From the NCBI RefSeq assembly GCF_014076495.1, contig NZ_CP043575.1, positions 3,100,001-3,164,000 of the forward strand: a stretch of 64,000 nt of DNA. The letters run 5' to 3'. The position numbers and the translations under genes are program-made. Positions 1 through 64,000 of this stretch are shown piece by piece. This DNA comes from Comamonas koreensis. GTDB taxonomy: Bacteria > Pseudomonadota > Gammaproteobacteria > Burkholderiales > Burkholderiaceae_C. Within the stretch, counting starts at the first letter, position 1. Every line of letters starts with the position of its first letter. Under the pieces are notes generated by a model. It made no database searches. It was not told the DNA's origin and worked only from the letters and a program-made list of their open reading frames with translations.

Positions 1-410
1 CGGCACCAGTGCTGGTACCACTGGGTTTTTTCAGCATCGCTGTGGCCCAGCTCGCCGGTCAGGTAGGCCAGCACCCGCAGGTTGTTGATCGGGTGGATCT
101 CGCAGGCCACCTGCAGGGCCAGCGCGCGGATGCGGGCACGGGCCAGCGCATTGCCCGGCAGCATCGAAGACGTCTGCGGGTAGGCCTCGTCCAGCCACTC
201 GATCACGGCCAGCGACTGGTTCAGCCACAGGCCGTCATCGGTCTCCAGCGCGGGCACCAGCGCGTCGCCCACATGGCTGGCAAAGGCGGGTTCGCGGTGC
301 TCGGCCTTGACCAGGTGCACCGGCAGATAGTCATAGGCCAGGCCCTTGGCCTGCATCGCAATGCGCACCCGGTAGGACGCGGACGAGCGGAAATAGTTGT
401 GCAGCTTCAT
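1..410 (-). CDS. Zeta-class glutathione S-transferase, maleylacetoacetate/maleylpyruvate isomerase (3' part cut by window edge)
   Basis: Only the first ~136 codons are inside the window; the gene runs off the left edge. The protein opens MKLHNYFRSSASYRVRIA, carrying the SSxxxRVRIA glutathione-binding motif typical of zeta-class GSTs, followed by the NQSLAVIEWLDE segment that binds the glutathione gamma-glutamyl group and the start of the helical C-terminal domain. Such enzymes use glutathione to isomerise the cis double bond of maleylacetoacetate (tyrosine pathway) or maleylpyruvate (gentisate pathway). The divergent neighbour is a fumarylacetoacetate/fumarylpyruvate hydrolase homologue, the next pathway step, which supports the role. 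Which of the two substrates is used cannot be told from sequence alone. Confidence 0.88.
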   Translation of the reverse strand, partial: MKLHNYFRSSASYRVRIAMQAKGLAYDYLPVHLVKAEHREPAFASHVGDALVPALETDDGLWLNQSLAVIEWLDEAYPQTSSMLPGNALARARIRALALQVACEIHPINNLRVLAYLTGELGHSDAEKTQWYQHWC

Positions 411-601
411 GGCAACCGAGCATAACGCAGGGCGCTGCAGCAGCCGGTCATCCAGTCACCCGCATGACAGCTGGCGTTGCCTGGCATGCCAGGGCCAGCA
501 TGGGCGCAGACCGCGATCCTGCAAAGCGGTTTGTTTTGCCGCATAATTTTTGGCACCGCTTCAACCGGGCGGTTTCCTCCCGCCTCCAACCAAAGTCCAG
601 C

Positions 602-1300
602 ATGAGCCAATACGTCATCCCTCCAGCCTCGCCAACCGGCGTACCTGTTCAAGGCAGCGACCAGCTGTTCCCCGTGCGCCGCGTCTACTGCGTGGGCCGC
701 AACTACGAAGATCATGCCAAGGAAATGGGCTTTACCGGCCGCGAGGCGCCCTTCTTCTTCATGAAGCCCGCTGATGCGGTGGTGCCCGTGGCCACAGGTA
801 GCAGCGGCCAGATCGCCTACCCAACGCTCACCAGCAACCTGCACCACGAGATCGAGCTGGTGGTGGCCATTGGCAAGGGCGGCAAGAACATTGCTGCAGC
901 GGACGCCGCCGCGCACATCTGGGGCTATGGCGTGGGGCTGGACATGACGCGCCGCGACCTGCAAAACGACATGAAAAAGCAAGGCCGCCCCTGGGAGATC
1001 GGCAAGGCCTTTGAAGGCAGCGCACCCATCGCAGCCCTGGTGCCCGCCGCCCAGGCCGGTGATGTCAACAACGCCGAGATCTGGCTCAAGGTCAACGGTG
1101 CCGAACGCCAGCACAGCAATGTGCAAAAGCTGATCTGGAACATTGCCGAGACCATTGAAGTGATCTCGCAAGCCTGGGAGCTGCAAGCCGGTGACCTGAT
1201 CTTCACCGGCACGCCCGAAGGCGTGGCCGCAGTCGTCAAGGGCGATGTGCTCGAAGGCGGCGTGACGGGCCTGCCCCCATTGAAAATCGAGCTGGTGTAA
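602..1300 (+). CDS. Fumarylacetoacetate hydrolase family protein, likely fumarylpyruvate hydrolase
   Basis: A 232-residue single-domain FAH-family enzyme. RVYCVGRNYEDHAKEMG near the N terminus, the acidic metal-binding stretch HHEIELVVAIG, YGVGLDMTRRDLQ, and LIFTGTPEGVA near the C terminus are family hallmarks. The short form resembles fumarylpyruvate hydrolase (NagK type), which cleaves fumarylpyruvate to fumarate and pyruvate with a divalent metal. The start at 602 was preferred to an in-frame ATG at 464 because the extra 46 residues are not family-like. It is divergent from the GST-type isomerase, so the two genes probably form an isomerase-hydrolase pair of aromatic ring cleavage. The ring-cleaving dioxygenase is not in the window, so substrate identity is inferred. 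Confidence 0.85.
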   Translation: MSQYVIPPASPTGVPVQGSDQLFPVRRVYCVGRNYEDHAKEMGFTGREAPFFFMKPADAVVPVATGSSGQIAYPTLTSNLHHEIELVVAIGKGGKNIAAADAAAHIWGYGVGLDMTRRDLQNDMKKQGRPWEIGKAFEGSAPIAALVPAAQAGDVNNAEIWLKVNGAERQHSNVQKLIWNIAETIEVISQAWELQAGDLIFTGTPEGVAAVVKGDVLEGGVTGLPPLKIELV

Positions 1301-1312
1301 GGCCAGGACAAC

Positions 1313-1341
1313 GCGCCACCCGCTGCGGTGGCGCTTTTTTT
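1313..1341 (+). terminator. Rho-independent terminator after the FAH-family gene
   Basis: Perfect 8-bp stem GCGCCACC/GGTGGCGC around a CGCTGC loop, followed at once by seven T residues. It lies 12 bases after the hydrolase stop codon and separates it from the NUDIX gene. Confidence 0.85.
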
Positions 1342-1386
1342 CGTCCCTGGCCGCGAGCAGCGCGACCTTGACGCACAATAGACCGC

Positions 1387-1998
1387 ATGACCTCACGCGC
1401 CCCCGTTGATTTTTGCCGCCGCTGCGGCACCCACGTTGAGCACCGACTGCCCGATGACGGCGACACCAAGATCCGCGCGATCTGCCCGGCCTGCCATACC
1501 GTGCACTACGAGAACCCGCTGAACGTGGTGGGCACCGTCCCCTATATGGGCGACAAGGTGCTGCTGTGCCTGCGCAATATCGAGCCACGCAAAGGTTACT
1601 GGACCTTGCCGGCCGGCTTCATGGAGCTCGATGAGACCACCGGCCAGGGCGCCGAGCGCGAGACCGATGAGGAAGCGGGCGCCGACATCGCGATGGGCCC
1701 GCTGTTTTCGCTGGTCAATGTGCCGCATGTCGGCCAGGTACACCTGTTCTACCTGGCCCAGCTGCAAAGCACCGAATTCAAGCCCGGCTGGGAGACCATC
1801 GAAGCGCGGCTCTTCAGCGAGGCCGAGATTCCTTGGGACCAGATCGCCTTTCGCACCGTCAAGGTCACGTTGCAGCGCTATTTTGAAGACCGCAAGCGCG
1901 GCGCATTCGGCATCCATGTGATCGATCTGGAGACACCCGCCGGCCCCTTGGTTCCCCCCAAGGCTACCGAAGCGTCCACCACCTCGGCCGCTTCCTGA
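1387..1998 (+). CDS. Zinc-ribbon NUDIX hydrolase
   Basis: A 203-residue protein. An N-terminal zinc ribbon is formed by C10-x2-C13 and C33-x2-C36. The NUDIX fold follows, with an intact box GX5EX7REX2EEXG (G..MELDE...RETDEEAG, about residues 77-99) that binds the catalytic metal and hydrolyses nucleoside diphosphates linked to another moiety. This zinc-ribbon plus NUDIX layout is seen in NudC/ADP-ribose pyrophosphatase-like enzymes, but the protein is shorter than NudC and lacks its N-terminal domain, so the substrate is not assigned. The C-terminal ~25 residues are Ala/Thr/Ser/Pro-rich and probably disordered. It is followed after 14 bp by a secreted-protein gene on the same strand. Confidence 0.87.
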   Translation: MTSRAPVDFCRRCGTHVEHRLPDDGDTKIRAICPACHTVHYENPLNVVGTVPYMGDKVLLCLRNIEPRKGYWTLPAGFMELDETTGQGAERETDEEAGADIAMGPLFSLVNVPHVGQVHLFYLAQLQSTEFKPGWETIEARLFSEAEIPWDQIAFRTVKVTLQRYFEDRKRGAFGIHVIDLETPAGPLVPPKATEASTTSAAS

Positions 1999-2012
1999 CC
2001 AGTGTGCAAGCC

Positions 2013-2561
2013 ATGACTTCTACCTTCACCCCGACCACCTCCTCCATCCGCCGCCGCCTGCTGGGCAGCTTGGTACTGCCCGCCGTGGCGGCCAGCAGCG
2101 CCTGGCTGCCAGGCCTCGCCCATGCCGCCAAGCTGCAGGACATGGCGCTGGCCCTGGTCGAGAAATACAAGCTTGGCCACAGCCTGCCCCAGGTGGGTTT
2201 GCAGATTGCGGCCAAATCGCCCGAGTACCAGGCCTTGATCGACAAGATGGGCCAGCAGCAAGCCGGCCAGGCGATGATTGCAGCGACACGCTCGGTCGCA
2301 GCCGACTACCAAAAGCGCTGGAACACGCAGCTGGCTGCCGCCTACGCACAGAATTTCAACGAGGCCCAGCTGCAGTCCTTGCTCGACCAGGGCCCGCAAT
2401 CGCCGCATGCGCAGCTGATGCAAAGCAAGCAGGCCGATATCAACCGCATGATGCAGCAGTCGAGCTCGGGCCTGCTGCGCGAGATGATGGCCAAGGCCTA
2501 TACCAAGGCGCAGCAACCGTCCCCAGCACCCAGCCCTGCGGCCAAAAAGCCTAAGCCCTGA
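2013..2561 (+). CDS. Secreted protein with a DUF2059-like helical region
   Basis: A 182-residue protein of unknown function. Residues ~12-38 form a signal peptide: a basic SIRRRLL start, a hydrophobic core and an AHA|AK cleavage site. The twin arginine could also indicate Tat export. The mature part is mostly helical, and YAQNFNEAQLQSLL resembles the DUF2059 pattern found in periplasmic proteins of proteobacteria. The last ~20 residues are Pro/Ala/Lys-rich. I chose ATG 2013 rather than GTG 2004 because it starts directly before the signal peptide. It lies 14 bp after the NUDIX stop, so co-transcription is likely. The DUF2059 match is by eye and moderate. Confidence 0.7.
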   Translation: MTSTFTPTTSSIRRRLLGSLVLPAVAASSAWLPGLAHAAKLQDMALALVEKYKLGHSLPQVGLQIAAKSPEYQALIDKMGQQQAGQAMIAATRSVAADYQKRWNTQLAAAYAQNFNEAQLQSLLDQGPQSPHAQLMQSKQADINRMMQQSSSGLLREMMAKAYTKAQQPSPAPSPAAKKPKP

Positions 2562-2618
2562 GTCGCAGGGGAACCACACCTGCTTTGCGCGTGATTCTGC
2601 AACGCGCGCTGACACGAC

Positions 2619-2656
2619 AATGCCGTACCCACTGCCAAGTGGCTACGGCATTTTGA
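2619..2656 (+). terminator. Putative terminator hairpin between the secreted-protein and histone-like genes
   Basis: Stem AATGCCGTA/TACGGCATT extended by CCACT/AGTGG, with a short T-run (ATTTTG) on the plus side. The outer AA/TT pairs would also serve transcription arriving from the convergent minus-strand gene. Confidence 0.65.
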
Positions 2657-2668
2657 TGGGCTGCTTAT

Positions 2669-3463
2669 TTAGCGGCTGTCGCGCTTGGCCTGTGCCGCCC
2701 GGGTTTTGGACTGGCCGCTGGCCTTGATTTTCTTGTTCACCGGCTGGGCCTTGATGGGGTTGCCCCGGCTGGCCGCGGCCGGCTGGCGGGTAGGCACCGC
2801 GCCGCGCGCAGCAGCGGCTGCGTTACCGCCGACCTCGGCATTGGCAGCGGTGGTTTTGCGTGCTTTGGCCGGTGCCGCTGCCGCTTTCTTCGCAGGGGCC
2901 TTGGTGGACTTGGCTGCTGGTTTTTTGACCGCAGCGGCCTTCTTGGCTGCGGGCACCTTCACAGCCGTCTTGGCTGCTTTGCGCGGCGCGGCAGCAGGCG
3001 TTGCGGACGCCGTCTTGGTCGCAGGCTTTTTCACCGCGCTCTTGGCTGCAGACTTGGTCGCGGTCTTGCTTGCTGTTTTTGTAGCAGTTTTTTTTACCGC
3101 CTTCGCAGGGGCAGCTGCACGTTGGGTCGCTGCGCCTGCCGTACTCTTGGCAGCAGTAGCCTGGAGCTTGGCCAGCCGCTCTTCAAAGCGGCCGAGCACG
3201 TCCTGCATCACATCGGCTTTGAGTTCGGTGCGGCTGTTCTCATTGCCAGTGGGCCTGCTGGCGGCGGCCGGGCCCTTTTGGGTTTTCACCGACTGGCGTT
3301 GGTAGAGATCGCGGTACTTGGCGCGCAAGGTACGGCTGCGGGTGATCTTGCTGCTGAGCTGACGCTCGGTCAGATCCTTGATCGCATTGGCACGGCTGGC
3401 TTGGAACAATTCCAATTCAGGCTTGGTCAGCAAGGTCTGAACTTGTCTCAGGGTATAGCTCAC
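2669..3463 (-). CDS. Lysine/alanine-rich histone H1-like protein
   Basis: A 264-residue protein in two parts. Residues 1-~95 (YTLRQVQTLLTKPELELFQAS...RTLRAKYRDLYQRQ...FEERLAKL) are an ordinary charged helical region. From ~100 onward the sequence is a low-complexity tail of KKTATKTA, AAKKAAAVKKPAA and APAKKAA-type units, like bacterial histone H1 homologues and AlgP-type DNA-compacting tails. A role in nucleic-acid binding or nucleoid organisation is inferred. The start is a GTG at 3463 with AGAGGAG five bases upstream; this is much better supported than longer in-frame starts, whose translation runs through the ligA-side hairpin. Such Lys/Ala repeat tails expand and contract easily between strains. 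Confidence 0.75.
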   Translation of the reverse strand: MSYTLRQVQTLLTKPELELFQASRANAIKDLTERQLSSKITRSRTLRAKYRDLYQRQSVKTQKGPAAASRPTGNENSRTELKADVMQDVLGRFEERLAKLQATAAKSTAGAATQRAAAPAKAVKKTATKTASKTATKSAAKSAVKKPATKTASATPAAAPRKAAKTAVKVPAAKKAAAVKKPAAKSTKAPAKKAAAAPAKARKTTAANAEVGGNAAAAARGAVPTRQPAAASRGNPIKAQPVNKKIKASGQSKTRAAQAKRDSR

Positions 3464-3479
3464 GGCATCTCCTCTGCAT

Positions 3480-3507
3480 AAAAAAGCAGGGCCGCCGGAT
3501 AGCGGCC
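3480..3507 (-). terminator. Terminator-like hairpin downstream of ligA, in the leader of the histone-like gene
   Basis: On the minus strand: GGCCGC, a six-base loop TATCCG, GCGGCC, then CTGC and six T residues. It lies ~120 bp after the ligA stop but only 17 bp before the GTG of the next gene, so it may end ligA transcripts and attenuate read-through into the histone-like gene. Confidence 0.6.
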
Positions 3508-3624
3508 ACTGGCGTTTTTCATCGTATTGACATCTGGTGCGTGGCGATGTCAGAGAAAGCCCCCTTATCCCTATGGCCCCATCCGCTGCCATGCAGTGCT
3601 GAAGGACCAGCCTTTTGGGTCAGA

Positions 3625-5799
<2,175 letters not shown>

Positions 5800-5828
5800 T
5801 CATTGCGTAAACAGCGGCGCCCAGAACG

Positions 5829-5854
5829 CAAAAAAGGCTGCACAGGCAGCCTTT
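5829..5854 (-). terminator. Rho-independent terminator after zipA
   Basis: On the minus strand AAAGGCTGC, a four-base loop, then GCAGCCTTT running into seven T residues. It starts 17 bp after the zipA stop and lies before ligA, so ligA is expressed either by partial read-through or from its own promoter in 5719-5828. Confidence 0.85.
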
Positions 5855-5871
5855 GGCAAAACGGGTGCGGC

Positions 5872-7005
5872 TTAGCTGAACAAACGCCGTGCAGCCAGCG
5901 AGCCCGCTGCCAGGTCGCGCTGCTCGAGCTGGTCGTACAAGTTTTCCAGATCCTGGGCGATGGGGTCCACCACCATGATCGGCAGGGGCGTGCCATTTTG
6001 GTCGCAGATGACGCCGTCCATCTCGGCGCACAGCGCCTCGGCGGCAGTGCGCATCTTGTCGAAGGGCTTTTCGCTGCGTGCCACATGGGGCACATCCAGG
6101 CTCAGCAGCACATCGCGCAAGGCGCTGGCTTCCGGATCGTCGGCCAGTGCAGCCTGCGCGTCATAGGTCAGCGCCAATATGGCAGGCATTTGCTCGATGC
6201 CCGAAGGCATCACCATGCGGCCAGGGCCAGCCGGCACAAAGCCATGCTTGGCCGCAACCTGGGCCACATAGCCGGGGCTCCAGGAGGCGCGCTTGGCACG
6301 CAGCATAAAGGCCAGCTGCGCATCATGCTCGCTGGCAAAGGCGTCAAGTTCGCGAGCACGGGCCACTTCCTGCAGCATGTCAGGCGTGTCGTGCGCCGCG
6401 CCGATGCTGTCGGCAAACTGCTGGACCTTGGTGACGAACTCGGAAAACTCGATCTCGTTCATCGGGCCATGGCGGTTGGCCAGCTGCACGCCGGCCTGAA
6501 ATCCGGTGTAGCGGGCGCCGGCGCGTGGCAGCTCCCAGGTCTGGCTGGTCTCGTTCAGGCCTTCGATGTTGAAGGCCTTGTTGCCGGCGCGAAAGCTGCT
6601 GGGCATGGCTGCGATGGCCGCATTGCCGGAGACGATGCCGTCGGTGTGGATGGTGGCAATCGCATCGGTGAGCGGGTCGAGAATCTGCTGGCGGTCACCC
6701 AGGTAGGTGCCGGGGTTGCCGCTGCGTGCCACCGCGCCTGCACCAAAGGCATCGGCACTGTGGCCGCTCAGGCGGGGGCCCTGGCCGCCCAGTTGGGCAT
6801 CGAGCACCGGGTCACCGGTGGCTGACGATGCCGCGCGGCCATCAAAGCCGGGCTCGTAGCGCAGCTCGGAGTCGCCGCTCTGGCCTGGCTCCTCGGGCCG
6901 GGGTTTCTTGGGCTCGTTGCGGCGTGCCGACCAGGTGTTGTAGGCGATGTACAAAACCAGAATGACACCAAAGGTGATCACCAACGCCAGTTGAAAATTA
7001 CTCAT
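5872..7005 (-). CDS. zipA: Cell division protein ZipA
   Basis: A 377-residue inner-membrane protein. Residues ~4-24 (FQLALVITFGVILVLYIAYNTW) are the N-terminal membrane anchor, followed by a charged, Pro-rich linker and the C-terminal FtsZ-binding domain from about residue 235 (YTGFQAGVQLANRHGPMNEIEFSEFV...MVMPSGIEQMPAILALTY). ZipA tethers FtsZ filaments to the membrane at the division site. It lies 23 bp downstream of smc, an arrangement common in betaproteobacteria. The variable linker and the family-specific C-terminal domain make this assignment good rather than certain. Confidence 0.88.
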   Translation of the reverse strand: MSNFQLALVITFGVILVLYIAYNTWSARRNEPKKPRPEEPGQSGDSELRYEPGFDGRAASSATGDPVLDAQLGGQGPRLSGHSADAFGAGAVARSGNPGTYLGDRQQILDPLTDAIATIHTDGIVSGNAAIAAMPSSFRAGNKAFNIEGLNETSQTWELPRAGARYTGFQAGVQLANRHGPMNEIEFSEFVTKVQQFADSIGAAHDTPDMLQEVARARELDAFASEHDAQLAFMLRAKRASWSPGYVAQVAAKHGFVPAGPGRMVMPSGIEQMPAILALTYDAQAALADDPEASALRDVLLSLDVPHVARSEKPFDKMRTAAEALCAEMDGVICDQNGTPLPIMVVDPIAQDLENLYDQLEQRDLAAGSLAARRLFS

Positions 7006-7028
7006 ACGACTTCGTTTTTAAAAATCTT

Positions 7029-10000
7029 TCACGCCGAATCGGCCATCGACAAGGCAGATTCCATATCCACGGCCACAATGCGCGAGACGCCCTGCTCCTG
7101 CATTGTCACACCAATCAGCTGCTGGGCGATCTCCATCGCGATCTTGTTGTGGCTGATGAAGAGGAACTGCGTGCTGCGGCTCATCGAGGCCACCAGCTTG
7201 GCATAGCGCTCGGTATTGGCATCGTCGAGCGGCGCGTCCACCTCATCGAGCAGACAGAACGGCGCCGGGTTCAGCTGGAAGATCGCAAACACCAGCGCAA
7301 TCGCGGTCAGCGCTTTCTCGCCGCCCGACAGCAGATGGATGGTCTGGTTCTTCTTGCCCGGCGGCTGGGCCATCACCTGCACGCCCGAGTCCAGAATCTC
7401 GTCGCCGGTGATGATCAGCTTGGCCTGGCCGCCGCCAAAGAGCTCGGGGAACATGCGGCCAAAATGGCTGTTGACGGTGTCAAACGTGCCCGAGAGCAGC
7501 TGCCGGGTTTCGGCATCGATCTTCTTGATCGCGTCTTCCAGGGTTGTCATGGCCTGGGTCAGGTCGTCCATCTGCGAGTCGAGGAAGGTCTTGCGCTCGC
7601 GGGCGTGGTTGAGCTCATCGAGCGCGGCCAGATTGACGGCGCCCAGCGCTTCAATCTCGCGGTGCAGGCGGTCAATCTCGCCTTGCAGACCGGTCAGGCG
7701 CACCTGGCCGTCCTTGACCGAGGCGGCAATGACCTCCAGATCGGCCTGGGCTTCCTGCAGCAAGGTTGTGTACTGCTCCAGGCCCAGTTGCGCGGCCTGC
7801 TCCTTGAGCTTGAACTCGGTGATGCGGTCGCGCAGCGGCTGCAGCTCGCGCTCAAACTGCTGGCGGCGCTCATCGCTGCTGCGCAGCCGGGCGGTCAGGT
7901 CGTCGTACTCGCTGCGGCGCGCGGCCAGGTCCTTCTCGCGCTCCATCTTCAGGTTCAGCGCATCTTGCAGGCCGCCTTGCGCGGCCGCGTCGTTGAGGCG
8001 CTTTTGCTCCTCCTGCGCGCGCAGCTGTTCATCGCCCAGGGCCTTGGCCTGCTGTAACGCCGTCTCCATCGTGCGGTTGAGCTCGGCGCGGCGCGCTTCC
8101 ATGCTGCGCTGGCCAAACACCGCTTCCTGCGACTGGCGCTCCAGTGCACGCAACTGCTCGCGGGCGCTGGCCAGCTTGCGCTCGGACTCATACACGGTCT
8201 CATCGAGCTGGGCATGGCGCTCCTGGCTGTCGGCCAGCTGCATGTCCAGCTCTTCAAAGCGGGCCTCGGCCGCAATCCGGCGCTCCTGGATCTCTTCGAG
8301 CTGCTGCACCACTTCGCCCAGGTCGGTGTCGATCTGCGCGGTGCGGGCCCGGGCCTGCTCGGCCAACTGGGTCAGGCGCAAGGTCTCGACCTGCAGCTCA
8401 TGGGCGCGGTTGCGGGTTTGCGCAGCCTCGGCGCGCACGGCCACCAGGCGCTGCGAGGCATCAGCGTAGGCGCTCTCGGCACGCACCAGCGCATTGCGCG
8501 CCTCTTCGCCAATCAGCGATTGGGCGCGCAGCTCCTTTTCCAGGTGTTCGATTTCCTGGGCCCGGGCCAGCATGCCCGACTGCTCGGAGTCCTGCGCATA
8601 AAAGCTCACGCTGTGCAGGCTCACCGAATGGCCGGTCGGCACAAAAATGGTTTCGCCCGCCTGCAGGCGGCTGCGCTGGGCCAGCGCCTCGTCCAGGCTC
8701 GGGCAGGTGTAGCAGCCGCTCAGCCAATCGACCAGCACGGCGCGCAGGCCGGCATCGTGCACGCGCAGCAAATCAGACAGCTGCGCGAGTTTGCCAGCAG
8801 GAGCTGCGGCCGGTGCTTGGGGCACGCTGTAGAAAGCCAGGCGGGCGGGGGGTGCATCCTGGGCACCTGCGCCCAAAAAGCCGCGCACCATATCGAGGCG
8901 GCTGACTTCCAGTGCAGCCAGGCGCTCGCGCAATGCCGCTTCGAGGGCGTTTTCCCAGCCGGGCTCGACCTGGATGCGGCTCCACAGGCCTTGGAGGCCA
9001 TCGAGCCCATGCTTGGCCAGCCAGGGCTGCAGCTTGCCATCGGTCTTGACCTTTTCCTGCAAGGCCTTGAGGGCCTCGAGCCGTGCCGACAGATCGGCCT
9101 GCTTGGCGCCTTCCTGGTTGACCTGTTGCTGCTTGCTACGCCGCGCCTCATCGAGCTGGGGGACGCTGTCTTGCAGCTCCAGCAGGCGCCCTTCGGCAAT
9201 CTCGGCGGCCTCGGCTGCTTCCTCGTTTTGCTGCTGCAGGTTGGCCAGGCGGGTCTCGTCGGGCGCGGCCATCGCATTGCGGTCGCTGCGCAATCGCTCG
9301 CTGCGCACTTCCAGGCCTCGGCTTTGTTCGTTCAGGCTGCGCTGCTCGGCGGCCAGCACCTGGATCTGCTGCTGCACCTGGGTGACGGAGCTGCGCTGCT
9401 CATTGGCGCGCTGCTGGGCCAGGCGCAGCGCCTCTTCCATATCGGGCAGCTGCAGGTTTTGCTCTTCGAGCTGGGCGGCCAGCATCTCGGCGCGCTCTTC
9501 GGCATCCATGCCCTGGCCGGCCAGGTTCTCCAGCTCGGCCTCGGATTCGTCCTTGCGAACGGTCCACTGCGCAATCTGCTCGGCCAGTTGCACCAGTCGG
9601 TTTTCCACGCGCTGGCGGCCTTCGACCACATAGCGGATCTCCGCTTCGAGCCGGCCCACTTCGGCCGTGGCCTCGTAAAGCTTGCCCTGCGCCTGGTTGA
9701 CGATGTCGCCCGCGGCATAGTGCGACTGGCGAATGGTCTCGAGGTCCGCCTCGACATGGCGCAGATCGGCCAGGCGCGACTCCAGGTCATTAACGGCCTT
9801 GAGGCCATCGATGCGCACCTTCTCCTGCTCCTGCTCGGCATCACTGCGTTTCAGGAACCACAGCTGGTGCTGCTTCAAGGTGGCGCTGGCATTGAGCGCG
9901 TTGTACTTGGCCGCCACCTCGGCCTGCTTCTCCAGCTTGTCGAGGTTGGCGTTGAGCTCGCGCAGGATGTCCTCGACCCGGGTCAGGTTCTCGCGTGTGT

Positions 10001-10556
10001 CGTTGAGGCGGTTCTCGGTCTCGCGGCGGCGCTCCTTGTACTTGGAGACGCCAGCGGCCTCTTCCAGAAACAGGCGCAGCTCTTCGGGGCGCGACTCGAT
10101 GATGCGGCTGATGGTGCCCTGGCCGATGATGGCGTAGGCGCGCGGGCCCAGGCCCGTGCCCAGAAACACGTCCTGCACATCGCGCCGGCGCACCGGCATG
10201 TTGTTGATGAAGTAGCTGCTGCTGCCGTCGCGCGTGAGCACGCGTTTGACCGCAATTTCGGTGTACTGGCTCCACTGGCCGCCGGCGCGGTGGTCGCTGT
10301 TGTCAAACACCAGCTCCACGCTGGAGCGGCTGGCCGGCTTGCGGTGCGTGGTGCCATTGAAGATCACATCCTGCATGGATTCGCCGCGCAGCTCGCTCGC
10401 CTTGGACTCGCCCAGCACCCAGCGCACCGCATCCATGATGTTGGACTTGCCGCAGCCATTGGGGCCGACCACGCCCACCAGTTGCCCTGGCAGCATGAAA
10501 TTGGTGGGCTCCGCAAACGATTTGAAGCCAGCAAGCTTGATGGAATTGAGGCGCAC
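7029..10556 (-). CDS. smc: Chromosome segregation ATPase SMC
   Basis: A 1,175-residue SMC protein, of normal length. The N-terminal ATPase half starts MRLNSIKLAGFKSFAEPT and has Walker A GPNGCGKSN at ~32-40. Two long coiled coils flank a Gly-containing hinge around residues 510-660. The C-terminal half has the ABC signature LLSGGEKAL and Walker B FCLLDEVDAPLDDAN. SMC dimers with ScpA/ScpB load and extrude chromosomal DNA. The start codon is GTG at 10556; no strong ribosome-binding site is visible, but the N terminus fits the family exactly. zipA follows after 23 bp. smc is divergent from selO across 330 bp. Confidence 0.97.
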   Translation of the reverse strand: MRLNSIKLAGFKSFAEPTNFMLPGQLVGVVGPNGCGKSNIMDAVRWVLGESKASELRGESMQDVIFNGTTHRKPASRSSVELVFDNSDHRAGGQWSQYTEIAVKRVLTRDGSSSYFINNMPVRRRDVQDVFLGTGLGPRAYAIIGQGTISRIIESRPEELRLFLEEAAGVSKYKERRRETENRLNDTRENLTRVEDILRELNANLDKLEKQAEVAAKYNALNASATLKQHQLWFLKRSDAEQEQEKVRIDGLKAVNDLESRLADLRHVEADLETIRQSHYAAGDIVNQAQGKLYEATAEVGRLEAEIRYVVEGRQRVENRLVQLAEQIAQWTVRKDESEAELENLAGQGMDAEERAEMLAAQLEEQNLQLPDMEEALRLAQQRANEQRSSVTQVQQQIQVLAAEQRSLNEQSRGLEVRSERLRSDRNAMAAPDETRLANLQQQNEEAAEAAEIAEGRLLELQDSVPQLDEARRSKQQQVNQEGAKQADLSARLEALKALQEKVKTDGKLQPWLAKHGLDGLQGLWSRIQVEPGWENALEAALRERLAALEVSRLDMVRGFLGAGAQDAPPARLAFYSVPQAPAAAPAGKLAQLSDLLRVHDAGLRAVLVDWLSGCYTCPSLDEALAQRSRLQAGETIFVPTGHSVSLHSVSFYAQDSEQSGMLARAQEIEHLEKELRAQSLIGEEARNALVRAESAYADASQRLVAVRAEAAQTRNRAHELQVETLRLTQLAEQARARTAQIDTDLGEVVQQLEEIQERRIAAEARFEELDMQLADSQERHAQLDETVYESERKLASAREQLRALERQSQEAVFGQRSMEARRAELNRTMETALQQAKALGDEQLRAQEEQKRLNDAAAQGGLQDALNLKMEREKDLAARRSEYDDLTARLRSSDERRQQFERELQPLRDRITEFKLKEQAAQLGLEQYTTLLQEAQADLEVIAASVKDGQVRLTGLQGEIDRLHREIEALGAVNLAALDELNHARERKTFLDSQMDDLTQAMTTLEDAIKKIDAETRQLLSGTFDTVNSHFGRMFPELFGGGQAKLIITGDEILDSGVQVMAQPPGKKNQTIHLLSGGEKALTAIALVFAIFQLNPAPFCLLDEVDAPLDDANTERYAKLVASMSRSTQFLFISHNKIAMEIAQQLIGVTMQEQGVSRIVAVDMESALSMADSA

Positions 10557-10886
10557 AGTGCTCGTTTTCTCTTGGATGGGCGGCGATCACCTGCCTGGCG
10601 TTGTCGCAAGCGGGCCGGGCCACGCAAGGTGGAGCTGGCCCGGCATGGCCGGCAGGTGCCTGAGGTCCCAGGGATCTCTTCTGATGAAGCAAGCGGTAGA
10701 ACTCAGGCCGACATAATAACCGGCCCTCCTGGCCCACCAGGGACAAAAGCGCCTGCTGCTGCGGTTTTGCGCCCTGGGCAGGGTCAAATAATGTTGCGCC
10801 GCCGCTGCGCTGCGCCCTGCAGGGGCCAGGCTTGCTTTATAGACACAGGGCCACGCAGGGAAAGCCGCAAGGCAGACAATGGCTGC
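10557..10886. other. Divergent smc/selO intergenic region, 330 bp
   Basis: No gene, RNA or repeat could be recognised. It must hold the promoters of smc (minus) and selO (plus). It is as GC-rich as the coding DNA, except for short AT patches near 10710 (ACATAATAACC) and 10788 (TCAAATAATGTTG) that are the best places to look for -10 elements. Confidence 0.6.
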
Positions 10887-12440
10887 ATGGATTCAAGCAT
10901 GTCTACGCGCCCGGCGGCTGCCGCGGTCACCGCATCCACCCCGAGCACAGCAGTGTCTGCACTGCAGCCCGGTGCCCAGTGGCACAACGGTTTTGCCAGC
11001 CTGCCGCCGGTCTTCTACACCCGCCTGCAACCCACCCCCATGCCGCAGCTGGCGATGCCGGCGCGCAATGACGCGCTGGCCCAGGACATGGGGCTGTGCC
11101 CCGAATGGCTGGCCAGCAGCGAGGCCACCCAGGTGCTGGGCGGCAATGCGCTGCTGCCGGGCATGGACGCCCTGGCCAGCGTCTACAGCGGCCACCAGTT
11201 TGGCCACTGGGCTGGCCAGTTGGGCGACGGCCGGGCCATTTTGCTCGGCGAGATCCGCTCGGCGAGCGCCCCCGAGGGCCTGGAGCTGCAGCTCAAAGGC
11301 GCGGGCAAGACGCCCTATTCCCGCATGGGCGATGGGCGCGCGGTGCTGCGCTCGTCCATCCGCGAATACCTGTGCAGCGAGGCCATGCACGGCCTGGGCG
11401 TGCCCACCACGCGTGCGCTGTCGCTCGTCACCTCGCCCCAGCCCATCTACCGCGAGACGGTGGAGACCGCTGCCGTCGTCGCCCGCGTGGCGCCCAGCTT
11501 TGTGCGCTTTGGCCATTTTGAGCATTTCGCGGCCCGCGATGACCAGGACAGCCTGCGCAAGCTCGCGGACTATGTCGCCGAGCGCTACATGCCAGGTGTT
11601 GCCCAGCACGCCAGCGGCAGCACCGAGCGTTATGCCGCGCTGCTGGCCGAGGTGGCCGAGCGCACTGCGCGCATGATGGCGCTGTGGCAGGCCCATGGCT
11701 TTTGCCATGGCGTGATGAACACCGACAACATGAGCATTCTGGGCCTGACCATCGACTACGGCCCCTTCCAGTTTCTCGACCACTACGACGCCAACCATAT
11801 CTGCAACCACAGCGATACCGGTGGCCGCTACGCCTTTGCCCGCCAGCCGCAGGTGGCCTACTGGAACCTGTTTTGCCTGGGCCAGGCGCTGCTGCCCTTG
11901 ATTGAGGACGAAGCGACCACGCTGGCGGCGCTGGAGCGCTACAAGACCGCGCTGGAGCCTGCGATGCAGCGCGCACTGGGCGCCAAGCTGGGCCTCGATC
12001 CCGCCCGCAGCACCGCGCCCGAAGCGGTGGCCGCTGTGGTCAACCCCTTGCTCGCCCTGATGCAGCAGCACCGCACCGATTACAGCCTGTTCTGGCGCGC
12101 GCTGTCGCAAGCAGTGGCCGATGACAGCCTGCCTTCGCTGGCCCCATGGTTCAATGGCGATGCGGCGTTTGAGACCTGGCGCGAGCAGTACCAGGCGCTG
12201 CTTGCGCCCGGCGACGCAGCGGCCACTGGCGCGCGCATGTTGGCGGCCAATCCGCGTTATGTGCTGCGCAACCACCTGGGCCAGCAAGCCATCACTGCTG
12301 CCCAGCGGGGCGACTGGACCCCGTTTGCCCGCTTGCAAACCGTGCTGGCGACACCATATGCAGAGCATCCCGGCTGCGAAGACCTGGCCGCCCTCCCGCC
12401 CGACTGGGCGCAACATATTGAAATCAGCTGTTCATCATGA
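10887..12440 (+). CDS. selO: Protein adenylyltransferase SelO (YdiU)
   Basis: A 517-residue pseudokinase-fold enzyme that transfers AMP from ATP to Ser/Thr/Tyr of target proteins and is linked to redox stress. Family landmarks: [73 protein letters not shown] (metal-binding N and D), and the extreme C-terminal SCSS, whose Cys corresponds to the selenocysteine of eukaryotic homologues. The start at 10887 has no clear ribosome-binding site; ATG 10899 is an equal alternative. The stop overlaps the msrB start (ATGA), so the two are translationally coupled. Confidence 0.95.
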
Positions 12441-12847
12441 GCTTTCCCGTCCAAAAATCGGATGCCCAATGGCAGGCCGAACTCGCATCCAAGCAAGCCG
12501 AATCGGTGGCCTACCAGGTCACCCGGCATGCCGCCACCGAACGCCCTTTTACCGGCAAGTACGAGGCCCACTGGGCCGATGGCAGCTACCACTGCATCTG
12601 CTGCGGCGCCAAGCTGTTTGACAGCGACACCAAGTTTGACGCGGGCTGCGGCTGGCCCAGCTTCTCCGAAGCCATTCCCGGAGCGATCCAGGAGAACGTG
12701 GACCGCAGCCATGGCATGGTGCGGGTGGAGACGGTCTGCGCCCAGTGCGGCGCCCACCTGGGCCATGTGTTCCCGGACGGCCCCCAGCCCACCGGCCTGC
12801 GCTACTGCATGAACTCGGCTGCGCTGGACTTTGAAAAGCAGGACTAA
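12437..12847 (+). CDS. msrB: Peptide-methionine (R)-S-oxide reductase MsrB
   Basis: A 136-residue enzyme that reduces the R-epimer of methionine sulfoxide in proteins. All zinc ligands are present (C53/C56 in the CICC segment, C101/C104 in CAQC), as are the GCGWPSF substrate loop and the catalytic Cys124 in RYCMNSAAL. MsrB is thioredoxin-dependent in characterised members. Its ATG overlaps the selO stop by four bases, so both products are probably made together. MsrA is not in the window. Confidence 0.97.
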
Positions 12848-13119
12848 GAACCTGTTCTAAGCCTGGCTTGCCGCTGCCATGACAGGCCGGTGGCAGGCGC
12901 GGCACGGAACTTTGGCTGCCGCCAGCGCTCTGACACCCCGGCAAGCCGAGGCGAGCACTTCAGCCCGGCTTAAGCTGGCAGCAAAATAGCTCGCGTATCA
13001 TTGGACGCTTGCCTGCAGACGCGCCCTTCAAACAAACACAAGCACCCAAAGCCCTGCTCTCTTGTCCGCACTGCGCTCCGGCTTTTGAGCCATGCCGTGC
13101 ACAGCCCGCATCGCCTGAT

Positions 13120-13665
13120 ATGAAATTTTTGATTGATTTTTTCCCCATCCTGCTGTTTTTCGCAGCGTTCAAGGTCTGGGGGGTGTTTGTGGCCACCGGG
13201 GTGGCCATCGTGGCGACCATTGCGCAAATCGCCTACCTGCGCTTCAAGGTCGGCAAGGTAGAACCCATGCAGTGGATCAGCCTGGGCGTGATCGTGGTGT
13301 TTGGTGGCGCCACCCTGCTTTTTCACGACGAGTCTTTCATCAAGTGGAAGCCGACCGTGCTGTATTGGGTGATGGCGGCCGTGTTGCTGGGCGGCCAGTG
13401 GTTCTTCAACAAGAACCTGATGCAAAAGCTGATGTCGGCGCAGGTGCAGCTGCCCCAGCCCGTCTGGAACACGGTCAATTACAGCTGGGCCATCTTTTTT
13501 ACCCTTATGGGCATTGTCAACATCTGGGTCGCCTACCAGTTTGACCTCGATACCTGGGTCACCTTCAAGATGTTCGGCGGCCTGGGCCTGATGCTGGTCT
13601 TTGTGCTGGGCCAGGCCATGTACCTCAGCCGCCACATCCAGCACAACCCGGAAGACCAACCCTGA
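13120..13665 (+). CDS. yciB: Inner-membrane septation protein YciB/IspZ
   Basis: A 181-residue integral membrane protein with five or six hydrophobic segments. It begins MKFLIDFFPILLFFAAFKVWG and contains WKPTVLYWVM, GGQWFFNKNLMQK and the NxVNYSWAIFFTLMGIVN segment, all characteristic of the YciB (intracellular septation protein A) family. Known members affect cell-envelope integrity and septation. The start at 13120 matches the family N terminus; the longer in-frame start at 13009 adds unrelated residues. It is followed by bolA on the same strand, a frequent neighbourhood in betaproteobacteria. Confidence 0.93.
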   Translation: MKFLIDFFPILLFFAAFKVWGVFVATGVAIVATIAQIAYLRFKVGKVEPMQWISLGVIVVFGGATLLFHDESFIKWKPTVLYWVMAAVLLGGQWFFNKNLMQKLMSAQVQLPQPVWNTVNYSWAIFFTLMGIVNIWVAYQFDLDTWVTFKMFGGLGLMLVFVLGQAMYLSRHIQHNPEDQP

Positions 13666-13741
13666 GCAGGCGCCTGAGCCTGAGGTGCCGATAGCAGCGC
13701 TTCGCCAAGGCTCCCAGCCCGCCCGCATTCACTCCTTTTTT

Positions 13742-14026
13742 ATGCAAGCCCAGGACATTACCGCCACCGCCATTGAAGCGGTGCTGCGCGACAAACTCTC
13801 GCCCACCCAGTTGGAAGTGATCGATGAAAGCGGTCTGCACGCCGGCCATGTGGGCGCCAATGACAGCGGATTTGGCACCCATTTCCGGCTGCGCATCGCT
13901 TCACCCTTATTTACTGGCACATCACGCATAGCCCAGCATCGGCTTGTGTATGATGCGCTCCAAGCATTCATTGACGCGGGTTTACATGCCCTTGCCATTG
14001 AAGTCCTGCATACACCAAAACAATGA
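13742..14026 (+). CDS. BolA family protein
   Basis: A 94-residue BolA-fold protein. The family core is present: LEVIDESGLHAGHVGAN, then GTHFRLRI, then HRLVYDAL and a final ALAIEVLHTP with the conserved invariant His-containing C terminus. BolA proteins pair with monothiol glutaredoxins in iron-sulfur trafficking and influence envelope genes. It lies between yciB and a periplasmic parvulin isomerase on the same strand, a conserved trio. The start at 13742 follows from family length. Confidence 0.93.
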   Translation: MQAQDITATAIEAVLRDKLSPTQLEVIDESGLHAGHVGANDSGFGTHFRLRIASPLFTGTSRIAQHRLVYDALQAFIDAGLHALAIEVLHTPKQ

Positions 14027-14073
14027 AATCACTGGTGTATATTTCCTTCATAGATAAACAATTTGGATTTCGC

Positions 14074-14859
14074 ATGAAAAAACAGCTCTTGTCCGGTCTG
14101 GTTGCAGCTGCCCTGCTTGGTTCAGCCGCGCTGCCTGCAGTGGCCCAAAACATTGGCATCGTCAATGGCAAGCCAGTGCCCTCATCCCTGCTGCAGACCT
14201 TCAAGGAACAAATGGAGCGCAGCGGTCGCCCGGTGAGCGCCGAGCAAGAAGGCCAGATCAAGGAAGCCATCATTGAGCGCGAAATCTATGCCCAGGCTGC
14301 CAAGGCCCAAGGCCTGGACGCGACCGAGTCCTTCAAGGGCCAGGTCGAGCTGGCGCGCCAAGGCATCCTGACCCAGGAGCTGTTTGCTGCCTACGAAAAG
14401 GCGCATCCTATCTCTGACGCCGCTGCCAAGGCCGAGTACGACAAGTTTGTTGCGACCAACCAAGGCAAGGAATACCACGCCTTCCACATCCTGGTGGACA
14501 GCGAAGACAAGGCCAAGGCCCTGATCGCCCAAATCAAGAAGGGTGCCAAGTTCGAAGACCTGGCCAAGAAGGAGTCCAAGGATCCTGGATCGGGCCAGCG
14601 CGGTGGTGATCTGGACTGGGGCAATGCCGCCAACTACGTCCCTGAGTTCTCCGAAGCGATGACCAAGCTGAAGAAGGGCCAGATGACCGATACCCCGGTC
14701 AAGACCCAGTTCGGCTACCACATCATCCGTGTGGACGATGTGCGCGAAGCGCAACTGCCCAAGTTCGAGGAAGTCAAGCCCCAGATCGAGCAGCAACTGC
14801 GCCAGCAACAAATCCAGAAGTACCAGCAAGAGCTGCGTGAAAAGGCCAAGGTCGAGTAA
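14074..14859 (+). CDS. Secreted parvulin-type peptidylprolyl isomerase
   Basis: A 261-residue periplasmic foldase. It has a classical signal peptide (MKKQLLSGLVAAALLGSAALPAVA, cleavage before Q), an N-terminal SurA/PrsA-like helical region, and a parvulin domain at ~135-235 with YHAFHILVDSEDKAKALI, GGDLDWG and PVKTQFGYHIIRVDDVR. It should catalyse prolyl cis-trans isomerisation of outer-membrane or secreted proteins. The C terminus is a Gln/Lys-rich helix. An in-frame ATG at 14023 overlaps the bolA stop (ATGA), but starting at 14074 puts the signal peptide at the N terminus, so I prefer it. Confidence 0.93.
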   Translation: MKKQLLSGLVAAALLGSAALPAVAQNIGIVNGKPVPSSLLQTFKEQMERSGRPVSAEQEGQIKEAIIEREIYAQAAKAQGLDATESFKGQVELARQGILTQELFAAYEKAHPISDAAAKAEYDKFVATNQGKEYHAFHILVDSEDKAKALIAQIKKGAKFEDLAKKESKDPGSGQRGGDLDWGNAANYVPEFSEAMTKLKKGQMTDTPVKTQFGYHIIRVDDVREAQLPKFEEVKPQIEQQLRQQQIQKYQQELREKAKVE

Positions 14860-14883
14860 TTCTCGCCACTTCGCTTCTACTTG

Positions 14884-14915
14884 CAACCCCTGCCCCGTGC
14901 AGGGGTTGTGCTTTG
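14884..14915 (+). terminator. Terminator hairpin after the peptidylprolyl isomerase
   Basis: Perfect 10-bp stem CAACCCCTGC/GCAGGGGTTG with a five-base loop, followed by a weak T-rich tail (TGCTTTG), 24 bp after the stop codon. Confidence 0.65.
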
Positions 14916-15036
14916 TGGGCTGCGGCCTGCCACTGTGCGGCGCTACACTCGGATGGCTCTGGCTGGCCCCTGAAGGTCAGCCTTCTTCCTTGCGGCAGCC
15001 CTGTGCTGCTGCTGCCTTTACAAGAAAGAAAACCCC

Positions 15037-15450
15037 ATGCGTCTTTTGCACACCATGCTGCGCGTTGGCAATCTCCAGCGCTCCATCGATTTCTACACCC
15101 AGGTGCTGGGTATGCGCCTGCTGCGCACCTCGGAAAACCCCGAGTACAAGTATTCGCTCGCCTTTGTCGGCTACGAAGGCGGCAACCCTGGCCAGGCCGA
15201 GATCGAGCTGACCTACAACTGGGGCACCGAGAGCTATGACCTGGGCACGGCCTATGGCCATATTGCGCTAGGCGTGCCCGATGCCTATGCCGCTTGCGAG
15301 AAGATCAAGGCCAATGGCGGCAACGTCACCCGCGAAGCCGGCCCTGTGAAGGGCGGCACCACGGTGATCGCTTTTGTGACCGATCCTGATGGCTATAAAA
15401 TTGAGCTCATCCAACGCGATGAAAGCGGCGCTGGCGGCGGTCTGCGCTAA
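15037..15450 (+). CDS. gloA: Lactoylglutathione lyase (glyoxalase I)
   Basis: A 137-residue VOC-fold metalloenzyme that converts the methylglyoxal-glutathione hemithioacetal to S-lactoylglutathione. It starts [26 protein letters not shown] and has the metal ligands expected of GloA: His in LLHTMLRV, Glu in AEIELTYN, His in YGHIALGV and Glu in KIELIQRD. Length is that of the short, nickel-type bacterial enzyme. It stands alone between two terminators. I considered methylmalonyl-CoA epimerase, a related VOC protein, because the window has a methylmalonyl-CoA pathway, but the sequence is clearly GloA. Confidence 0.97.
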
Positions 15451-15493
15451 GGCCAGCCCGGGGCGCGTCTTTCAATCACGCCCCACCTCAGCC

Positions 15494-15519
15494 AAAGCCA
15501 GGCCCATACCTGGCTTTTT
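15494..15519. terminator. Bidirectional terminator between gloA and the diguanylate cyclase gene
   Basis: Perfect 9-bp stem AAAGCCAGG/CCTGGCTTT with a six-base loop; five T residues on the plus side and a short T-run on the minus side. It separates convergent genes. Confidence 0.75.
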
Positions 15520-15551
15520 GCATTCCAGCCACCAAGGGCCATCGGCGCTGG

Positions 15552-17276
15552 TCAGCGGCTATGGCCGTTGTGCTGCTTGTTTTTGTACATGTCCAGATCG
15601 GCGTGCTTGAGCAGGCTTTGTGGGTCGGCACCATCGATCGGATAGATGGCCTGCCCGATGGAAGCACCCAGATGAACCACCTCGCCCTCAGGCAAGCCCT
15701 TGAGCGTCTGCAGCGCAGGGGCGAGAACCTCCAGGATCTTGGTTTTCACCACCTGGATCTGCTCGTCGCTGTGGATGCCCTGCAGCACAGCCACAAACTC
15801 ATCCCCTCCCAGGCGAATCAGTACGTCGTTGCTGCGCAGCACTTCCTTGAGGCGCTGCACTACCTCGATCAGGGCCAAATCGCCGTTTTCATGCCCCCAA
15901 CGGTCATTGAGCGGCTTGAACTGGTTGAGGTCGATAAAGAGAATGGCAAACACCGCCTGCTTGGGCGCGTTCGGCCGGGTCAGGGTCTCCAGAATATGGT
16001 TCAGCGCGCTGCGATTGGCAGCGCCAGTCAGCGCATCGGTGAACAAGCGATGCCGCATATGGTGGACATTGCTGGCCAGTTCACCAATCTCATCATTGCG
16101 CTCCACACCAATGGGCACATCGATCTCGCCCTGCCCGACGCGGCGCACCGCATAGGTGAGTGAGCGCATGTCCTTGGCCAAGCCGCCAAAAATGCGCAAA
16201 CCCAGCGCCAATGCAATACCCAGGGCCAGCAGGCCCAAGGCCACCACCAGCACCACATGGGCGCGGATGCCTGCCAGCATCTGCTGGTGCGGCACAGCGA
16301 CCACAGCGAGCCAGTTGAGGCCCGCCTCATCGGTCACGCGGCGGTAGGCTACCTCGATCGCATGGTCCTTGGCATCAAAGATCAGCGCCGTGCGCGCCAC
16401 CTCATTGGACTGCGAGAACTCATGCACCAGCTGCCGGTACACCACTTTGAGCAAGGGATTGCCGGCGCTGGCGGCGTTGACCCGGCTGGGCGGCTGCTCG
16501 CCGTTCTCGCGGATATTGTCCATGCGCGTGCCAGCAATCAGGTCCCCATTGGGCTCCATGATGAAAGCCTGCGCGCCCTCGGACAAATGCAGGCCGTCGA
16601 CGAAAAGCCGCAGCTCGCTCAAAGAGACATCGGTGGCAACCACACCGCTGGGCTGGCCGTCAGGGCCGAACACCCTGCGCGCCCGCGTCATCACCAGGTC
16701 CTTGGCATTGAAATCGATATAGACCGGCGTCCAAATATGGCCGACGACGCCCTGCGCGAGCCGGTACCAGGGACGCGTGCGCGGATCGAACAAATTGGAT
16801 TCTTTTGACAAGAAGATGGGCTCGGCCTGGATCCCTGGCAACAGGTAGCGGCTGCGCACCTCCTGCGCATGCAACTTGATGCGCAGCTCTGCCTGGGTGT
16901 CGTTGCTGCGCAGCAGGCCTATGCCCTGCCCATGGCGATTGCCGTAATAGACATAGTCGCCCTGGTGCTGAGTGAGTGACGTGGCGGCCCACAGGCGGGT
17001 GCGCAGCGCCGGCATGTCGTTCTCAATCCTGTCGGGGGCCTGCAGGCCCGCTGGAAAGCTTGCCTCGATGATGGAGCCCGAGCTGAAGATGTGCCGGTCC
17101 ACCGCCTGGCTGATGCGCTCGGCCATCTCCACCATCAGCTGCTGCGACAGCATCGATACCGTCTTGCTGCCCGTCCAGTACCACAGCACGCCGAGCACCC
17201 CGGTCAGCAATGCAATCAGCATCACAAACGGCAAAATCAGGGTGATCGTCAACGACGAAGCTTTACGGACGGGCAT
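15552..17276 (-). CDS. Membrane-bound diguanylate cyclase with periplasmic Cache-type sensor
   Basis: A 574-residue signalling protein. A membrane segment at ~9-34 is followed by a periplasmic sensory region (~40-335) with the FDPRTRPWYR signature of dCache domains. A second membrane segment (~341-365), a HAMP linker (~365-415) and a GGDEF domain complete it. The active-site motif is intact (GGDEF at 490-494), and an inhibitory RxxD I-site (RSND, 481-484) lies five residues before it. It should therefore synthesise cyclic-di-GMP with product inhibition in response to a small external ligand. No EAL domain is present. It is monocistronic, transcribed from the AT-rich gap to its right. Confidence 0.92.
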   Translation of the reverse strand: MPVRKASSLTITLILPFVMLIALLTGVLGVLWYWTGSKTVSMLSQQLMVEMAERISQAVDRHIFSSGSIIEASFPAGLQAPDRIENDMPALRTRLWAATSLTQHQGDYVYYGNRHGQGIGLLRSNDTQAELRIKLHAQEVRSRYLLPGIQAEPIFLSKESNLFDPRTRPWYRLAQGVVGHIWTPVYIDFNAKDLVMTRARRVFGPDGQPSGVVATDVSLSELRLFVDGLHLSEGAQAFIMEPNGDLIAGTRMDNIRENGEQPPSRVNAASAGNPLLKVVYRQLVHEFSQSNEVARTALIFDAKDHAIEVAYRRVTDEAGLNWLAVVAVPHQQMLAGIRAHVVLVVALGLLALGIALALGLRIFGGLAKDMRSLTYAVRRVGQGEIDVPIGVERNDEIGELASNVHHMRHRLFTDALTGAANRSALNHILETLTRPNAPKQAVFAILFIDLNQFKPLNDRWGHENGDLALIEVVQRLKEVLRSNDVLIRLGGDEFVAVLQGIHSDEQIQVVKTKILEVLAPALQTLKGLPEGEVVHLGASIGQAIYPIDGADPQSLLKHADLDMYKNKQHNGHSR

Positions 17277-17848
17277 AACCAGAGATGGGGAAGGCTTGGA
17301 TGGCGCGGTGGGCAGGTATTGGTATAGATACTGTCAGTTAATTCTTACTTTAACCGTTTGTATGAATTACATCGCACGATAGACCTGCGTAATAACTCAA
17401 CTTGGCAGCGCCATGTTGCCACGGCAACCCCAGGCCATCGCTGGAATTTTTCTGGCGCGCAAGCGACAGATCCATCGATTACCCTCAGCCTGGTAAAAAG
17501 ATAGTTGCTCTGGAGATTCTTTTTTTGGGTGGAGAATAGAGGCCGGAAGAAATGCCGCTGATTCCCTTGCCGGGCGGCCTCAGTATAACCAATCAAATAC
17601 ATTTAATTACATTAATTCGGCATAAATCAATCTCGGATCAGCGGAAATCACCCATCATTGAGTTACAAATTAGCTATAAGCTGATAGAATCAATGAATAA
17701 CAAAATGCGATTTAGCATGATTTGTATCCACTCCTGTCCTCATTGCCGAGGGCTCGGGCATAGCAACTCCCGCTGAATTGGTGGTGCTTGGCCTCAGTCT
17801 TCAGTCCAACGATGGACGTTGCCGCTTTGTTTATAGATTGATGATCCC
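17277..17848. other. AT-rich intergenic region, 572 bp
   Basis: The longest gap in the window, and clearly poorer in GC than its surroundings, especially 17510-17720 (for example TTAATTACATTAATTCGG near 17601). The small reading frames here have no coding character and no ribosome-binding site. It holds the promoter of the diguanylate cyclase (minus) and of the small alpha-CTD-like gene (plus). The drop in GC could mark a regulatory region or the scar of an old insertion; no terminal repeats or transposase remnants were found. Confidence 0.6.
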
Positions 17849-18118
17849 ATGGCTACTGAACTGCTTCTGAACAAAAGGCTCTCTCGCAGAACCCTCAACA
17901 GCTTGGGGCGACATGCGATCACCACGGTGGATCAGGTCGTCGAAGCATATCCCGAGCGCTTGCTCAAGCTCAATGGCGTGGGGATGACGGTGCTGCGCGA
18001 CATCGAGCGGACGCTGTTTCCCGGACAGCAGTTCCAGCCGCACTCGGGCCGCTACAAGGCCTGGACGGAAGACGCAGCCAACCAGCCGCATGCTGAGCAG
18101 GCGCAGTCCAAGGACTAA
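17849..18118 (+). CDS. Small protein resembling a stand-alone RNA polymerase alpha C-terminal domain
   Basis: An 89-residue protein. Residues 8-58 (LNKRLSRRTLNSLGRH...VVEAYPERLLKLNGVGMTVLRDIERTLFPG) follow the pattern of the RNA polymerase alpha-subunit C-terminal domain: a first helix with LSxRxxNxL, the loop before ITTVDQVV, and a helix-hairpin-helix NGVG.TVLRDIE matching the alpha-CTD LGKKSLxEIK region. The rest of alpha is absent, and the last ~30 residues are polar and probably disordered. In alpha this fold binds the DNA minor groove and activators. A role in DNA binding or transcription modulation is inferred by eye only. It sits alone beside the AT-rich gap. A generic helix-hairpin-helix DNA-binding protein is the alternative. 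Confidence 0.65.
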   Translation: MATELLLNKRLSRRTLNSLGRHAITTVDQVVEAYPERLLKLNGVGMTVLRDIERTLFPGQQFQPHSGRYKAWTEDAANQPHAEQAQSKD

Positions 18119-18255
18119 AGGTGCGCCCCCGGGGCACCGCCCTGCTCCTCTGCCCAATTCCCTGCTTTTAGCGGACACCATGCAGGCCTGCACTGCACGC
18201 CTGCTGGCATGTACACGCAAGGTCTGTGGCCCGGCCACGGGGCAGAAACGCCATG

Positions 18256-18280
18256 CCGGGCGCTGTGCGCTAGCGCCCGG
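18256..18280. terminator. Hairpin between the alpha-CTD-like gene and eda
   Basis: Perfect 8-bp stem CCGGGCGC/GCGCCCGG with a nine-base loop inside the 281-bp convergent gap 18119-18399. It has no T-run, so a terminator function is only a suggestion. Nothing else was recognised in this gap. Confidence 0.4.
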
Positions 18281-18399
18281 GTGCAGCGCAGCGGCATGGC
18301 CTATGGATCAATGTTCATCCCGCTTGTGGGGATGGGGTATGGAACGCAGCCACTTGGCGGCTTGCATGGCCGCCCGGAATTGCTCTGATGGCTGTGGTA

Positions 18400-19025
18400 T
18401 CAGGCCTTGCGTGGCAAGGCGGCAGCCTCACGGGCCAGCAAGGTGATGTGCTCCCAGTCACCGCGCTCCAAGGTGTCGGTGGGCACCAGCCAGGATCCGC
18501 CCACGCAGACGACATTCTTCAGCGCCAGAAACTCCGCCGCATTCGCCGTCGTGATACCCCCGGTGGGGCAAAAGCGCACTTCGGCAAAGGGGCCTTGCCA
18601 GGCCTTGAGCATGTTGATGCCGCCCGCCTGCAGCGCGGGGAAGAACTTCAGCTCATTGAAGCCGTCTTGCTGGGCCTGCATGATTTCGCTGCTGGTGGCC
18701 ACGCCGGGCAGCAGCGCCAGGCGCGCGTCGCGGCAGGCGTCACCCACGCTCGTGGTGTAGCCGGGGCTGACCGCAAAGCGGGCCCCAGCCGCCGCAGCGG
18801 CACGCGCATCGGCAGCATTGCGCACGGTGCCCGCGCCCACAATCGCCTCAGGCACAGACTTGGCAATCGCCTCGATCGCGGCCAGGCCTTGTGGCGTGCG
18901 CAAGGTCACCTCGAGCACCCGGATGCCGCCAGCAACCAGGGCCTTGGCCATGGACACAGCGTGGTTGACGTCGCGCAGCACGATCACCGGGATCACCGGT
19001 GCGTCTTGCATGATCGATAAAGCGG

Positions 19026-19041
<16 letters not shown>
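18400..19041 (-). CDS. eda: 2-dehydro-3-deoxyphosphogluconate (KDPG) aldolase
   Basis: A 213-residue class I aldolase that cleaves KDPG to pyruvate and glyceraldehyde-3-phosphate, the last Entner-Doudoroff step. Recognisable elements: PVIPVIVLRD, the catalytic Glu in LEVTLRTP, GAGTV, and the Schiff-base Lys in FNELKFFPA, followed by the phosphate-binding PTGGITTANA. Its start overlaps the 3' end of edd by 16 bp, so the two are translationally coupled in one transcript. Confidence 0.96.
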
Positions 19042-20876
<1,835 letters not shown>

Positions 20877-20986
20877 GGGGAATCCTTTGCATCACAGGGG
20901 CACGCAGACAAGGCTGCCCCCTTTATTTATGTAATTTTTATAGCACAGCAGCCGCATACAGCGCTGGCACTAGGCTTTGTAGGCTC

Positions 20987-21526
20987 TTAAGGCTGCTGAG
21001 CATCCAGCCACTGCTGCACTTGACGGGCAATGCGGTCCAGCGGGGTATCGGCATCCACGGTCAGCACCTGCGCCTCATCGCGCGGGTCTTCCAAGGTGGC
21101 AAACTGGTTGGCCACCAGCTCGGGCGAGAAAAAATGCCCCGCGCGCTGCTGCACCCGCGCCAAGGCTGTGTCGTAGCTGAGATCCAGAAACACAAAGCCG
21201 AGCCGGCTTTGGGAGGCACGCAGGAGCTCACGGTACTGGCGCTTGAGCGCCGAGCAGGTCAGCACCACCCCTTGGCCATCGTCCGCCTCAGCCAGCAACT
21301 GCGCCAGGCGCTGCAGCCAACCGGCGCGGTCGGCATCGGTCAGCGCAATGCCCGCCTGCATCTTGGCCACGCTTTCAGCGGCATGGTAGCTGTCGCCTTC
21401 AACCAGGTGCCAACCCAGGTGCAGCGCAATGGCTTCACCGGCGCTGGATTTGCCACACCCCGACACCCCCATCACCACCAGAGCTACGGGACGCCGATGC
21501 GGAGATTCAACAGAGGACTTGGTCAT
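20987..21526 (-). CDS. gntK: Gluconokinase
   Basis: A 179-residue P-loop kinase that phosphorylates gluconate to 6-phosphogluconate, feeding edd and eda directly downstream. The Walker A loop GVSGCGKSS, the substrate segment EGDSYHAAESVAKM, VLTCSALKRQYRELLR and GHFFSPELVANQFATLE all match GntK. The ATG at 21526 is chosen over an upstream TTG because it gives the usual N terminus. An imperfect operator palindrome lies three bases upstream of this ATG, so regulator binding there should block expression directly. No gluconate transporter is in the window. Confidence 0.95.
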   Translation of the reverse strand: MTKSSVESPHRRPVALVVMGVSGCGKSSAGEAIALHLGWHLVEGDSYHAAESVAKMQAGIALTDADRAGWLQRLAQLLAEADDGQGVVLTCSALKRQYRELLRASQSRLGFVFLDLSYDTALARVQQRAGHFFSPELVANQFATLEDPRDEAQVLTVDADTPLDRIARQVQQWLDAQQP

Positions 21527-21528
21527 TG

Positions 21529-21542
21529 GGTTAGCGCTATCC
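21529..21542. promoter_or_regulatory. Operator O1 (LacI-family type) at the gntK start
   Basis: GGTTAGCGCTATCC, an imperfect 14-bp palindrome around the core TAGCGCTA with a central CG step typical of LacI-family operators. It lies three bases before the gntK ATG and shares its 8-bp core with O2, 133 bp away beside the regulator gene. Confidence 0.7.
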
Positions 21543-21662
21543 AATACAGGTAAAAAAACAAGCACTGCCTTTGGACCACGTCGTTTGCGCAAACCGTTTC
21601 AAACCATCGGTCTTGATCTTGCGACGTCTGCGGGCATTGCCTTCCTTCCCCATTTAATGTGG

Positions 21663-21674
21663 GATAGCGCTATC
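21663..21674. promoter_or_regulatory. Operator O2 (LacI-family type) upstream of the regulator gene
   Basis: GATAGCGCTATC, a perfect 12-bp palindrome with the same TAGCGCTA core as O1, 33 bp before the regulator ATG. Two copies in one divergent intergenic region suggest repression of both gntK and the regulator itself, possibly by looping. Confidence 0.75.
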
Positions 21675-21706
21675 ATACTGGATATTGCTTGCTAAGCCGA
21701 CCGGAG

Positions 21707-22786
21707 ATGCGCTTGCCCCTGCCCCCTTCCCCGCTTTTGCCCGCGCCGACTGCCGAGCCCAACAGCCGCCGCTCGCGTGCCAGCGGGCGTGTCACCTTGC
21801 AGGATGTGGCCGATGCCGCAGGCGTCAGCCCCATGACGGTATCCCGCGCGCTGCGCGGTGAGCGCCGGGTGGCGCCAGCACTGGCCGACAAGGTGCGCGA
21901 GACGGCGATGCGCCTGGGCTACGTGCCCGACCCGGCCGCGCGCGCGCTGGCCTCGCAAAAAAGCAACCAGGTGCTGGTCATCGTGCCGCTGCTGACCAAC
22001 ACCTTGTTTGTCGATCTGATCGAAGCGGCCCACAAGGTGCTGTTTGCCGCCGGCTACCACCTGCTCATTGGCGTGTCGCACTACAGCGCGGCCGAAGAAG
22101 AGCAGCTGCTGCGCGCCTACCTGCCGATGCGGCCAGCGGGCCTGATGCTGACCGGTTATGAGCGCAGCGCCGGCAGCGCCCAGCTGCTGGCCGCCAGTGC
22201 CACGGCCTGCGTGCATTTGATGGAGCTCCCCCCTGCCAGCGCTACCACTGCGCTGCACAGCGTGGGGTTTTCGCAGGTCGATGCCGGGGCGGCGATGACG
22301 GAACACCTGCTGGCCCAGGGCTACCGCCGCGTCGCCTTTTGCGGCGCCCAGCTCGATGCCCGCGTCATGCAGCGCCTGCAGGGCTACCGCCAGGCCTTGC
22401 AGCGGGCGGGCCTGGCAGAGCCGGGCCTGGAGATTCTGAGCCCCGAGCGCTCATCGCTGGCCCTGGGCGCGCAGTTGCTCGATCAGGTGCTCCAGCTCGG
22501 TGGTGGCGTGGATGCGGTATTTTTCTGCAACGATGACCTGGCCCAGGGCGCACTGCTGGCCGCCAACCGCCTGGGGCTGGCCGTGCCAACGCAAATCGCC
22601 ATTGCCGGCTTCAACGACCTGCCAGGCAGCGCGCAAATGGTGCCGCCGCTCACCACCATCCACACGCCCCGCAGCGCCATCGGTGCCCAGGCGGCCACGA
22701 TGCTGCTGCAGCTGGTGCAAGGCCAGCCGGTGGCGCAGAACCGGCTGGATCTGGGCTACCACCTGGTGCGGCGCGCCAGCACCTGA
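21707..22786 (+). CDS. LacI-family transcriptional regulator, probable gluconate repressor GntR
   Basis: A 359-residue regulator. After a Pro-rich N-terminal extension, residues ~29-50 form the LacI helix-turn-helix (VTLQDVADAAGVSPMTVSRAL) and hinge helix (DPAARALASQ), followed by a periplasmic-binding-protein-like effector domain. FFCNDDLAQGALLAANRLG and IAGFNDLPGSAQMVPPLTTI are typical of the GntR/IdnR subgroup. It is divergent from gntK-edd-eda, with two matching operators between them, so gluconate or 6-phosphogluconate-relieved repression is the natural inference. The start is uncertain: GGAG is only two bases from ATG 21707, and TTG 21689 is possible. Confidence 0.9.
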   Translation: MRLPLPPSPLLPAPTAEPNSRRSRASGRVTLQDVADAAGVSPMTVSRALRGERRVAPALADKVRETAMRLGYVPDPAARALASQKSNQVLVIVPLLTNTLFVDLIEAAHKVLFAAGYHLLIGVSHYSAAEEEQLLRAYLPMRPAGLMLTGYERSAGSAQLLAASATACVHLMELPPASATTALHSVGFSQVDAGAAMTEHLLAQGYRRVAFCGAQLDARVMQRLQGYRQALQRAGLAEPGLEILSPERSSLALGAQLLDQVLQLGGGVDAVFFCNDDLAQGALLAANRLGLAVPTQIAIAGFNDLPGSAQMVPPLTTIHTPRSAIGAQAATMLLQLVQGQPVAQNRLDLGYHLVRRAST

Positions 22787-22804
22787 CCGGGGCGTTCAAA
22801 CCCG

Positions 22805-23575
22805 CTACCACTCGCCCAAGGCCCAGCTGCTGGCGACAGCAAAATACTCACGCAGCCAAACGTTGAAACGGGTCAGCAGCGGTGTGGGGGCTGCCACGCC
22901 AATGGGCTGCCCAAAGCCCTGGCTGCGGGCGATATGCAGCGCACGCCAGAGGTGAAAATCACTGCTGACAATGGCAATGGGCTGGGCCAGGTCCACACCG
23001 CGCTGCTGCAGCATGGGGCCGGTCCATTCCAGGTTCAGCACGGTGCTGGTGCTGCGCTCTTCCACCACCATCGTGGCAGGATCGAGCCCATGGACTTGCG
23101 CCAGGTAACGCGCCATGATGGCGCCCTCGCTCTCGTCCTGCCCAAAGTCCACCCCACCGGTGACCGCCAGCACCGCCTGCGGCTGCAATTTGGCAAGCTG
23201 CGCAGCGGTATCGAGCCGCATGGCCAGCGCCGGGCGCGGCTTGCCGTCTTGCGTGCCGCTGCCCAGCACCACAATGGCGGCCACCGGTGGCGTTGTCGCT
23301 GGCGTCTGCCCCAGCCCCGCAATCCCATGCCAGAGCCAGCCTACGCTGACCACCCACAAGGCCAAGCCCCACCAGGCCGCATGCCACAGCGCGCGGCGCC
23401 AGGGCGCAGCAGCACGCCAGGCGCGCACCGCCGACCAGCGCCAGACCACATAGCCACCCGCCAGGCCCAGCCCCACAGGCACCAGCACCCCCAGGTGCAA
23501 GTGCCCAGCCGCCAAGGGCACGATGCCCAGTCCCAGCAGCACCAGGGCGGCCGCCGCCAATAAACCTCGTTGCAT
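22805..23575 (-). CDS. YdcF/SanA-like (DUF218) membrane protein
   Basis: A 256-residue protein. The N-terminal half has three or four hydrophobic segments (~1-22, 24-40, 65-85). The C-terminal half is a DUF218 domain: AAIVVLGSGTQDGKPRPALAMRLDTAAQL, VTGGVDFGQDESEGAIMARYL, EERSTSTVLNLEWT and IVSSDFHLWRALHIA. Related proteins (ElyC, SanA, YdcF) are linked to envelope assembly or bind S-adenosylmethionine, but the reaction is not established. The start at 23575 is decided by AGAGGA six bases upstream; the ATG at 23581 would leave no spacing. It is convergent with the LacI regulator. Confidence 0.83.
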   Translation of the reverse strand: MQRGLLAAAALVLLGLGIVPLAAGHLHLGVLVPVGLGLAGGYVVWRWSAVRAWRAAAPWRRALWHAAWWGLALWVVSVGWLWHGIAGLGQTPATTPPVAAIVVLGSGTQDGKPRPALAMRLDTAAQLAKLQPQAVLAVTGGVDFGQDESEGAIMARYLAQVHGLDPATMVVEERSTSTVLNLEWTGPMLQQRGVDLAQPIAIVSSDFHLWRALHIARSQGFGQPIGVAAPTPLLTRFNVWLREYFAVASSWALGEW

Positions 23576-23607
23576 TCCCATTCCTCTAGTCGCACCCAAG
23601 CCATCAC

Positions 23608-23634
23608 AAAAAAACCCGCTGCGGGGCAGCGGGT
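23608..23634 (-). terminator. Rho-independent terminator of the propionyl-CoA carboxylase genes
   Basis: On the minus strand ACCCGCTGC, a three-base loop CCC, GCAGCGGGT, then seven T residues, 25 bp after the pccA stop. It insulates the ydcF-like gene from the propionate module. Confidence 0.9.
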
Positions 23635-23658
23635 CTGCGTCGTGGCCAAGCACTCAGA

Positions 23659-25707
23659 TCATTCAAATTCCAGAATGATATCGTCCAACGCAAGCGAATT
23701 ACCCTTCGCGGCGCTCACCTTGCTCACCACACCGTCTTGCGTGGCAAACAGGATGTTTTCCATCTTCATCGCTTCGATGACCGCCAGCTTCTCGCCCGCC
23801 TGCACTTTCTGACCGGGCTGCACCGCCACATCGACCAGCAGGCCGGGCATCGGCGAGAGCAGGAACTTGGACAGATCAGGCGGTGCCTTGTAGGGCATCA
23901 GCTGGTAGAGCTCGGCGCCGCGCTGCGACAGCACCAGGATGTCACGCTGCGTGCCATTGTGGATCACCCGCAAGGCCAGCGGGTTCTTGGCCGTGCCGCG
24001 CTCGATCTGTGCGGTGAAGGGCTGGCCGTTGCAAGTGCCGTGGGTGACGACATCGCGCAGCACCGCTTCACTGCTGAACTGGTAGGTCTTGTCGCCAATG
24101 CTGACCTTGCAGACGCGGGCCTCGTCGTCAAAATCGGTCACCTCCGCCGAGACAAAGCTGTGCTCGCCTTCGGCGCCCAGCACCACCGCCGTGTAGCTGT
24201 GGCCCACGCGCACCTGGTGGCCCAGCATCTGGCCGCTGATGGTGGAGGCCCGCGCGCGGTAGCGGCGGTTGCGGAACATCGCCAGTGCCACCAGAAAATC
24301 GGTGTCCTCGTGGGGCACATCCTCGGCATGGAAGCCCTGGCCATAGTGCTCGGCAATGAAGCCGGTGTTGAACTGGCCCGAGACGAACTTGGGATGGGCC
24401 AGCAGCGCCGCCTGGAAAGGAATGTTCGAGCTGATGCCCCGGATCGCAAAGCCGTTGAGCGCCTCGCGCATCTTGGCAATCGCCTCGTTGCGGTCCTTGC
24501 CATGCACGATCAGCTTGGCAATCATCGAGTCATAGTACATGGGGATCTCGCCGCCCTCGTACACGCCGGTGTCCACACGCACGCCTTGCAAATGGGCGGT
24601 ATCGGCCTGCCACATGGTCTGCTTGGGCGGCTCAAAGCGCACCAGGCGGCCGGTCGATGGCAGGAAGTTGCGGAACGGGTCTTCGGCATTGATGCGGCAT
24701 TCGATCGCCCAGCCATCGCGCTTGACATCGGCCTGGCTGAATGAGAGCTGCTCGCCCGCGGCCACACGGATCATCTGCTCGACCAGATCAAGGCCGGTGA
24801 TGCACTCGGTCACCGGGTGCTCGACCTGCAGGCGGGTGTTCATTTCCAGAAAGTAGAAGTCCTGGTCCTTGCCGACGACAAACTCCACCGTGCCAGCGCT
24901 CTGGTACTGCACGGCCTTGGCCAGGGCCACGGCCTGCTCGCCCATCGCCTTGCGGGTGGCATCGCTGATGAAGGGCGATGGCGCCTCTTCGATCACCTTC
25001 TGGTGGCGGCGCTGGATCGAGCATTCGCGCTCATTGAGGTAGACCACATTGCCGTGGCTGTCGCCCAGAATCTGGATCTCGATATGGCGCGGCTCCTGCA
25101 CGAACTTTTCGATAAAGATCCGGTCATCGCCAAAGCTGTTGCGCGCCTCGTTCTGGCAGGCGGTAAAGCCCTCCAGCGCCTCCTTGTCGTTGTAGGCCAC
25201 GCGCAGGCCCTTGCCGCCGCCGCCGGCCGATGCCTTGATCATCACCGGGTAGCCAATGCCCTGCGCAATGCCAACGGCTTTTTCCGCGTTCTCGATGGCA
25301 TCGTTGTAGCCGGGGATGGTGTTGACCTTGGCCTCGTTCGCCAGTTTCTTGGAGGCGATCTTGTCGCCCATCGCAGCAATCGAATGCGCCTTGGGGCCGA
25401 TGAAGGCGATGCCCTCGTCCTCGCAGCGCTTGGCAAAGGCTTCGTTCTCGGACAAGAAGCCGTAGCCCGGATGGATGGCCTGCGCGCCGGTCTTGCGCGC
25501 TGCATCGATGATGCGGTCGGCCAGCAGGTAGGACTCGCGGCTGGGGGCCGCACCGATATGCACGGCCTCATCGGCCAGCTTCACATGGCGCGCTTCCTTG
25601 TCCGCATCGGAGTAGACCGCAACGGTCTGGATGCCCATGGTTCGGGCCGTAGCGATCACGCGGCATGCAATCTCGCCGCGATTGGCAATCAGGATTTTGC
25701 TGAACAT
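23659..25707 (-). CDS. pccA: Propionyl-CoA carboxylase alpha (biotin) subunit
   Basis: A 682-residue biotin-dependent carboxylase subunit. In order: biotin carboxylase domain (MFSKILIANRGEIACRVIATAR, ATP-grasp loop SAGGGGKGLR, FLEMNTRLQVEHPVTE), the BT linker region (~450-600), and a C-terminal biotin carrier domain with the biotinylated Lys in EAMKMEN. It carboxylates biotin and passes CO2 to the beta subunit. Pairing with pccB, the mutase and meaB on the same strand makes propionyl-CoA the likely substrate, not acetyl-CoA; a 3-methylcrotonyl-CoA carboxylase would have a different neighbourhood. It is the last gene of the module, before a strong terminator. Confidence 0.93.
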   Translation of the reverse strand: MFSKILIANRGEIACRVIATARTMGIQTVAVYSDADKEARHVKLADEAVHIGAAPSRESYLLADRIIDAARKTGAQAIHPGYGFLSENEAFAKRCEDEGIAFIGPKAHSIAAMGDKIASKKLANEAKVNTIPGYNDAIENAEKAVGIAQGIGYPVMIKASAGGGGKGLRVAYNDKEALEGFTACQNEARNSFGDDRIFIEKFVQEPRHIEIQILGDSHGNVVYLNERECSIQRRHQKVIEEAPSPFISDATRKAMGEQAVALAKAVQYQSAGTVEFVVGKDQDFYFLEMNTRLQVEHPVTECITGLDLVEQMIRVAAGEQLSFSQADVKRDGWAIECRINAEDPFRNFLPSTGRLVRFEPPKQTMWQADTAHLQGVRVDTGVYEGGEIPMYYDSMIAKLIVHGKDRNEAIAKMREALNGFAIRGISSNIPFQAALLAHPKFVSGQFNTGFIAEHYGQGFHAEDVPHEDTDFLVALAMFRNRRYRARASTISGQMLGHQVRVGHSYTAVVLGAEGEHSFVSAEVTDFDDEARVCKVSIGDKTYQFSSEAVLRDVVTHGTCNGQPFTAQIERGTAKNPLALRVIHNGTQRDILVLSQRGAELYQLMPYKAPPDLSKFLLSPMPGLLVDVAVQPGQKVQAGEKLAVIEAMKMENILFATQDGVVSKVSAAKGNSLALDDIILEFE

Positions 25708-25757
25708 GGTTGTCGTCTCTTGGTTGAATCTCTCGGTTGGCCACCATGCTGCCGTGC

Positions 25758-26948
25758 TTACGGCAGCGCCTTGTCATGCGCCCATTGCCCGCCGGGCATG
25801 AGCAAATAGTCTTCGCAATCGATCTCGCTGCAGCGCACACTGCCGAGCAATTGCAGCATCACCTGGTCCTGGGTGCGCACATCGGTCGAGCGCCCCTGCA
25901 CTTTCACCGCCAGCAGGCGGCTGTCCTTGCCCCAGCGGGCGATCTCATGGCCTTCGACCACGGCTGCCGTGCTGTCCCAGCCTTCGCGGTGCGCGGTGCG
26001 CACCGTTGCCAGCCGGCGCGAGAGGATGCGCTCGGGCCGCACGCCCACCAGCACCACCTGTCCGCGCAAGCCCGCCAGGTTTTTGTCCAAGGTCGGCAGG
26101 TCCACCACACGCCGGGCCTGGTACTGGCGCACCATCGCCTGCAGACGCTGGGCATTGGCGCTGTACTCGCGGCGCTGCTCGGGCTGGCCGGCATTGTGCT
26201 GCTGCTGGGCCGCTGCATTGTTGCTGTACTGCTGAAACAGCAGCTCGCGCCCCTGCAGCGAGGCCGTGGCCCGCACCACCGGCGCGGGCAAATGGCCATC
26301 GGCGTCTGCCGCCAGCTCAAAGCCCTGGTAGAGCATCAGCCGCACCAGGCTCTGCGCCGCAGCAGGGCAGGCACGCTGCCAATGCTGCAAGGCCGCCTGC
26401 AGCCATTGCCGCGCCACCTGCTCGGAGCCCAGCGGTGAATGGATATCGACCAGCACATGCAGCGCCATCGGCGCGCAGGCATCGGCTGGCGTGTTGCCGT
26501 CCAATGCCGCCTGCACCCACAGGCGCCCGCCCTTGCCTTCGCTGTCCGCCAAGGGGCCCAGATCGAGCAGCACCTGGCTATCGGCCAAGGGCCTGGCAGC
26601 GCGCATGGCCGGTCGGCTGAGGAAAATGCCCCGGTCAAAGCGGCCCTGCCAGACAATCGGCGCCGCGCCCGTATCGCTGCGCGGCAGCCACTGCGCCCGG
26701 CCCTCACCTTGGGCCAGGCCGTTTTCACAGCCACCCTGGTACGAGAACACGTATTGCCAGGACTGGGCCAGTGGCGCGCCGCTGCGGGCGACGCAGCTGC
26801 TGCCCGGCGCTGCCGGCATGCCCGGCTGGGTTTGCGCGCCCGCAGCCACACCCGCGCCGAGCACGGCTGCGCACAGCAGGCGCTGAGCCAGCCAGCGCTG
26901 CGCCAGCCGCGTTGCGGCCATGCGGGAGTTGGCGGGGGTGGAACGCAT
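25758..26948 (-). CDS. Secreted protein of unknown function in the propionate module
   Basis: A 396-residue protein with an N-terminal export signal (hydrophobic AQRLLCAAVLGAGVAAGAQ, residues ~21-39). Residues ~68-90 (YVFSYQGGCENGLAQGEGRAQW) resemble a single MORN-like repeat, a beta-hairpin motif. The middle is Gln/Ala-rich, and the C terminus has a conserved-looking CSEIDCEDYLLMPGGQW with two Cys. I do not recognise the family. It starts 15 bp after the pccB stop and ends 50 bp before pccA, so it is embedded in the operon, yet an exported protein has no obvious place in propionyl-CoA metabolism. ATG 26921 is an alternative start. Confidence 0.7.
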   Translation of the reverse strand: MRSTPANSRMAATRLAQRWLAQRLLCAAVLGAGVAAGAQTQPGMPAAPGSSCVARSGAPLAQSWQYVFSYQGGCENGLAQGEGRAQWLPRSDTGAAPIVWQGRFDRGIFLSRPAMRAARPLADSQVLLDLGPLADSEGKGGRLWVQAALDGNTPADACAPMALHVLVDIHSPLGSEQVARQWLQAALQHWQRACPAAAQSLVRLMLYQGFELAADADGHLPAPVVRATASLQGRELLFQQYSNNAAAQQQHNAGQPEQRREYSANAQRLQAMVRQYQARRVVDLPTLDKNLAGLRGQVVLVGVRPERILSRRLATVRTAHREGWDSTAAVVEGHEIARWGKDSRLLAVKVQGRSTDVRTQDQVMLQLLGSVRCSEIDCEDYLLMPGGQWAHDKALP

Positions 26949-26963
26949 CCGGGCCTGCAGTGC

Positions 26964-28496
<1,533 letters not shown>

Positions 28497-28556
28497 GTTC
28501 CATCCTTGAAGCTTGCTAGGTTGTCTCTCTGTCTTGATCGGGGCTTGCTGCCCGGC

Positions 28557-29594
28557 TCAATCCGCTTTGTGAATCATCGCTGCACTGCTTTGCGCCTGCA
28601 GCAGGTTTCTGGCCGCTGTCGACGCCGCCAACTGGCCTGACGCCACTTGCTGCTGCACAGCAGGCAGCATATCGCGCACGGCAGGGTGGCTGCGAAACGC
28701 CAGCTTGAGCCCATGGTCAATGCGCTCCCACATCCAGGCGAGCGACTGCTTCTCGCGCCGCTGTGCCAGGCAGCCATTGCGGGTCTGCATCTGGCGGTAG
28801 CTGCTGACCGCGTCCCAGAACGCCTCAACGCCATCGCCCAGCAGCGCGCTGATCTGTATCACCCGGGGCTGCCAGAGCGCGCCGCGCGCCGCATGGTCAT
28901 GGCTGCCATGCATGCCCAGCAGGCGCAGGCTGGAGGTGATCTGTGCCTGCGCACGGGTGGCGGCATTCGGGTCGATGTCGGCCTTGTTGATGACCACCAG
29001 GTCGGCGAGCTCCATCACGCCTTTTTTGATGGCCTGCAGGTCATCGCCGGCATTGGGCAGCTGCAGCACGCAGAACATGTCGGTCATGCCATGCACCGCT
29101 ATCTCGCTTTGGCCGACACCGACGGTCTCGACCATCACCACGTCGTAGCCCGCTGCCTCGCAGACCAGCACCGCCTCGCGCGTTTTCTCGGCCACGCCGC
29201 CCAGCGTGCCGCTCGACGGGCTGGGCCGGATATAAGCTTCGCTGCGCATCGACAGCTGCTCCATGCGCGTCTTGTCGCCCAGGATGGAGCCGCCTGACAC
29301 CGTCGACGACGGGTCAATCGCCAGCACGGCCACGCGCAAGCCCTTGCCGATCAAATACAGCCCCAGGGTTTCAATAAAGGTCGATTTGCCCACGCCGGGC
29401 ACACCGCTGATGCCCAGGCGAAAAGACTTGCCAGTATGCGGCAACAGCGCCGTCAGCAGTGCATCGCCCAGCGCGCGGTGGTCGGCGCGGGTCGACTCCA
29501 GCAAGGTGATGGCCTTGGCCATCGCGCGCCGCTGCAGCGCCGGGTTGCTCCGTTGCGTAATGGCGGCAACGCGCTCGGCAACATCGGTATTCAT
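28557..29594 (-). CDS. meaB: Methylmalonyl-CoA mutase-associated GTPase MeaB
   Basis: A 345-residue G3E-family P-loop GTPase (also called ArgK in older annotations). Walker [10 protein letters not shown], the DPSS(T)[13 protein letters not shown] switch region, ETVGVGQSE, and NKAD for guanine specificity are all intact. MeaB protects the B12 cofactor of methylmalonyl-CoA mutase and gates cofactor loading. Its position between the mutase and pccB supports this. The gene starts 91 bp downstream of the acetyltransferase gene, with a hairpin in between. Confidence 0.95.
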
Positions 29595-29622
29595 GCCGCC
29601 GCCCTGTCAAAACACTGCCGCA

Positions 29623-29643
29623 GCGCCCCTGCCACAGGGGCGC
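29623..29643. terminator. Hairpin between the acetyltransferase gene and meaB
   Basis: Perfect 9-bp stem GCGCCCCTG/CAGGGGCGC with loop CCA. On the minus strand it is followed only by a distant GTTTTG, so it may be a weak terminator or attenuator within the operon. Confidence 0.45.
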
Positions 29644-29685
29644 CTGCCGCCATCATTTGTATCGCCAACACCATATCCACTACCT

Positions 29686-30138
29686 CTATGCCGGGGTCCA
29701 CTGGTACAACAGGTCAATCGGATCGCCGCCCGTGTGCACAAAGCCATGGCGCTCGTAAAACCGGATCGCGTCGCTGTGGTTCAACACCTCCAGCCACACC
29801 GCCCGGCCCTCCTGCCGCGCTTGGGCTAGCACCTGCTGCATGGCCCAGTCGCCAATGCGGCGGTTATGCCAGGCCGGCAGCAGATAGAGGTGCTGCAATT
29901 TCAGCCGGCCATCTTCATGGGGCACTACCGTCAGCAGCCCGGCGTGCTGCGGGCCTGCGCCCTCGTCCACACAGATATGCCGCATGTACTGCGGCGCAAA
30001 CTGGCCTTGAAACCGCTTGCGCGCATGGTCCAGGTTAAAGATGCCCAGCCGCTCCAGGCTCGGGCGCATCGCGGCCACGCGCAGCGCAAACAGCGCTTCA
30101 AAATCACTTTCGGCAACCGGGGCGAAGGAGAGATTCAT
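29686..30138 (-). CDS. GNAT-family N-acetyltransferase
   Basis: A 150-residue GNAT protein. LQHLYLLPAWHNRRIGDWAMQQVLAQAR carries the acetyl-CoA pyrophosphate-binding (R/Q)xxxIG-type motif A, and LEVLNHSDAIRFYERHGFVHTG is the usual motif B (N...A..FYE..GF). The substrate is unknown. Its stop overlaps nothing, but its ATG overlaps the stop of the upstream 74-residue membrane protein (ATGA), so the two are translationally coupled and lie within the mutase-meaB stretch. Protein acetylation of acyl-CoA enzymes is conceivable, but nothing in the sequence shows it. Confidence 0.85.
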   Translation of the reverse strand: MNLSFAPVAESDFEALFALRVAAMRPSLERLGIFNLDHARKRFQGQFAPQYMRHICVDEGAGPQHAGLLTVVPHEDGRLKLQHLYLLPAWHNRRIGDWAMQQVLAQARQEGRAVWLEVLNHSDAIRFYERHGFVHTGGDPIDLLYQWTPA

Positions 30139-30359
30139 GCTTTCTCCAAGCCTTTCTTCGTCTTTTGGTGTAGCCAGTAGGCACCATAACCCAGTGCAAC
30201 CCACACGCCCAGCCCGACGACAACCTGGCCCCAAGCAGGCAAAGTGAGCACCCGGTACAACATGTATAGATACAGAATGCCAAGGGCAGGCTCGATGAAC
30301 ATCATGACAAGAGCCTTCACATAGTCTTGCCAGAAAGGCGCTTGGTTGCCCTTGCCCAT
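30135..30359 (-). CDS. Small two-helix membrane protein
   Basis: A 74-residue protein with two hydrophobic segments (~16-38 and ~43-64) and a basic C terminus (HQKTKKGLEKA), suggesting a helical hairpin in the inner membrane. It starts six bases after the mutase stop and overlaps the acetyltransferase start by four bases, so it is clearly part of the operon. I recognise no family and assign no function. Confidence 0.7.
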   Translation of the reverse strand: MGKGNQAPFWQDYVKALVMMFIEPALGILYLYMLYRVLTLPAWGQVVVGLGVWVALGYGAYWLHQKTKKGLEKA

Positions 30360-30365
30360 ACCGAT

Positions 30366-32540
<2,175 letters not shown>

Positions 32541-32610
32541 GTCTCAAGCTCGGGATACGTTATAGACAGTGCATATTGGCCTACCCACGGCCGCCAGGCA
32601 AGTGTACATT

Positions 32611-32626
32611 ATTCATAATTATGAAT
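32611..32626. promoter_or_regulatory. Perfect 16-bp AT-rich palindrome, candidate operator of the propionate module
   Basis: ATTCATAATTATGAAT reads the same on both strands and lies in the 119-bp divergent region between the mutase gene and the GntR/FCD regulator. A second TGAAT half-site follows at 32636, and TGTACA occurs on each side (32603-32608 and 32654-32659). The patch is strikingly AT-rich, so it probably also contains the promoter elements. It is a good candidate binding site for the adjacent regulator. Confidence 0.6.
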
Positions 32627-32659
32627 GCAGAATTTTGAATTTCAGTCGCCTTCTGTACA

Positions 32660-33307
32660 ATGGCGCCACCGATGAGCCTTCCCACATTTGCGCCGCGCGC
32701 GCTGTACCAGGACGTTGCCGAGCTACTGCGGCAACGCATTTTTGCGCACCAACTCCCGCCTGGCAGCTGGATCGATGAGTTGAAGATTGCCGAAGAAATA
32801 GGCATCAGCCGCACGCCTTTGCGCGAGGCCTTGAAGGTGCTGGCCACCGAGGGCCTGGTCACGATGAAGCTGCGCCGTGGCGCCTATGTGACTGAGGTTT
32901 CGCAAAAAGACCTGCTCCAGGTCTACCACCTGCTGGCCTTGCTCGAGAGCGATGCCTCCGCCGAGCTGGCCCGCTGCGCCAGCGCCGAACAGATTGCCGA
33001 GCTACAAGGCCTGCATGAGGCGCTGGAAGCCGCTGTCGATGAGCGCGATGCCTTTTTTATTGCCAATGAGCGCTTTCACATGCGCGTGCTGGAGATGCTG
33101 GACAACAAATGGCTCAGCCAGATGGTGGCCGACCTGCGCAAGGTGATGAAGCTCAACCGCCACAACTCCCTGTTCAAATCCGGCCGCATCGAGGAATCGC
33201 TGCAGGAGCACCGCGCGCTGATGCGGGCGCTGGCCGCACACGACAGCAGCGCTGCACGCGCCTGCGTCATGCTGCACTTCAAGAACGGCCTGGCAGCGGC
33301 GTCTTAG
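32660..33307 (+). CDS. GntR-family regulator, FCD subgroup
   Basis: A 215-residue regulator. Residues ~14-80 form the GntR winged helix (LYQDVAELLRQRIFAHQLPPGSWIDELKIAEEIGISRTPLREALKVLATEGLV), followed by an all-helical FCD effector domain with the metal-ligand pattern D..N..FH (ANERFHMRVLEML) and later His in EHRALMRAL. FCD regulators sense organic acids. Divergent placement from the mutase gene, with a perfect palindrome between, suggests it controls propionate/methylmalonate metabolism. The start could also be ATG 32672. Confidence 0.9.
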   Translation: MAPPMSLPTFAPRALYQDVAELLRQRIFAHQLPPGSWIDELKIAEEIGISRTPLREALKVLATEGLVTMKLRRGAYVTEVSQKDLLQVYHLLALLESDASAELARCASAEQIAELQGLHEALEAAVDERDAFFIANERFHMRVLEMLDNKWLSQMVADLRKVMKLNRHNSLFKSGRIEESLQEHRALMRALAAHDSSAARACVMLHFKNGLAAAS

Positions 33308-33472
33308 CGCCGTTAACACAACCCTTGATACGTCGTTGCCTAGCTGGCCGCCTCAAGCCTTGTCGTACGTCTGTACTGTCTGCGGCTTGATGCCTCGTCT
33401 CAACCGCAAACCTTCGGTTTGCGGGGTCGTCCTAGCGACTCCTAGCCTTGACGCAGCGCTGCTCTGGCTGCC
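33308..33472. repeat. Intergenic repeat-like element with hairpin
   Basis: This 165-bp gap between convergent genes looks structured. CTGGCCGCCTCAAGCCTTG (33344-33362) recurs with three mismatches as CTGGCTGCCTCAGCCCTTG (33464-33482), the second copy covering the last codons of the flavoprotein gene. Between them is a perfect 9-bp hairpin CCGCAAACC-TTC-GGTTTGCGG (33404-33424). It has the look of a dispersed palindromic intergenic repeat, but other genomic copies cannot be checked here. The hairpin has no T-run. Confidence 0.5.
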
Positions 33473-34765
33473 TCAGCCCTTGAGAAAATGCGCAGCGCCC
33501 TGCGCTGCCCGCACGCCGCTCGACAAGGCCGCCGTCAGCAAATAGCCGCCCGTCGGCGCTTCCCAGTCCAGCATTTCCCCCGCGCAAAACAGCCCTGGCC
33601 GGGCATGACACATCAGGTCATGCGACAGCGCGGTAAAGGCCACGCCACCGGCAGTGCTGATCGCCTCATCGATGGGGCGCGTAGCGGCCACGGTGATCGG
33701 CGCTGCCTTGATGGTGCGGGCCAGCAGCTCGGCATCCTGCATCCCCGCCTTGCCCAGCACTTCAAACAGCAAGGCAGCCTTGATGCCCTCCAAGCCCAGC
33801 CGGCTCTTGAGGTGGCTGGCCAGGCTGCGCGAGCCGCGCGGGTGGCGCACTTCGGCCAGCACGCGCTCGGCGCTGTGGTCAGGCAGCAGATCAACCAAGA
33901 AGGTGGCGCTGCCCTGGGCCTGGATCGCGTCGCGCAGCAGCGCAGACACGGCATAGACCAGGCTGCCTTCAACGCCAGCATCGGTGGCGACAAACTCGCC
34001 ACGGCGTGCAAAACCCGCCTCGCTGCCGTCCTCAAAGCGAATGGCCACCGATTTGAAAGGCTGGCCGGCAAACTTGCTGGCAAAAAACGGCGACCAGCCG
34101 GGTGCCTTCTCGCCATTGGCGGCCGGCAGCATGCGCACATCAAAGCCGCAGTTGGCCGGTGCAAGCGGGGCAGTTTCCACCCCTGCCTGCTCAAGCAGCG
34201 GCACCCAGGCGCCGTCCGAGCCAAGCCGCGCCCAGCTGCCGCCGCCCAGCGCCAACACCGTGGCGCGCGCTTGCACGGCAGTCTCGCCATCGGGGGCAGC
34301 AAAGCGCAATGCGCCTGCCGCGTCCCAGCCCAGCCAGCGGTGGCGCATCGCAAAACGCACGCCAGCGGCCCGCATAGCCACCAGCCAGGCGCGCAGCAAG
34401 GGTGCGGCCTTCATGTCCTTGGGAAACACCCGGCCCGAGGTGCCAACAAAGGTCTCGATGCCCAGATCCTGGGCCCAGGCCTGCACTTCCGCCGCACCAA
34501 AATACTGCAGCCAGGAGGCGACGACAGCCTGCTGGCGGCCGTAACGCCCGACGAACGGCGCCATGGGCTCGGAGTGGGTCAGGTTGAGGCCGCCGCGCCC
34601 GGCGAGCAAAAACTTGCGCCCTACCGAAGGCATCGCGTCATAGACCGTCACCTGCAAACCGGCCTGCGCCAGGCGGTGCGCCGCCATCAGGCCCGCCGGG
34701 CCGCCGCCAATGACCGCCACATCTACAGGGGCGGGCGAAGAAGAGGAGTGGCTGGGCAAGGTCAT
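33473..34765 (-). CDS. TIGR03862/HI0933-like flavoprotein (NAD(P)/FAD-dependent oxidoreductase)
   Basis: A 430-residue FAD-binding protein. The N-terminal dinucleotide fold is VDVAVIGGGPAGLMAAHRLAQAGLQVTVYDA, followed by the family-specific GRKFLLAGRGGLNLTHSEP and, further on, ATVLALGGGSWARLGSDG. The C-terminal AISTAGGVAF and PGLFCAGEMLDWEAPTGGYLLTAALSSG complete the FAD site. This is the HI0933/YhiN-type family, whose physiological substrate is unknown. The start at 34765 leaves a short polar leader; upstream in-frame starts add a hydrophobic, non-family stretch. It is divergent from moaA across about 150 bp. Confidence 0.88.
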   Translation of the reverse strand: MTLPSHSSSSPAPVDVAVIGGGPAGLMAAHRLAQAGLQVTVYDAMPSVGRKFLLAGRGGLNLTHSEPMAPFVGRYGRQQAVVASWLQYFGAAEVQAWAQDLGIETFVGTSGRVFPKDMKAAPLLRAWLVAMRAAGVRFAMRHRWLGWDAAGALRFAAPDGETAVQARATVLALGGGSWARLGSDGAWVPLLEQAGVETAPLAPANCGFDVRMLPAANGEKAPGWSPFFASKFAGQPFKSVAIRFEDGSEAGFARRGEFVATDAGVEGSLVYAVSALLRDAIQAQGSATFLVDLLPDHSAERVLAEVRHPRGSRSLASHLKSRLGLEGIKAALLFEVLGKAGMQDAELLARTIKAAPITVAATRPIDEAISTAGGVAFTALSHDLMCHARPGLFCAGEMLDWEAPTGGYLLTAALSSGVRAAQGAAHFLKG

Positions 34766-34913
34766 GGCAAAAGCAACGCAAAAGAGAACAAGGGGGCGAA
34801 CCATACACCAAGTCCAGCCCCTGGTGGACAAGGATTGGTACTTTTCACGAAGGGCTGATGCAGCGCATACCCGCAAGGCCGCATCGTCGGGCGCTCTCTA
34901 GTACTATGGAGTA

Positions 34914-36056
34914 ATGGATCGTCCTGTCATTTCCCTGGTGGACCTGCGTCTGCACGATGCAGGCCTAGCCATGCCCGCACCGGCCGGCACTGCGCAGCCC
35001 CACATCGGCGCTGTACATGACCGGCGCCATCGGCCACTGCGGGATCTGCGCATCAGCGTGACGGACCGCTGCAACTTCCGCTGCAGCTACTGCATGCCCA
35101 AGGACGTGTTCGACAAGGACCACCAGTACCTGCCGCACCGCGATTTGCTCAGCTTTGAGGAAATCACCCGCACAGCGCGCCTGTTTGCGCAGCTGGGCGT
35201 CGGCAAGCTGCGCATCACCGGTGGCGAGCCGCTGCTGCGCAAGAACCTGGAAACCCTGATCGCCCAACTGGCCCAGCTCGAGACGCTCAACGGCACGCCA
35301 ATGGACCTGACCTTGACGACCAATGGCTCCATTCTGGCACGCAAGGCGCGCGCCCTCAAAGACGCCGGGCTCAAGCGCTTGACGGTCAGCCTCGACAGCC
35401 TGAGCGACCCGCTGTTCCGCCAGATGAACGACATGGACTTCCCGGTCGCCACGGTGCTGCAAGGCATTGAGACCGCGCAGGCGGTGGGCTTTGGCAACAT
35501 CAAGGTCAACATGGTCGTCAAGCGCGGCGTCAATGACCACGAGGTCGTCGCGATGGCGCGCCACTTTCGCGGCAGCGGCGTGACCCTGCGCTTTATCGAA
35601 TTCATGGATGTGGGCGCCACCAACGGCTGGCGGCTCGAAGAGGTACTGCCCTCGGACGCCGTGCTGGAGCGCCTGCAGTCCGCCTTTGCACTCACCCCGC
35701 TGTCAGCGACTGCGCCTGGCGAGACTGCCGTGCGCTGGGGCTATGTCGGCGCCAACGGCCAGCATGACCCCAGCCTCGGCGAAATTGGCCTGATCAGCAG
35801 TGTCACCCACGCCTTTTGCCAGGACTGCAACCGCGCGCGCCTCTCGACCGAGGGCAAGCTGTTCTTGTGCCTGTTTGCCAGCGAGGGCTGGGACTTGCGT
35901 GCCATGCTGCGCAACGGCGCCAGCGATAGCGATATTCGCCAGGCCCTTGCCCAGGTCTGGGGCCAGCGCAGCGACAACTACAGCGAGCAGCGCAGCCTGC
36001 ATCCCGAGATCGCCCTGCAACGCCAGCGGGTGGAGATGAGTTATATCGGCGGCTGA
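34914..36056 (+). CDS. moaA: GTP 3',8-cyclase MoaA
   Basis: A 380-residue radical SAM enzyme, the first step of molybdenum cofactor synthesis. The N-terminal cluster motif is C53-x3-C57-x2-C60 ([12 protein letters not shown]), followed by GGEPLLR. The C-terminal cluster is [11 protein letters not shown]...LCLFA, and the extreme C terminus MSYIGG preserves the catalytic GG tail. An N-terminal extension of ~35 residues before the core is not unusual. mobA follows after 66 bp, so the pair forms a small Moco operon. Confidence 0.96.
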
Positions 36057-36122
36057 TTCGGCCCGGCCCTCCTGTGATGGGCGCATCTGCCCGATGGCCT
36101 CAACCCCCTGCTCCGTTGCACC

Positions 36123-36776
36123 ATGTCCTCTTGCGCACCAACCATCCCGCCCGAACACATCACCGGCCTGGTGTTGGCAGGCGGCCAGGGCACGCGCATG
36201 GGGGGTGCTGACAAAGGCCTGCAGCTGCTCGGTGGCCAGGCGCTGGCCTGGCACTGCGCCCAGCGGCTGCAGCCCCAGGTGGGGCCACTGCTGATCAATG
36301 CCAACAGGCACTTGGAGGCCTACCGCGCGCTGGGCTACCCAGTGGTGCCAGACCTCAGCCTGCCAGACACCGAAGCTTTCCCGGGCCCATTGGCAGGCTT
36401 CGCCGCCGGCCTGGCAGCTTGCCAGACGCCGTGGCTGGTGACGGTGGCCTGCGACACGCCGCATTTTCCGCTGGACCTGGCGCAGCGACTGGCGCAAGCT
36501 GCGGCCGCCCAGGGCTGCCCCATCGCGATGGCCTGTACACCATCTGAAGAGACTGGCAGCGACCGCCCGGTACTGCAACCCACGTTTTGCCTGATCCATG
36601 CCAGCCTGGCAGCCAGTGTTCGGCAATTTGTCGCCGGCGGCGGGCGCAAGCTGCGGCAGTGGGCGGCGCAACACGGAAACTGCCTGGTGCTTTTTGGCGA
36701 TGCCCAGGCGTTCTACAACGCCAATACGCCTGAAGAATTGGCCCGGCTGCAGGACATGCCAGCGCCGCACAAGTGA
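36123..36776 (+). CDS. mobA: Molybdenum cofactor guanylyltransferase MobA
   Basis: A 217-residue nucleotidyltransferase that attaches GMP to molybdopterin to form the dinucleotide cofactor. The GTP-binding loop is LAGGQGTRMGGADKGL (~18-33), followed by PDTEAFPGPLAGFAAGL and the metal-binding TVACDTPHFP. The C-terminal PVLQPTFCLIHASLAASV and NANTPEEL are typical. It follows moaA and precedes a thioredoxin-like gene on the same strand. Confidence 0.94.
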   Translation: MSSCAPTIPPEHITGLVLAGGQGTRMGGADKGLQLLGGQALAWHCAQRLQPQVGPLLINANRHLEAYRALGYPVVPDLSLPDTEAFPGPLAGFAAGLAACQTPWLVTVACDTPHFPLDLAQRLAQAAAAQGCPIAMACTPSEETGSDRPVLQPTFCLIHASLAASVRQFVAGGGRKLRQWAAQHGNCLVLFGDAQAFYNANTPEELARLQDMPAPHK

Positions 36777-36849
36777 CTGGCGCTGACGAATCAACGCCGG
36801 GCCGGTGCTATAACGGTCCACACGACCACCGCACATTTGGAGCCGCCTT

Positions 36850-37179
36850 TTGACCTACTCGGCACAGCACCTCAGCCAGGAGCCCCAGCGCTCCGACATC
36901 GACACCCAGCCCGGCTTGACCGTCCTGGAATTTGGCACGCCCTGGTGCCCGCATTGCCTGGGCGCGCAAGGCCTGATCGAGCAGGTGCTGGGCCCGCGCG
37001 CCGATATTAAGCATCTGAAAGTGGAAGATGGCCCCGGCCGCCCCTTGGGCCGCAGCTACCGCATCAAGCTCTGGCCCACCTTGGTGGTGCTGCGCGATGG
37101 CCAGGAAGTGGCACGCGTGGTGCGCCCGACCGATGCGGCCAGCATCAACACGGCACTGGCAGCGCTGCAAACGCCATAA
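36850..37179 (+). CDS. Thioredoxin-family protein with WCPHC active site
   Basis: A 109-residue thioredoxin-fold protein. The active site FGTPWCPHCLGA places Cys33 and Cys36; the cis-Pro segment is LWPTLVVLRDG. The CPHC dipeptide pair differs from the CGPC of classical thioredoxin and is more like oxidising disulfide exchangers such as DsbA, yet there is no signal peptide, so the protein is cytosolic. The start is a TTG at 36850, supported by GGAG seven bases upstream; no in-frame ATG fits. It follows mobA by 73 bp and may share its transcript. Confidence 0.82.
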   Translation: MTYSAQHLSQEPQRSDIDTQPGLTVLEFGTPWCPHCLGAQGLIEQVLGPRADIKHLKVEDGPGRPLGRSYRIKLWPTLVVLRDGQEVARVVRPTDAASINTALAALQTP

Positions 37180-37187
37180 ATTGAAGG

Positions 37188-37211
37188 GGCTCGGCGCATG
37201 CATGCCGAGCC
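37188..37211. terminator. Hairpin between the thioredoxin-like and cyclase genes
   Basis: Perfect 8-bp stem GGCTCGGC/GCCGAGCC around GCATGCAT, located between convergent genes. No T-run on either side, so termination by it alone is uncertain. Confidence 0.45.
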
Positions 37212-37223
37212 TGCCATGCGTGC

Positions 37224-38129
37224 CTAGACCGGTGTGACCGAAAACGCCGTGCTGGGCGCCGTGGGGTCTTCGGGCGACACGCCAAAGTACATCACACCCA
37301 CGCCATGCAATTGCACCGATTCGCGGCGCACGGCAGTGGCGGGGTTGGCACCAAAGCTCACCCAGGTGCCATAGCGGCTCAGATCGGTGTAGATCACATT
37401 GCCGCTGCGCCAGTCGATGCGGCCATGCTGGCGGGAGACGCGCCGGTCCAGCACCACCCATTCCGAATCCGATGAGCGGCCGACAAAAATCGGCATCTCC
37501 TGGGTGCTGAAAAAACGCTCCACCCCGCCCGATGCCAGCCGCAGCCGCATCTGCACCACGGCCTCGGGCTTCATCGGCAGGACAGAGTCGTACGCGGTCA
37601 CGACCTCCTGGGCTTCGGGCTCGATCCACTGCACCTGGTAGAGCATTTGCTGCTCGGCCTTACCGCGCACATCCATCCAGCCCATCGGCACAAACACGGT
37701 ATCGGCGCGGGCGCCGGACTCCATCGTCGAGGCGGCAGCCCAGACCTCGCGGTGACCGGCCTTTTCGCACAGGCGCGCGGCCATGTTGACCGAGTCGCCA
37801 TAGCAGTCGCCCTCCATCAGCACCACTTCACCGGTGCTCATGCCCACACGTACATGGAATTTTTGCGATGCAGGCAGGGAGTCCCATTGCCCGTAGTGGC
37901 GGCGCATCAGCATGGTCATGGCGCTCACGGCCAAGGCACTGCTGTTGAAGATGGCCAGCACACCATCACCCAGGGTCTTGATCACCCGCCCCCCCGCTTG
38001 CACGACGACTTGCTTGAAAGCGTCCGTCATGCCCGCGACTGCTCGCGCAGCACGCTCATTGCCCAAGGTTTCGAACAATGCGGTACTGCCCGAGATATCG
38101 ATGAATACCACGGTGGCGACAGTTGTCAT
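37224..38129 (-). CDS. Class III adenylate/guanylate cyclase with C-terminal FHA domain
   Basis: A 301-residue soluble protein. Residues 1-~175 are a class III nucleotide cyclase: metal-binding D11 in VVFIDISGSTALFE and D55 in KTLGDGVLAIF, then VRVGMSTGEV and YGDSVNMAARLCEKAG. Residues ~210-285 form an FHA phosphothreonine-binding domain (PIFVGRSSDSEWVVLDRRVSRQHGRI...YGTWVSF, with GR, SRxH and N/YGT elements). This suggests cyclic-nucleotide synthesis linked to recognition of a Ser/Thr-phosphorylated partner. No kinase is nearby. A 245-bp gap upstream (38130-38374) holds its promoter; nothing else was recognised there. Confidence 0.88.
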   Translation of the reverse strand: MTTVATVVFIDISGSTALFETLGNERAARAVAGMTDAFKQVVVQAGGRVIKTLGDGVLAIFNSSALAVSAMTMLMRRHYGQWDSLPASQKFHVRVGMSTGEVVLMEGDCYGDSVNMAARLCEKAGHREVWAAASTMESGARADTVFVPMGWMDVRGKAEQQMLYQVQWIEPEAQEVVTAYDSVLPMKPEAVVQMRLRLASGGVERFFSTQEMPIFVGRSSDSEWVVLDRRVSRQHGRIDWRSGNVIYTDLSRYGTWVSFGANPATAVRRESVQLHGVGVMYFGVSPEDPTAPSTAFSVTPV

Positions 38130-38374
38130 GGATTTTCTTGTTACGGCAGGGGCTGCCTCCTCCCCAGGAGCAACGCCAGCCTATGCATCAATAGCGACCA
38201 TGCATATTACACTGCAAACCGGCGCCCGCGGCCAGTCTGGCCCCGTCGTCGAACTTACGAATTGTTTAGATTCCAACAGCCAGGGGTCTACCCTGGCTTG
38301 TCACAAGCCCCAGTCCAACGCGCATGGTAGATGGCTGGGCAGGCTGTGAACCCAGGCCCAGCCCACGCTTTGCG

Positions 38375-39388
38375 TTATTGGTGGCCCCAATAAATCAGTG
38401 CGTCACGGCCTTCAACGCTCAGCGATACCTGGGCGCCCACCGGTAGCAGCACCTTGGTGGGCACATGGCCAAAAGGCAGGTTGGTAAAGACAGGGGCCTC
38501 GATCTGCGTGCGCAGCCACTGCACGACGCTGGCCAGCTTGAAGCCCTTGTCATGCGCGTTCAGCTGGTAGTCGCTGAACTGGCCAAACACCACGGCCTTT
38601 TGCTGGGCAAGCACGCCGGCGTGCAGCAGGGTCGTCAGCAGGCGCTCGATCTTGTAGGGCGTCTCGCCCACATCCTCGATGAACAGCACGCCGCCTTTGA
38701 CCTTGGGCAGGTAAGGCGTGCCTACCAGCGACGCGATCATCGCCAGGTTGCCACCCCACAGCGTGGCCTTGGGGATGTAGACATCGGCCGAGGCCGAGGC
38801 GCCGGTCACCGTGCCGGTTTTTTCAGCCGTCAGCCGCCAGCCGGCGCCCTCGCCCGCGCCGCTCAGCAGGTCTTCAAAGCAGTCCTGCATGATGTCGTCG
38901 ACACCATATTTTGCGCCAAAATCTCCCACCAGCGCCGGGCCGGCCCAGGTCATGGCACGGGTCTTGGCATACAGCGCCAGCTGGAACGCCGTGAAATCGC
39001 TCAGGCCGACAAAGCGCGTACCCGAAGCCACGGCCTTGGCGATCTGTTCATAGTCCAGGCGGTGCAACAGGCGCGAGAGCCCATAGCCGCCCCGGCTGAT
39101 CATCGCCACATCGGCGCCGCTCTCGCAGGCCCGGGCGATGGCCGCCAGGCGCGTGTCGTCGTCACCGGCAAAGCGGGTGCTGGATGCGAGCGCGTCCTGG
39201 TCCACCTCGACCTGGTGGCCCATGGCCTCCAGGCGCTTCACTGCACGTTGGAATGCCTTTTTATCGCGCACAGCGCCCGAGGGTGAATACACATAAATAT
39301 GCTTGGGGCCGTGGGCATGGTGGTGCTGGCAATGCGCGTGGTCGCAGTGACCCTGGTCGTGGTCATGGGAGTGGTCGTGCTGGTGCAT
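38375..39388 (-). CDS. ldcA: LD-carboxypeptidase (peptidase S66) with histidine-rich N terminus
   Basis: A 337-residue cytosolic peptidase that removes the terminal D-Ala from muropeptide tetrapeptides during peptidoglycan recycling. S66 landmarks: YVYSPSGAV, ISRGGYGLSRLL, the nucleophile S130 in GLSDFTAFQLALY, WGGNLAMIASLVGTPYLP, FIEDVGE with the catalytic-type Glu, and LPFGHVPTK with the catalytic-type His. The first 30 residues are exceptional: 13 His plus two Cys (MHQHDHSHDHDQGHCDHAHC...), a leader like those of nickel, zinc or copper chaperones and not part of the peptidase fold. The start at 39388 keeps this leader at the N terminus; a longer frame to 39472 is less likely. Confidence 0.9.
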   Translation of the reverse strand: MHQHDHSHDHDQGHCDHAHCQHHHAHGPKHIYVYSPSGAVRDKKAFQRAVKRLEAMGHQVEVDQDALASSTRFAGDDDTRLAAIARACESGADVAMISRGGYGLSRLLHRLDYEQIAKAVASGTRFVGLSDFTAFQLALYAKTRAMTWAGPALVGDFGAKYGVDDIMQDCFEDLLSGAGEGAGWRLTAEKTGTVTGASASADVYIPKATLWGGNLAMIASLVGTPYLPKVKGGVLFIEDVGETPYKIERLLTTLLHAGVLAQQKAVVFGQFSDYQLNAHDKGFKLASVVQWLRTQIEAPVFTNLPFGHVPTKVLLPVGAQVSLSVEGRDALIYWGHQ

Positions 39389-39573
39389 GGCGGCAAACAA
39401 AGGTAGAGAAAGGCAGGCACGGGGCCGCCCAATAAGAGGAGCGGTGCCCGGTTCTGCGCGCAAAACCGGCACCTTCGGTGTTGGGCGGCATTATGCGGCC
39501 AAGCGCGTTGGCGGCCGGTCACAAGGGGACTAAGGCCATGGGTCAGAGAGGGGCTGCGGACCCAGCGTGCCAC

Positions 39574-40011
39574 TCAACCCAGCGCCTGCGGGCGCACCTG
39601 GATCAGGCTGAACACGCCCTGTACGCCAATGGCACCGTTGGCCAGCGCCACCGCCCGGTCCAACAAGGGCCTGGATGACACCGTGCCGCGCAAGGTGACC
39701 ATCGCGTGCGAGGTCTCCACCTGCAGCGCAGCGAGCTCATCGCTTTGCGAGGCGGCCAGCGCATCGCTCACCTGCGAGGTGATCGCATCATCGTCGGCGC
39801 GCCGGCGGTTGGCCTGCGCTGCGCGCTCCACCGCCTCGCTGGCCCGCTGGCCCGAGGCATCGAGTGTCTGCCCCAGCCCCTGGCTCCAGCGCCAGGCCTG
39901 CTGCAAGGCCCCGCCTTGCCAGAGGACGACAGAGCCGGCGCCCAGGGCCGCGAGCACCAAGGCCCAGACAGCAATCGATTTGGCAGTGGAGGAGCGACGG
40001 ATCAAGTGCAT
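39574..40011 (-). CDS. Membrane-anchored BON-domain protein
   Basis: A 145-residue protein. Residues ~12-34 are a membrane anchor or uncleaved signal (SIAVWALVLAALGAGSVVLWQ), then a linker, then a BON domain (~72-140: DDAITSQVSDALAAS..LAALQVETSHAMVTLRGTVSSRPLLDRAVALANGAIGVQGVFSLIQV). BON domains are found in OsmY-like periplasmic proteins and are thought to bind phospholipid. The start at 40011 is chosen because it precedes the membrane segment directly. No operon partner; divergent from the SulP gene. Confidence 0.82.
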   Translation of the reverse strand: MHLIRRSSTAKSIAVWALVLAALGAGSVVLWQGGALQQAWRWSQGLGQTLDASGQRASEAVERAAQANRRRADDDAITSQVSDALAASQSDELAALQVETSHAMVTLRGTVSSRPLLDRAVALANGAIGVQGVFSLIQVRPQALG

Positions 40012-40268
40012 GGGAAGCGGGCGCAAAAGCAGACACAAAGGCAGGCACAGGAAAGGGCAAGACCCGGCCAGCATGGCACTGGCCGTGCCATCCATTGTGA
40101 CGGCAGCCAGGCCGCCTGCCAAGGCTTTGCGACAAGCGGCAGCAAGCTATACCGGCAAGACACGCGGCCTTGGCAGTTCTTCACGGGCGGGGCTGGGCGC
40201 TGCGGCTGCAGTCACCGTTGCGCAAGCGCCTGGCTGCAAGTGCGCGTCGATGCGGCGACAATGCTGCC

Positions 40269-41963
40269 ATGCAGCCCTCCCTGATTTACCGCATTTTCCC
40301 CTTCCTGCGCTGGCCCAAGCCCACCCAACAACTCTTGCGCGGTGAATTCATGGCGGGGATGACGGTGGGGCTGATGCTGGTGCCCCAGGGCGTGGCTTAT
40401 GCGCATCTGGCCGGCATGCCGCTGATCACCGGCATCTATGCCTCGATCATTCCCGCAGCCGTGGCCATCCTCTTTAGCCCCTCGCCTCGGCTGGGCGTCG
40501 GGCCCACGGCGCTGAGCGCCTTGCTCATTGGCGCCTCGCTCACCGGCATGGCCGAGCCCGGCTCGGCCCAGTGGGTCATTCTGGCAGCGTGGATGGCCAT
40601 CATGGCCGGCCTGGTCCAGCTGAGCCTGGGCCTGGTGCGCGCCGGCTGGCTGCTGAACCTGGTGACCTCACCCGTGCTGGCCGGCTTCACGCAGGCCGCT
40701 GCGCTGCTCATTCTGGCCTCGCAGTTGCCCAGTTTGCTGGGCATGCGCAGCGACTGGGCCACGGTTTGGGACAACCCCTCGCTGGGCCTCTTCGACTGGC
40801 GCTCCATCCTGCTGGGCCTGGCGAGCATCGCCATCCTGGTGGTGGGCAAAAAGTGGCGCCCCGCCTTTCCGTCTGCTGTTTTTGTCATCGGCTGCACCGG
40901 GCTTATCAGTTGGGCCACCGATTTTGCCGACAAGGGCGGCGCCGTGGTCGGCCACTTGCCCACGGGCCTGCCGCAGCTGGTCTGGCCGGGCATGCTGGAC
41001 TGGTCGCAGTTTGGCCTGCTCGTCATGCCGGTGCTGGTGATCTCGCTCGTCAGTGCGCTGGAGACCGCCTCCAGCGCCCAGGTCGAGCACCAACAGGCGG
41101 GCACGCGCTGGGACAGCAGCCAGGAGCTGGTCGCGCAAGGCCTGTCCAAGATGAGTGCCGGCCTGTTTGGCAGCTTTGCCACCAGTGCCTCGTTCTCGCG
41201 CTCGGCCGTCAATCTGCTGGCCGGCGCCAAGACGGGCTACGCCAATGTCTTTTCCATCTTGCTGGTCGTGGCCGTCGTGCTGTGGTTCATCCCGGCGCTC
41301 TACCATGTACCGCAGGCCGCGCTCGCTGCCATCGTGATGACGGCTGTCGCCAACCTGGTCAAGCCCCGTGTCCTGGTCTACCTGTTCAAGATCTCACGCA
41401 TCGAAGGCAGCATTGCAGTGGCCACCTTTGGCGTCACCTTGCTGACGGCGCCACGCATCTACTGGGGCGTGCTGTCGGGCATCTTGCTCAGCTCCTGCTA
41501 CTTTCTCTACAACCGCCTGCACCCGCGCATTGTCGAAGTAGGCCTGCACCCCGATGGCAGCCTGCGCGACCGCCATCTGTGGCAACTGCCCCCCTTGGCC
41601 CCGGATCTGCTGGCCCTGCGCATGGATTCGGAGCTGGACTTTGCATCGGCTGCCGCGCTGGAGGAGCGCGCCGCCAATGTCTGGACCCAGCACACGCACT
41701 ACCGGCAGCTCGCCCTGTTGGCCCAGCCGATGAACCAGATCGACATCACCGGCGTCGAAGCCTTTGTGCGGCTCGAGCGCATGGCTGCCAAGCGCGGCGG
41801 CATGCTGCACATCGTTGGCATGAAGCTGCCCGTGGAAGCCCGCCTCAAACGCGCCGGCCTCTTGCAGGACAACCCGCATCTGCGCATGTACCGCACCGAT
41901 GCCGAGTTTCTGCAGGCGATGCGCCGCGCGCACAGCGATGACGGCATCGAGTATTCCATCTAG
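40269..41963 (+). CDS. SulP-family anion permease with STAS domain
   Basis: A 564-residue inner-membrane transporter. The first ~430 residues hold about 12-14 membrane segments with the SulP signature GLMLVPQGVAYAHLAGMPLITGIYASIIPAAVAILFSPSPRLGVGPTAL split across the first two helices. The C-terminal ~120 residues form a cytosolic STAS domain (LALRMDSELDFASAAALEER..., QIDITGVEAFVRLERMAAKRGGMLHIVGMK). Members carry sulfate, bicarbonate or dicarboxylates; the substrate is not evident here. The start at 40269 fits the family. Confidence 0.92.
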   Translation: MQPSLIYRIFPFLRWPKPTQQLLRGEFMAGMTVGLMLVPQGVAYAHLAGMPLITGIYASIIPAAVAILFSPSPRLGVGPTALSALLIGASLTGMAEPGSAQWVILAAWMAIMAGLVQLSLGLVRAGWLLNLVTSPVLAGFTQAAALLILASQLPSLLGMRSDWATVWDNPSLGLFDWRSILLGLASIAILVVGKKWRPAFPSAVFVIGCTGLISWATDFADKGGAVVGHLPTGLPQLVWPGMLDWSQFGLLVMPVLVISLVSALETASSAQVEHQQAGTRWDSSQELVAQGLSKMSAGLFGSFATSASFSRSAVNLLAGAKTGYANVFSILLVVAVVLWFIPALYHVPQAALAAIVMTAVANLVKPRVLVYLFKISRIEGSIAVATFGVTLLTAPRIYWGVLSGILLSSCYFLYNRLHPRIVEVGLHPDGSLRDRHLWQLPPLAPDLLALRMDSELDFASAAALEERAANVWTQHTHYRQLALLAQPMNQIDITGVEAFVRLERMAAKRGGMLHIVGMKLPVEARLKRAGLLQDNPHLRMYRTDAEFLQAMRRAHSDDGIEYSI

Positions 41964-42090
41964 CGACCTCGGTCCGGCACTGCGGGTGTCCGGGGGACCA
42001 GCGCGGCCCTGGCTACAATAGCCGCCCGCGATGCGCTGCGCTGCGCCGCAGGCCGCTCTCTCCCACCCGACGCTTTGCCAGATAACCACC

Positions 42091-42840
42091 GTGCCTTCGA
42101 TTCTCAACATCTCCTGCTACAAGTTTGTCAGCCTGACCGACTGTGAGGCGCAGCGCGAGCTGCTGGCCCAGCGCGCGGCCGATCTGGCGCTCAAGGGTAC
42201 CGTGCTGCTGGCCGAGGAAGGCATCAATTTCTTTCTGGCCGGGCCCGCTGAGGCCGTGCATGCCTGGGTGGATGCGCTGCGCGGGGACCCGCGTTTTGCC
42301 GATGTGCAGCCCAAGGAAAGCTGGTCGCAGACGGTGCCGTTTCGCAAGATGCTGGTCAAGGTCAAGCCCGAGATCATCCGCATGGACCACCCGGCGATAC
42401 GCCCTGCCAACGGCCGGGCGCCTTCGGTCAGCCCCCGCGATCTGCAGCGCTGGCTGCAGCAAGGCCATGATGACCAGGGCCGCCCGGTGGTGACGCTGGA
42501 CACGCGCAATGACTATGAGGTCGATGAAGGCGCTTTTGTCGGCGCGATCGACTGGCGCCTGCGCAAGTTCACCGAGTTCCCCGCGCAGTTGCGCGCGCAC
42601 CGCCAGGACTTGGAAGGCAAGACCGTGGTGAGCTACTGCACCGGCGGCATCCGCTGCGAAAAGGCCGCCATCCTGATGCAGGAAGAAGGCCTAACGCATG
42701 TCTACCAGCTCGAAGGCGGGATCCTCAAGTACTTTGAAGAAACCGATGGCAGCGGCTACCAGGGCAGCTGCTTTGTGTTTGACGAGCGCCGCGCCGTCGA
42801 TGATGGCCTGCGCAAGACGGCGCTCAAGACCGAGTCCTGA
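42091..42840 (+). CDS. trhO: tRNA uridine(34) hydroxylase TrhO (rhodanese-like)
   Basis: A 249-residue YceA-family protein. An N-terminal acylphosphatase-like domain ([18 protein letters not shown]) precedes a rhodanese domain ([17 protein letters not shown]) with active-site C183 in [12 protein letters not shown]. In E. coli and B. subtilis this family hydroxylates U34 of some tRNAs in an oxygen-dependent, prephenate-independent route. The start is a GTG at 42091, which reproduces the family N terminus; the ATG at 42031 adds 20 unrelated residues. It is convergent with doxX across 34 bp. Confidence 0.93.
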
Positions 42841-42874
42841 GCGGCTAAGCGCTCAGGCCCCGTCTCGCCACCTC

Positions 42875-43285
42875 TCAGGCAGCGCGGCGCTTGGCGTCCA
42901 GGCTCCAGGCACCGGCCCCAAAGGCAGCGAAGGCCAGCAGCCCGCCCACGATGGCGATGTTCTTGTTGAACAGCAGCTTGGTGACCATCACGGCCTCGGC
43001 GGGAACCGACCAGTAGGCATGGAAAATCACCGTCGCGGCCAAGGTAAAGATGGCCAAAATGGCGGCGGCATAGCGCGTGCCCAGGCCCAGCAGAAGGGCC
43101 AGGCCGCCCAGGATCTCAATGGCCAGGCCCACGGCCACCCCCACCTCGGGCATCGGCATGCCCGCCGACTGGGCGTAACCCACGGCCCCGGCAAAGCCGG
43201 TCAACTTGCCCCAGCCCGGAATGACAAAGAACCAGGCAATCAGAATGCGGCCCAACAGAGCCAAAGGATTTTGCAATGCGTTCAT
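42875..43285 (-). CDS. DoxX-family membrane protein
   Basis: A 136-residue protein with four hydrophobic helices: LLGRILIAWFFVIPGWGKL, GVAVGLAIEILGGLALLLG, AAAILAIFTLAATVIFHAYW and NIAIVGGLLAFAAFGAGAW. The layout and the GKL/GxP patterns are those of DoxX/YqjF-type proteins, often associated with thiol or electrophile stress. It is downstream of a pirin gene and both are divergent from a LysR regulator. AAGGAG precedes the ATG at a good distance. Confidence 0.9.
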   Translation of the reverse strand: MNALQNPLALLGRILIAWFFVIPGWGKLTGFAGAVGYAQSAGMPMPEVGVAVGLAIEILGGLALLLGLGTRYAAAILAIFTLAATVIFHAYWSVPAEAVMVTKLLFNKNIAIVGGLLAFAAFGAGAWSLDAKRRAA

Positions 43286-43330
43286 ATTTTTCTCCTTGAA
43301 ATAACACCACCACTACTCACACCTACCCCA

Positions 43331-43364
43331 CACGGGGCGCTGTCCTCAAGGGCGGCGCCCCGTG
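43331..43364. terminator. Hairpin between pirin and doxX genes
   Basis: Perfect 10-bp stem CACGGGGCGC/GCGCCCCGTG with a 14-base loop, starting 4 bp after the pirin stop. No T-run follows on the minus strand, so it could modulate the pirin:DoxX ratio or protect the upstream message from decay. Confidence 0.45.
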
Positions 43365-43368
43365 AACA

Positions 43369-44070
43369 TCAAGCCGCCAGGTCAAACACCAGTACTTCGG
43401 CATCGCGCGCTTGCGCCAATCGCAGCGATGTCTCCTGGTCCAGATAGGCCGCATCACCGGTGTGCAGCGCCTGGTCGTTGACCGACACCTCGCCCCGCAC
43501 CACATAGACATAGGACTTGCGTCCGGGCGACAGGCGCAGGCTCGCCTCCTCATCGCCATCGAACAAACCGGCATACATGCGCGCATCGGCATTCATCGTC
43601 AGTGAGCCTTGCGCCCCATCGGGCGACACCACCAGGCGCAGCTGGCCACGCTTGTCCGCGTCCGAAAACGTCTTTTGCGCATAGCTGGGCGCAACGCCCT
43701 TGCGATCGGGCTCAATCCAGATCTGCAGAAAATGCGTCTCCTGACCGCTGGCATGGTTGAACTCGCTGTGCTGCACGCCGGTGCCCGCGCTCATGCGCTG
43801 CACATCGCCCGGTGGCAGGCCTTCGATATGGCCCATGCTGTCCTTGTGCGCCAAATTGCCCTCCAGCACGTAGCTGATGATTTCCATGTCGCGGTGGCCA
43901 TGGGTACCAAAGCCCTTGCCCGGGGCCACGCGGTCCTCATTGATCACACGCAGATTGCCCCAGCCCATGAAGCGGGGGTCGTAGTAGCCGGCAAACGAGA
44001 AACTGTGGTTGGAGCGCAGCCAGCCATGGTCGGCATGGCCACGATCAGCAGATTTACGAACCATCAACAT
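43369..44070 (-). CDS. Pirin-family protein (YhhW-like bicupin)
   Basis: A 233-residue bicupin. The N-terminal cupin carries the metal ligands of pirins: FGTHGHRDMEIISYVLEG (His, His, and Glu) and QHSEFNH (His). YhhW-type pirins have quercetin 2,3-dioxygenase activity in vitro, but physiological roles include stress response and regulation. The ATG at 44070 has GGAG eight bases upstream; ATG 44064 is close behind. It is divergent from a LysR-family gene, with doxX downstream, a recurring arrangement in proteobacteria. Confidence 0.93.
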   Translation of the reverse strand: MLMVRKSADRGHADHGWLRSNHSFSFAGYYDPRFMGWGNLRVINEDRVAPGKGFGTHGHRDMEIISYVLEGNLAHKDSMGHIEGLPPGDVQRMSAGTGVQHSEFNHASGQETHFLQIWIEPDRKGVAPSYAQKTFSDADKRGQLRLVVSPDGAQGSLTMNADARMYAGLFDGDEEASLRLSPGRKSYVYVVRGEVSVNDQALHTGDAAYLDQETSLRLAQARDAEVLVFDLAA

Positions 44071-44332
44071 TTTTGATCTCCTGTCTGGCAAACGGCGCAC
44101 ATTGCGCTGTTCAACACCATGTCCATGACTGTAAAACCGTAGCTTCTGCCTGCGGGGCAACGGTTTTGATGGCATCATTCAAAAAATCTGATGGTCTTAT
44201 ACAAGAGCGTATCAACGATCTTCTCGCGCCGCGTAGAGATCGCAAATACCTTCTCAGGCCTGAACCCAACCGGTCTCAGCAGCGAAGATTTACCGATCTG
44301 CCCGATGCCGCATGTAGGAAAGAACCGTCAAA

Positions 44333-45271
44333 ATGGCCTTGTTGCGTGATCGCGATGTCCTCACCCCCGATACCCTGGCCCTGCTGCAGCTGGTGGCCGA
44401 CACCGGCAGCTTTGCCGCTGCGGCGCGCCAGCTGGGTCTGGTGCCCAGCGCCCTGACCTACCGCATCCGCCAGGTCGAAGATGCGCTGGATGTGCTGCTG
44501 TTTGACCGCAGTGCGCGCCAGGCGAGGCCCACCGAAGCGGGTCAGGAGCTGCTGCGCGAAGGCGCACGCCTGCTGGCCGAAGTCGATGCGGTGGCCAACC
44601 GGGTGCGCCGCGTGGCGACCGGCTGGGAGCCTGAGCTGCGCATTGCCGTCGATGGCGTGGTCTCGCGCACCACCTTGCTGGAGCTGGTCGAGGCCTTCTA
44701 CACCATTGCACCGCCCACGCGGCTCAAGATCACCGACTCCATCCTGGCCGGCACGCTGGAAGCGCTCAGCTCGGGCCGCGCCGACCTGGCCATTGGCATT
44801 GCCGTCGATGCCTCCCACGTCGCAGGCCTGCAGCAGCTGGACTTGGGCGAGATCACCTTCCGCTATGTCGTCGCGCCCCACCACCGCCTGGCCGACGAGA
44901 TGCAACCCATCAGCGACGAGGTGCTGCGCCAGCACCGCATCATCGCCGTGGCCGATTCCTCGCGCAGCGGCCAAGGCCAGACCATTGGCGTGATCAACGG
45001 TCAGGATGTGCTCACGGTGGACACCATGCAGGCCAAGCTCCAGGCGCAGCTGCGCGGGATTGGTGGCGGCTTTTTGCCCGACAACATGACCATGCCCTAT
45101 CTGCGCAGCGGCCAGTTGGTGGAGCGCGAATTGATGCGGCCGCCCCGCAAGATCAAGCTGCGCTACGCCTGGCGCGGCACCAACCCGGGCAAGGCCTTGC
45201 AGTGGTGGCTGGACCAGCTGCAGTCCGAGGCCACACGCACTTCTTTACTGAGCAATCACTATGTGGGATAA
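44333..45271 (+). CDS. LysR-family transcriptional regulator
   Basis: A 312-residue LysR-type regulator. The winged helix is at ~9-66 (LTPDTLALLQLVADTGSFAAAARQLGLVPSALTYRIRQVEDAL), followed by a two-lobed effector domain. A ribosome-binding site AGGAAAG lies ~10 bases upstream. It is divergent from the pirin-doxX pair across 262 bp and probably regulates them; homologues in this arrangement respond to electrophile or thiol stress. The gap contains an AT-rich patch near 44190-44215, but I could not make out a clear T-N11-A box. Confidence 0.9.
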   Translation: MALLRDRDVLTPDTLALLQLVADTGSFAAAARQLGLVPSALTYRIRQVEDALDVLLFDRSARQARPTEAGQELLREGARLLAEVDAVANRVRRVATGWEPELRIAVDGVVSRTTLLELVEAFYTIAPPTRLKITDSILAGTLEALSSGRADLAIGIAVDASHVAGLQQLDLGEITFRYVVAPHHRLADEMQPISDEVLRQHRIIAVADSSRSGQGQTIGVINGQDVLTVDTMQAKLQAQLRGIGGGFLPDNMTMPYLRSGQLVERELMRPPRKIKLRYAWRGTNPGKALQWWLDQLQSEATRTSLLSNHYVG

Positions 45272-45383
45272 ATCCTGAGCAAAATGGGCCTGCACACCGT
45301 GTAGAGTGGCTCTTCAGATGCCGCTGCACCCGCAGCCATCCATGACGCCTTATCGTTTGCCGAAACAGTACAGAAAGTCTTTC

Positions 45384-46499
45384 ATGTCTTCTCGCATTCC
45401 CCCCAAACCCAAACGATCAGCCTCCTCTTCCAACATTGTTCTGGCCAGCCGCAAGCACTATGCGGTGATTGGCGCCGGAATGGCTGGCGTGGTCTGCGCG
45501 CGCACCTTGCAGCAAGCGGGCCACCAGGTCACCGTGATCGAAGCACAACCCCAGGTGGGCGGCCGCATGGCCAGCCGCCACAGCGCGCATGGCAGCTTTG
45601 ATGTGGGCGCCCAGTTCTTCACGGTGCGCGACCCGCGCTTTCAGTTGGCGCTGGACAGCACACCCAGCGTCACCCGCCACTGGAGCGTCAACGCCATCCG
45701 CACCTTGGATGCCACCGGCAAGGTCGCTGTGACCACGCAGCGCGGCATGGAAGCCCATCTGGTGGGCGTGCCCACGATGGACAGCCTGCTCGCCTCCTGG
45801 GCCGCGCCGCTCGATGTGCGCCTCAACGAATACGCGCTGGCCTTTGAGCGCGATGCCCTCAACCCCAGCCAGTGGCAACTGCGCACCGAAGATGTGGACG
45901 GCGGCGTGCATGTCTATGCGGGCCTCGATGGCGTGGTGCTGGCCATCCCCTCGCCCGAAGCCCAGGAGCTGCTGGCCGACAGCGAAACCGACGTGCCCGC
46001 TGATTGGCAGCTGTCCGATGTCTATATCGCCCCGAGCTGGACCTTGCTGCTGACCTTTGCCCACGCAGTGGACCCGAGCATCACCAATATGGGCCCGCAG
46101 TGGAATGCCGCCCGCACCGAACACCCCCGTATCACCTGGCTCTCGCGCGAGTCGTCCAAGCCCGGTCGCGGCAAGGTCGAGCGCTGGACCGTGCAGGCCA
46201 GCCCCGACTGGGCGCGCAAGCATGAGAACGACGAGCCCCAGCGCGTCGCCGCCAAGATGCTGCAGGCCTTCTCCGAGCTGACCCGCATCCGCGCCACCCC
46301 CAGCGACATCCGCGTGGTGCAGTGGGGCTACGCCAAGACCATCAACCCGCTGCCCAAGGATGCCAAGGGCCAGGCCCGCAGCCACCTGTGGAATGCCAAG
46401 AGTGCCATCGGCCTGTGCGGTGACTGGTGCCTGGGCTACCGCGTGGAAGATGCCTTTGTCTCCGGCCTGGAACTCGCGCTGGCCGTGCTCGGCGAATAA
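45384..46499 (+). CDS. NAD/FAD-dependent oxidoreductase (COG3380, renalase-like)
   Basis: A 371-residue flavoprotein. After a polar leader, the FAD-binding fold is [40 protein letters not shown], and the C terminus closes the site with [24 protein letters not shown]. This matches the COG3380/renalase-like amine-oxidase superfamily. Renalases oxidise aberrant NAD(P)H isomers, which is a possible but unproven role here. The start at 45384 is the ATG nearest the core; upstream ATGs at 45342 and 45306 are possible. A strong terminator follows the stop. Confidence 0.85.
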
Positions 46500-46506
46500 G
46501 CGCGGC

Positions 46507-46540
46507 GCGCCCGGCAGGCCTGCCGGGCGCTTTTCCTTTT
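46507..46540 (+). terminator. Rho-independent terminator after the FAD oxidoreductase
   Basis: A perfect 24-bp palindrome GCGCCCGGCAGG/CCTGCCGGGCGC followed by TTTTCCTTTT, starting 8 bp after the stop codon. Confidence 0.9.
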
Positions 46541-46615
46541 CAACTTCTTGAGCCCATTGAGCGCCGGGCAGCCGTGCTTTTGCCCGCTTGCCTGCGGCAT
46601 TACACTTGCTCTCCC

Positions 46616-47590
46616 ATGAGCTCTCGCGTTTATACCGGCCGTTTTGCCCCCTCGCCCACCGGCCCGCTGCATGCGGGCTCGCTGGTGGCGGCCCTGGCAT
46701 CCTGGCTCGATGCCCGCGCCCATGGCGGCACCTGGTTGCTGCGTATCGAAGATATCGACCCACCGCGCTGCCCGCCAGGCATGGACCAGGAAATCCTGCG
46801 CCAGCTCAATGCGCTGCAGCTGATCCCCGATGCGCCCCCGCAGTGGCAGTCAGCTCGCCATGGCCTCTATGCCCAGGCCCTGGCGCAGCTGCAGGCCGCT
46901 GGCTGGGCCTACCCCTGCGCCTGCACGCGCCGCGATATGGACGCCGCGCTCGCCGCGCAAGGCCATGTGCACGAGCGCCATGGCGAGCGCCCCTACCCGG
47001 GCACCTGCCGCGATGGCCTGCATGGCAAGACCGGTCGCAGCTGGCGCTTCCATACCCTGCACTACCAGCAGCATGCCAGCGCGCTGGCGGCCGAAGACGG
47101 CCAGTTGCCGACAGCCGATCACCCGGTGCTGCACAGCGACCAGCAGCTGCTGTGGCAAGACCGCTGGCTGGGCCCCCTGCAGCAGGACGTGGCCGCCAGC
47201 GTGGGTGATTTTCTGGTCCAGCGCGCCGATGGCCTCTGGGCCTACCAACTGGCTGTGGTGGTCGATGACGCCGCGCAAGGCATCAGCGATGTGGTGCGCG
47301 GCGCCGACCTGGCCGACAACACCCCGCGCCAGCTGCTGCTGCAGCGCGCGCTGGGCCTGCCAGCGCCCCGCTATATGCACACGCCCTTGGTGCTGCAGGC
47401 CGATGGCGAAAAGCTCTCCAAGCAATACGGCGCGCCAGCCGTCGTGGTCGACAGTGCCGAGCAGCGCATCGCCGTGCTGCGCCAGTCCGCCCAGCACCTG
47501 GGGCTGGAGGCGGGCGAGGCTAGCTCCATCCCCGATGCGCTGGCCGACTGGACGGCGCAATGGGCACGCCGCCACCTGGCCGCTACATGA
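46616..47590 (+). CDS. gluQ: Glutamyl-Q tRNA(Asp) synthetase
   Basis: A 324-residue truncated relative of glutamyl-tRNA synthetase that attaches glutamate to queuosine in tRNA(Asp). The class I signature is [14 protein letters not shown] (HAG in place of HIGH), with RIEDIDPPR, a Cys-rich zinc site beginning CAC at ~103-105, [18 protein letters not shown], and the KMSKS-like KLSKQ. The anticodon-binding domain of GluRS is absent, as expected. It converges on and overlaps the ferritin-like gene by eight bases. Confidence 0.95.
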
Positions 47591-48854
47591 AGTTGCGCGT
47601 GTGCAAGGAGGCCAGCTCCTGCGCATGGCCACGCTCAAAGCCCAGCCGCACCAGCTTGGTGTAGCGGCCATCGGCCATGTCCTGCATCAGCTGCTGCACG
47701 CGCTGGCTGCCCAGCGCCAGCGCATCGGCCGACATGGCGCCCGCGCCCACGAGGATCAACGCATCAAACACCTCTTCGTTCAGGCCTGATGTCCCAGCCA
47801 GCGCGTCATGGCGCGCCTCCACCGCCTGGGCCAGCCGGTGGCGATAATCGGGCTCCTGCTTCAAACGGTGCAGCAGGTGCGACATGCCCAGCGCCACATG
47901 GCGCGCCTCATCGCGGGCGGCCAGGCGGCAGATCTGGCGCGTCAATGGATCGGGCGCATAGGTCTGCAAGAACTGCAGCAGGTTGACAAAGCTGCCCTCG
48001 CCCAGCACCGAGAGCAAAAAGCCCGCGACCGAAAAATCCTTTTCCGCAAGCAGGCTGTGCAGCGAGGCCTGGCCGCCTGCGGTGGATAGTGCCGGCTCCC
48101 GCCCGTGGCGGCGAATGCGGCGGGTAAACACATCGATATGGCGCGCCTCATCGGCCACCTGGATCGCCAGCGCCGCCTGCAGCTCGCGGTAGTGCGGGTG
48201 CAGCTCACCCAGAAAGCGCGCCGGCACAATCAGCGCCGCATTCTCGTTCTCGACCATATAGGTCATCACCTGCACGATGGCGTCCTCGATCACCGCAGGT
48301 GGCTCAGGTGCCTGGTCCCAGTCGATGTCGGTGTCGGCATTCCATTGCGCAGCCACCGCCTGCGCGTACAGGTCCCCGGCCTGGTCGGACCAGAACTCGG
48401 CCTTGTCCTGCAGGCGAAAGGCAAAGGCCGGCGCGCCCGCCTCGACCGCGGCACCGCGCGCCGCCAGGCCCCAGGCCGGGTCGGCCTGTGCGGCCACCGC
48501 GCCGGGTTGGCTGGCATCGCTGTGGCCGGCCACGGCGGCATGGCGCCAGCGGCCCGCCTGCGCGCTGCCCCGCCGCACCAGCAAGGCCGGCTGCCGCAGC
48601 CAACCGGTCGGCGTTTGCAGCGCATGGCCCTGGGCCTGGCACCAGGCCGCCAGCTGCGCTTGCCAGCCCGGCGCCTGGCCGCTGACACGGATCGACTCGC
48701 CCACGGCCACGGCCGCCAGGCCGTGCTTGACCAGCAGGTGCGCACCGGCATCAAAGCCCAGCCGGCCCAAATCCACCAGTGGCATGCTGGCAAGGTCGGC
48801 CTGGCCTGGGATTGCAGGACCCGTACTGCTGGAGGGGGCTGGCGGTTTTTCCAT
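47583..48854 (-). CDS. Fusion of a TusA-like domain and a di-iron ferritin-like domain
   Basis: A 423-residue protein. Residues ~24-82 ([20 protein letters not shown]...VGESIRVSG...[16 protein letters not shown]) follow the beta-alpha pattern of TusA/SirA sulfur-carrier domains, including the ending WCQAQGHAL. The usual CPxP Cys is missing; GFDA stands in its place. Residues ~185-410 are a four-helix ferritin-like domain with a full ligand set for a di-iron centre: E202 or E204, E236 and H239 (DEARH), E286, E316 and H319 (a second DEARH). An oxygen-dependent oxidase or oxygenase role is inferred from this metal site. It is the third gene of a tight operon, five bases after the PhnD-like gene. 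I do not know a characterised homologue. Confidence 0.72.
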
Positions 48855-48859
48855 GGGCC

Positions 48860-49726
48860 TCAGTACCGGTAGTCCGCCGCCAGGATACGGCCCGCCTCAT
48901 CATAAAAGCGCTCATCGCGCACTGCACGGGACAAGGGTTCATAGCCCGAAGCGCGGCCGGGGTGCCAGACCTTGAGGCCTTCCAACTCCAGCAAGGGGCG
49001 AATCAGCGGGTCGTCCCAGGACATGGCCAGCAAGATCTCGGTAAAGCGCGCCGCATCGGCAGCGCTGAGACTGGGCCCGGCGGTCATATTGCAGTGGTCA
49101 AAAGGCTGCGAGGTGTCGAGCACGCGCGTGGTGCCTGCAGGCAGGGTCCCTTCGGCGGCAAAGGCCAGGTAGTTCTTGGCAACCATCCAGGACGCCGCAA
49201 TCTCACCGGTCACCATGGCCTTGGCCGCCAGGCGCTCGCCACCAATATGGTCGCCATGCTTGCCGCCCAGCACATCAAAGCGGCGCACCTGAAAATCCTG
49301 ACCCGCCAGCAGGCCGTGCTGGCGCAGGTGGTCCAGCGGGATCAAGGTGGCCTGGGGCGAATCAATGGCGCCAAAGCCCAGCGTCTGGCCGCGCAGGTCC
49401 GCCAGGGCCTGGGCGGGGCTGTCTGCGCGTACCACCAGCAGCGACTGCACATCCATGTCGGTGTCACGCATCGCGATCGATCGCACCTGCTGGCCAGCGG
49501 CCCGCGCCATCAGCTCGGCGCGCACAAAGGCGAGCGGCGAGTTCCAGGCCAGTTGCACCGTGCCATCCATCAGCGCCTCTGTGAGCGACTCATAGTTGGA
49601 ATACAGCACATAGTCAAAGTACAGACCTTGCTCGATGAAATGGGCCTTGAAGCCCTCCCAGATGGTGATGACCTTGGGCGCGTAGGCCACGGCGCCCATC
49701 TTGAGGGTGGTGTAGGAAACGGTCAT
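48860..49726 (-). CDS. PhnD-like substrate-binding protein without signal peptide
   Basis: A 288-residue protein of the PhnD/SsuA/transferrin type II periplasmic-binding fold: LKMGAVAYAPKVITIWEGFKAHFIEQG, NYESLTEALMDGTVQLAWNSPLAFVRAE, VVRADSPAQALADLRGQTLGFGAIDSPQATLIPL and MVTGEIAASWMVAKNYLAF. Unlike transport proteins it begins directly with the first strand of the fold and has no signal peptide or lipobox, and no permease or ATPase genes are nearby, so a cytosolic ligand-binding or enzymatic role is likely. Transporter homologues bind phosphonates, sulfonates or similar anions; the ligand here is unknown. It sits between an acyl-CoA dehydrogenase-fold gene (37 bp upstream) and the TusA/ferritin-like gene (5 bp downstream). 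Confidence 0.78.
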   Translation of the reverse strand: MTVSYTTLKMGAVAYAPKVITIWEGFKAHFIEQGLYFDYVLYSNYESLTEALMDGTVQLAWNSPLAFVRAELMARAAGQQVRSIAMRDTDMDVQSLLVVRADSPAQALADLRGQTLGFGAIDSPQATLIPLDHLRQHGLLAGQDFQVRRFDVLGGKHGDHIGGERLAAKAMVTGEIAASWMVAKNYLAFAAEGTLPAGTTRVLDTSQPFDHCNMTAGPSLSAADAARFTEILLAMSWDDPLIRPLLELEGLKVWHPGRASGYEPLSRAVRDERFYDEAGRILAADYRY

Positions 49727-49763
49727 GGATAGATGTCTCTCCGGTTGGTTGGGTCACGGGGTC

Positions 49764-50876
49764 TCAGGCTGCGGCGTCGCACAGCGCCTTGCCCAGCAGG
49801 TCATAGATCACATCGGTGGTGGGGGCCATCACGGAGGCCGCGCGGGCATCGCGGAACAGCCGCTCAATGCCCAGGTCCTTGCGGAAGGCTGCGCCGCCGC
49901 AGACGCGCATCGCCGTATCGCTCACCTCCAGGGCCGCCTCGGCCGCAGCGGCCTTGCATTGCAAGAGCCGGGTTTTGGCATCGGGGCGCCCCGCCAGCAC
50001 CGCCTGCACGGCGTCATCGCGCAGCAAGCGGGCCTGGTCGGCCTTGAGCTGGGCCTTGGCGAGGTAAGCCCGGATGGTCGGCAGGTCGGCCAGGCCGCTG
50101 CCATTTTCGGCAAAGCGGGTGTTGGCCACATGCTGCACAGCGCGGCGCAGCACGCCTTGCATCAGGCCCACCGACGTGGTGGCAATCAAGGTGGGGAAAT
50201 ACGGCATCAGGTAGCGGGCCTTGACGTCCTCGCCCTGGCCGTCGTCTCCCAAGCGGCAGGCCAGCGGCACGGCTACATCCCGCGCAATGATCGGCGATGA
50301 GGCATTGCCGCGCAGTCCCATGCCATCAAAGCGCGATGGGATCTGCAGCCCGGGCAGGCGGCTGTCGACCAGCCACAGCGTATTGCCCTCCCCCGTGCTA
50401 GCCCGCGAGATCCAGACATAGGAGTCGGCCTCGCCCGCCGAGGTGATCATGCTTTTGTGGGCATTGAGCAGCACCGCGTCCTGGCCCTGCGCAGCGGCGG
50501 TACCGGTGGGTGCCCAGATATGGCTGCGCGAGCCGGTCTCGGACACCGCCAGGGTGGTGATATGGCGGCCCTGCGCAATGGCGCGCCGGGTGTCTTGTGC
50601 CGCAAAAGGCTCGATCAGTGCCACGCCGCAGTAGTGCATGGTCAGCACCATGGCCGTGCAGGGGCAGTCCTGGGCAATGCGCTCGACCACTTGTACCGCT
50701 TCAGGCAGGCCCGCGCCCATGCCGCCTACTTCGGGCGCGCTGATCAGGCCCAGCAGGCCCTGGCTGCCCAAGGCCTGCAGCGCCTGGCGCGGGTAGACCG
50801 CCTGGCTATCGGTATGCGCGGCCGCCGGCGCAATGAGGTCGCGCACGATCGGCTCCAACGACGAAAGAATGTCCAT
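49764..50876 (-). CDS. Acyl-CoA dehydrogenase-fold flavoprotein, atypical
   Basis: A 370-residue protein with the acyl-CoA dehydrogenase architecture: an N-terminal helical domain (GLLGLISAPEVGGMGAGL), a beta domain (TLAVSETGSRSHIW, LNAHKSMITSAGEADSYVWI, FDGMGLRGNASSPI) and a C-terminal helical FAD-binding domain (MRVCGGAAFRKDLGIERLFRDARAASVM). The position of the catalytic Glu in the usual YEGTNEI motif is A351 here (VMAPTTDV), so a standard alpha-beta dehydrogenation is unlikely. Flavin monooxygenases of this fold, such as DszC or SfnC types, also lack this Glu. It is the first gene of the three-gene operon with the PhnD-like and TusA/ferritin-like genes. Confidence 0.82.
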   Translation of the reverse strand: MDILSSLEPIVRDLIAPAAAHTDSQAVYPRQALQALGSQGLLGLISAPEVGGMGAGLPEAVQVVERIAQDCPCTAMVLTMHYCGVALIEPFAAQDTRRAIAQGRHITTLAVSETGSRSHIWAPTGTAAAQGQDAVLLNAHKSMITSAGEADSYVWISRASTGEGNTLWLVDSRLPGLQIPSRFDGMGLRGNASSPIIARDVAVPLACRLGDDGQGEDVKARYLMPYFPTLIATTSVGLMQGVLRRAVQHVANTRFAENGSGLADLPTIRAYLAKAQLKADQARLLRDDAVQAVLAGRPDAKTRLLQCKAAAAEAALEVSDTAMRVCGGAAFRKDLGIERLFRDARAASVMAPTTDVIYDLLGKALCDAAA

Positions 50877-51193
50877 GCTGCTCCAGATGCTGGCGCAAAG
50901 GCAGGCCCATACCGGAACCCATGGGGCAGAAAGCGGCCAGGCGCATGCTGCGCTCCCGAGCCCCTACCCCGTGTTTCCTGTCGCACACAGACCTGCAATC
51001 ACGACAGACGTCACTTTGAAAAAGGCATTATAGGCAGCGACTTTGCAGCCAGATGGCAGTGGGCGCACACGGCGATTGCCCAGCGTTTCGTCATTGCAGA
51101 CTGGAAAAATCTACAATAGCCCCTTTTTTGACGCGGCCCAGCGCCCCTTGCCGGGCAAGCGCCACCTTGCCGCCTGTGCTGAGCGGCACCTCC
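50877..51193. other. Divergent region between the atypical acyl-CoA dehydrogenase operon and trmB, 317 bp
   Basis: No gene recognised. Promoter-like patches are TTTGAAAAAGGCATTATAGG near 51014-51033 and AAAATCTACAATAGC near 51108-51122; the latter's TACAAT is a plausible -10 for trmB. No clear operator palindrome was found. Confidence 0.5.
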
Positions 51194-51973
51194 ATGACCA
51201 TGCAATCTTCTTCGACGCCTGCTGCTGGCCCCGTGCCCGAGCCCATCATCACCAACGCACGCGATGCCAGCAGTGCCCCCGGCCATGCGCCTGCGGATGT
51301 GGCCCATCCCAAGACCATCCGCTCCTACGTGCGCCGCGCCGGCCGCACCACCACCGGCCAGGCCAAGGCCTTTGAAACGCTGGGCGCGCGCTATGTGCTG
51401 CCTTACACCGGCGAGGCCTTCAATGCCGAGGCCGCCTTTGGCCGCCAGGCCAAGGTGATTTTGGAAATCGGCTTTGGCATGGGCGAGGCCACGGCGCACA
51501 TCGCCCGCGTTCGCCCGGACGACAATTTCCTGTGCTGCGAAGTGCATGAGCCGGGCGTGGGCGCGCTGCTCAAGCGCATCGGCGAGCAGGACATCACCAA
51601 TATCCGCATCTTCCAGCACGACGCCGTGGAAGTGCTGGAGAACATGCTGCAGCCGGGCTCGCTCGACGGCATCCATGTGTTCTTCCCCGATCCCTGGCAC
51701 AAGAAAAAGCACAACAAGCGCCGCCTGATCCAGGCGCCGTTTGTGGCCCAGCTCGTCGCCCATTTGAGGCCCGGTGGCTATATCCACTGCGCCACCGACT
51801 GGCAGCCCTATGCCGAGCAGATGCTCGAGGTGCTCTCGGCCAACCCGGACCTGAAGAACACGGCCGACGGCTACGCGCCGCAGCCCGAGTACCGCCCGCT
51901 GACCAAGTTCGAAAACCGCGGTCTGCGTCTGGGCCATGGTGTCTGGGACCTGGTGTTCACGCGCGCTGCATAA
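51194..51973 (+). CDS. trmB: tRNA (guanine-N7-)-methyltransferase TrmB
   Basis: A 259-residue SAM-dependent enzyme that methylates G46 of tRNA. Motifs: [14 protein letters not shown], the SAM loop [29 protein letters not shown], and the family signature [19 protein letters not shown], then [11 protein letters not shown] and [17 protein letters not shown]. The first ~40 residues before the core are low-complexity (Ala/Pro/Ser), so the true start may be later; ATG 51194 or 51200 are equivalent candidates. A terminator follows. Confidence 0.95.
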
Positions 51974-52298
51974 GCGCGCTGGGCCTAGATGCCCGCTTTG
52001 CTGAAAAAGGCTGCTTGGGCAGTCTTTTTTGCTTTTTGCAGAGTGCGGCGCACCCCAGGGGCCAGGTAACCGTTGCTTTGCGTATCAAAATTGATAGCAG
52101 AATCGGCCGCCTGCAGCGCCCGATGCGGTAGGATGGCTGCTGGCACCCAGACGCTGGGGCCAATGGCACATGCCGCCCCCTGCCCCACGGTTGTGGGTAT
52201 AAACCTTGCGCCCTGCTCTGGTGCGACAGTCCCTGGCGGGATGCAAGGCTTGTGACGCAGCGGCCCGGGCTGGCAGGCCATCACACCGGAAAACTGCA
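51974..52298. other. Intergenic region between trmB and the AstE/AspA-type gene, 325 bp
   Basis: Apart from the terminator at its left end, no gene or structured RNA was recognised. It must contain the promoter of the downstream hydrolase; an AT-rich patch lies near 52081-52100 (GTATCAAAATTGATAGCAG), containing the short inverted repeat ATCAA-AA-TTGAT. Confidence 0.5.
52004..52030 (+). terminator. Rho-independent terminator after trmB
   Basis: AAAAAGGCTGC, a four-base loop, GCAGTCTTTTTT: an 11-bp stem with one G-T pair running into six T residues, 30 bp after the stop. Confidence 0.85.
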
Positions 52299-53273
52299 AT
52301 GACCGTCTCTCGCTTCCATATCCCGCAACAGGACCACAGCCCTTCTGCCGAGCAACCTGCTGCGCTGCGCAGCTACGGCTGGGCGTCCGCCGTGCCGGGC
52401 CCGTCGCTGCTGATCTTTGGCGCCGTGCATGGCAATGAGCAAAGTGGCACGCATGCGATCCGCCGCTGGATCGAGCGCTTTGAATCGGGCCAGGTGCGCC
52501 TCAAGCGCGGCCGCCTGACGATGGTGCCCGTGGCCAACCCCAAGGCCTTTATCAAGAACGAGCGCGAAGGCGACCGCAACCTCAACCGCAACTTTGTGCC
52601 CCAGGCCCAGCCGCAGAACTTTGAAGACCATATGGTCAATGCACTGGCCCCGCTGCTCGAGAGCCATGATGCGCTGCTCGATCTGCACTCCTACAGCGGC
52701 GAAGGCCGGGCCTTTGCGATGACCGGCCCGCTCAACAACACCGGCACGCTCGAGCCCTTTGCCCGCCAGCAAGAGGAAGAGGCCTTTGCCAAGGCCGTGG
52801 GCCTGCCCATCATCGTGCAAGGCTGGCTGGAGGTGTATGAACAGGCAGTGAAGGCCAGCGGCGGCGCCCTTCGCCCCGAGCACGGCATCGGCACCAATGA
52901 GTTCATGCGCAGCCGCGGGGGCTACGCGATCACCGTGGAGTCGGGCTCGCACGAAGAGCCCCAGGCCATCGAGGTGGCCGACCGCTGTATCGCTGGCGTA
53001 CTGGCCCTGCTGGAGATGGCCGATGTGACCGTCGAGCCCGTCGCCCAGTACACCACCCACCATATGCGCCAGGTGTTCATGCGCCAAAGCGCCGATGACC
53101 GCATGCAAAAGGAGTGGCAGAACTTTGACCCGTTCCGCCAGGGTGACCTGCTCGCCACCCGCGCCGATGGCAGCCAGATTCTGGCGCCCTTCGATGGCTG
53201 CGTGATCTTCCCCCAGCCCGATGCCGCCGTGAACCGCGAGTGGTTCTACCTGGCGCAGACGGACCGCAGCTGA
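52299..53273 (+). CDS. Succinylglutamate desuccinylase/aspartoacylase family hydrolase
   Basis: A 324-residue zinc hydrolase of the M14-like AstE/AspA family. The zinc ligands are His and Glu in FGAVHGNEQSG and His in LLDLHSYSG; RNLNRNF is the substrate carboxylate-binding segment, and VESGSHEEP carries the catalytic Glu region. The C-terminal ~90 residues form the beta-rich cap (GDLLATRADGSQILAPFDGCVIFP). Enzymes of the family remove acyl groups from N-acyl amino acids; this substrate is unknown and there is no arginine-degradation cluster nearby. GGA lies nine bases before the ATG. Confidence 0.87.
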   Translation: MTVSRFHIPQQDHSPSAEQPAALRSYGWASAVPGPSLLIFGAVHGNEQSGTHAIRRWIERFESGQVRLKRGRLTMVPVANPKAFIKNEREGDRNLNRNFVPQAQPQNFEDHMVNALAPLLESHDALLDLHSYSGEGRAFAMTGPLNNTGTLEPFARQQEEEAFAKAVGLPIIVQGWLEVYEQAVKASGGALRPEHGIGTNEFMRSRGGYAITVESGSHEEPQAIEVADRCIAGVLALLEMADVTVEPVAQYTTHHMRQVFMRQSADDRMQKEWQNFDPFRQGDLLATRADGSQILAPFDGCVIFPQPDAAVNREWFYLAQTDRS

Positions 53274-53345
53274 TGCAGGGGGGCTGCCCTTTGCGGGAGG
53301 CCCATCGAAGTACCCGGCCAGCCTGACCGGTTAAGGCTCCCCGCA

Positions 53346-54137
53346 TCAACCCGCAGTGACAATGCTGACGCCGCCATCAACGGCCAGGCATTGGCCGGTG
53401 ATGTGTTTGCCCGCATCGCTGGCCAGCAGCACCGCAGAACCTTTCAAATCATCATCCCCGCCCAAGCGGCCCAGCGGCACGCCGGCCGTCATCGCATCCT
53501 CGCCGATCTGGTCAATCAGGCCATTGGCCATCTTGGTGCGGAAAAAACCCGGTGCGATGGCATTGACGCGGATGCCGTAGTGCCCCCATTCGGCAGCGAG
53601 CGCGCGGGTGAAGTTGATGACCGCGCCCTTGCTGGTGTTGTAGGCGATGGTCTTCATGCCCACCGGGTTGCCGCCCAGCCCGGCAATCGATGCCAGGTTG
53701 ATGATGGCGCCCTGCCGGCGCGCAATCATGCAGCGCTTGGCCAGCTGCTGCGACAGCAGAAAATAGCCGCGTACATTCAGGTTCATCACCTTGTCCCAAG
53801 CGGCGGCCGGGTGGTCTTCGGCCGGCGCCCCCCAGCTGGCACCGGCGTTGTTGACCAGAATGTCCACATCGCCCACGCGCCCCAGCACCTCGATGGCCAG
53901 GCGCTCGATCTCGCTGTCGACCGCGCAGTCGGCAGCAATCCAGCGCGCATCAATGCCTGCGCCTCCCAGCTCGGCCACCGCCGCTTCCAGCTCGCTGGCC
54001 TTGCGGCTGGTCACCACCACCTTGGCGCCAGCCTCGCCCAGCGCATGGGCCAGCTGCAGCCCCAGGCCGCGCGAGCCGCCCGTCACCAGCGCCGTCTTGC
54101 CGGTCAGATCCAATAATTGCCCAATCTTGCGCGTCAT
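53346..54137 (-). CDS. Short-chain dehydrogenase/reductase (SDR)
   Basis: A 263-residue classical SDR. Cofactor loop TGGSRGLGLQLA (TGxxxGxG), NNAGASWG, active-site Ser in INLASIAGLGG, and YNTSK as the catalytic YxxxK; the C-terminal PLGRLGGDDDLKGSAVLLASDAGKHITGQCLAVDGG is typical of 3-oxoacyl-reductase-like members. TSRK after the second strand suggests NADP(H). It follows an acyl-CoA synthetase gene by 59 bp on the same strand, so a role in fatty or other acyl-CoA metabolism is likely; the substrate is not assignable. Confidence 0.9.
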   Translation of the reverse strand: MTRKIGQLLDLTGKTALVTGGSRGLGLQLAHALGEAGAKVVVTSRKASELEAAVAELGGAGIDARWIAADCAVDSEIERLAIEVLGRVGDVDILVNNAGASWGAPAEDHPAAAWDKVMNLNVRGYFLLSQQLAKRCMIARRQGAIINLASIAGLGGNPVGMKTIAYNTSKGAVINFTRALAAEWGHYGIRVNAIAPGFFRTKMANGLIDQIGEDAMTAGVPLGRLGGDDDLKGSAVLLASDAGKHITGQCLAVDGGVSIVTAG

Positions 54138-54196
54138 GCAAAGGCCTCCTGGTAGGGCTGAAAAGGTCGTTCAGCGAGTCATTCAAAATGCAGCCA

Positions 54197-55837
54197 TCAG
54201 GCTGGCAGCACATAGTCCTTGAACTGCTCACGCAGCCGGGTCTTGAGCATCTTGCCGGTGGCACCCAGCGGAATGGCCTCCACAAAAATCACGGCATCGG
54301 GGATCTGCCACTTGGCCATCTTGCCCTGGTAGAAGGCGAGCAAGTCCTCCTCGCTCACGGCAGCGCCCTTCTTGAGCGCTACAAAAACCACCGGCCGTTC
54401 GTCCCACTTGGGATGGGGCATGCCCACGCAGGCAGCCATCGCGACGGCCGGGTGGGCCATCGCAATGTTCTCGATATCGATGGAGCTGATCCATTCGCCC
54501 CCGGACTTGATCACATCCTTGCTGCGGTCAGTGATCTGCATAAAGCCATCGGCATCGATGGTGGCCACATCGCCGGTGGGAAACCAATCGCGCCCCTGCG
54601 CATCAGTGACCAGCGGCGAGGCGCCCTCGCTGCGGTAGTAGTCCGCCACCACCCAGGGGCCGCGCACCAGCAGGTCGCCATAGGTCTTGCCATCCCAGGG
54701 CTGGTCCTGGCCGTCGTCACCGACGATCTTCATGTCCACGCCAAAGATGACCCGGCCCTGTTTGGCCAGCAGCTGCGCCTGGGTGTCGGCCGGCAGGTCC
54801 AGGTGCTTGTGCTTCAAGGTGCAGACGGTGCCCAGCGGGCTGAGTTCGGTCATACCCCAGGCATGCAGCACGGTGACGCCATAGTCCTCCTGGAAGGTCT
54901 TGATCATCGCCGGCGGGCAGGCCGAGCCGCCAATGATGGTGCGCTGCAGGCTGCCAAAGCGCAGGCCCTGGCTTTGCACATGGCTCAGCAGCATCTGCCA
55001 GACCGTGGGCACGCCAGCGGCAAAGGTTACCTTCTCGGCCTCCATCAGCGCGTAGACCGAGGGGCCATCGAGCGCCGGGCCGGGAAACACCAGCTTGGCG
55101 CCATTGAGCGGCCCGGAAAACGGCAGGCCCCAGGCGTTGACATGGAACATCGGCACGACCGGCAGCACCACATCGCGCGAGGAGATGTCCATCACATCGG
55201 GCAGCGAAGCGCCATAGGCATGCAAGACGGTGCTGCGGTGCGAGTACAGCACGGCCTTGGGATTGCCCGTGGTGCCGCTGGTGTAGCACATGCCGCAGGC
55301 GGTATTTTCGTCAAACTCGGGCCACTGGTAGGCGCCGTCGGCAGCCGCAATCCAGGCCTCGTAGGCCACCAGGCCGGGGATGCCGGCATCGGCAGGCAGT
55401 TGGTCAGCATCACACAGCGCCACCCATTGGCGTACCGTCGGGCAGCGCGCGTGGATGGCCTGCACGATGGGCAGGAAGCAGCTGTCAAAACACAGCACCT
55501 CGTCCTCGGCATGGTTGACGATCCAGACCACCTGGTCGGGGTGCAGCCGGGGGTTCAAGGTATGGATGACCCGGCCCGAGCCGCCCACGCCGTAGTACAG
55601 CTCCATATGGCGGTAGCCATTCCAGGCCAGACTCGCCACGCGCGCGCCCGCGGCCAGCCCCATGCCATCCAGGGCCTGCGCCAGCTGGCGGGCGCGCTGC
55701 GCAAAGTCGCCATAGGTGTAGCGGTGGATATCACCTTCCACGCGGCGCGAGACGATTTCGGTATCGCGGTGGTAACGCTCCGCAAACTCCAGCAGGTTGG
55801 AGGTCAGCAGTTGCTGCTTTTGCATCAGGCCTAGCAT
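54197..55837 (-). CDS. Acyl-CoA synthetase (AMP-forming)
   Basis: A 546-residue ANL-superfamily ligase that activates a carboxylic acid through an acyl-AMP to its CoA thioester. The phosphate loop is [18 protein letters not shown], with [11 protein letters not shown], the hinge [32 protein letters not shown], and the catalytic Lys near the C terminus in [17 protein letters not shown]. The long insertion and motif style are those of medium/long-chain fatty acyl-CoA synthetases. ATG 55837 has AGGAG five to six bases upstream. It forms a pair with the downstream SDR. Confidence 0.92.
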
Positions 55838-56081
55838 TGGGTCTCCTTGTGGTATGGCCAGTGGCGGCGCGTTGCCCCCACCGGCATGCATCTGTTTTTA
55901 TAGCGCGTGCGCGCAGCAAAGGGCATCGTAGCAACCCGCACTGCCAGCGGGTTGCATGAGCAAATGCCTGCAGCATATGACGAGGCATACAGTACAGGCA
56001 GGCGCGCGCAGTGCGCAGCGCGCGCTGTCACCTAGGCTGCAGCACTTAGAATCAGGCGCTGCTTTCGTCTCACACCGCCCC

Positions 56082-56783
56082 ATGCTGATCCCCGACTACA
56101 TCGACGAACACCTGCTGGTGCTGAACAAGCCATCGGGCCTGTTGTGCGTGCCCGGCCGGGGAGAAGACAAGCAGGATTGCCTCAGCGCCCGGGCCCGCCA
56201 GCAATGGCCCGATGCGCTGGTGGTGCACCGGCTGGACCAGCCCACCTCGGGCCTCGTCGTGATGGCGCGCAGCCTGTCCGTGCAGCGTGCGCTGGGCGAT
56301 GCCTTTGCGGCCCGCGCCGTGCGCAAGCGCTATACCGCCGTGGTCTACGGCAATCCAGTTGCACAGCCTCTGGCACCTGAGCATGTGCTGCATGCCGCGA
56401 TGCCGCAGGATGGCCATACCTGGAGCCTGGTGGATCTGCCGCTGATCGCCGACTGGGAGCGCCGACCTTTGCAGCGGGTGGATGGGGAGATGGGCAAGCC
56501 CAGCCAGACCTGGTGGCGGGCGATGAATGCGGAGGAAGCGGCCGCGCTGCCCGCCATCCCTGCCGGCAGCACGCGCCTGTGGCTGGAGCCGCTGACCGGC
56601 CGCACCCACCAGCTGCGCCTGCATATGCAGGCCATCGGCCATGCGATGCTGGGCGACGGCCTGTATGCCAGCGCCGCAGTGCAGGCGATGGCGCCACGCC
56701 TGCTGCTGCAGGCGCAGCAGCTGGGCTTTGCCCACCCGGTGACCGGCCAGTGGCTGGACTGCCGGCTGGCGGCCGATTTCTAA
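56082..56783 (+). CDS. RluA-family pseudouridine synthase
   Basis: A 233-residue pseudouridine synthase. LLVLNKPSGLLCVPG starts the domain, the catalytic Asp is D52 in HRLDQPTSGL, and RTHQLRLHMQAIGHAMLGDGLY is the family's RNA-binding/active-site motif. There is no N-terminal S4 domain, so the protein resembles RluA or the short TruC-like forms; whether the target is tRNA or 23S rRNA cannot be told. The ATG at 56082 gives the usual start. Confidence 0.92.
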   Translation: MLIPDYIDEHLLVLNKPSGLLCVPGRGEDKQDCLSARARQQWPDALVVHRLDQPTSGLVVMARSLSVQRALGDAFAARAVRKRYTAVVYGNPVAQPLAPEHVLHAAMPQDGHTWSLVDLPLIADWERRPLQRVDGEMGKPSQTWWRAMNAEEAAALPAIPAGSTRLWLEPLTGRTHQLRLHMQAIGHAMLGDGLYASAAVQAMAPRLLLQAQQLGFAHPVTGQWLDCRLAADF

Positions 56784-56810
56784 AGGCCGTGCTAGAACGG
56801 CCGGGTCGTA

Positions 56811-57515
56811 TTAGACGTGGCGCATCAGGCCGCCATCCACGCGGATGTTCTGGCCGGTGATATAGGCCGCACCATCGGAGGCCAAAAAGGCCACCGTCGC
56901 GCCAATCTCGTCGGCCTTGCCGTAGCGCTGCAGTGGCACCGCTGCCTGGCGCTCGTCCTTCTTGGGCAGGCTGTCAATCCAGCCGGGCAGCACATTGTTC
57001 ATGCGGATGTTGTGCTTGCCGTATTCGTCGCAGAAGATCTTGGTAAAGGCCGCCAGGCCGGAGCGCGCCATGGCCGAGGTGGGGAACAGCGCTGCCGGCT
57101 CAAACGCCCAGGCCGATGAGATATTGATGATGGCGCCGCCGCCCTGCTTTTGCATGATGGGCGCAACCAGGCGCGTGGCGCGCACCACGTTCAGAAAGTA
57201 GACCTCCAGGCCCTTGATCCAGTCCTCATCGCTGATCGACAGCAGGTCACCCTTGGGGCCGTGGCCGGCGCCATTGACCAGCACATCGATGCGGTCATAG
57301 CGCGCCATCACCGCATCCACCAGCTTTTGCATATCGGCCACAGACTGGTTGGAGCCCGTCACGCCCACACCGCCCAGCTCCTGGGCCAGCGCCTCGCCCT
57401 TGCCCGAGGACGACAAGATGCCCAGCGCATAACCGGCCTGGTGCAACTGGCGTGCCGCCGCTGCGCCCATGCCGGATCCACCGGCGATCACGATGGCTAC
57501 TTTGGATTGGTCCAT
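56811..57515 (-). CDS. SDR-family protein lacking the YxxxK active-site pair
   Basis: A 234-residue Rossmann protein: cofactor loop AGGSGMGAAAARQL, NGAGHGPKGD, active-site-type Ser in INISSAW, and a standard C terminus (NVLPGWIDSLP...GATVAFLASDGAAYITGQNIRVDGGL). In the position of the catalytic Tyr and Lys the sequence reads TSAMARSGLAAFTK, giving S147 for Tyr and R151 for Lys by my alignment. Activity may thus be altered or the protein may bind ligand without normal SDR chemistry. It is divergent from another SDR gene across 123 bp. The start at 57515 fits the family; no upstream Met is better. Confidence 0.83.
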   Translation of the reverse strand: MDQSKVAIVIAGGSGMGAAAARQLHQAGYALGILSSSGKGEALAQELGGVGVTGSNQSVADMQKLVDAVMARYDRIDVLVNGAGHGPKGDLLSISDEDWIKGLEVYFLNVVRATRLVAPIMQKQGGGAIINISSAWAFEPAALFPTSAMARSGLAAFTKIFCDEYGKHNIRMNNVLPGWIDSLPKKDERQAAVPLQRYGKADEIGATVAFLASDGAAYITGQNIRVDGGLMRHV

Positions 57516-57638
57516 GCTGTGCTTCCTTTTTCTTTGTGATTCCAAAGCTGCCCATCCTAACCAAGCCGCCGCACTTGTGCAGGCCACCGGGAAAAACGCC
57601 GTCGCGCTCAGCGCCATCTGCCGTTACGATAAGCAGTT

Positions 57639-58397
57639 ATGACCACCAAACACCTCACCATCCTGACCGGCGGCTCGCGCGGTATGGGCCTGGCCATGGG
57701 CCAGCAACTTCTGGCCAAGGGCCACACCGTGCTGAGCATTGCGCGCCGCAGCTCCAGCGCGCTGGCCGCTGCCGCTCCATCGCCTGACCAACTCATCCAG
57801 TGGGAGCAGGACCTGGGCGACACCGATGCCGCCGCCCAGCGCCTGGGCGACTGGCTGCGCAGCCTCCAGGCCAGCGACTGGGCCAGCATCACCCTGATCA
57901 ACAACGCCGGCGTGATTCCGCAGATCGCCCCGCTGTCCGACCTGGCCACGCCCGACCTGCGCAATGCGCTGCGCGTGGGGCTGGAGGCGCCGATGGCCCT
58001 GACCGGCGTGTTTCTGGGCGCGACCGAAGCCTGGACTGTGCCGAAAAAAGTGCTCAATGTTTCATCCGGCCTGGGCCGCCGCCCCATGGCATCGCAGGCC
58101 GCCTACTGCACGGCCAAGGCCGGCATGGATGCCTACGCCCGCTGCGTAGCGCTGGAAGAGGCGCACAAGCCCCATGGCGCCAAGATCGTCTCGCTCGCGC
58201 CCGGCGTGATCGATACTGACATGCAGGTGCAGCTGCGCAATGCCGATGCGGGCGCCTTCCCCGATGTGGGCAACTTCAAGGGCCTGCATGAGGGCGGCAA
58301 ACTCAGCAGCCCGGCAGAAGCCGGTGCCAAGGTGCTGGGCTGGCTGGACCGCGCCGACTTTGGCCAGCATGTGATTGCCGACGTGCGCGAGCCTTGA
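57639..58397 (+). CDS. Short-chain dehydrogenase (sepiapterin reductase-like)
   Basis: A 252-residue SDR. Cofactor loop TGGSRGMGLAMGQ, SIARRSS suggesting NADP(H), INNAGVIPQI, active-site Ser in LNVSSGLG, and the catalytic YCTAK. The C-terminal segment SLAPGVIDTDMQVQLRNADAGAFPDVGNF and the overall pattern resemble sepiapterin/benzil reductase-like SDRs, rather than fatty-acid reductases. The substrate is not known. It precedes the thiolase gene by 153 bp on the same strand. Confidence 0.87.
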   Translation: MTTKHLTILTGGSRGMGLAMGQQLLAKGHTVLSIARRSSSALAAAAPSPDQLIQWEQDLGDTDAAAQRLGDWLRSLQASDWASITLINNAGVIPQIAPLSDLATPDLRNALRVGLEAPMALTGVFLGATEAWTVPKKVLNVSSGLGRRPMASQAAYCTAKAGMDAYARCVALEEAHKPHGAKIVSLAPGVIDTDMQVQLRNADAGAFPDVGNFKGLHEGGKLSSPAEAGAKVLGWLDRADFGQHVIADVREP

Positions 58398-58550
58398 ACC
58401 ACGGCGCGCAGCGCAGGGTCCATGCCCGCCATGGACTGTCACCAAGGTGCGCGCTGGCCGCCTGCGGTTTGCACATGGGCCGCCTGGCTGGCAATAATGC
58501 TGCAGGGCAACATCTGCATGCCCATTCCAACGTAAACAGGAGACCTTTCC

Positions 58551-59735
58551 ATGTCCCGTGAAGTACTTGTCTGCAGCGCCGTGCGCACTGCCATCGGCAC
58601 CTTTGGCGGCAGCCTCAAGGATGTTCCACCGACCGAGCTGGGCGCACTGGTGGTCAAGGAGTCGCTGGCCCGCGCCGGCATTGCAGGCAAGGATGTGGGC
58701 CATGTGGTCTTCGGCCACGTGGTCAACACGGAGCCCAAGGACATGTACCTGAGCCGCGTGGCGGCCATCCAGGGTGGCTGCCCGCAGGAGACACCGGCGA
58801 TGAACGTCAACCGCCTCTGCGGCTCGGGCCTGCAGGCAATTGTGACGGCCAGCCAGGGCATTTTGCTCGGTGACTATGACGTGGCCATTGGCGCCGGCGC
58901 CGAGAACATGAGCCGCGCGCCCTACGCCAGCACCACCAGCCGCTGGGGCGCACGCATGGGCGATTTCAAGATGATCGACATGATGACCGGCGCGCTACAT
59001 GACCCGTTCCACAACATCCACATGGGTGTGACCGCCGAGAACGTGGCCAAGGAATTTGGCATCAGCCGCGATGACCAGGACCAATTGGCACTGAGCAGCC
59101 ACCAGCGTGCCGAGCAGGCCTGGGCCGAGAACCGCTTTGCCGGCCAGATCGTGCCCGTGGTGCTCAAAAGCAAGAAGGGCGATATCAGCTTTGACAAGGA
59201 CGAGCACTTCCGCGCCGGCGCCAAGATCGAGGACTTCCAGAAGATGAAGCCCGTCTTCATCAAGGAAGACGGCACGGTCACCGCCGCCAACGCCTCGGGT
59301 ATCAATGACGCCGCAGCCGCCGTGGTGCTGATGGAAGCCGCCGCCGCCAAGGCGCGCGGCGCCAAGCCGCTGGCCCGTTTGGTGGGCTATGCCCATGCAG
59401 GGGTCGATCCCAAGATCATGGGCATTGGCCCCGTGCCCGCGTCCAAGGCCGTGCTGGCCAAGACCGGCCTCAAGCTGGACCATATGGATGTCATCGAAGC
59501 CAACGAAGCCTTTGCCGCACAAGCCTGCGCAGTGACCAAGGGCCTGGGCGCCGACCCGGCCAAGGTCAACCCCAATGGTTCGGGCATCTCGCTGGGCCAC
59601 CCGATTGGAGCCACCGGCGCGATCATCACCGTCAAGGCGATCCATGAGCTGCACCGCACCGGCGGCCGCTATGCACTCGTCACCATGTGCATTGGCGGCG
59701 GCCAGGGCATTGCCGCCATCTTCGAACGCGTCTAA
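58551..59735 (+). CDS. Acetyl-CoA acetyltransferase (thiolase)
   Basis: A 394-residue biosynthetic-type thiolase that condenses or cleaves acyl-CoA thioesters. The nucleophile is C90 in NRLCGSGLQAI; GHPIGATGA carries the catalytic His and MCIGGGQGIAAIFE the second catalytic Cys. The VIEANEAFAAQA segment is intact. Similar enzymes (PhaA/BktB) supply acetoacetyl-CoA or beta-ketovaleryl-CoA for polyhydroxyalkanoate in Burkholderiales, but no phaB or phaC is adjacent. AGGAGA precedes the ATG at a normal distance. Confidence 0.94.
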   Translation: MSREVLVCSAVRTAIGTFGGSLKDVPPTELGALVVKESLARAGIAGKDVGHVVFGHVVNTEPKDMYLSRVAAIQGGCPQETPAMNVNRLCGSGLQAIVTASQGILLGDYDVAIGAGAENMSRAPYASTTSRWGARMGDFKMIDMMTGALHDPFHNIHMGVTAENVAKEFGISRDDQDQLALSSHQRAEQAWAENRFAGQIVPVVLKSKKGDISFDKDEHFRAGAKIEDFQKMKPVFIKEDGTVTAANASGINDAAAAVVLMEAAAAKARGAKPLARLVGYAHAGVDPKIMGIGPVPASKAVLAKTGLKLDHMDVIEANEAFAAQACAVTKGLGADPAKVNPNGSGISLGHPIGATGAIITVKAIHELHRTGGRYALVTMCIGGGQGIAAIFERV

Positions 59736-59742
59736 CCAAGCC

Positions 59743-60444
59743 TTAAAGCGCCAGCGCAGTCCCCACGGGCAAGTCTTCCACCGGCTTGCCCGCTGCAAAG
59801 CGCTTGGCCGCAAACTGCCCTGCGACCTGGGCCTGGCCACCGCGCACGTGCAGCCAGCTGCCCTCGGGCAGAGCGACCACCTGCTTGTCCGGGTTGGCGA
59901 CCAGGAACTCCGCCAGGCGCTGGTCGCGCGTCTCGCCCTGGTGGCCAGGCGGCAGGCTGTTGTGGTAGTGGGGGTTGATGCAAAACGGCACCAGGCCCAA
60001 CGCGCCAAAGCCCTGCGGGTCGACGATGGGCATGTCATTGGTGGTGTTGATCGTCAGGCCCGCCAGATTGGCGCCGGCACTCCAGCCGGTGTAGGACATG
60101 CGGCCCGAACGTGCCGCGTCGCCGATGCGCACCAGCCAGCCTCGCTTGCGGCATTGGGCCAGCAGCTGGAAGGTATTGCCGCCGCCGACGATGATGGCCT
60201 GGATATCCCCGGCCAAAAACGGCTCCAGCGCATCCGTCTGGTGCGCGCCCACCAGCTGCACGCCGGTGTGGGCGATGGCCGCTTGCACCTGCGCTGTGTA
60301 GTCGTCCCAGCTGAGCGAGACCCCGGCAAAGGGCACAAACAGCGCCTTTTGCACGCCTTGCAGCTGGGCTGCCAGCGCCTCGCGGCAAAAAGTCAGGTAG
60401 CCGCCATCGGGCGCGCGGGAGTTGCTCAACAACAGTAACTGCAT
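59743..60444 (-). CDS. pepE: Dipeptidase E (Asp-specific, peptidase S51)
   Basis: A 233-residue serine peptidase that hydrolyses N-terminal Asp dipeptides. The nucleophile is in TGWSAGANLAG, the acid/His partners in NDMPIVDPQGF and INPHYHN; GGGNTFQLL is also characteristic. Length and motif order match PepE. AGAGG lies five bases before ATG 60444. It is convergent with the thiolase gene (7 bp apart) and separated from the next minus-strand gene by a strong terminator. Confidence 0.92.
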   Translation of the reverse strand: MQLLLLSNSRAPDGGYLTFCREALAAQLQGVQKALFVPFAGVSLSWDDYTAQVQAAIAHTGVQLVGAHQTDALEPFLAGDIQAIIVGGGNTFQLLAQCRKRGWLVRIGDAARSGRMSYTGWSAGANLAGLTINTTNDMPIVDPQGFGALGLVPFCINPHYHNSLPPGHQGETRDQRLAEFLVANPDKQVVALPEGSWLHVRGGQAQVAGQFAAKRFAAGKPVEDLPVGTALAL

Positions 60445-60541
60445 AACACCTCTTTGAATGAGGCAGCCAGCATAGCAGCCCCTGCACTGCGGCGGCGTCA
60501 CCCAAGCACAGAAGGTCGGCGCCGACAAAGGAGCCGAGCGC

Positions 60542-60581
60542 AAAAAAAGGACTGGCGCGGCGGCATGCCCCGCGCCAGTCC
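60542..60581 (-). terminator. Rho-independent terminator after the M48 peptidase gene
   Basis: On the minus strand GGACTGGCGCGG, a nine-base loop, CCGCGCCAGTCC, then seven T residues: a perfect 12-bp stem 19 bp after the stop codon. Confidence 0.93.
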
Positions 60582-60600
60582 CTTCTTGTCTATCGACTGC

Positions 60601-61365
60601 TTACTTGCCGCTGTCCAGCCGTGCCTGCATCGCCTTGGCGCGGGCGTCCGACGGTGGGTGCGAATCCATCAGCGAGTTGCCGCCACCGCCGCTCAGCTTG
60701 GCGAGCTTCTGGAAAGCGGTGACGAGGCCCTTGCGCTCCATCTTTTGCTTGGTGAGCAGGTCAAAGGAGTAGTTGTCGGCCGCAGACTCGTTGGCCTGCG
60801 AGAACTGCGCATGGATGAACTTTTCACCCAGCTCGCCCGCTTGCGAGCTCGACAGCGATGCCAAGGTGGCATTGCCGCTATTGGCGGCAATCTGGCGTGC
60901 GGCCGAGGTGGCATAGGCCGTCTGCATGCGGCGCTTGCTGTGGCCCAGCGCCACGTGGCCGATTTCATGGCCGATCACGCCGCGCAGCTCGTCGTCGTTC
61001 ATCAGGTCCATCAGGCCGCTGTAGACGCGGATGCAGCCATTGGCCATCGCCCAGGCGTTCACATCACTGGTCAGGTAGACCTTGTAGTCGGCCTTCTTGC
61101 CTTCCACTTCTTGGGGCATGTTGGCGACGACCTTGGCCAGGCGCTGGCTGTACTTGTTGTTCGCAGGCGCGAGCTTGTTTTGCTGGTCCAGCGCGGCGCA
61201 GGATTCATTGGACAAGGCCACGACATCGCCGTCGGTCAATGTCATGGCCTTCATCGCCGTCGAGCCGGACTCCATCAGTCCGCCCAGGTTGCCCGTATCC
61301 ATGGTCTTGCAGCCGGCCAGGGCCAAAGCAGCCACCAGGCCCGTCACCATCATCGTTTTGCGCAT
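60601..61365 (-). CDS. M48-family metallopeptidase lipoprotein
   Basis: A 254-residue zinc protease of the BepA/LoiP/YcaL type. An N-terminal lipoprotein signal is present (VTGLVAALALAGCK, with lipobox LAGC). The zinc site is HEIGHVALGH (HExxH) with a downstream Glu in ANESAADNY. The C-terminal SLMDSHPPSDARAKAM is typical of M48 proteins of the outer membrane, which degrade misfolded outer-membrane proteins. Monocistronic with a strong terminator. Confidence 0.93.
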   Translation of the reverse strand: MRKTMMVTGLVAALALAGCKTMDTGNLGGLMESGSTAMKAMTLTDGDVVALSNESCAALDQQNKLAPANNKYSQRLAKVVANMPQEVEGKKADYKVYLTSDVNAWAMANGCIRVYSGLMDLMNDDELRGVIGHEIGHVALGHSKRRMQTAYATSAARQIAANSGNATLASLSSSQAGELGEKFIHAQFSQANESAADNYSFDLLTKQKMERKGLVTAFQKLAKLSGGGGNSLMDSHPPSDARAKAMQARLDSGK

Positions 61366-61449
61366 CCGCTATCTCCTCATCTGCACGTTGAAAACGTTCA
61401 TCATAGCGTGCGATTATCGAAATGATAGTTTTTATACCCCAGAGATCGC

Positions 61450-62430
61450 TCAGGCAGCTTTTTGCGTGGCGGCCTGCGCCGATGCGTCATCCGGTGCCGT
61501 CGCCGACACGGCCTGCAGCACCACCTCGCGCTTCAAGGTCGGCACAAAGCTCTCGATGAACTGCAGCGCATAGGCGCGCAGCCACACGCCCTTGCGCAGT
61601 GCAATGCGGGTGGTGTTGACCTTGAACAAATGGCCCGCGTCGATGGCGCGCAGGTTGCGGTCGCGCTCCTCATCAAAGGCGATGGAGGCGACGATGCCGA
61701 TGCCCATGCCCAGCTCGACATAGGTCTTGATCACGTCAGCATCCATGGCGGTCAGCACCACATTGGGCGTGACCTCGGCGGCGGCAAACGACTCATCAAT
61801 GTGCGAGCGGCCGGTGTAACCCTGCTCATAGGTGATGATCGGAAAGCGCACCAGCGATTGCAAGGTCAGCGGCCTTCCAGCCTCTTGCTGGGCCAGCAAG
61901 GGGTGGCCTGGGGGCACGACCACCGAGTGGGTCCAGCGGTAACCCGGCAGGGTCGCCAAGCTCGCATAGCCGGTGAGCGCTTCGGTGGCCACGCCGATAT
62001 CGGCCGCGCCACTCAGCAGCATCTCAGCGACCTGCCGGGGCGAGCCCTGGTGCAGGTGCAGGGCCACATCGGGAAACTGCTCACGAAAATCGCGCACCAC
62101 CAGCGGCAGCGCGTAGCGCGCCTGCGAGTGAGTGGCGGCAATGCTCAGTTGGCCGCTGCGGCTGGCATGAAAATCGGCACCAGCGCGGCGCAGGTTTTCG
62201 GACTCCAGCAGCAGGCGGTCCACGATCGGCAAAATGGCCTCACCCGGTGGGGTCAGCCCGGTCAGGCGCTTGCCGGCGCGGATAAAGATGTCCACACCCA
62301 GCTCGTCTTCCAACTCGCGGATCTGGCGGCTCACGCCTGGCTGCGAGGTGTAGAGCACATGCGCCACCTCGGTCAGGTTGTAGCCATTGCGGGCGGCTTC
62401 GCGCACGGCCCGCAGTTGCTGAAAATTCAT
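61450..62430 (-). CDS. cysB: CysB-family LysR regulator of sulfur assimilation
   Basis: A 326-residue LysR-type regulator of the CysB/Cbl subgroup: MNFQQLRAVREAARNGYNLTEVAHVLYTSQPGVSRQIRELEDELG is the DNA-binding domain, and FPIITYEQGYTGRSHIDESF and ADVIKTYVELGMGIGIVASIAF are the inducer-binding signatures of CysB. CysB activates sulfate uptake and cysteine synthesis genes in response to N-acetylserine. The start at 62430 is chosen because AAGGTG lies six bases upstream; ATG 62439 sits almost on that site. It follows the sulfate-binding protein gene by 61 bp. Confidence 0.93.
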   Translation of the reverse strand: MNFQQLRAVREAARNGYNLTEVAHVLYTSQPGVSRQIRELEDELGVDIFIRAGKRLTGLTPPGEAILPIVDRLLLESENLRRAGADFHASRSGQLSIAATHSQARYALPLVVRDFREQFPDVALHLHQGSPRQVAEMLLSGAADIGVATEALTGYASLATLPGYRWTHSVVVPPGHPLLAQQEAGRPLTLQSLVRFPIITYEQGYTGRSHIDESFAAAEVTPNVVLTAMDADVIKTYVELGMGIGIVASIAFDEERDRNLRAIDAGHLFKVNTTRIALRKGVWLRAYALQFIESFVPTLKREVVLQAVSATAPDDASAQAATQKAA

Positions 62431-62449
62431 AACATTCACCTTTGTGGAC

Positions 62450-62477
62450 CCAGCCGCCAGGGGTCCCCGGCGGCTGG
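62450..62477 (-). terminator. Hairpin between sbp and cysB
   Basis: Perfect 9-bp stem CCAGCCGCC/GGCGGCTGG around the loop AGGGGTCCCC, which can itself fold. On the minus strand it is followed by GTCCACAAAGGTG, with no T-run, ending close to the cysB ribosome-binding site, so it may attenuate or only separate cysB from sbp. Confidence 0.5.
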
Positions 62478-62491
62478 TTCAGCGTCCTTGC

Positions 62492-63538
62492 TTATTTCTT
62501 GGTGTAGATCTGGTCAAAGCTGCCGCCATCGGCAAAGTGCGCAGCGTCGGCCTTGGTCCAGCCGCCAAAGGCCTCATCGATGGTGAAGAGCTTGAGCGTC
62601 GCGAACTGGCTGGCGTATTTGGCTTTGGCCGCTTCGGCGGTGGGGCGGTAGAAGTTGCGGCCGGCAATGTCCTGGCCTTCGTCCGAGTACAGGTACTGCA
62701 GGTAGGCATCGGCAATCTTGCGCGTGCCGCGCTTGTCCACCACCTTGTCGACGACGGTCACCGTGGGCTCGGCCAGGATCGACAGCGAGGGGGTGACGAT
62801 CTCGAACTTCTCGGGGCCAAACTCCTTCAATGCCAGGTAGGCCTCGTTTTCCCAGGCCAGCAGCACATCGCCCTGGCCGCGCTGCACAAAGGTCACGGTC
62901 GAGCCACGCGCGCCGGTGTCGAGAATCGGCACATTCTTGAACAGCTTGGTGATGTAGTCCTTGGCACCGGCCTCACCGCCATAGTTGCGTTTGCCAAACT
63001 CCCAGGCGGCCAGGTAGTTCCAGCGCGCGCCGCCGCTGGTCTTGGGGTTGGGCGTGATCACCTTGACATCGGGCTTGATCAGATCGCCCCAGTCCTTGAT
63101 GCCCTTGGGATTGCCCTTTTTGACCAGGAACACAATGGTCGAGGTGTAAGGCGCGCTGTTGAGCGGCAGGCGCTTTTGCCAATCGGCCGGCACCAGCTGG
63201 CCGTATTTGTTCAGTGCATCAATGTCACCGGCCAAGGCCAAGGTGGCCACATCGGCCTCGATGCCATCGATGATGGCCCGCGCCTGCTTGCCCGAGCCGC
63301 CATGCGACTGCTTGATCGTCACGGTCTGGCCGGTCGTGTCCTTCCAGTGCTTGGCAAAGGCCTGGTTGAACTGGTTGTACAGCTCACGGGTCGGGTCGTA
63401 GGACACGTTGAGCAAGGTCACTGGTGCTGGTGCCTGGGCATGGGCTGCGCCGCTAAAAACAGCGGGCGCCAGCGCCATCAGAGACGCGACTGCGGCTGCG
63501 GCTATCGGAAACTTGATAAAGTGGCGGCGTTGTTGCAT
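62492..63538 (-). CDS. sbp: Sulfate ABC transporter substrate-binding protein
   Basis: A 348-residue periplasmic protein. A signal peptide (~1-34, ending SGAAHA) precedes the sulfate-binding fold: [72 protein letters not shown] and [27 protein letters not shown]. These are the Sbp/CysP hallmarks. It normally works with CysT, CysW and CysA; none is adjacent here, since cysB follows directly. Confidence 0.95.
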
Positions 63539-63846
63539 GGAACACTTTCAGAATGGCAAAAGTCGTAGGGCTTGTTAGGCTTGAACACATTCTGAAACGC
63601 GGCCATAAAAACTCAAACTACTATTAATTCAGTTTTTTATGACTGAAACTTATTAACAAGACGCGAAAACGCATCTGCCAGGCCCGGTTTCGGGACTGGC
63701 AAGGCAGGAAGCTCGCCAATGCCCCAACTCTGGTTGGCAGTGTGGGCAAAGCAGGCCATGCTGGGCAACCGCCCGCAGACTGCGGCAGCATCGGGCAAGC
63801 ACCCTGCCAGTGCAACAGCGTCAACCCAACGAAGGAAGCATCTCCC
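63539..63846. other. Divergent sbp/yggX intergenic region, 308 bp
   Basis: An AT-rich patch at 63605-63660 (ACTACTATTAATTCAG, TTTTTTATGACTGAAAC) next to the sbp side is a plausible CysB-controlled promoter region, since CysB boxes are AT-rich. The right part is GC-rich with no recognised gene. GAAGGAAG at 63829-63836 is the ribosome-binding site of yggX. Confidence 0.55.
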
Positions 63847-64000
63847 ATGGCACGTATGGTCAACTGCGTCAAACTGCACAAAGAAGCCGAGGGCCTCGAC
63901 TTTCCCCCCTACCCTGGTGAGCTGGGCAAGCGCCTGTGGGAAAACGTCAGCAAGGAAGCCTGGGCTGGCTGGCTCAAGCACCAGACCATGCTGGTCAACG
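63847..64000 (+). CDS. yggX: Fe(2+)-trafficking protein YggX (5' part, cut by window edge)
   Basis: The first 51 codons of a small oxidative-damage protection protein. [38 protein letters not shown] and HQTMLVN match the N-terminal half of YggX, including the conserved Cys near residue 7. YggX binds ferrous iron and protects Fe-S clusters from oxidants. The gene is complete upstream, with GAAGGAAG about ten bases before the ATG, and runs off the right edge. Confidence 0.93.

Follow-up and report, generated by a model that had tools for sequence, protein, structure and literature searches.

How bacteria acquire selenium at trace levels is largely an open question, and according to a passage of a 2022 review a selenium transport system of high affinity had yet to be identified (PMC9312934). 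The salvage of methyl-selenium by anaerobes provides a precedent, in which the Type I mlp clusters are accessory to selenium users (PMC10418091). Other predicted selenium genes, YedE, YedF, DUF3343, and LysR_Se, are linked by gene neighborhood to the selenophosphate synthetase SelD, and YedF carries a SirA/TusA-like domain (PMC5322559). The TIGR04553 family describes the putative binding protein of a selenate ABC transporter. Finally, the mycobacterial Rv1679/Rv1680/Rv1681 group (NF049984, NF049985, and NF049973) includes an adjoining acyl-CoA-dehydrogenase-fold protein and PhnD/PtxB-fold binding protein; among titles and abstract openings, no literature on the function of this group was found.

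The operon analyzed here combines the same two families with a third protein, and titles and abstract openings again yielded no literature dealing with it. It lies at 47583..50876 on the minus strand of a 64,000-nucleotide stretch of the Comamonas koreensis genome (the window), and encodes in order an acyl-CoA-dehydrogenase-fold flavoprotein (ACAD), a binding-fold protein (SBP), and a fusion of TusA-like and di-iron domains (DI), with intergenic gaps of 37 and 5 bp. The initial annotation had taken it for a tight operon of atypical family members, which these gaps and the residue and profile checks given below confirm. Conservation of the neighborhood had been set beforehand as a first test of the system idea, and all three genes are found together, in three gene orders, at 63 of 82 loci (gaps and gene orders were counted at 82 of the 83 loci, the SBP of L076 falling under the 75% length filter). 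Since the genes are kept together across loci, the idea stands, and the operon is a conserved system across distant bacteria. Its core is the ACAD-SBP pair. Seven Firmicutes loci, from Gemella, Finegoldia, Parvimonas, Anaerococcus, and a Tissierellia bacterium, have this pair with no adjoining DI; several of these carriers we take to be anaerobes. Firmicutes loci have MetE-like and OsmC-like genes in place of DI, and in a profile scan both partners pass the cut-off, at L077 (Gemella) and at L084 (Anaerococcus). At L060 DI is seen as its C-terminal part only, at L061 no DI is seen and ACAD is a remnant, and at L067 the ACAD match is short and N-terminal. A plasmid search found three relatives.

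ACAD, the product of the first gene (370 aa; 49764..50876, minus strand), has the three-domain fold of its family, with the N, M, and C Pfam domains all above cut-off. Its best NCBIfam match is the Rv1679 family NF049984, at 337 bits, under the cut-off of 600. At residues 350-353 (49818..49829, minus strand) it has MAPT where short-chain acyl-CoA dehydrogenases have YEGT. Of the 29 aligned rows (the window and 28 of 80, hand-picked), 27 have Ala at position 351, one has Gly, one has Ser, and none has Glu, so the loss of the catalytic Glu, noted earlier for the window protein with its Ala, holds throughout the alignment. Ordinary beta-oxidation was considered and rejected, because this Glu is lost and no further acyl-CoA enzyme is found inside the three-gene operon.

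SBP (288 aa; 48860..49726, minus strand) was assigned to the PhnD/PtxB fold by profiles, a predicted model, and fold comparison. The closest solved folds to the model include phosphite, phosphonate, and arsenic-oxyanion binders, with ArrX and AioX among the nearest. In the loop KHGDHIGGE (residues 156-164; 49235..49261, minus strand), H157, G158, D159, H160, G162, G163, and E164 are invariant across 43 rows (the window and 42 of 82, hand-picked, with the three plasmid loci L002-L004 left out). Cys212, in a DHC motif, is invariant in the same rows (49091..49093, minus strand), and the HC of this motif is also present in both mycobacterial-type SBPs. These two differ from the operon's SBPs in having NTNLA, DSAHA, and GDTGRSE in place of NSPLA, DSPQA, and GDHIGGE. 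Against the Rv1680 family NF049985 the window SBP scores 216 bits, under the cut-off of 400, so that like ACAD it falls below the threshold of its mycobacterial counterpart. In a Mycobacterium vanbaalenii plasmid pair, the adjoining genes encode a radical-SAM protein of the Rv1681 family and a membrane protein of Rv1678 type, not DI, and no selenium genes are present among the neighbors shown for the mycobacterial-type pairs. A binding protein lacking both export and a transporter had been proposed: the second point is upheld by the eight neighboring window ORFs scanned, none of which is an ABC permease or ATPase gene, and the first rests on inspection of the sequence and model by eye, in which no signal peptide is visible. 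A phosphonate uptake system was rejected, as no transporter is found among these neighbors.

DI (423 aa; 47583..48854, minus strand) is the last gene product. Its TusA-like domain spans about residues 26-95 (48570..48779, minus strand), with boundaries estimated from the strands and helices of the model, and its ferritin-like di-iron domain about residues 183-420 (47595..48308, minus strand). Model and alignment place two ExxH motifs in the ferritin-like fold, both supplying predicted iron ligands: the first EARH (E236-H239; 48138..48149, minus strand) is invariant in 35 rows (the window and 34 of 65, hand-picked), and in the second (E316-H319; 47898..47909, minus strand) E316, R318, and H319 are invariant and A317 is replaced by Gly in two rows. 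The C-terminal LHTRNFM is also invariant. The CPxP motif holds the sulfur-accepting Cys of TusA, and at its place no Cys is found in any of the 35 rows. This agrees with the first description of a Cys-less TusA-like domain fused to a di-iron site. The TusA profile matches 27 of them with E up to 1 (best 3.4e-6), the window row scoring 11.7 bits against a cut-off of 28.6; the fold-comparison matches listed for DI are to its ferritin-like domain, and the TusA-like domain is a putative one. Pfam AurF gives the window protein 26.6 bits, under the curated cut-off of 29.6. From the AurF/VlmB and aldehyde-deformylating oxygenase di-iron enzymes, DI differs by its TusA-like N-terminal domain and its LHTRNFM.

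A selD, selA, or selB gene lies within about 6 kb of the operon genes, often adjoining on the same strand, at 15 of the 83 loci, a count inflated by near-copies (identical SBPs in L031/L070 and in L013/L014). SelD is found at ten of the 15, and SelA or SelB without SelD at five. The same-strand order is ACAD-SBP-DI-SelD at L027, L029, L031, L037, L047, and L070, and SBP-DI-ACAD-SelD at L043. SelA and SelB precede ACAD-SBP-DI at L018, L020, and L024, as does SelA at L069. On the SBP tree the selenium-neighbor state must change eight times, at least six of these changes being forced by well supported branches. The other 68 loci, some of them on short contigs, are without a nearby selenium gene; in the window's genome selD and selB lie elsewhere, away from the operon. 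Of YedE, YedF, DUF3343, and LysR_Se, which share the neighborhood link to SelD, none is an ACAD, a cytosolic SBP, or a di-iron protein, and the main text describing them has no acyl-CoA, ferritin, AurF, OsmC, or PhnD, and uses substrate-binding of the LysR domain only (PMC5322559). The L069 island runs formate dehydrogenase genes-selA-ACAD-SBP-DI-selenate-type ABC transporter-selB, with a flavocytochrome sulfide-dehydrogenase-like ORF following DI. This transporter has its own binding protein, separate from SBP: it matches TIGR04553 at 360 bits (cut-off 250), looks exported by eye, and is adjoined by transporter ORFs, whereas the profile-related window SBP scores 49 bits.

Co-occurrence across genomes follows the same direction. 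Of 50 host genomes, 48 have a SelD above cut-off; the other two (L034 and L042) are MAGs, and in one of these SelD is seen just as a 47-residue fragment. In the Gemella-order sample SelD is found in 11 of 80 genomes, including all seven with SBP, and in the Luteimonas-family sample in 10 of 198, including both with DI. The signal is weak in the window's own order (SelD in all seven DI genomes, p 0.09, p values ignoring shared descent), because SelD is common there (250 of 349 genomes, against 7 of 349 for DI), so we rely on gene neighborhood and on the groups in which SelD is uncommon. Four of the 11 SelD genomes of the Gemella order are without SBP, and since many SelD genomes are without the operon, it is dispensable for selenium use. 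SelA and SelU are each found in 35 of the 50 host genomes, and at least one of them in 46. Neither alone is required, and the pattern fits a supply step ahead of SelD; it also led us to reject a stand-alone SelD-using trait.

We hold with moderate confidence that the operon, an ACAD-SBP core plus DI, works as an accessory module feeding selenium to SelD, and it probably helps cells to obtain or process selenium by a route so far undescribed. The tie to selenium is strong; the chemistry we infer. Within the cell, the core would bind a small selenium compound and act on it chemically, with DI supplying an O2-dependent oxidation in proteobacteria and planctomycetes, and the MetE-like Zn protein and OsmC-like protein standing in for it in Firmicutes. 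The likely product would be selenium in inorganic form, as selenide or its carrier-bound equivalent, which SelD could use for selenocysteine or 2-selenouridine, depending on the selenium trait present in the cell. Action upstream of SelD is rather likely. The likeliest substrate would be organic, perhaps methylated, selenium: an organoselenium compound is plausible at somewhat less than an even chance, and methyl-selenium is a more tentative suggestion. Equally tentative is an aerobic, O2-dependent salvage by a base-less ACAD, an intracellular SBP, and a TusA-like/di-iron oxygenase. There, a periplasmic-binding-protein fold with a His/Asp/Cys site would now serve inside the cell as a carrier of selenium or as the partner of an enzyme, the oxygenase would finish freeing the selenium for SelD, and in anaerobes oxygen would give way to a MetE-like methyl acceptor system dependent on Zn. 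Methyl transfer by Type I mlp clusters is comparable with such a MetE-like partner, but it involves corrinoid-dependent methyltransferases, unlike the operon; acyl-CoA dehydrogenase, OsmC, substrate-binding, MetE, and PhnD are all absent as terms from the main text (PMC10418091). Of the oxygen-using pathway with a sensor or carrier first envisaged, the folds remain compatible with a di-iron O2 enzyme and a cytosolic carrier or sensor, but oxygen use is not general, because of the seven Firmicutes loci without adjoining DI. If the module does supply selenium, a role is suggested for the ACAD-SBP pair common to mycobacterial-type, Firmicutes, and proteobacterial loci, and a binding-protein fold would prove to have been recruited for intracellular chemistry. 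Being tied to SelD, it also offers named genes, an accessible genus in Comamonas, and formate dehydrogenase activity and tRNA selenouridine as readouts.

The operon could instead act downstream of SelD, with SBP holding selenophosphate and ACAD and DI building or modifying a selenium-containing small molecule. SelD is indeed the last of the adjoining same-strand genes at seven loci, two being near-copies, and selenophosphate is a phosphonate-like anion; phosphite, phosphonate, and arsenic-oxyanion binders are among the nearest solved folds of SBP. We nevertheless find this unlikely: in five hand-matched genomes (L027, L029, L031, L037, and L043) the adjacent SelD is the sole one above cut-off, which together with SelA or SelU in 46 of 50 genomes means that it has another use. 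Moreover, no shared scaffold-making gene was recognized among the 60 neighbor clusters listed, and SBP has S-P-Q at the place of the S-T-S stretch in PtxB/PhnD. The initial annotation had suggested an organosulfur or organophosphorus substrate, and a pathway for such compounds, with only an indirect selenium link, would agree with the TusA-like, MetE-like, and OsmC-like partners (all thiol-handling families), with SfnB and DszC among the weak profile matches of ACAD, with the phosphorus anions bound by SBP relatives, and with the sulfide-dehydrogenase-like ORF of L069. This is improbable given that the selA/selB/selD neighborhood recurs in several gene orders and that SelD co-occurs even where it is uncommon; neighborhood and co-occurrence point to selenium and not specifically to sulfur or phosphorus.

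Slightly more improbable is a role of the operon in sensing reactive selenium (selenide or selenite), or in protection against it, in place of supply. ArrX and AioX are arsenic-responsive proteins, and their closeness to SBP would suit this, as would the invariant Cys212 and His residues and the histidine kinase and response regulator ORFs near some loci; against it stand a constant partner that is a flavoprotein of enzyme-like character, the lack of DI in most of the SelD genomes sampled from the window's order, and the 60 neighbor clusters listed, among which no efflux gene was seen. That the operon serves only the maturation of selenocysteine formate dehydrogenase is very improbable, with SelA above cut-off in just 35 of 50 genomes, even if such genes adjoin the Ideonella and Hydrogenophaga loci and are profile-confirmed at L069. 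As for the supply module we prefer, the window genes flanking it have no selenium role to our knowledge. Besides the selenium genes, other neighbors also recur across the 83 loci, all from large superfamilies to which we gave the names SDR (13 loci), ABC ATPase (10), histidine kinase (7), and response regulator (6). The stretch 53346-55891 of the window, two unrelated genes away from the operon, holds an AMP-binding ligase and an SDR.

The three genes lie on the minus strand of the window in a tight array, with ACAD, an acyl-CoA-dehydrogenase-fold protein by family scan (49764-50876), separated by 37 bp from SBP, a phosphonate-type binding protein in the same scan (48860-49726), and SBP by 5 bp from DI (47583-48854), which is AurF-like with a faint TusA domain, both matches falling under the cut-offs. 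In NCBIfam, ACAD and SBP match the pair Rv1679 and Rv1680, each below its family cut-off. The initial annotation had described a system of three atypical genes, an observation confirmed as a whole: in the alignments ACAD has no catalytic Glu, no export signal is visible in SBP, and DI combines a TusA site devoid of Cys with a di-iron site in which both ExxH motifs are present. The 3' end of DI overlaps a convergent tRNA-synthetase-like (GluQ-like) ORF by 8 bp (47583-47590).

ACAD-SBP-DI is a conserved system. Species genomes were scanned with SBP, and the best 80 of 117 relatives, the nearest being Comamonas proteins at 94-96% identity, were combined with three plasmid loci to give 83. All three genes stand together at 63 of the 82 loci that pass the length filter, as ACAD-SBP-DI (60), SBP-ACAD-DI (2) or SBP-DI-ACAD (1). 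The other 19 comprise seven Firmicutes loci where the pair has no DI next to it, two mycobacterial-type loci, the Miltoncostaea plasmid, three loci with missing or broken frames and six near contig ends. Among the loci examined, the complete trio occurs in Betaproteobacteria, Luteimonas, [Pseudomonas] boreopolis and two planctomycete MAGs, and the ACAD-SBP pair additionally in actinobacterial plasmids and Firmicutes. DI has at least 4284 protein relatives, from 7996 candidates scored; among the 120 matches listed, most of those that carry a name are called ferritin-like domain-containing protein, some hypothetical protein and one AurF. At L060, L061 and L067, the DI or ACAD frame is missing or broken though the contigs are long, through either assembly error or decay.

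The interpretation is partly supported: the system itself stands, but the organosulfur or organophosphorus substrate first guessed for it is not supported, as both neighbourhood and genome co-occurrence indicate selenium. The ORFs of the loci were clustered, and selenium clusters were recognised by means of the selA, selB and selD genes annotated on the Miltoncostaea plasmid. Selenium genes are found at 15 of 83 loci, ten of them with SelD (selenophosphate synthetase). SelD directly follows the operon at L027, L029, L031, L037, L047 and L070, and at L043 it directly follows a trio whose gene order differs. The selenocysteine genes SelA and SelB precede the operon at L018, L020 and L024, SelA does so at L069, and SelB is nearby at L011. 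SelD, SelB and SelA lie on the opposite strand in Luteimonas (L013, L014) and, about 6 kb off, in Miltoncostaea. Since the SBPs are identical within each pair, L031/L070 and L013/L014 are hardly independent. In a Hydrogenophaga MAG, profiles and clusters define a continuous selenium island (L069:2699-16778) that runs from formate dehydrogenase genes through SelA, ACAD, SBP, DI, an FAD protein resembling sulfide dehydrogenase, an ABC binding protein from the selenate-type family (360 bits against a cut-off of 250), an ATPase and two permease ORFs to SelB.

A single-copy gene should fall by chance within 16 kb in a 5 Mb genome at about 0.3% of loci, so that 0.26 SelD would be expected in 80 loci treated as independent; nine are seen. 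In the tree built from 82 SBPs, adjacency to selenium genes requires eight changes of state, six of these being forced by well supported branches; thus selenium adjacency is not one inherited event, although some of the eight may represent losses. Other neighbour clusters that recur, considered as a control and under names of our own, are an SDR (13 loci), an ABC ATPase (10), a histidine kinase (7) and a response regulator (6), all large superfamilies. In the window, profile scans identify a pirin, a LysR regulator, a flavin amine-oxidase-like protein, the tRNA-synthetase-like protein, a methyltransferase, an AstE/AspA protein, an SDR and an AMP-binding ligase, and none of these eight neighbours points to selenium. 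The source genome (5.2 Mb, one contig) carries selD, with a profile score over the cut-off, and near it a SelB protein by profile.

Of 50 genomes, taken from the 80 behind the loci, 48 have a SelD that exceeds the curated cut-off; of the two others, both MAGs, one carries a fragment of it. Across the window's order, SelD is found in 250 of 349 genomes and DI in seven, all with SelD (p 0.09), a match that is weak taken alone because SelD is common there. The link is sharper in groups where SelD is less common: in the Gemella order, all seven SBP genomes of 80 are among the 11 with SelD (hypergeometric value 1e-7, with genomes counted as if unrelated), and in the Luteimonas family both DI genomes of 198 are among the ten with SelD. 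SelA and SelU (2-selenouridine) are each over the cut-off in 35 of the 50 genomes, and at least one of them in 46, the four others being MAGs or an uncultured assembly; the operon therefore tracks SelD and not one particular selenium use. That the operon is linked to selenium is very probable.

The most economical reading, and a reasonably plausible one, is that the operon supplies usable selenium to SelD: ACAD and SBP would work on a selenium compound and DI would contribute an oxygen-dependent step, usable selenium thereby reaching SelD. The main rival places the operon downstream of SelD, with the phosphonate-binding fold carrying selenophosphate. The nearest folds to the SBP model (pLDDT 91) are indeed PtxB, HtxB, ArrX and PhnD. 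However, the residues invariant over 43 rows (N62-S63-P64-L65, R87-D88, D122-S123-P124-Q125, H157-G158-D159-H160 and D210-H211-C212) differ from the aligned S-T-S stretch of phosphorus-anion binders, which suggests a different ligand. Modelling is poor (pLDDT 59) for residues 151-160, the loop that leads into and includes KHGDH. For the DI model (pLDDT 82), the fold matches are aldehyde-deformylating oxygenase and VlmB, in a comparison that covers the ferritin-like part. Our literature search, largely of open-access papers, listed no publication on the operon. Candidate selenium genes given in PMC5322559 and PMC9312934 are others than these; the terms acyl-CoA and ferritin are absent from both main texts, as are AurF and PhnD from that of PMC5322559. 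In the mycobacterial-type SBPs of L003 and L004, the HC of the DHC motif is kept and the other pocket motifs are altered.

ACAD and SBP are constant while the accompanying genes vary. At the seven Firmicutes loci, the genes next to the pair form two clusters, which profile scans of two of these loci (L077, L084) identify as MetE-like and OsmC-like. The MetE-like partner would be compatible with methyl transfer, and the di-iron partner with oxidative release; methyl-selenium as the substrate is nonetheless a tentative suggestion. PMC10418091 reports methyl-selenium salvage in anaerobes via different, corrinoid-dependent clusters, cites genetic evidence in Methanococcus voltae, and states that non-enzymatic methylation of selenide is possible. 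In Mycolicibacterium, the pair is accompanied by an Rv1681 radical-SAM partner over the cut-off and an Rv1678-type membrane protein. Two Gemella genomes hold a second ACAD-SBP pair (L099:7523-9504 and L100:276-2257), whose SBP is 55% identical to the first; no MetE-like or OsmC-like ORF is seen beside the pair, which in both genomes adjoins a Na+/H+-antiporter-family protein, with a rhodanese-domain ORF further on (profiles from L099). In Miltoncostaea (L002:12914-14844), SBP is followed by a DUF2515 protein and then a radical SAM/SPASM protein, DI not being in that place. In Finegoldia magna (L078:4569-7976), three ACAD copies in tandem precede SBP.
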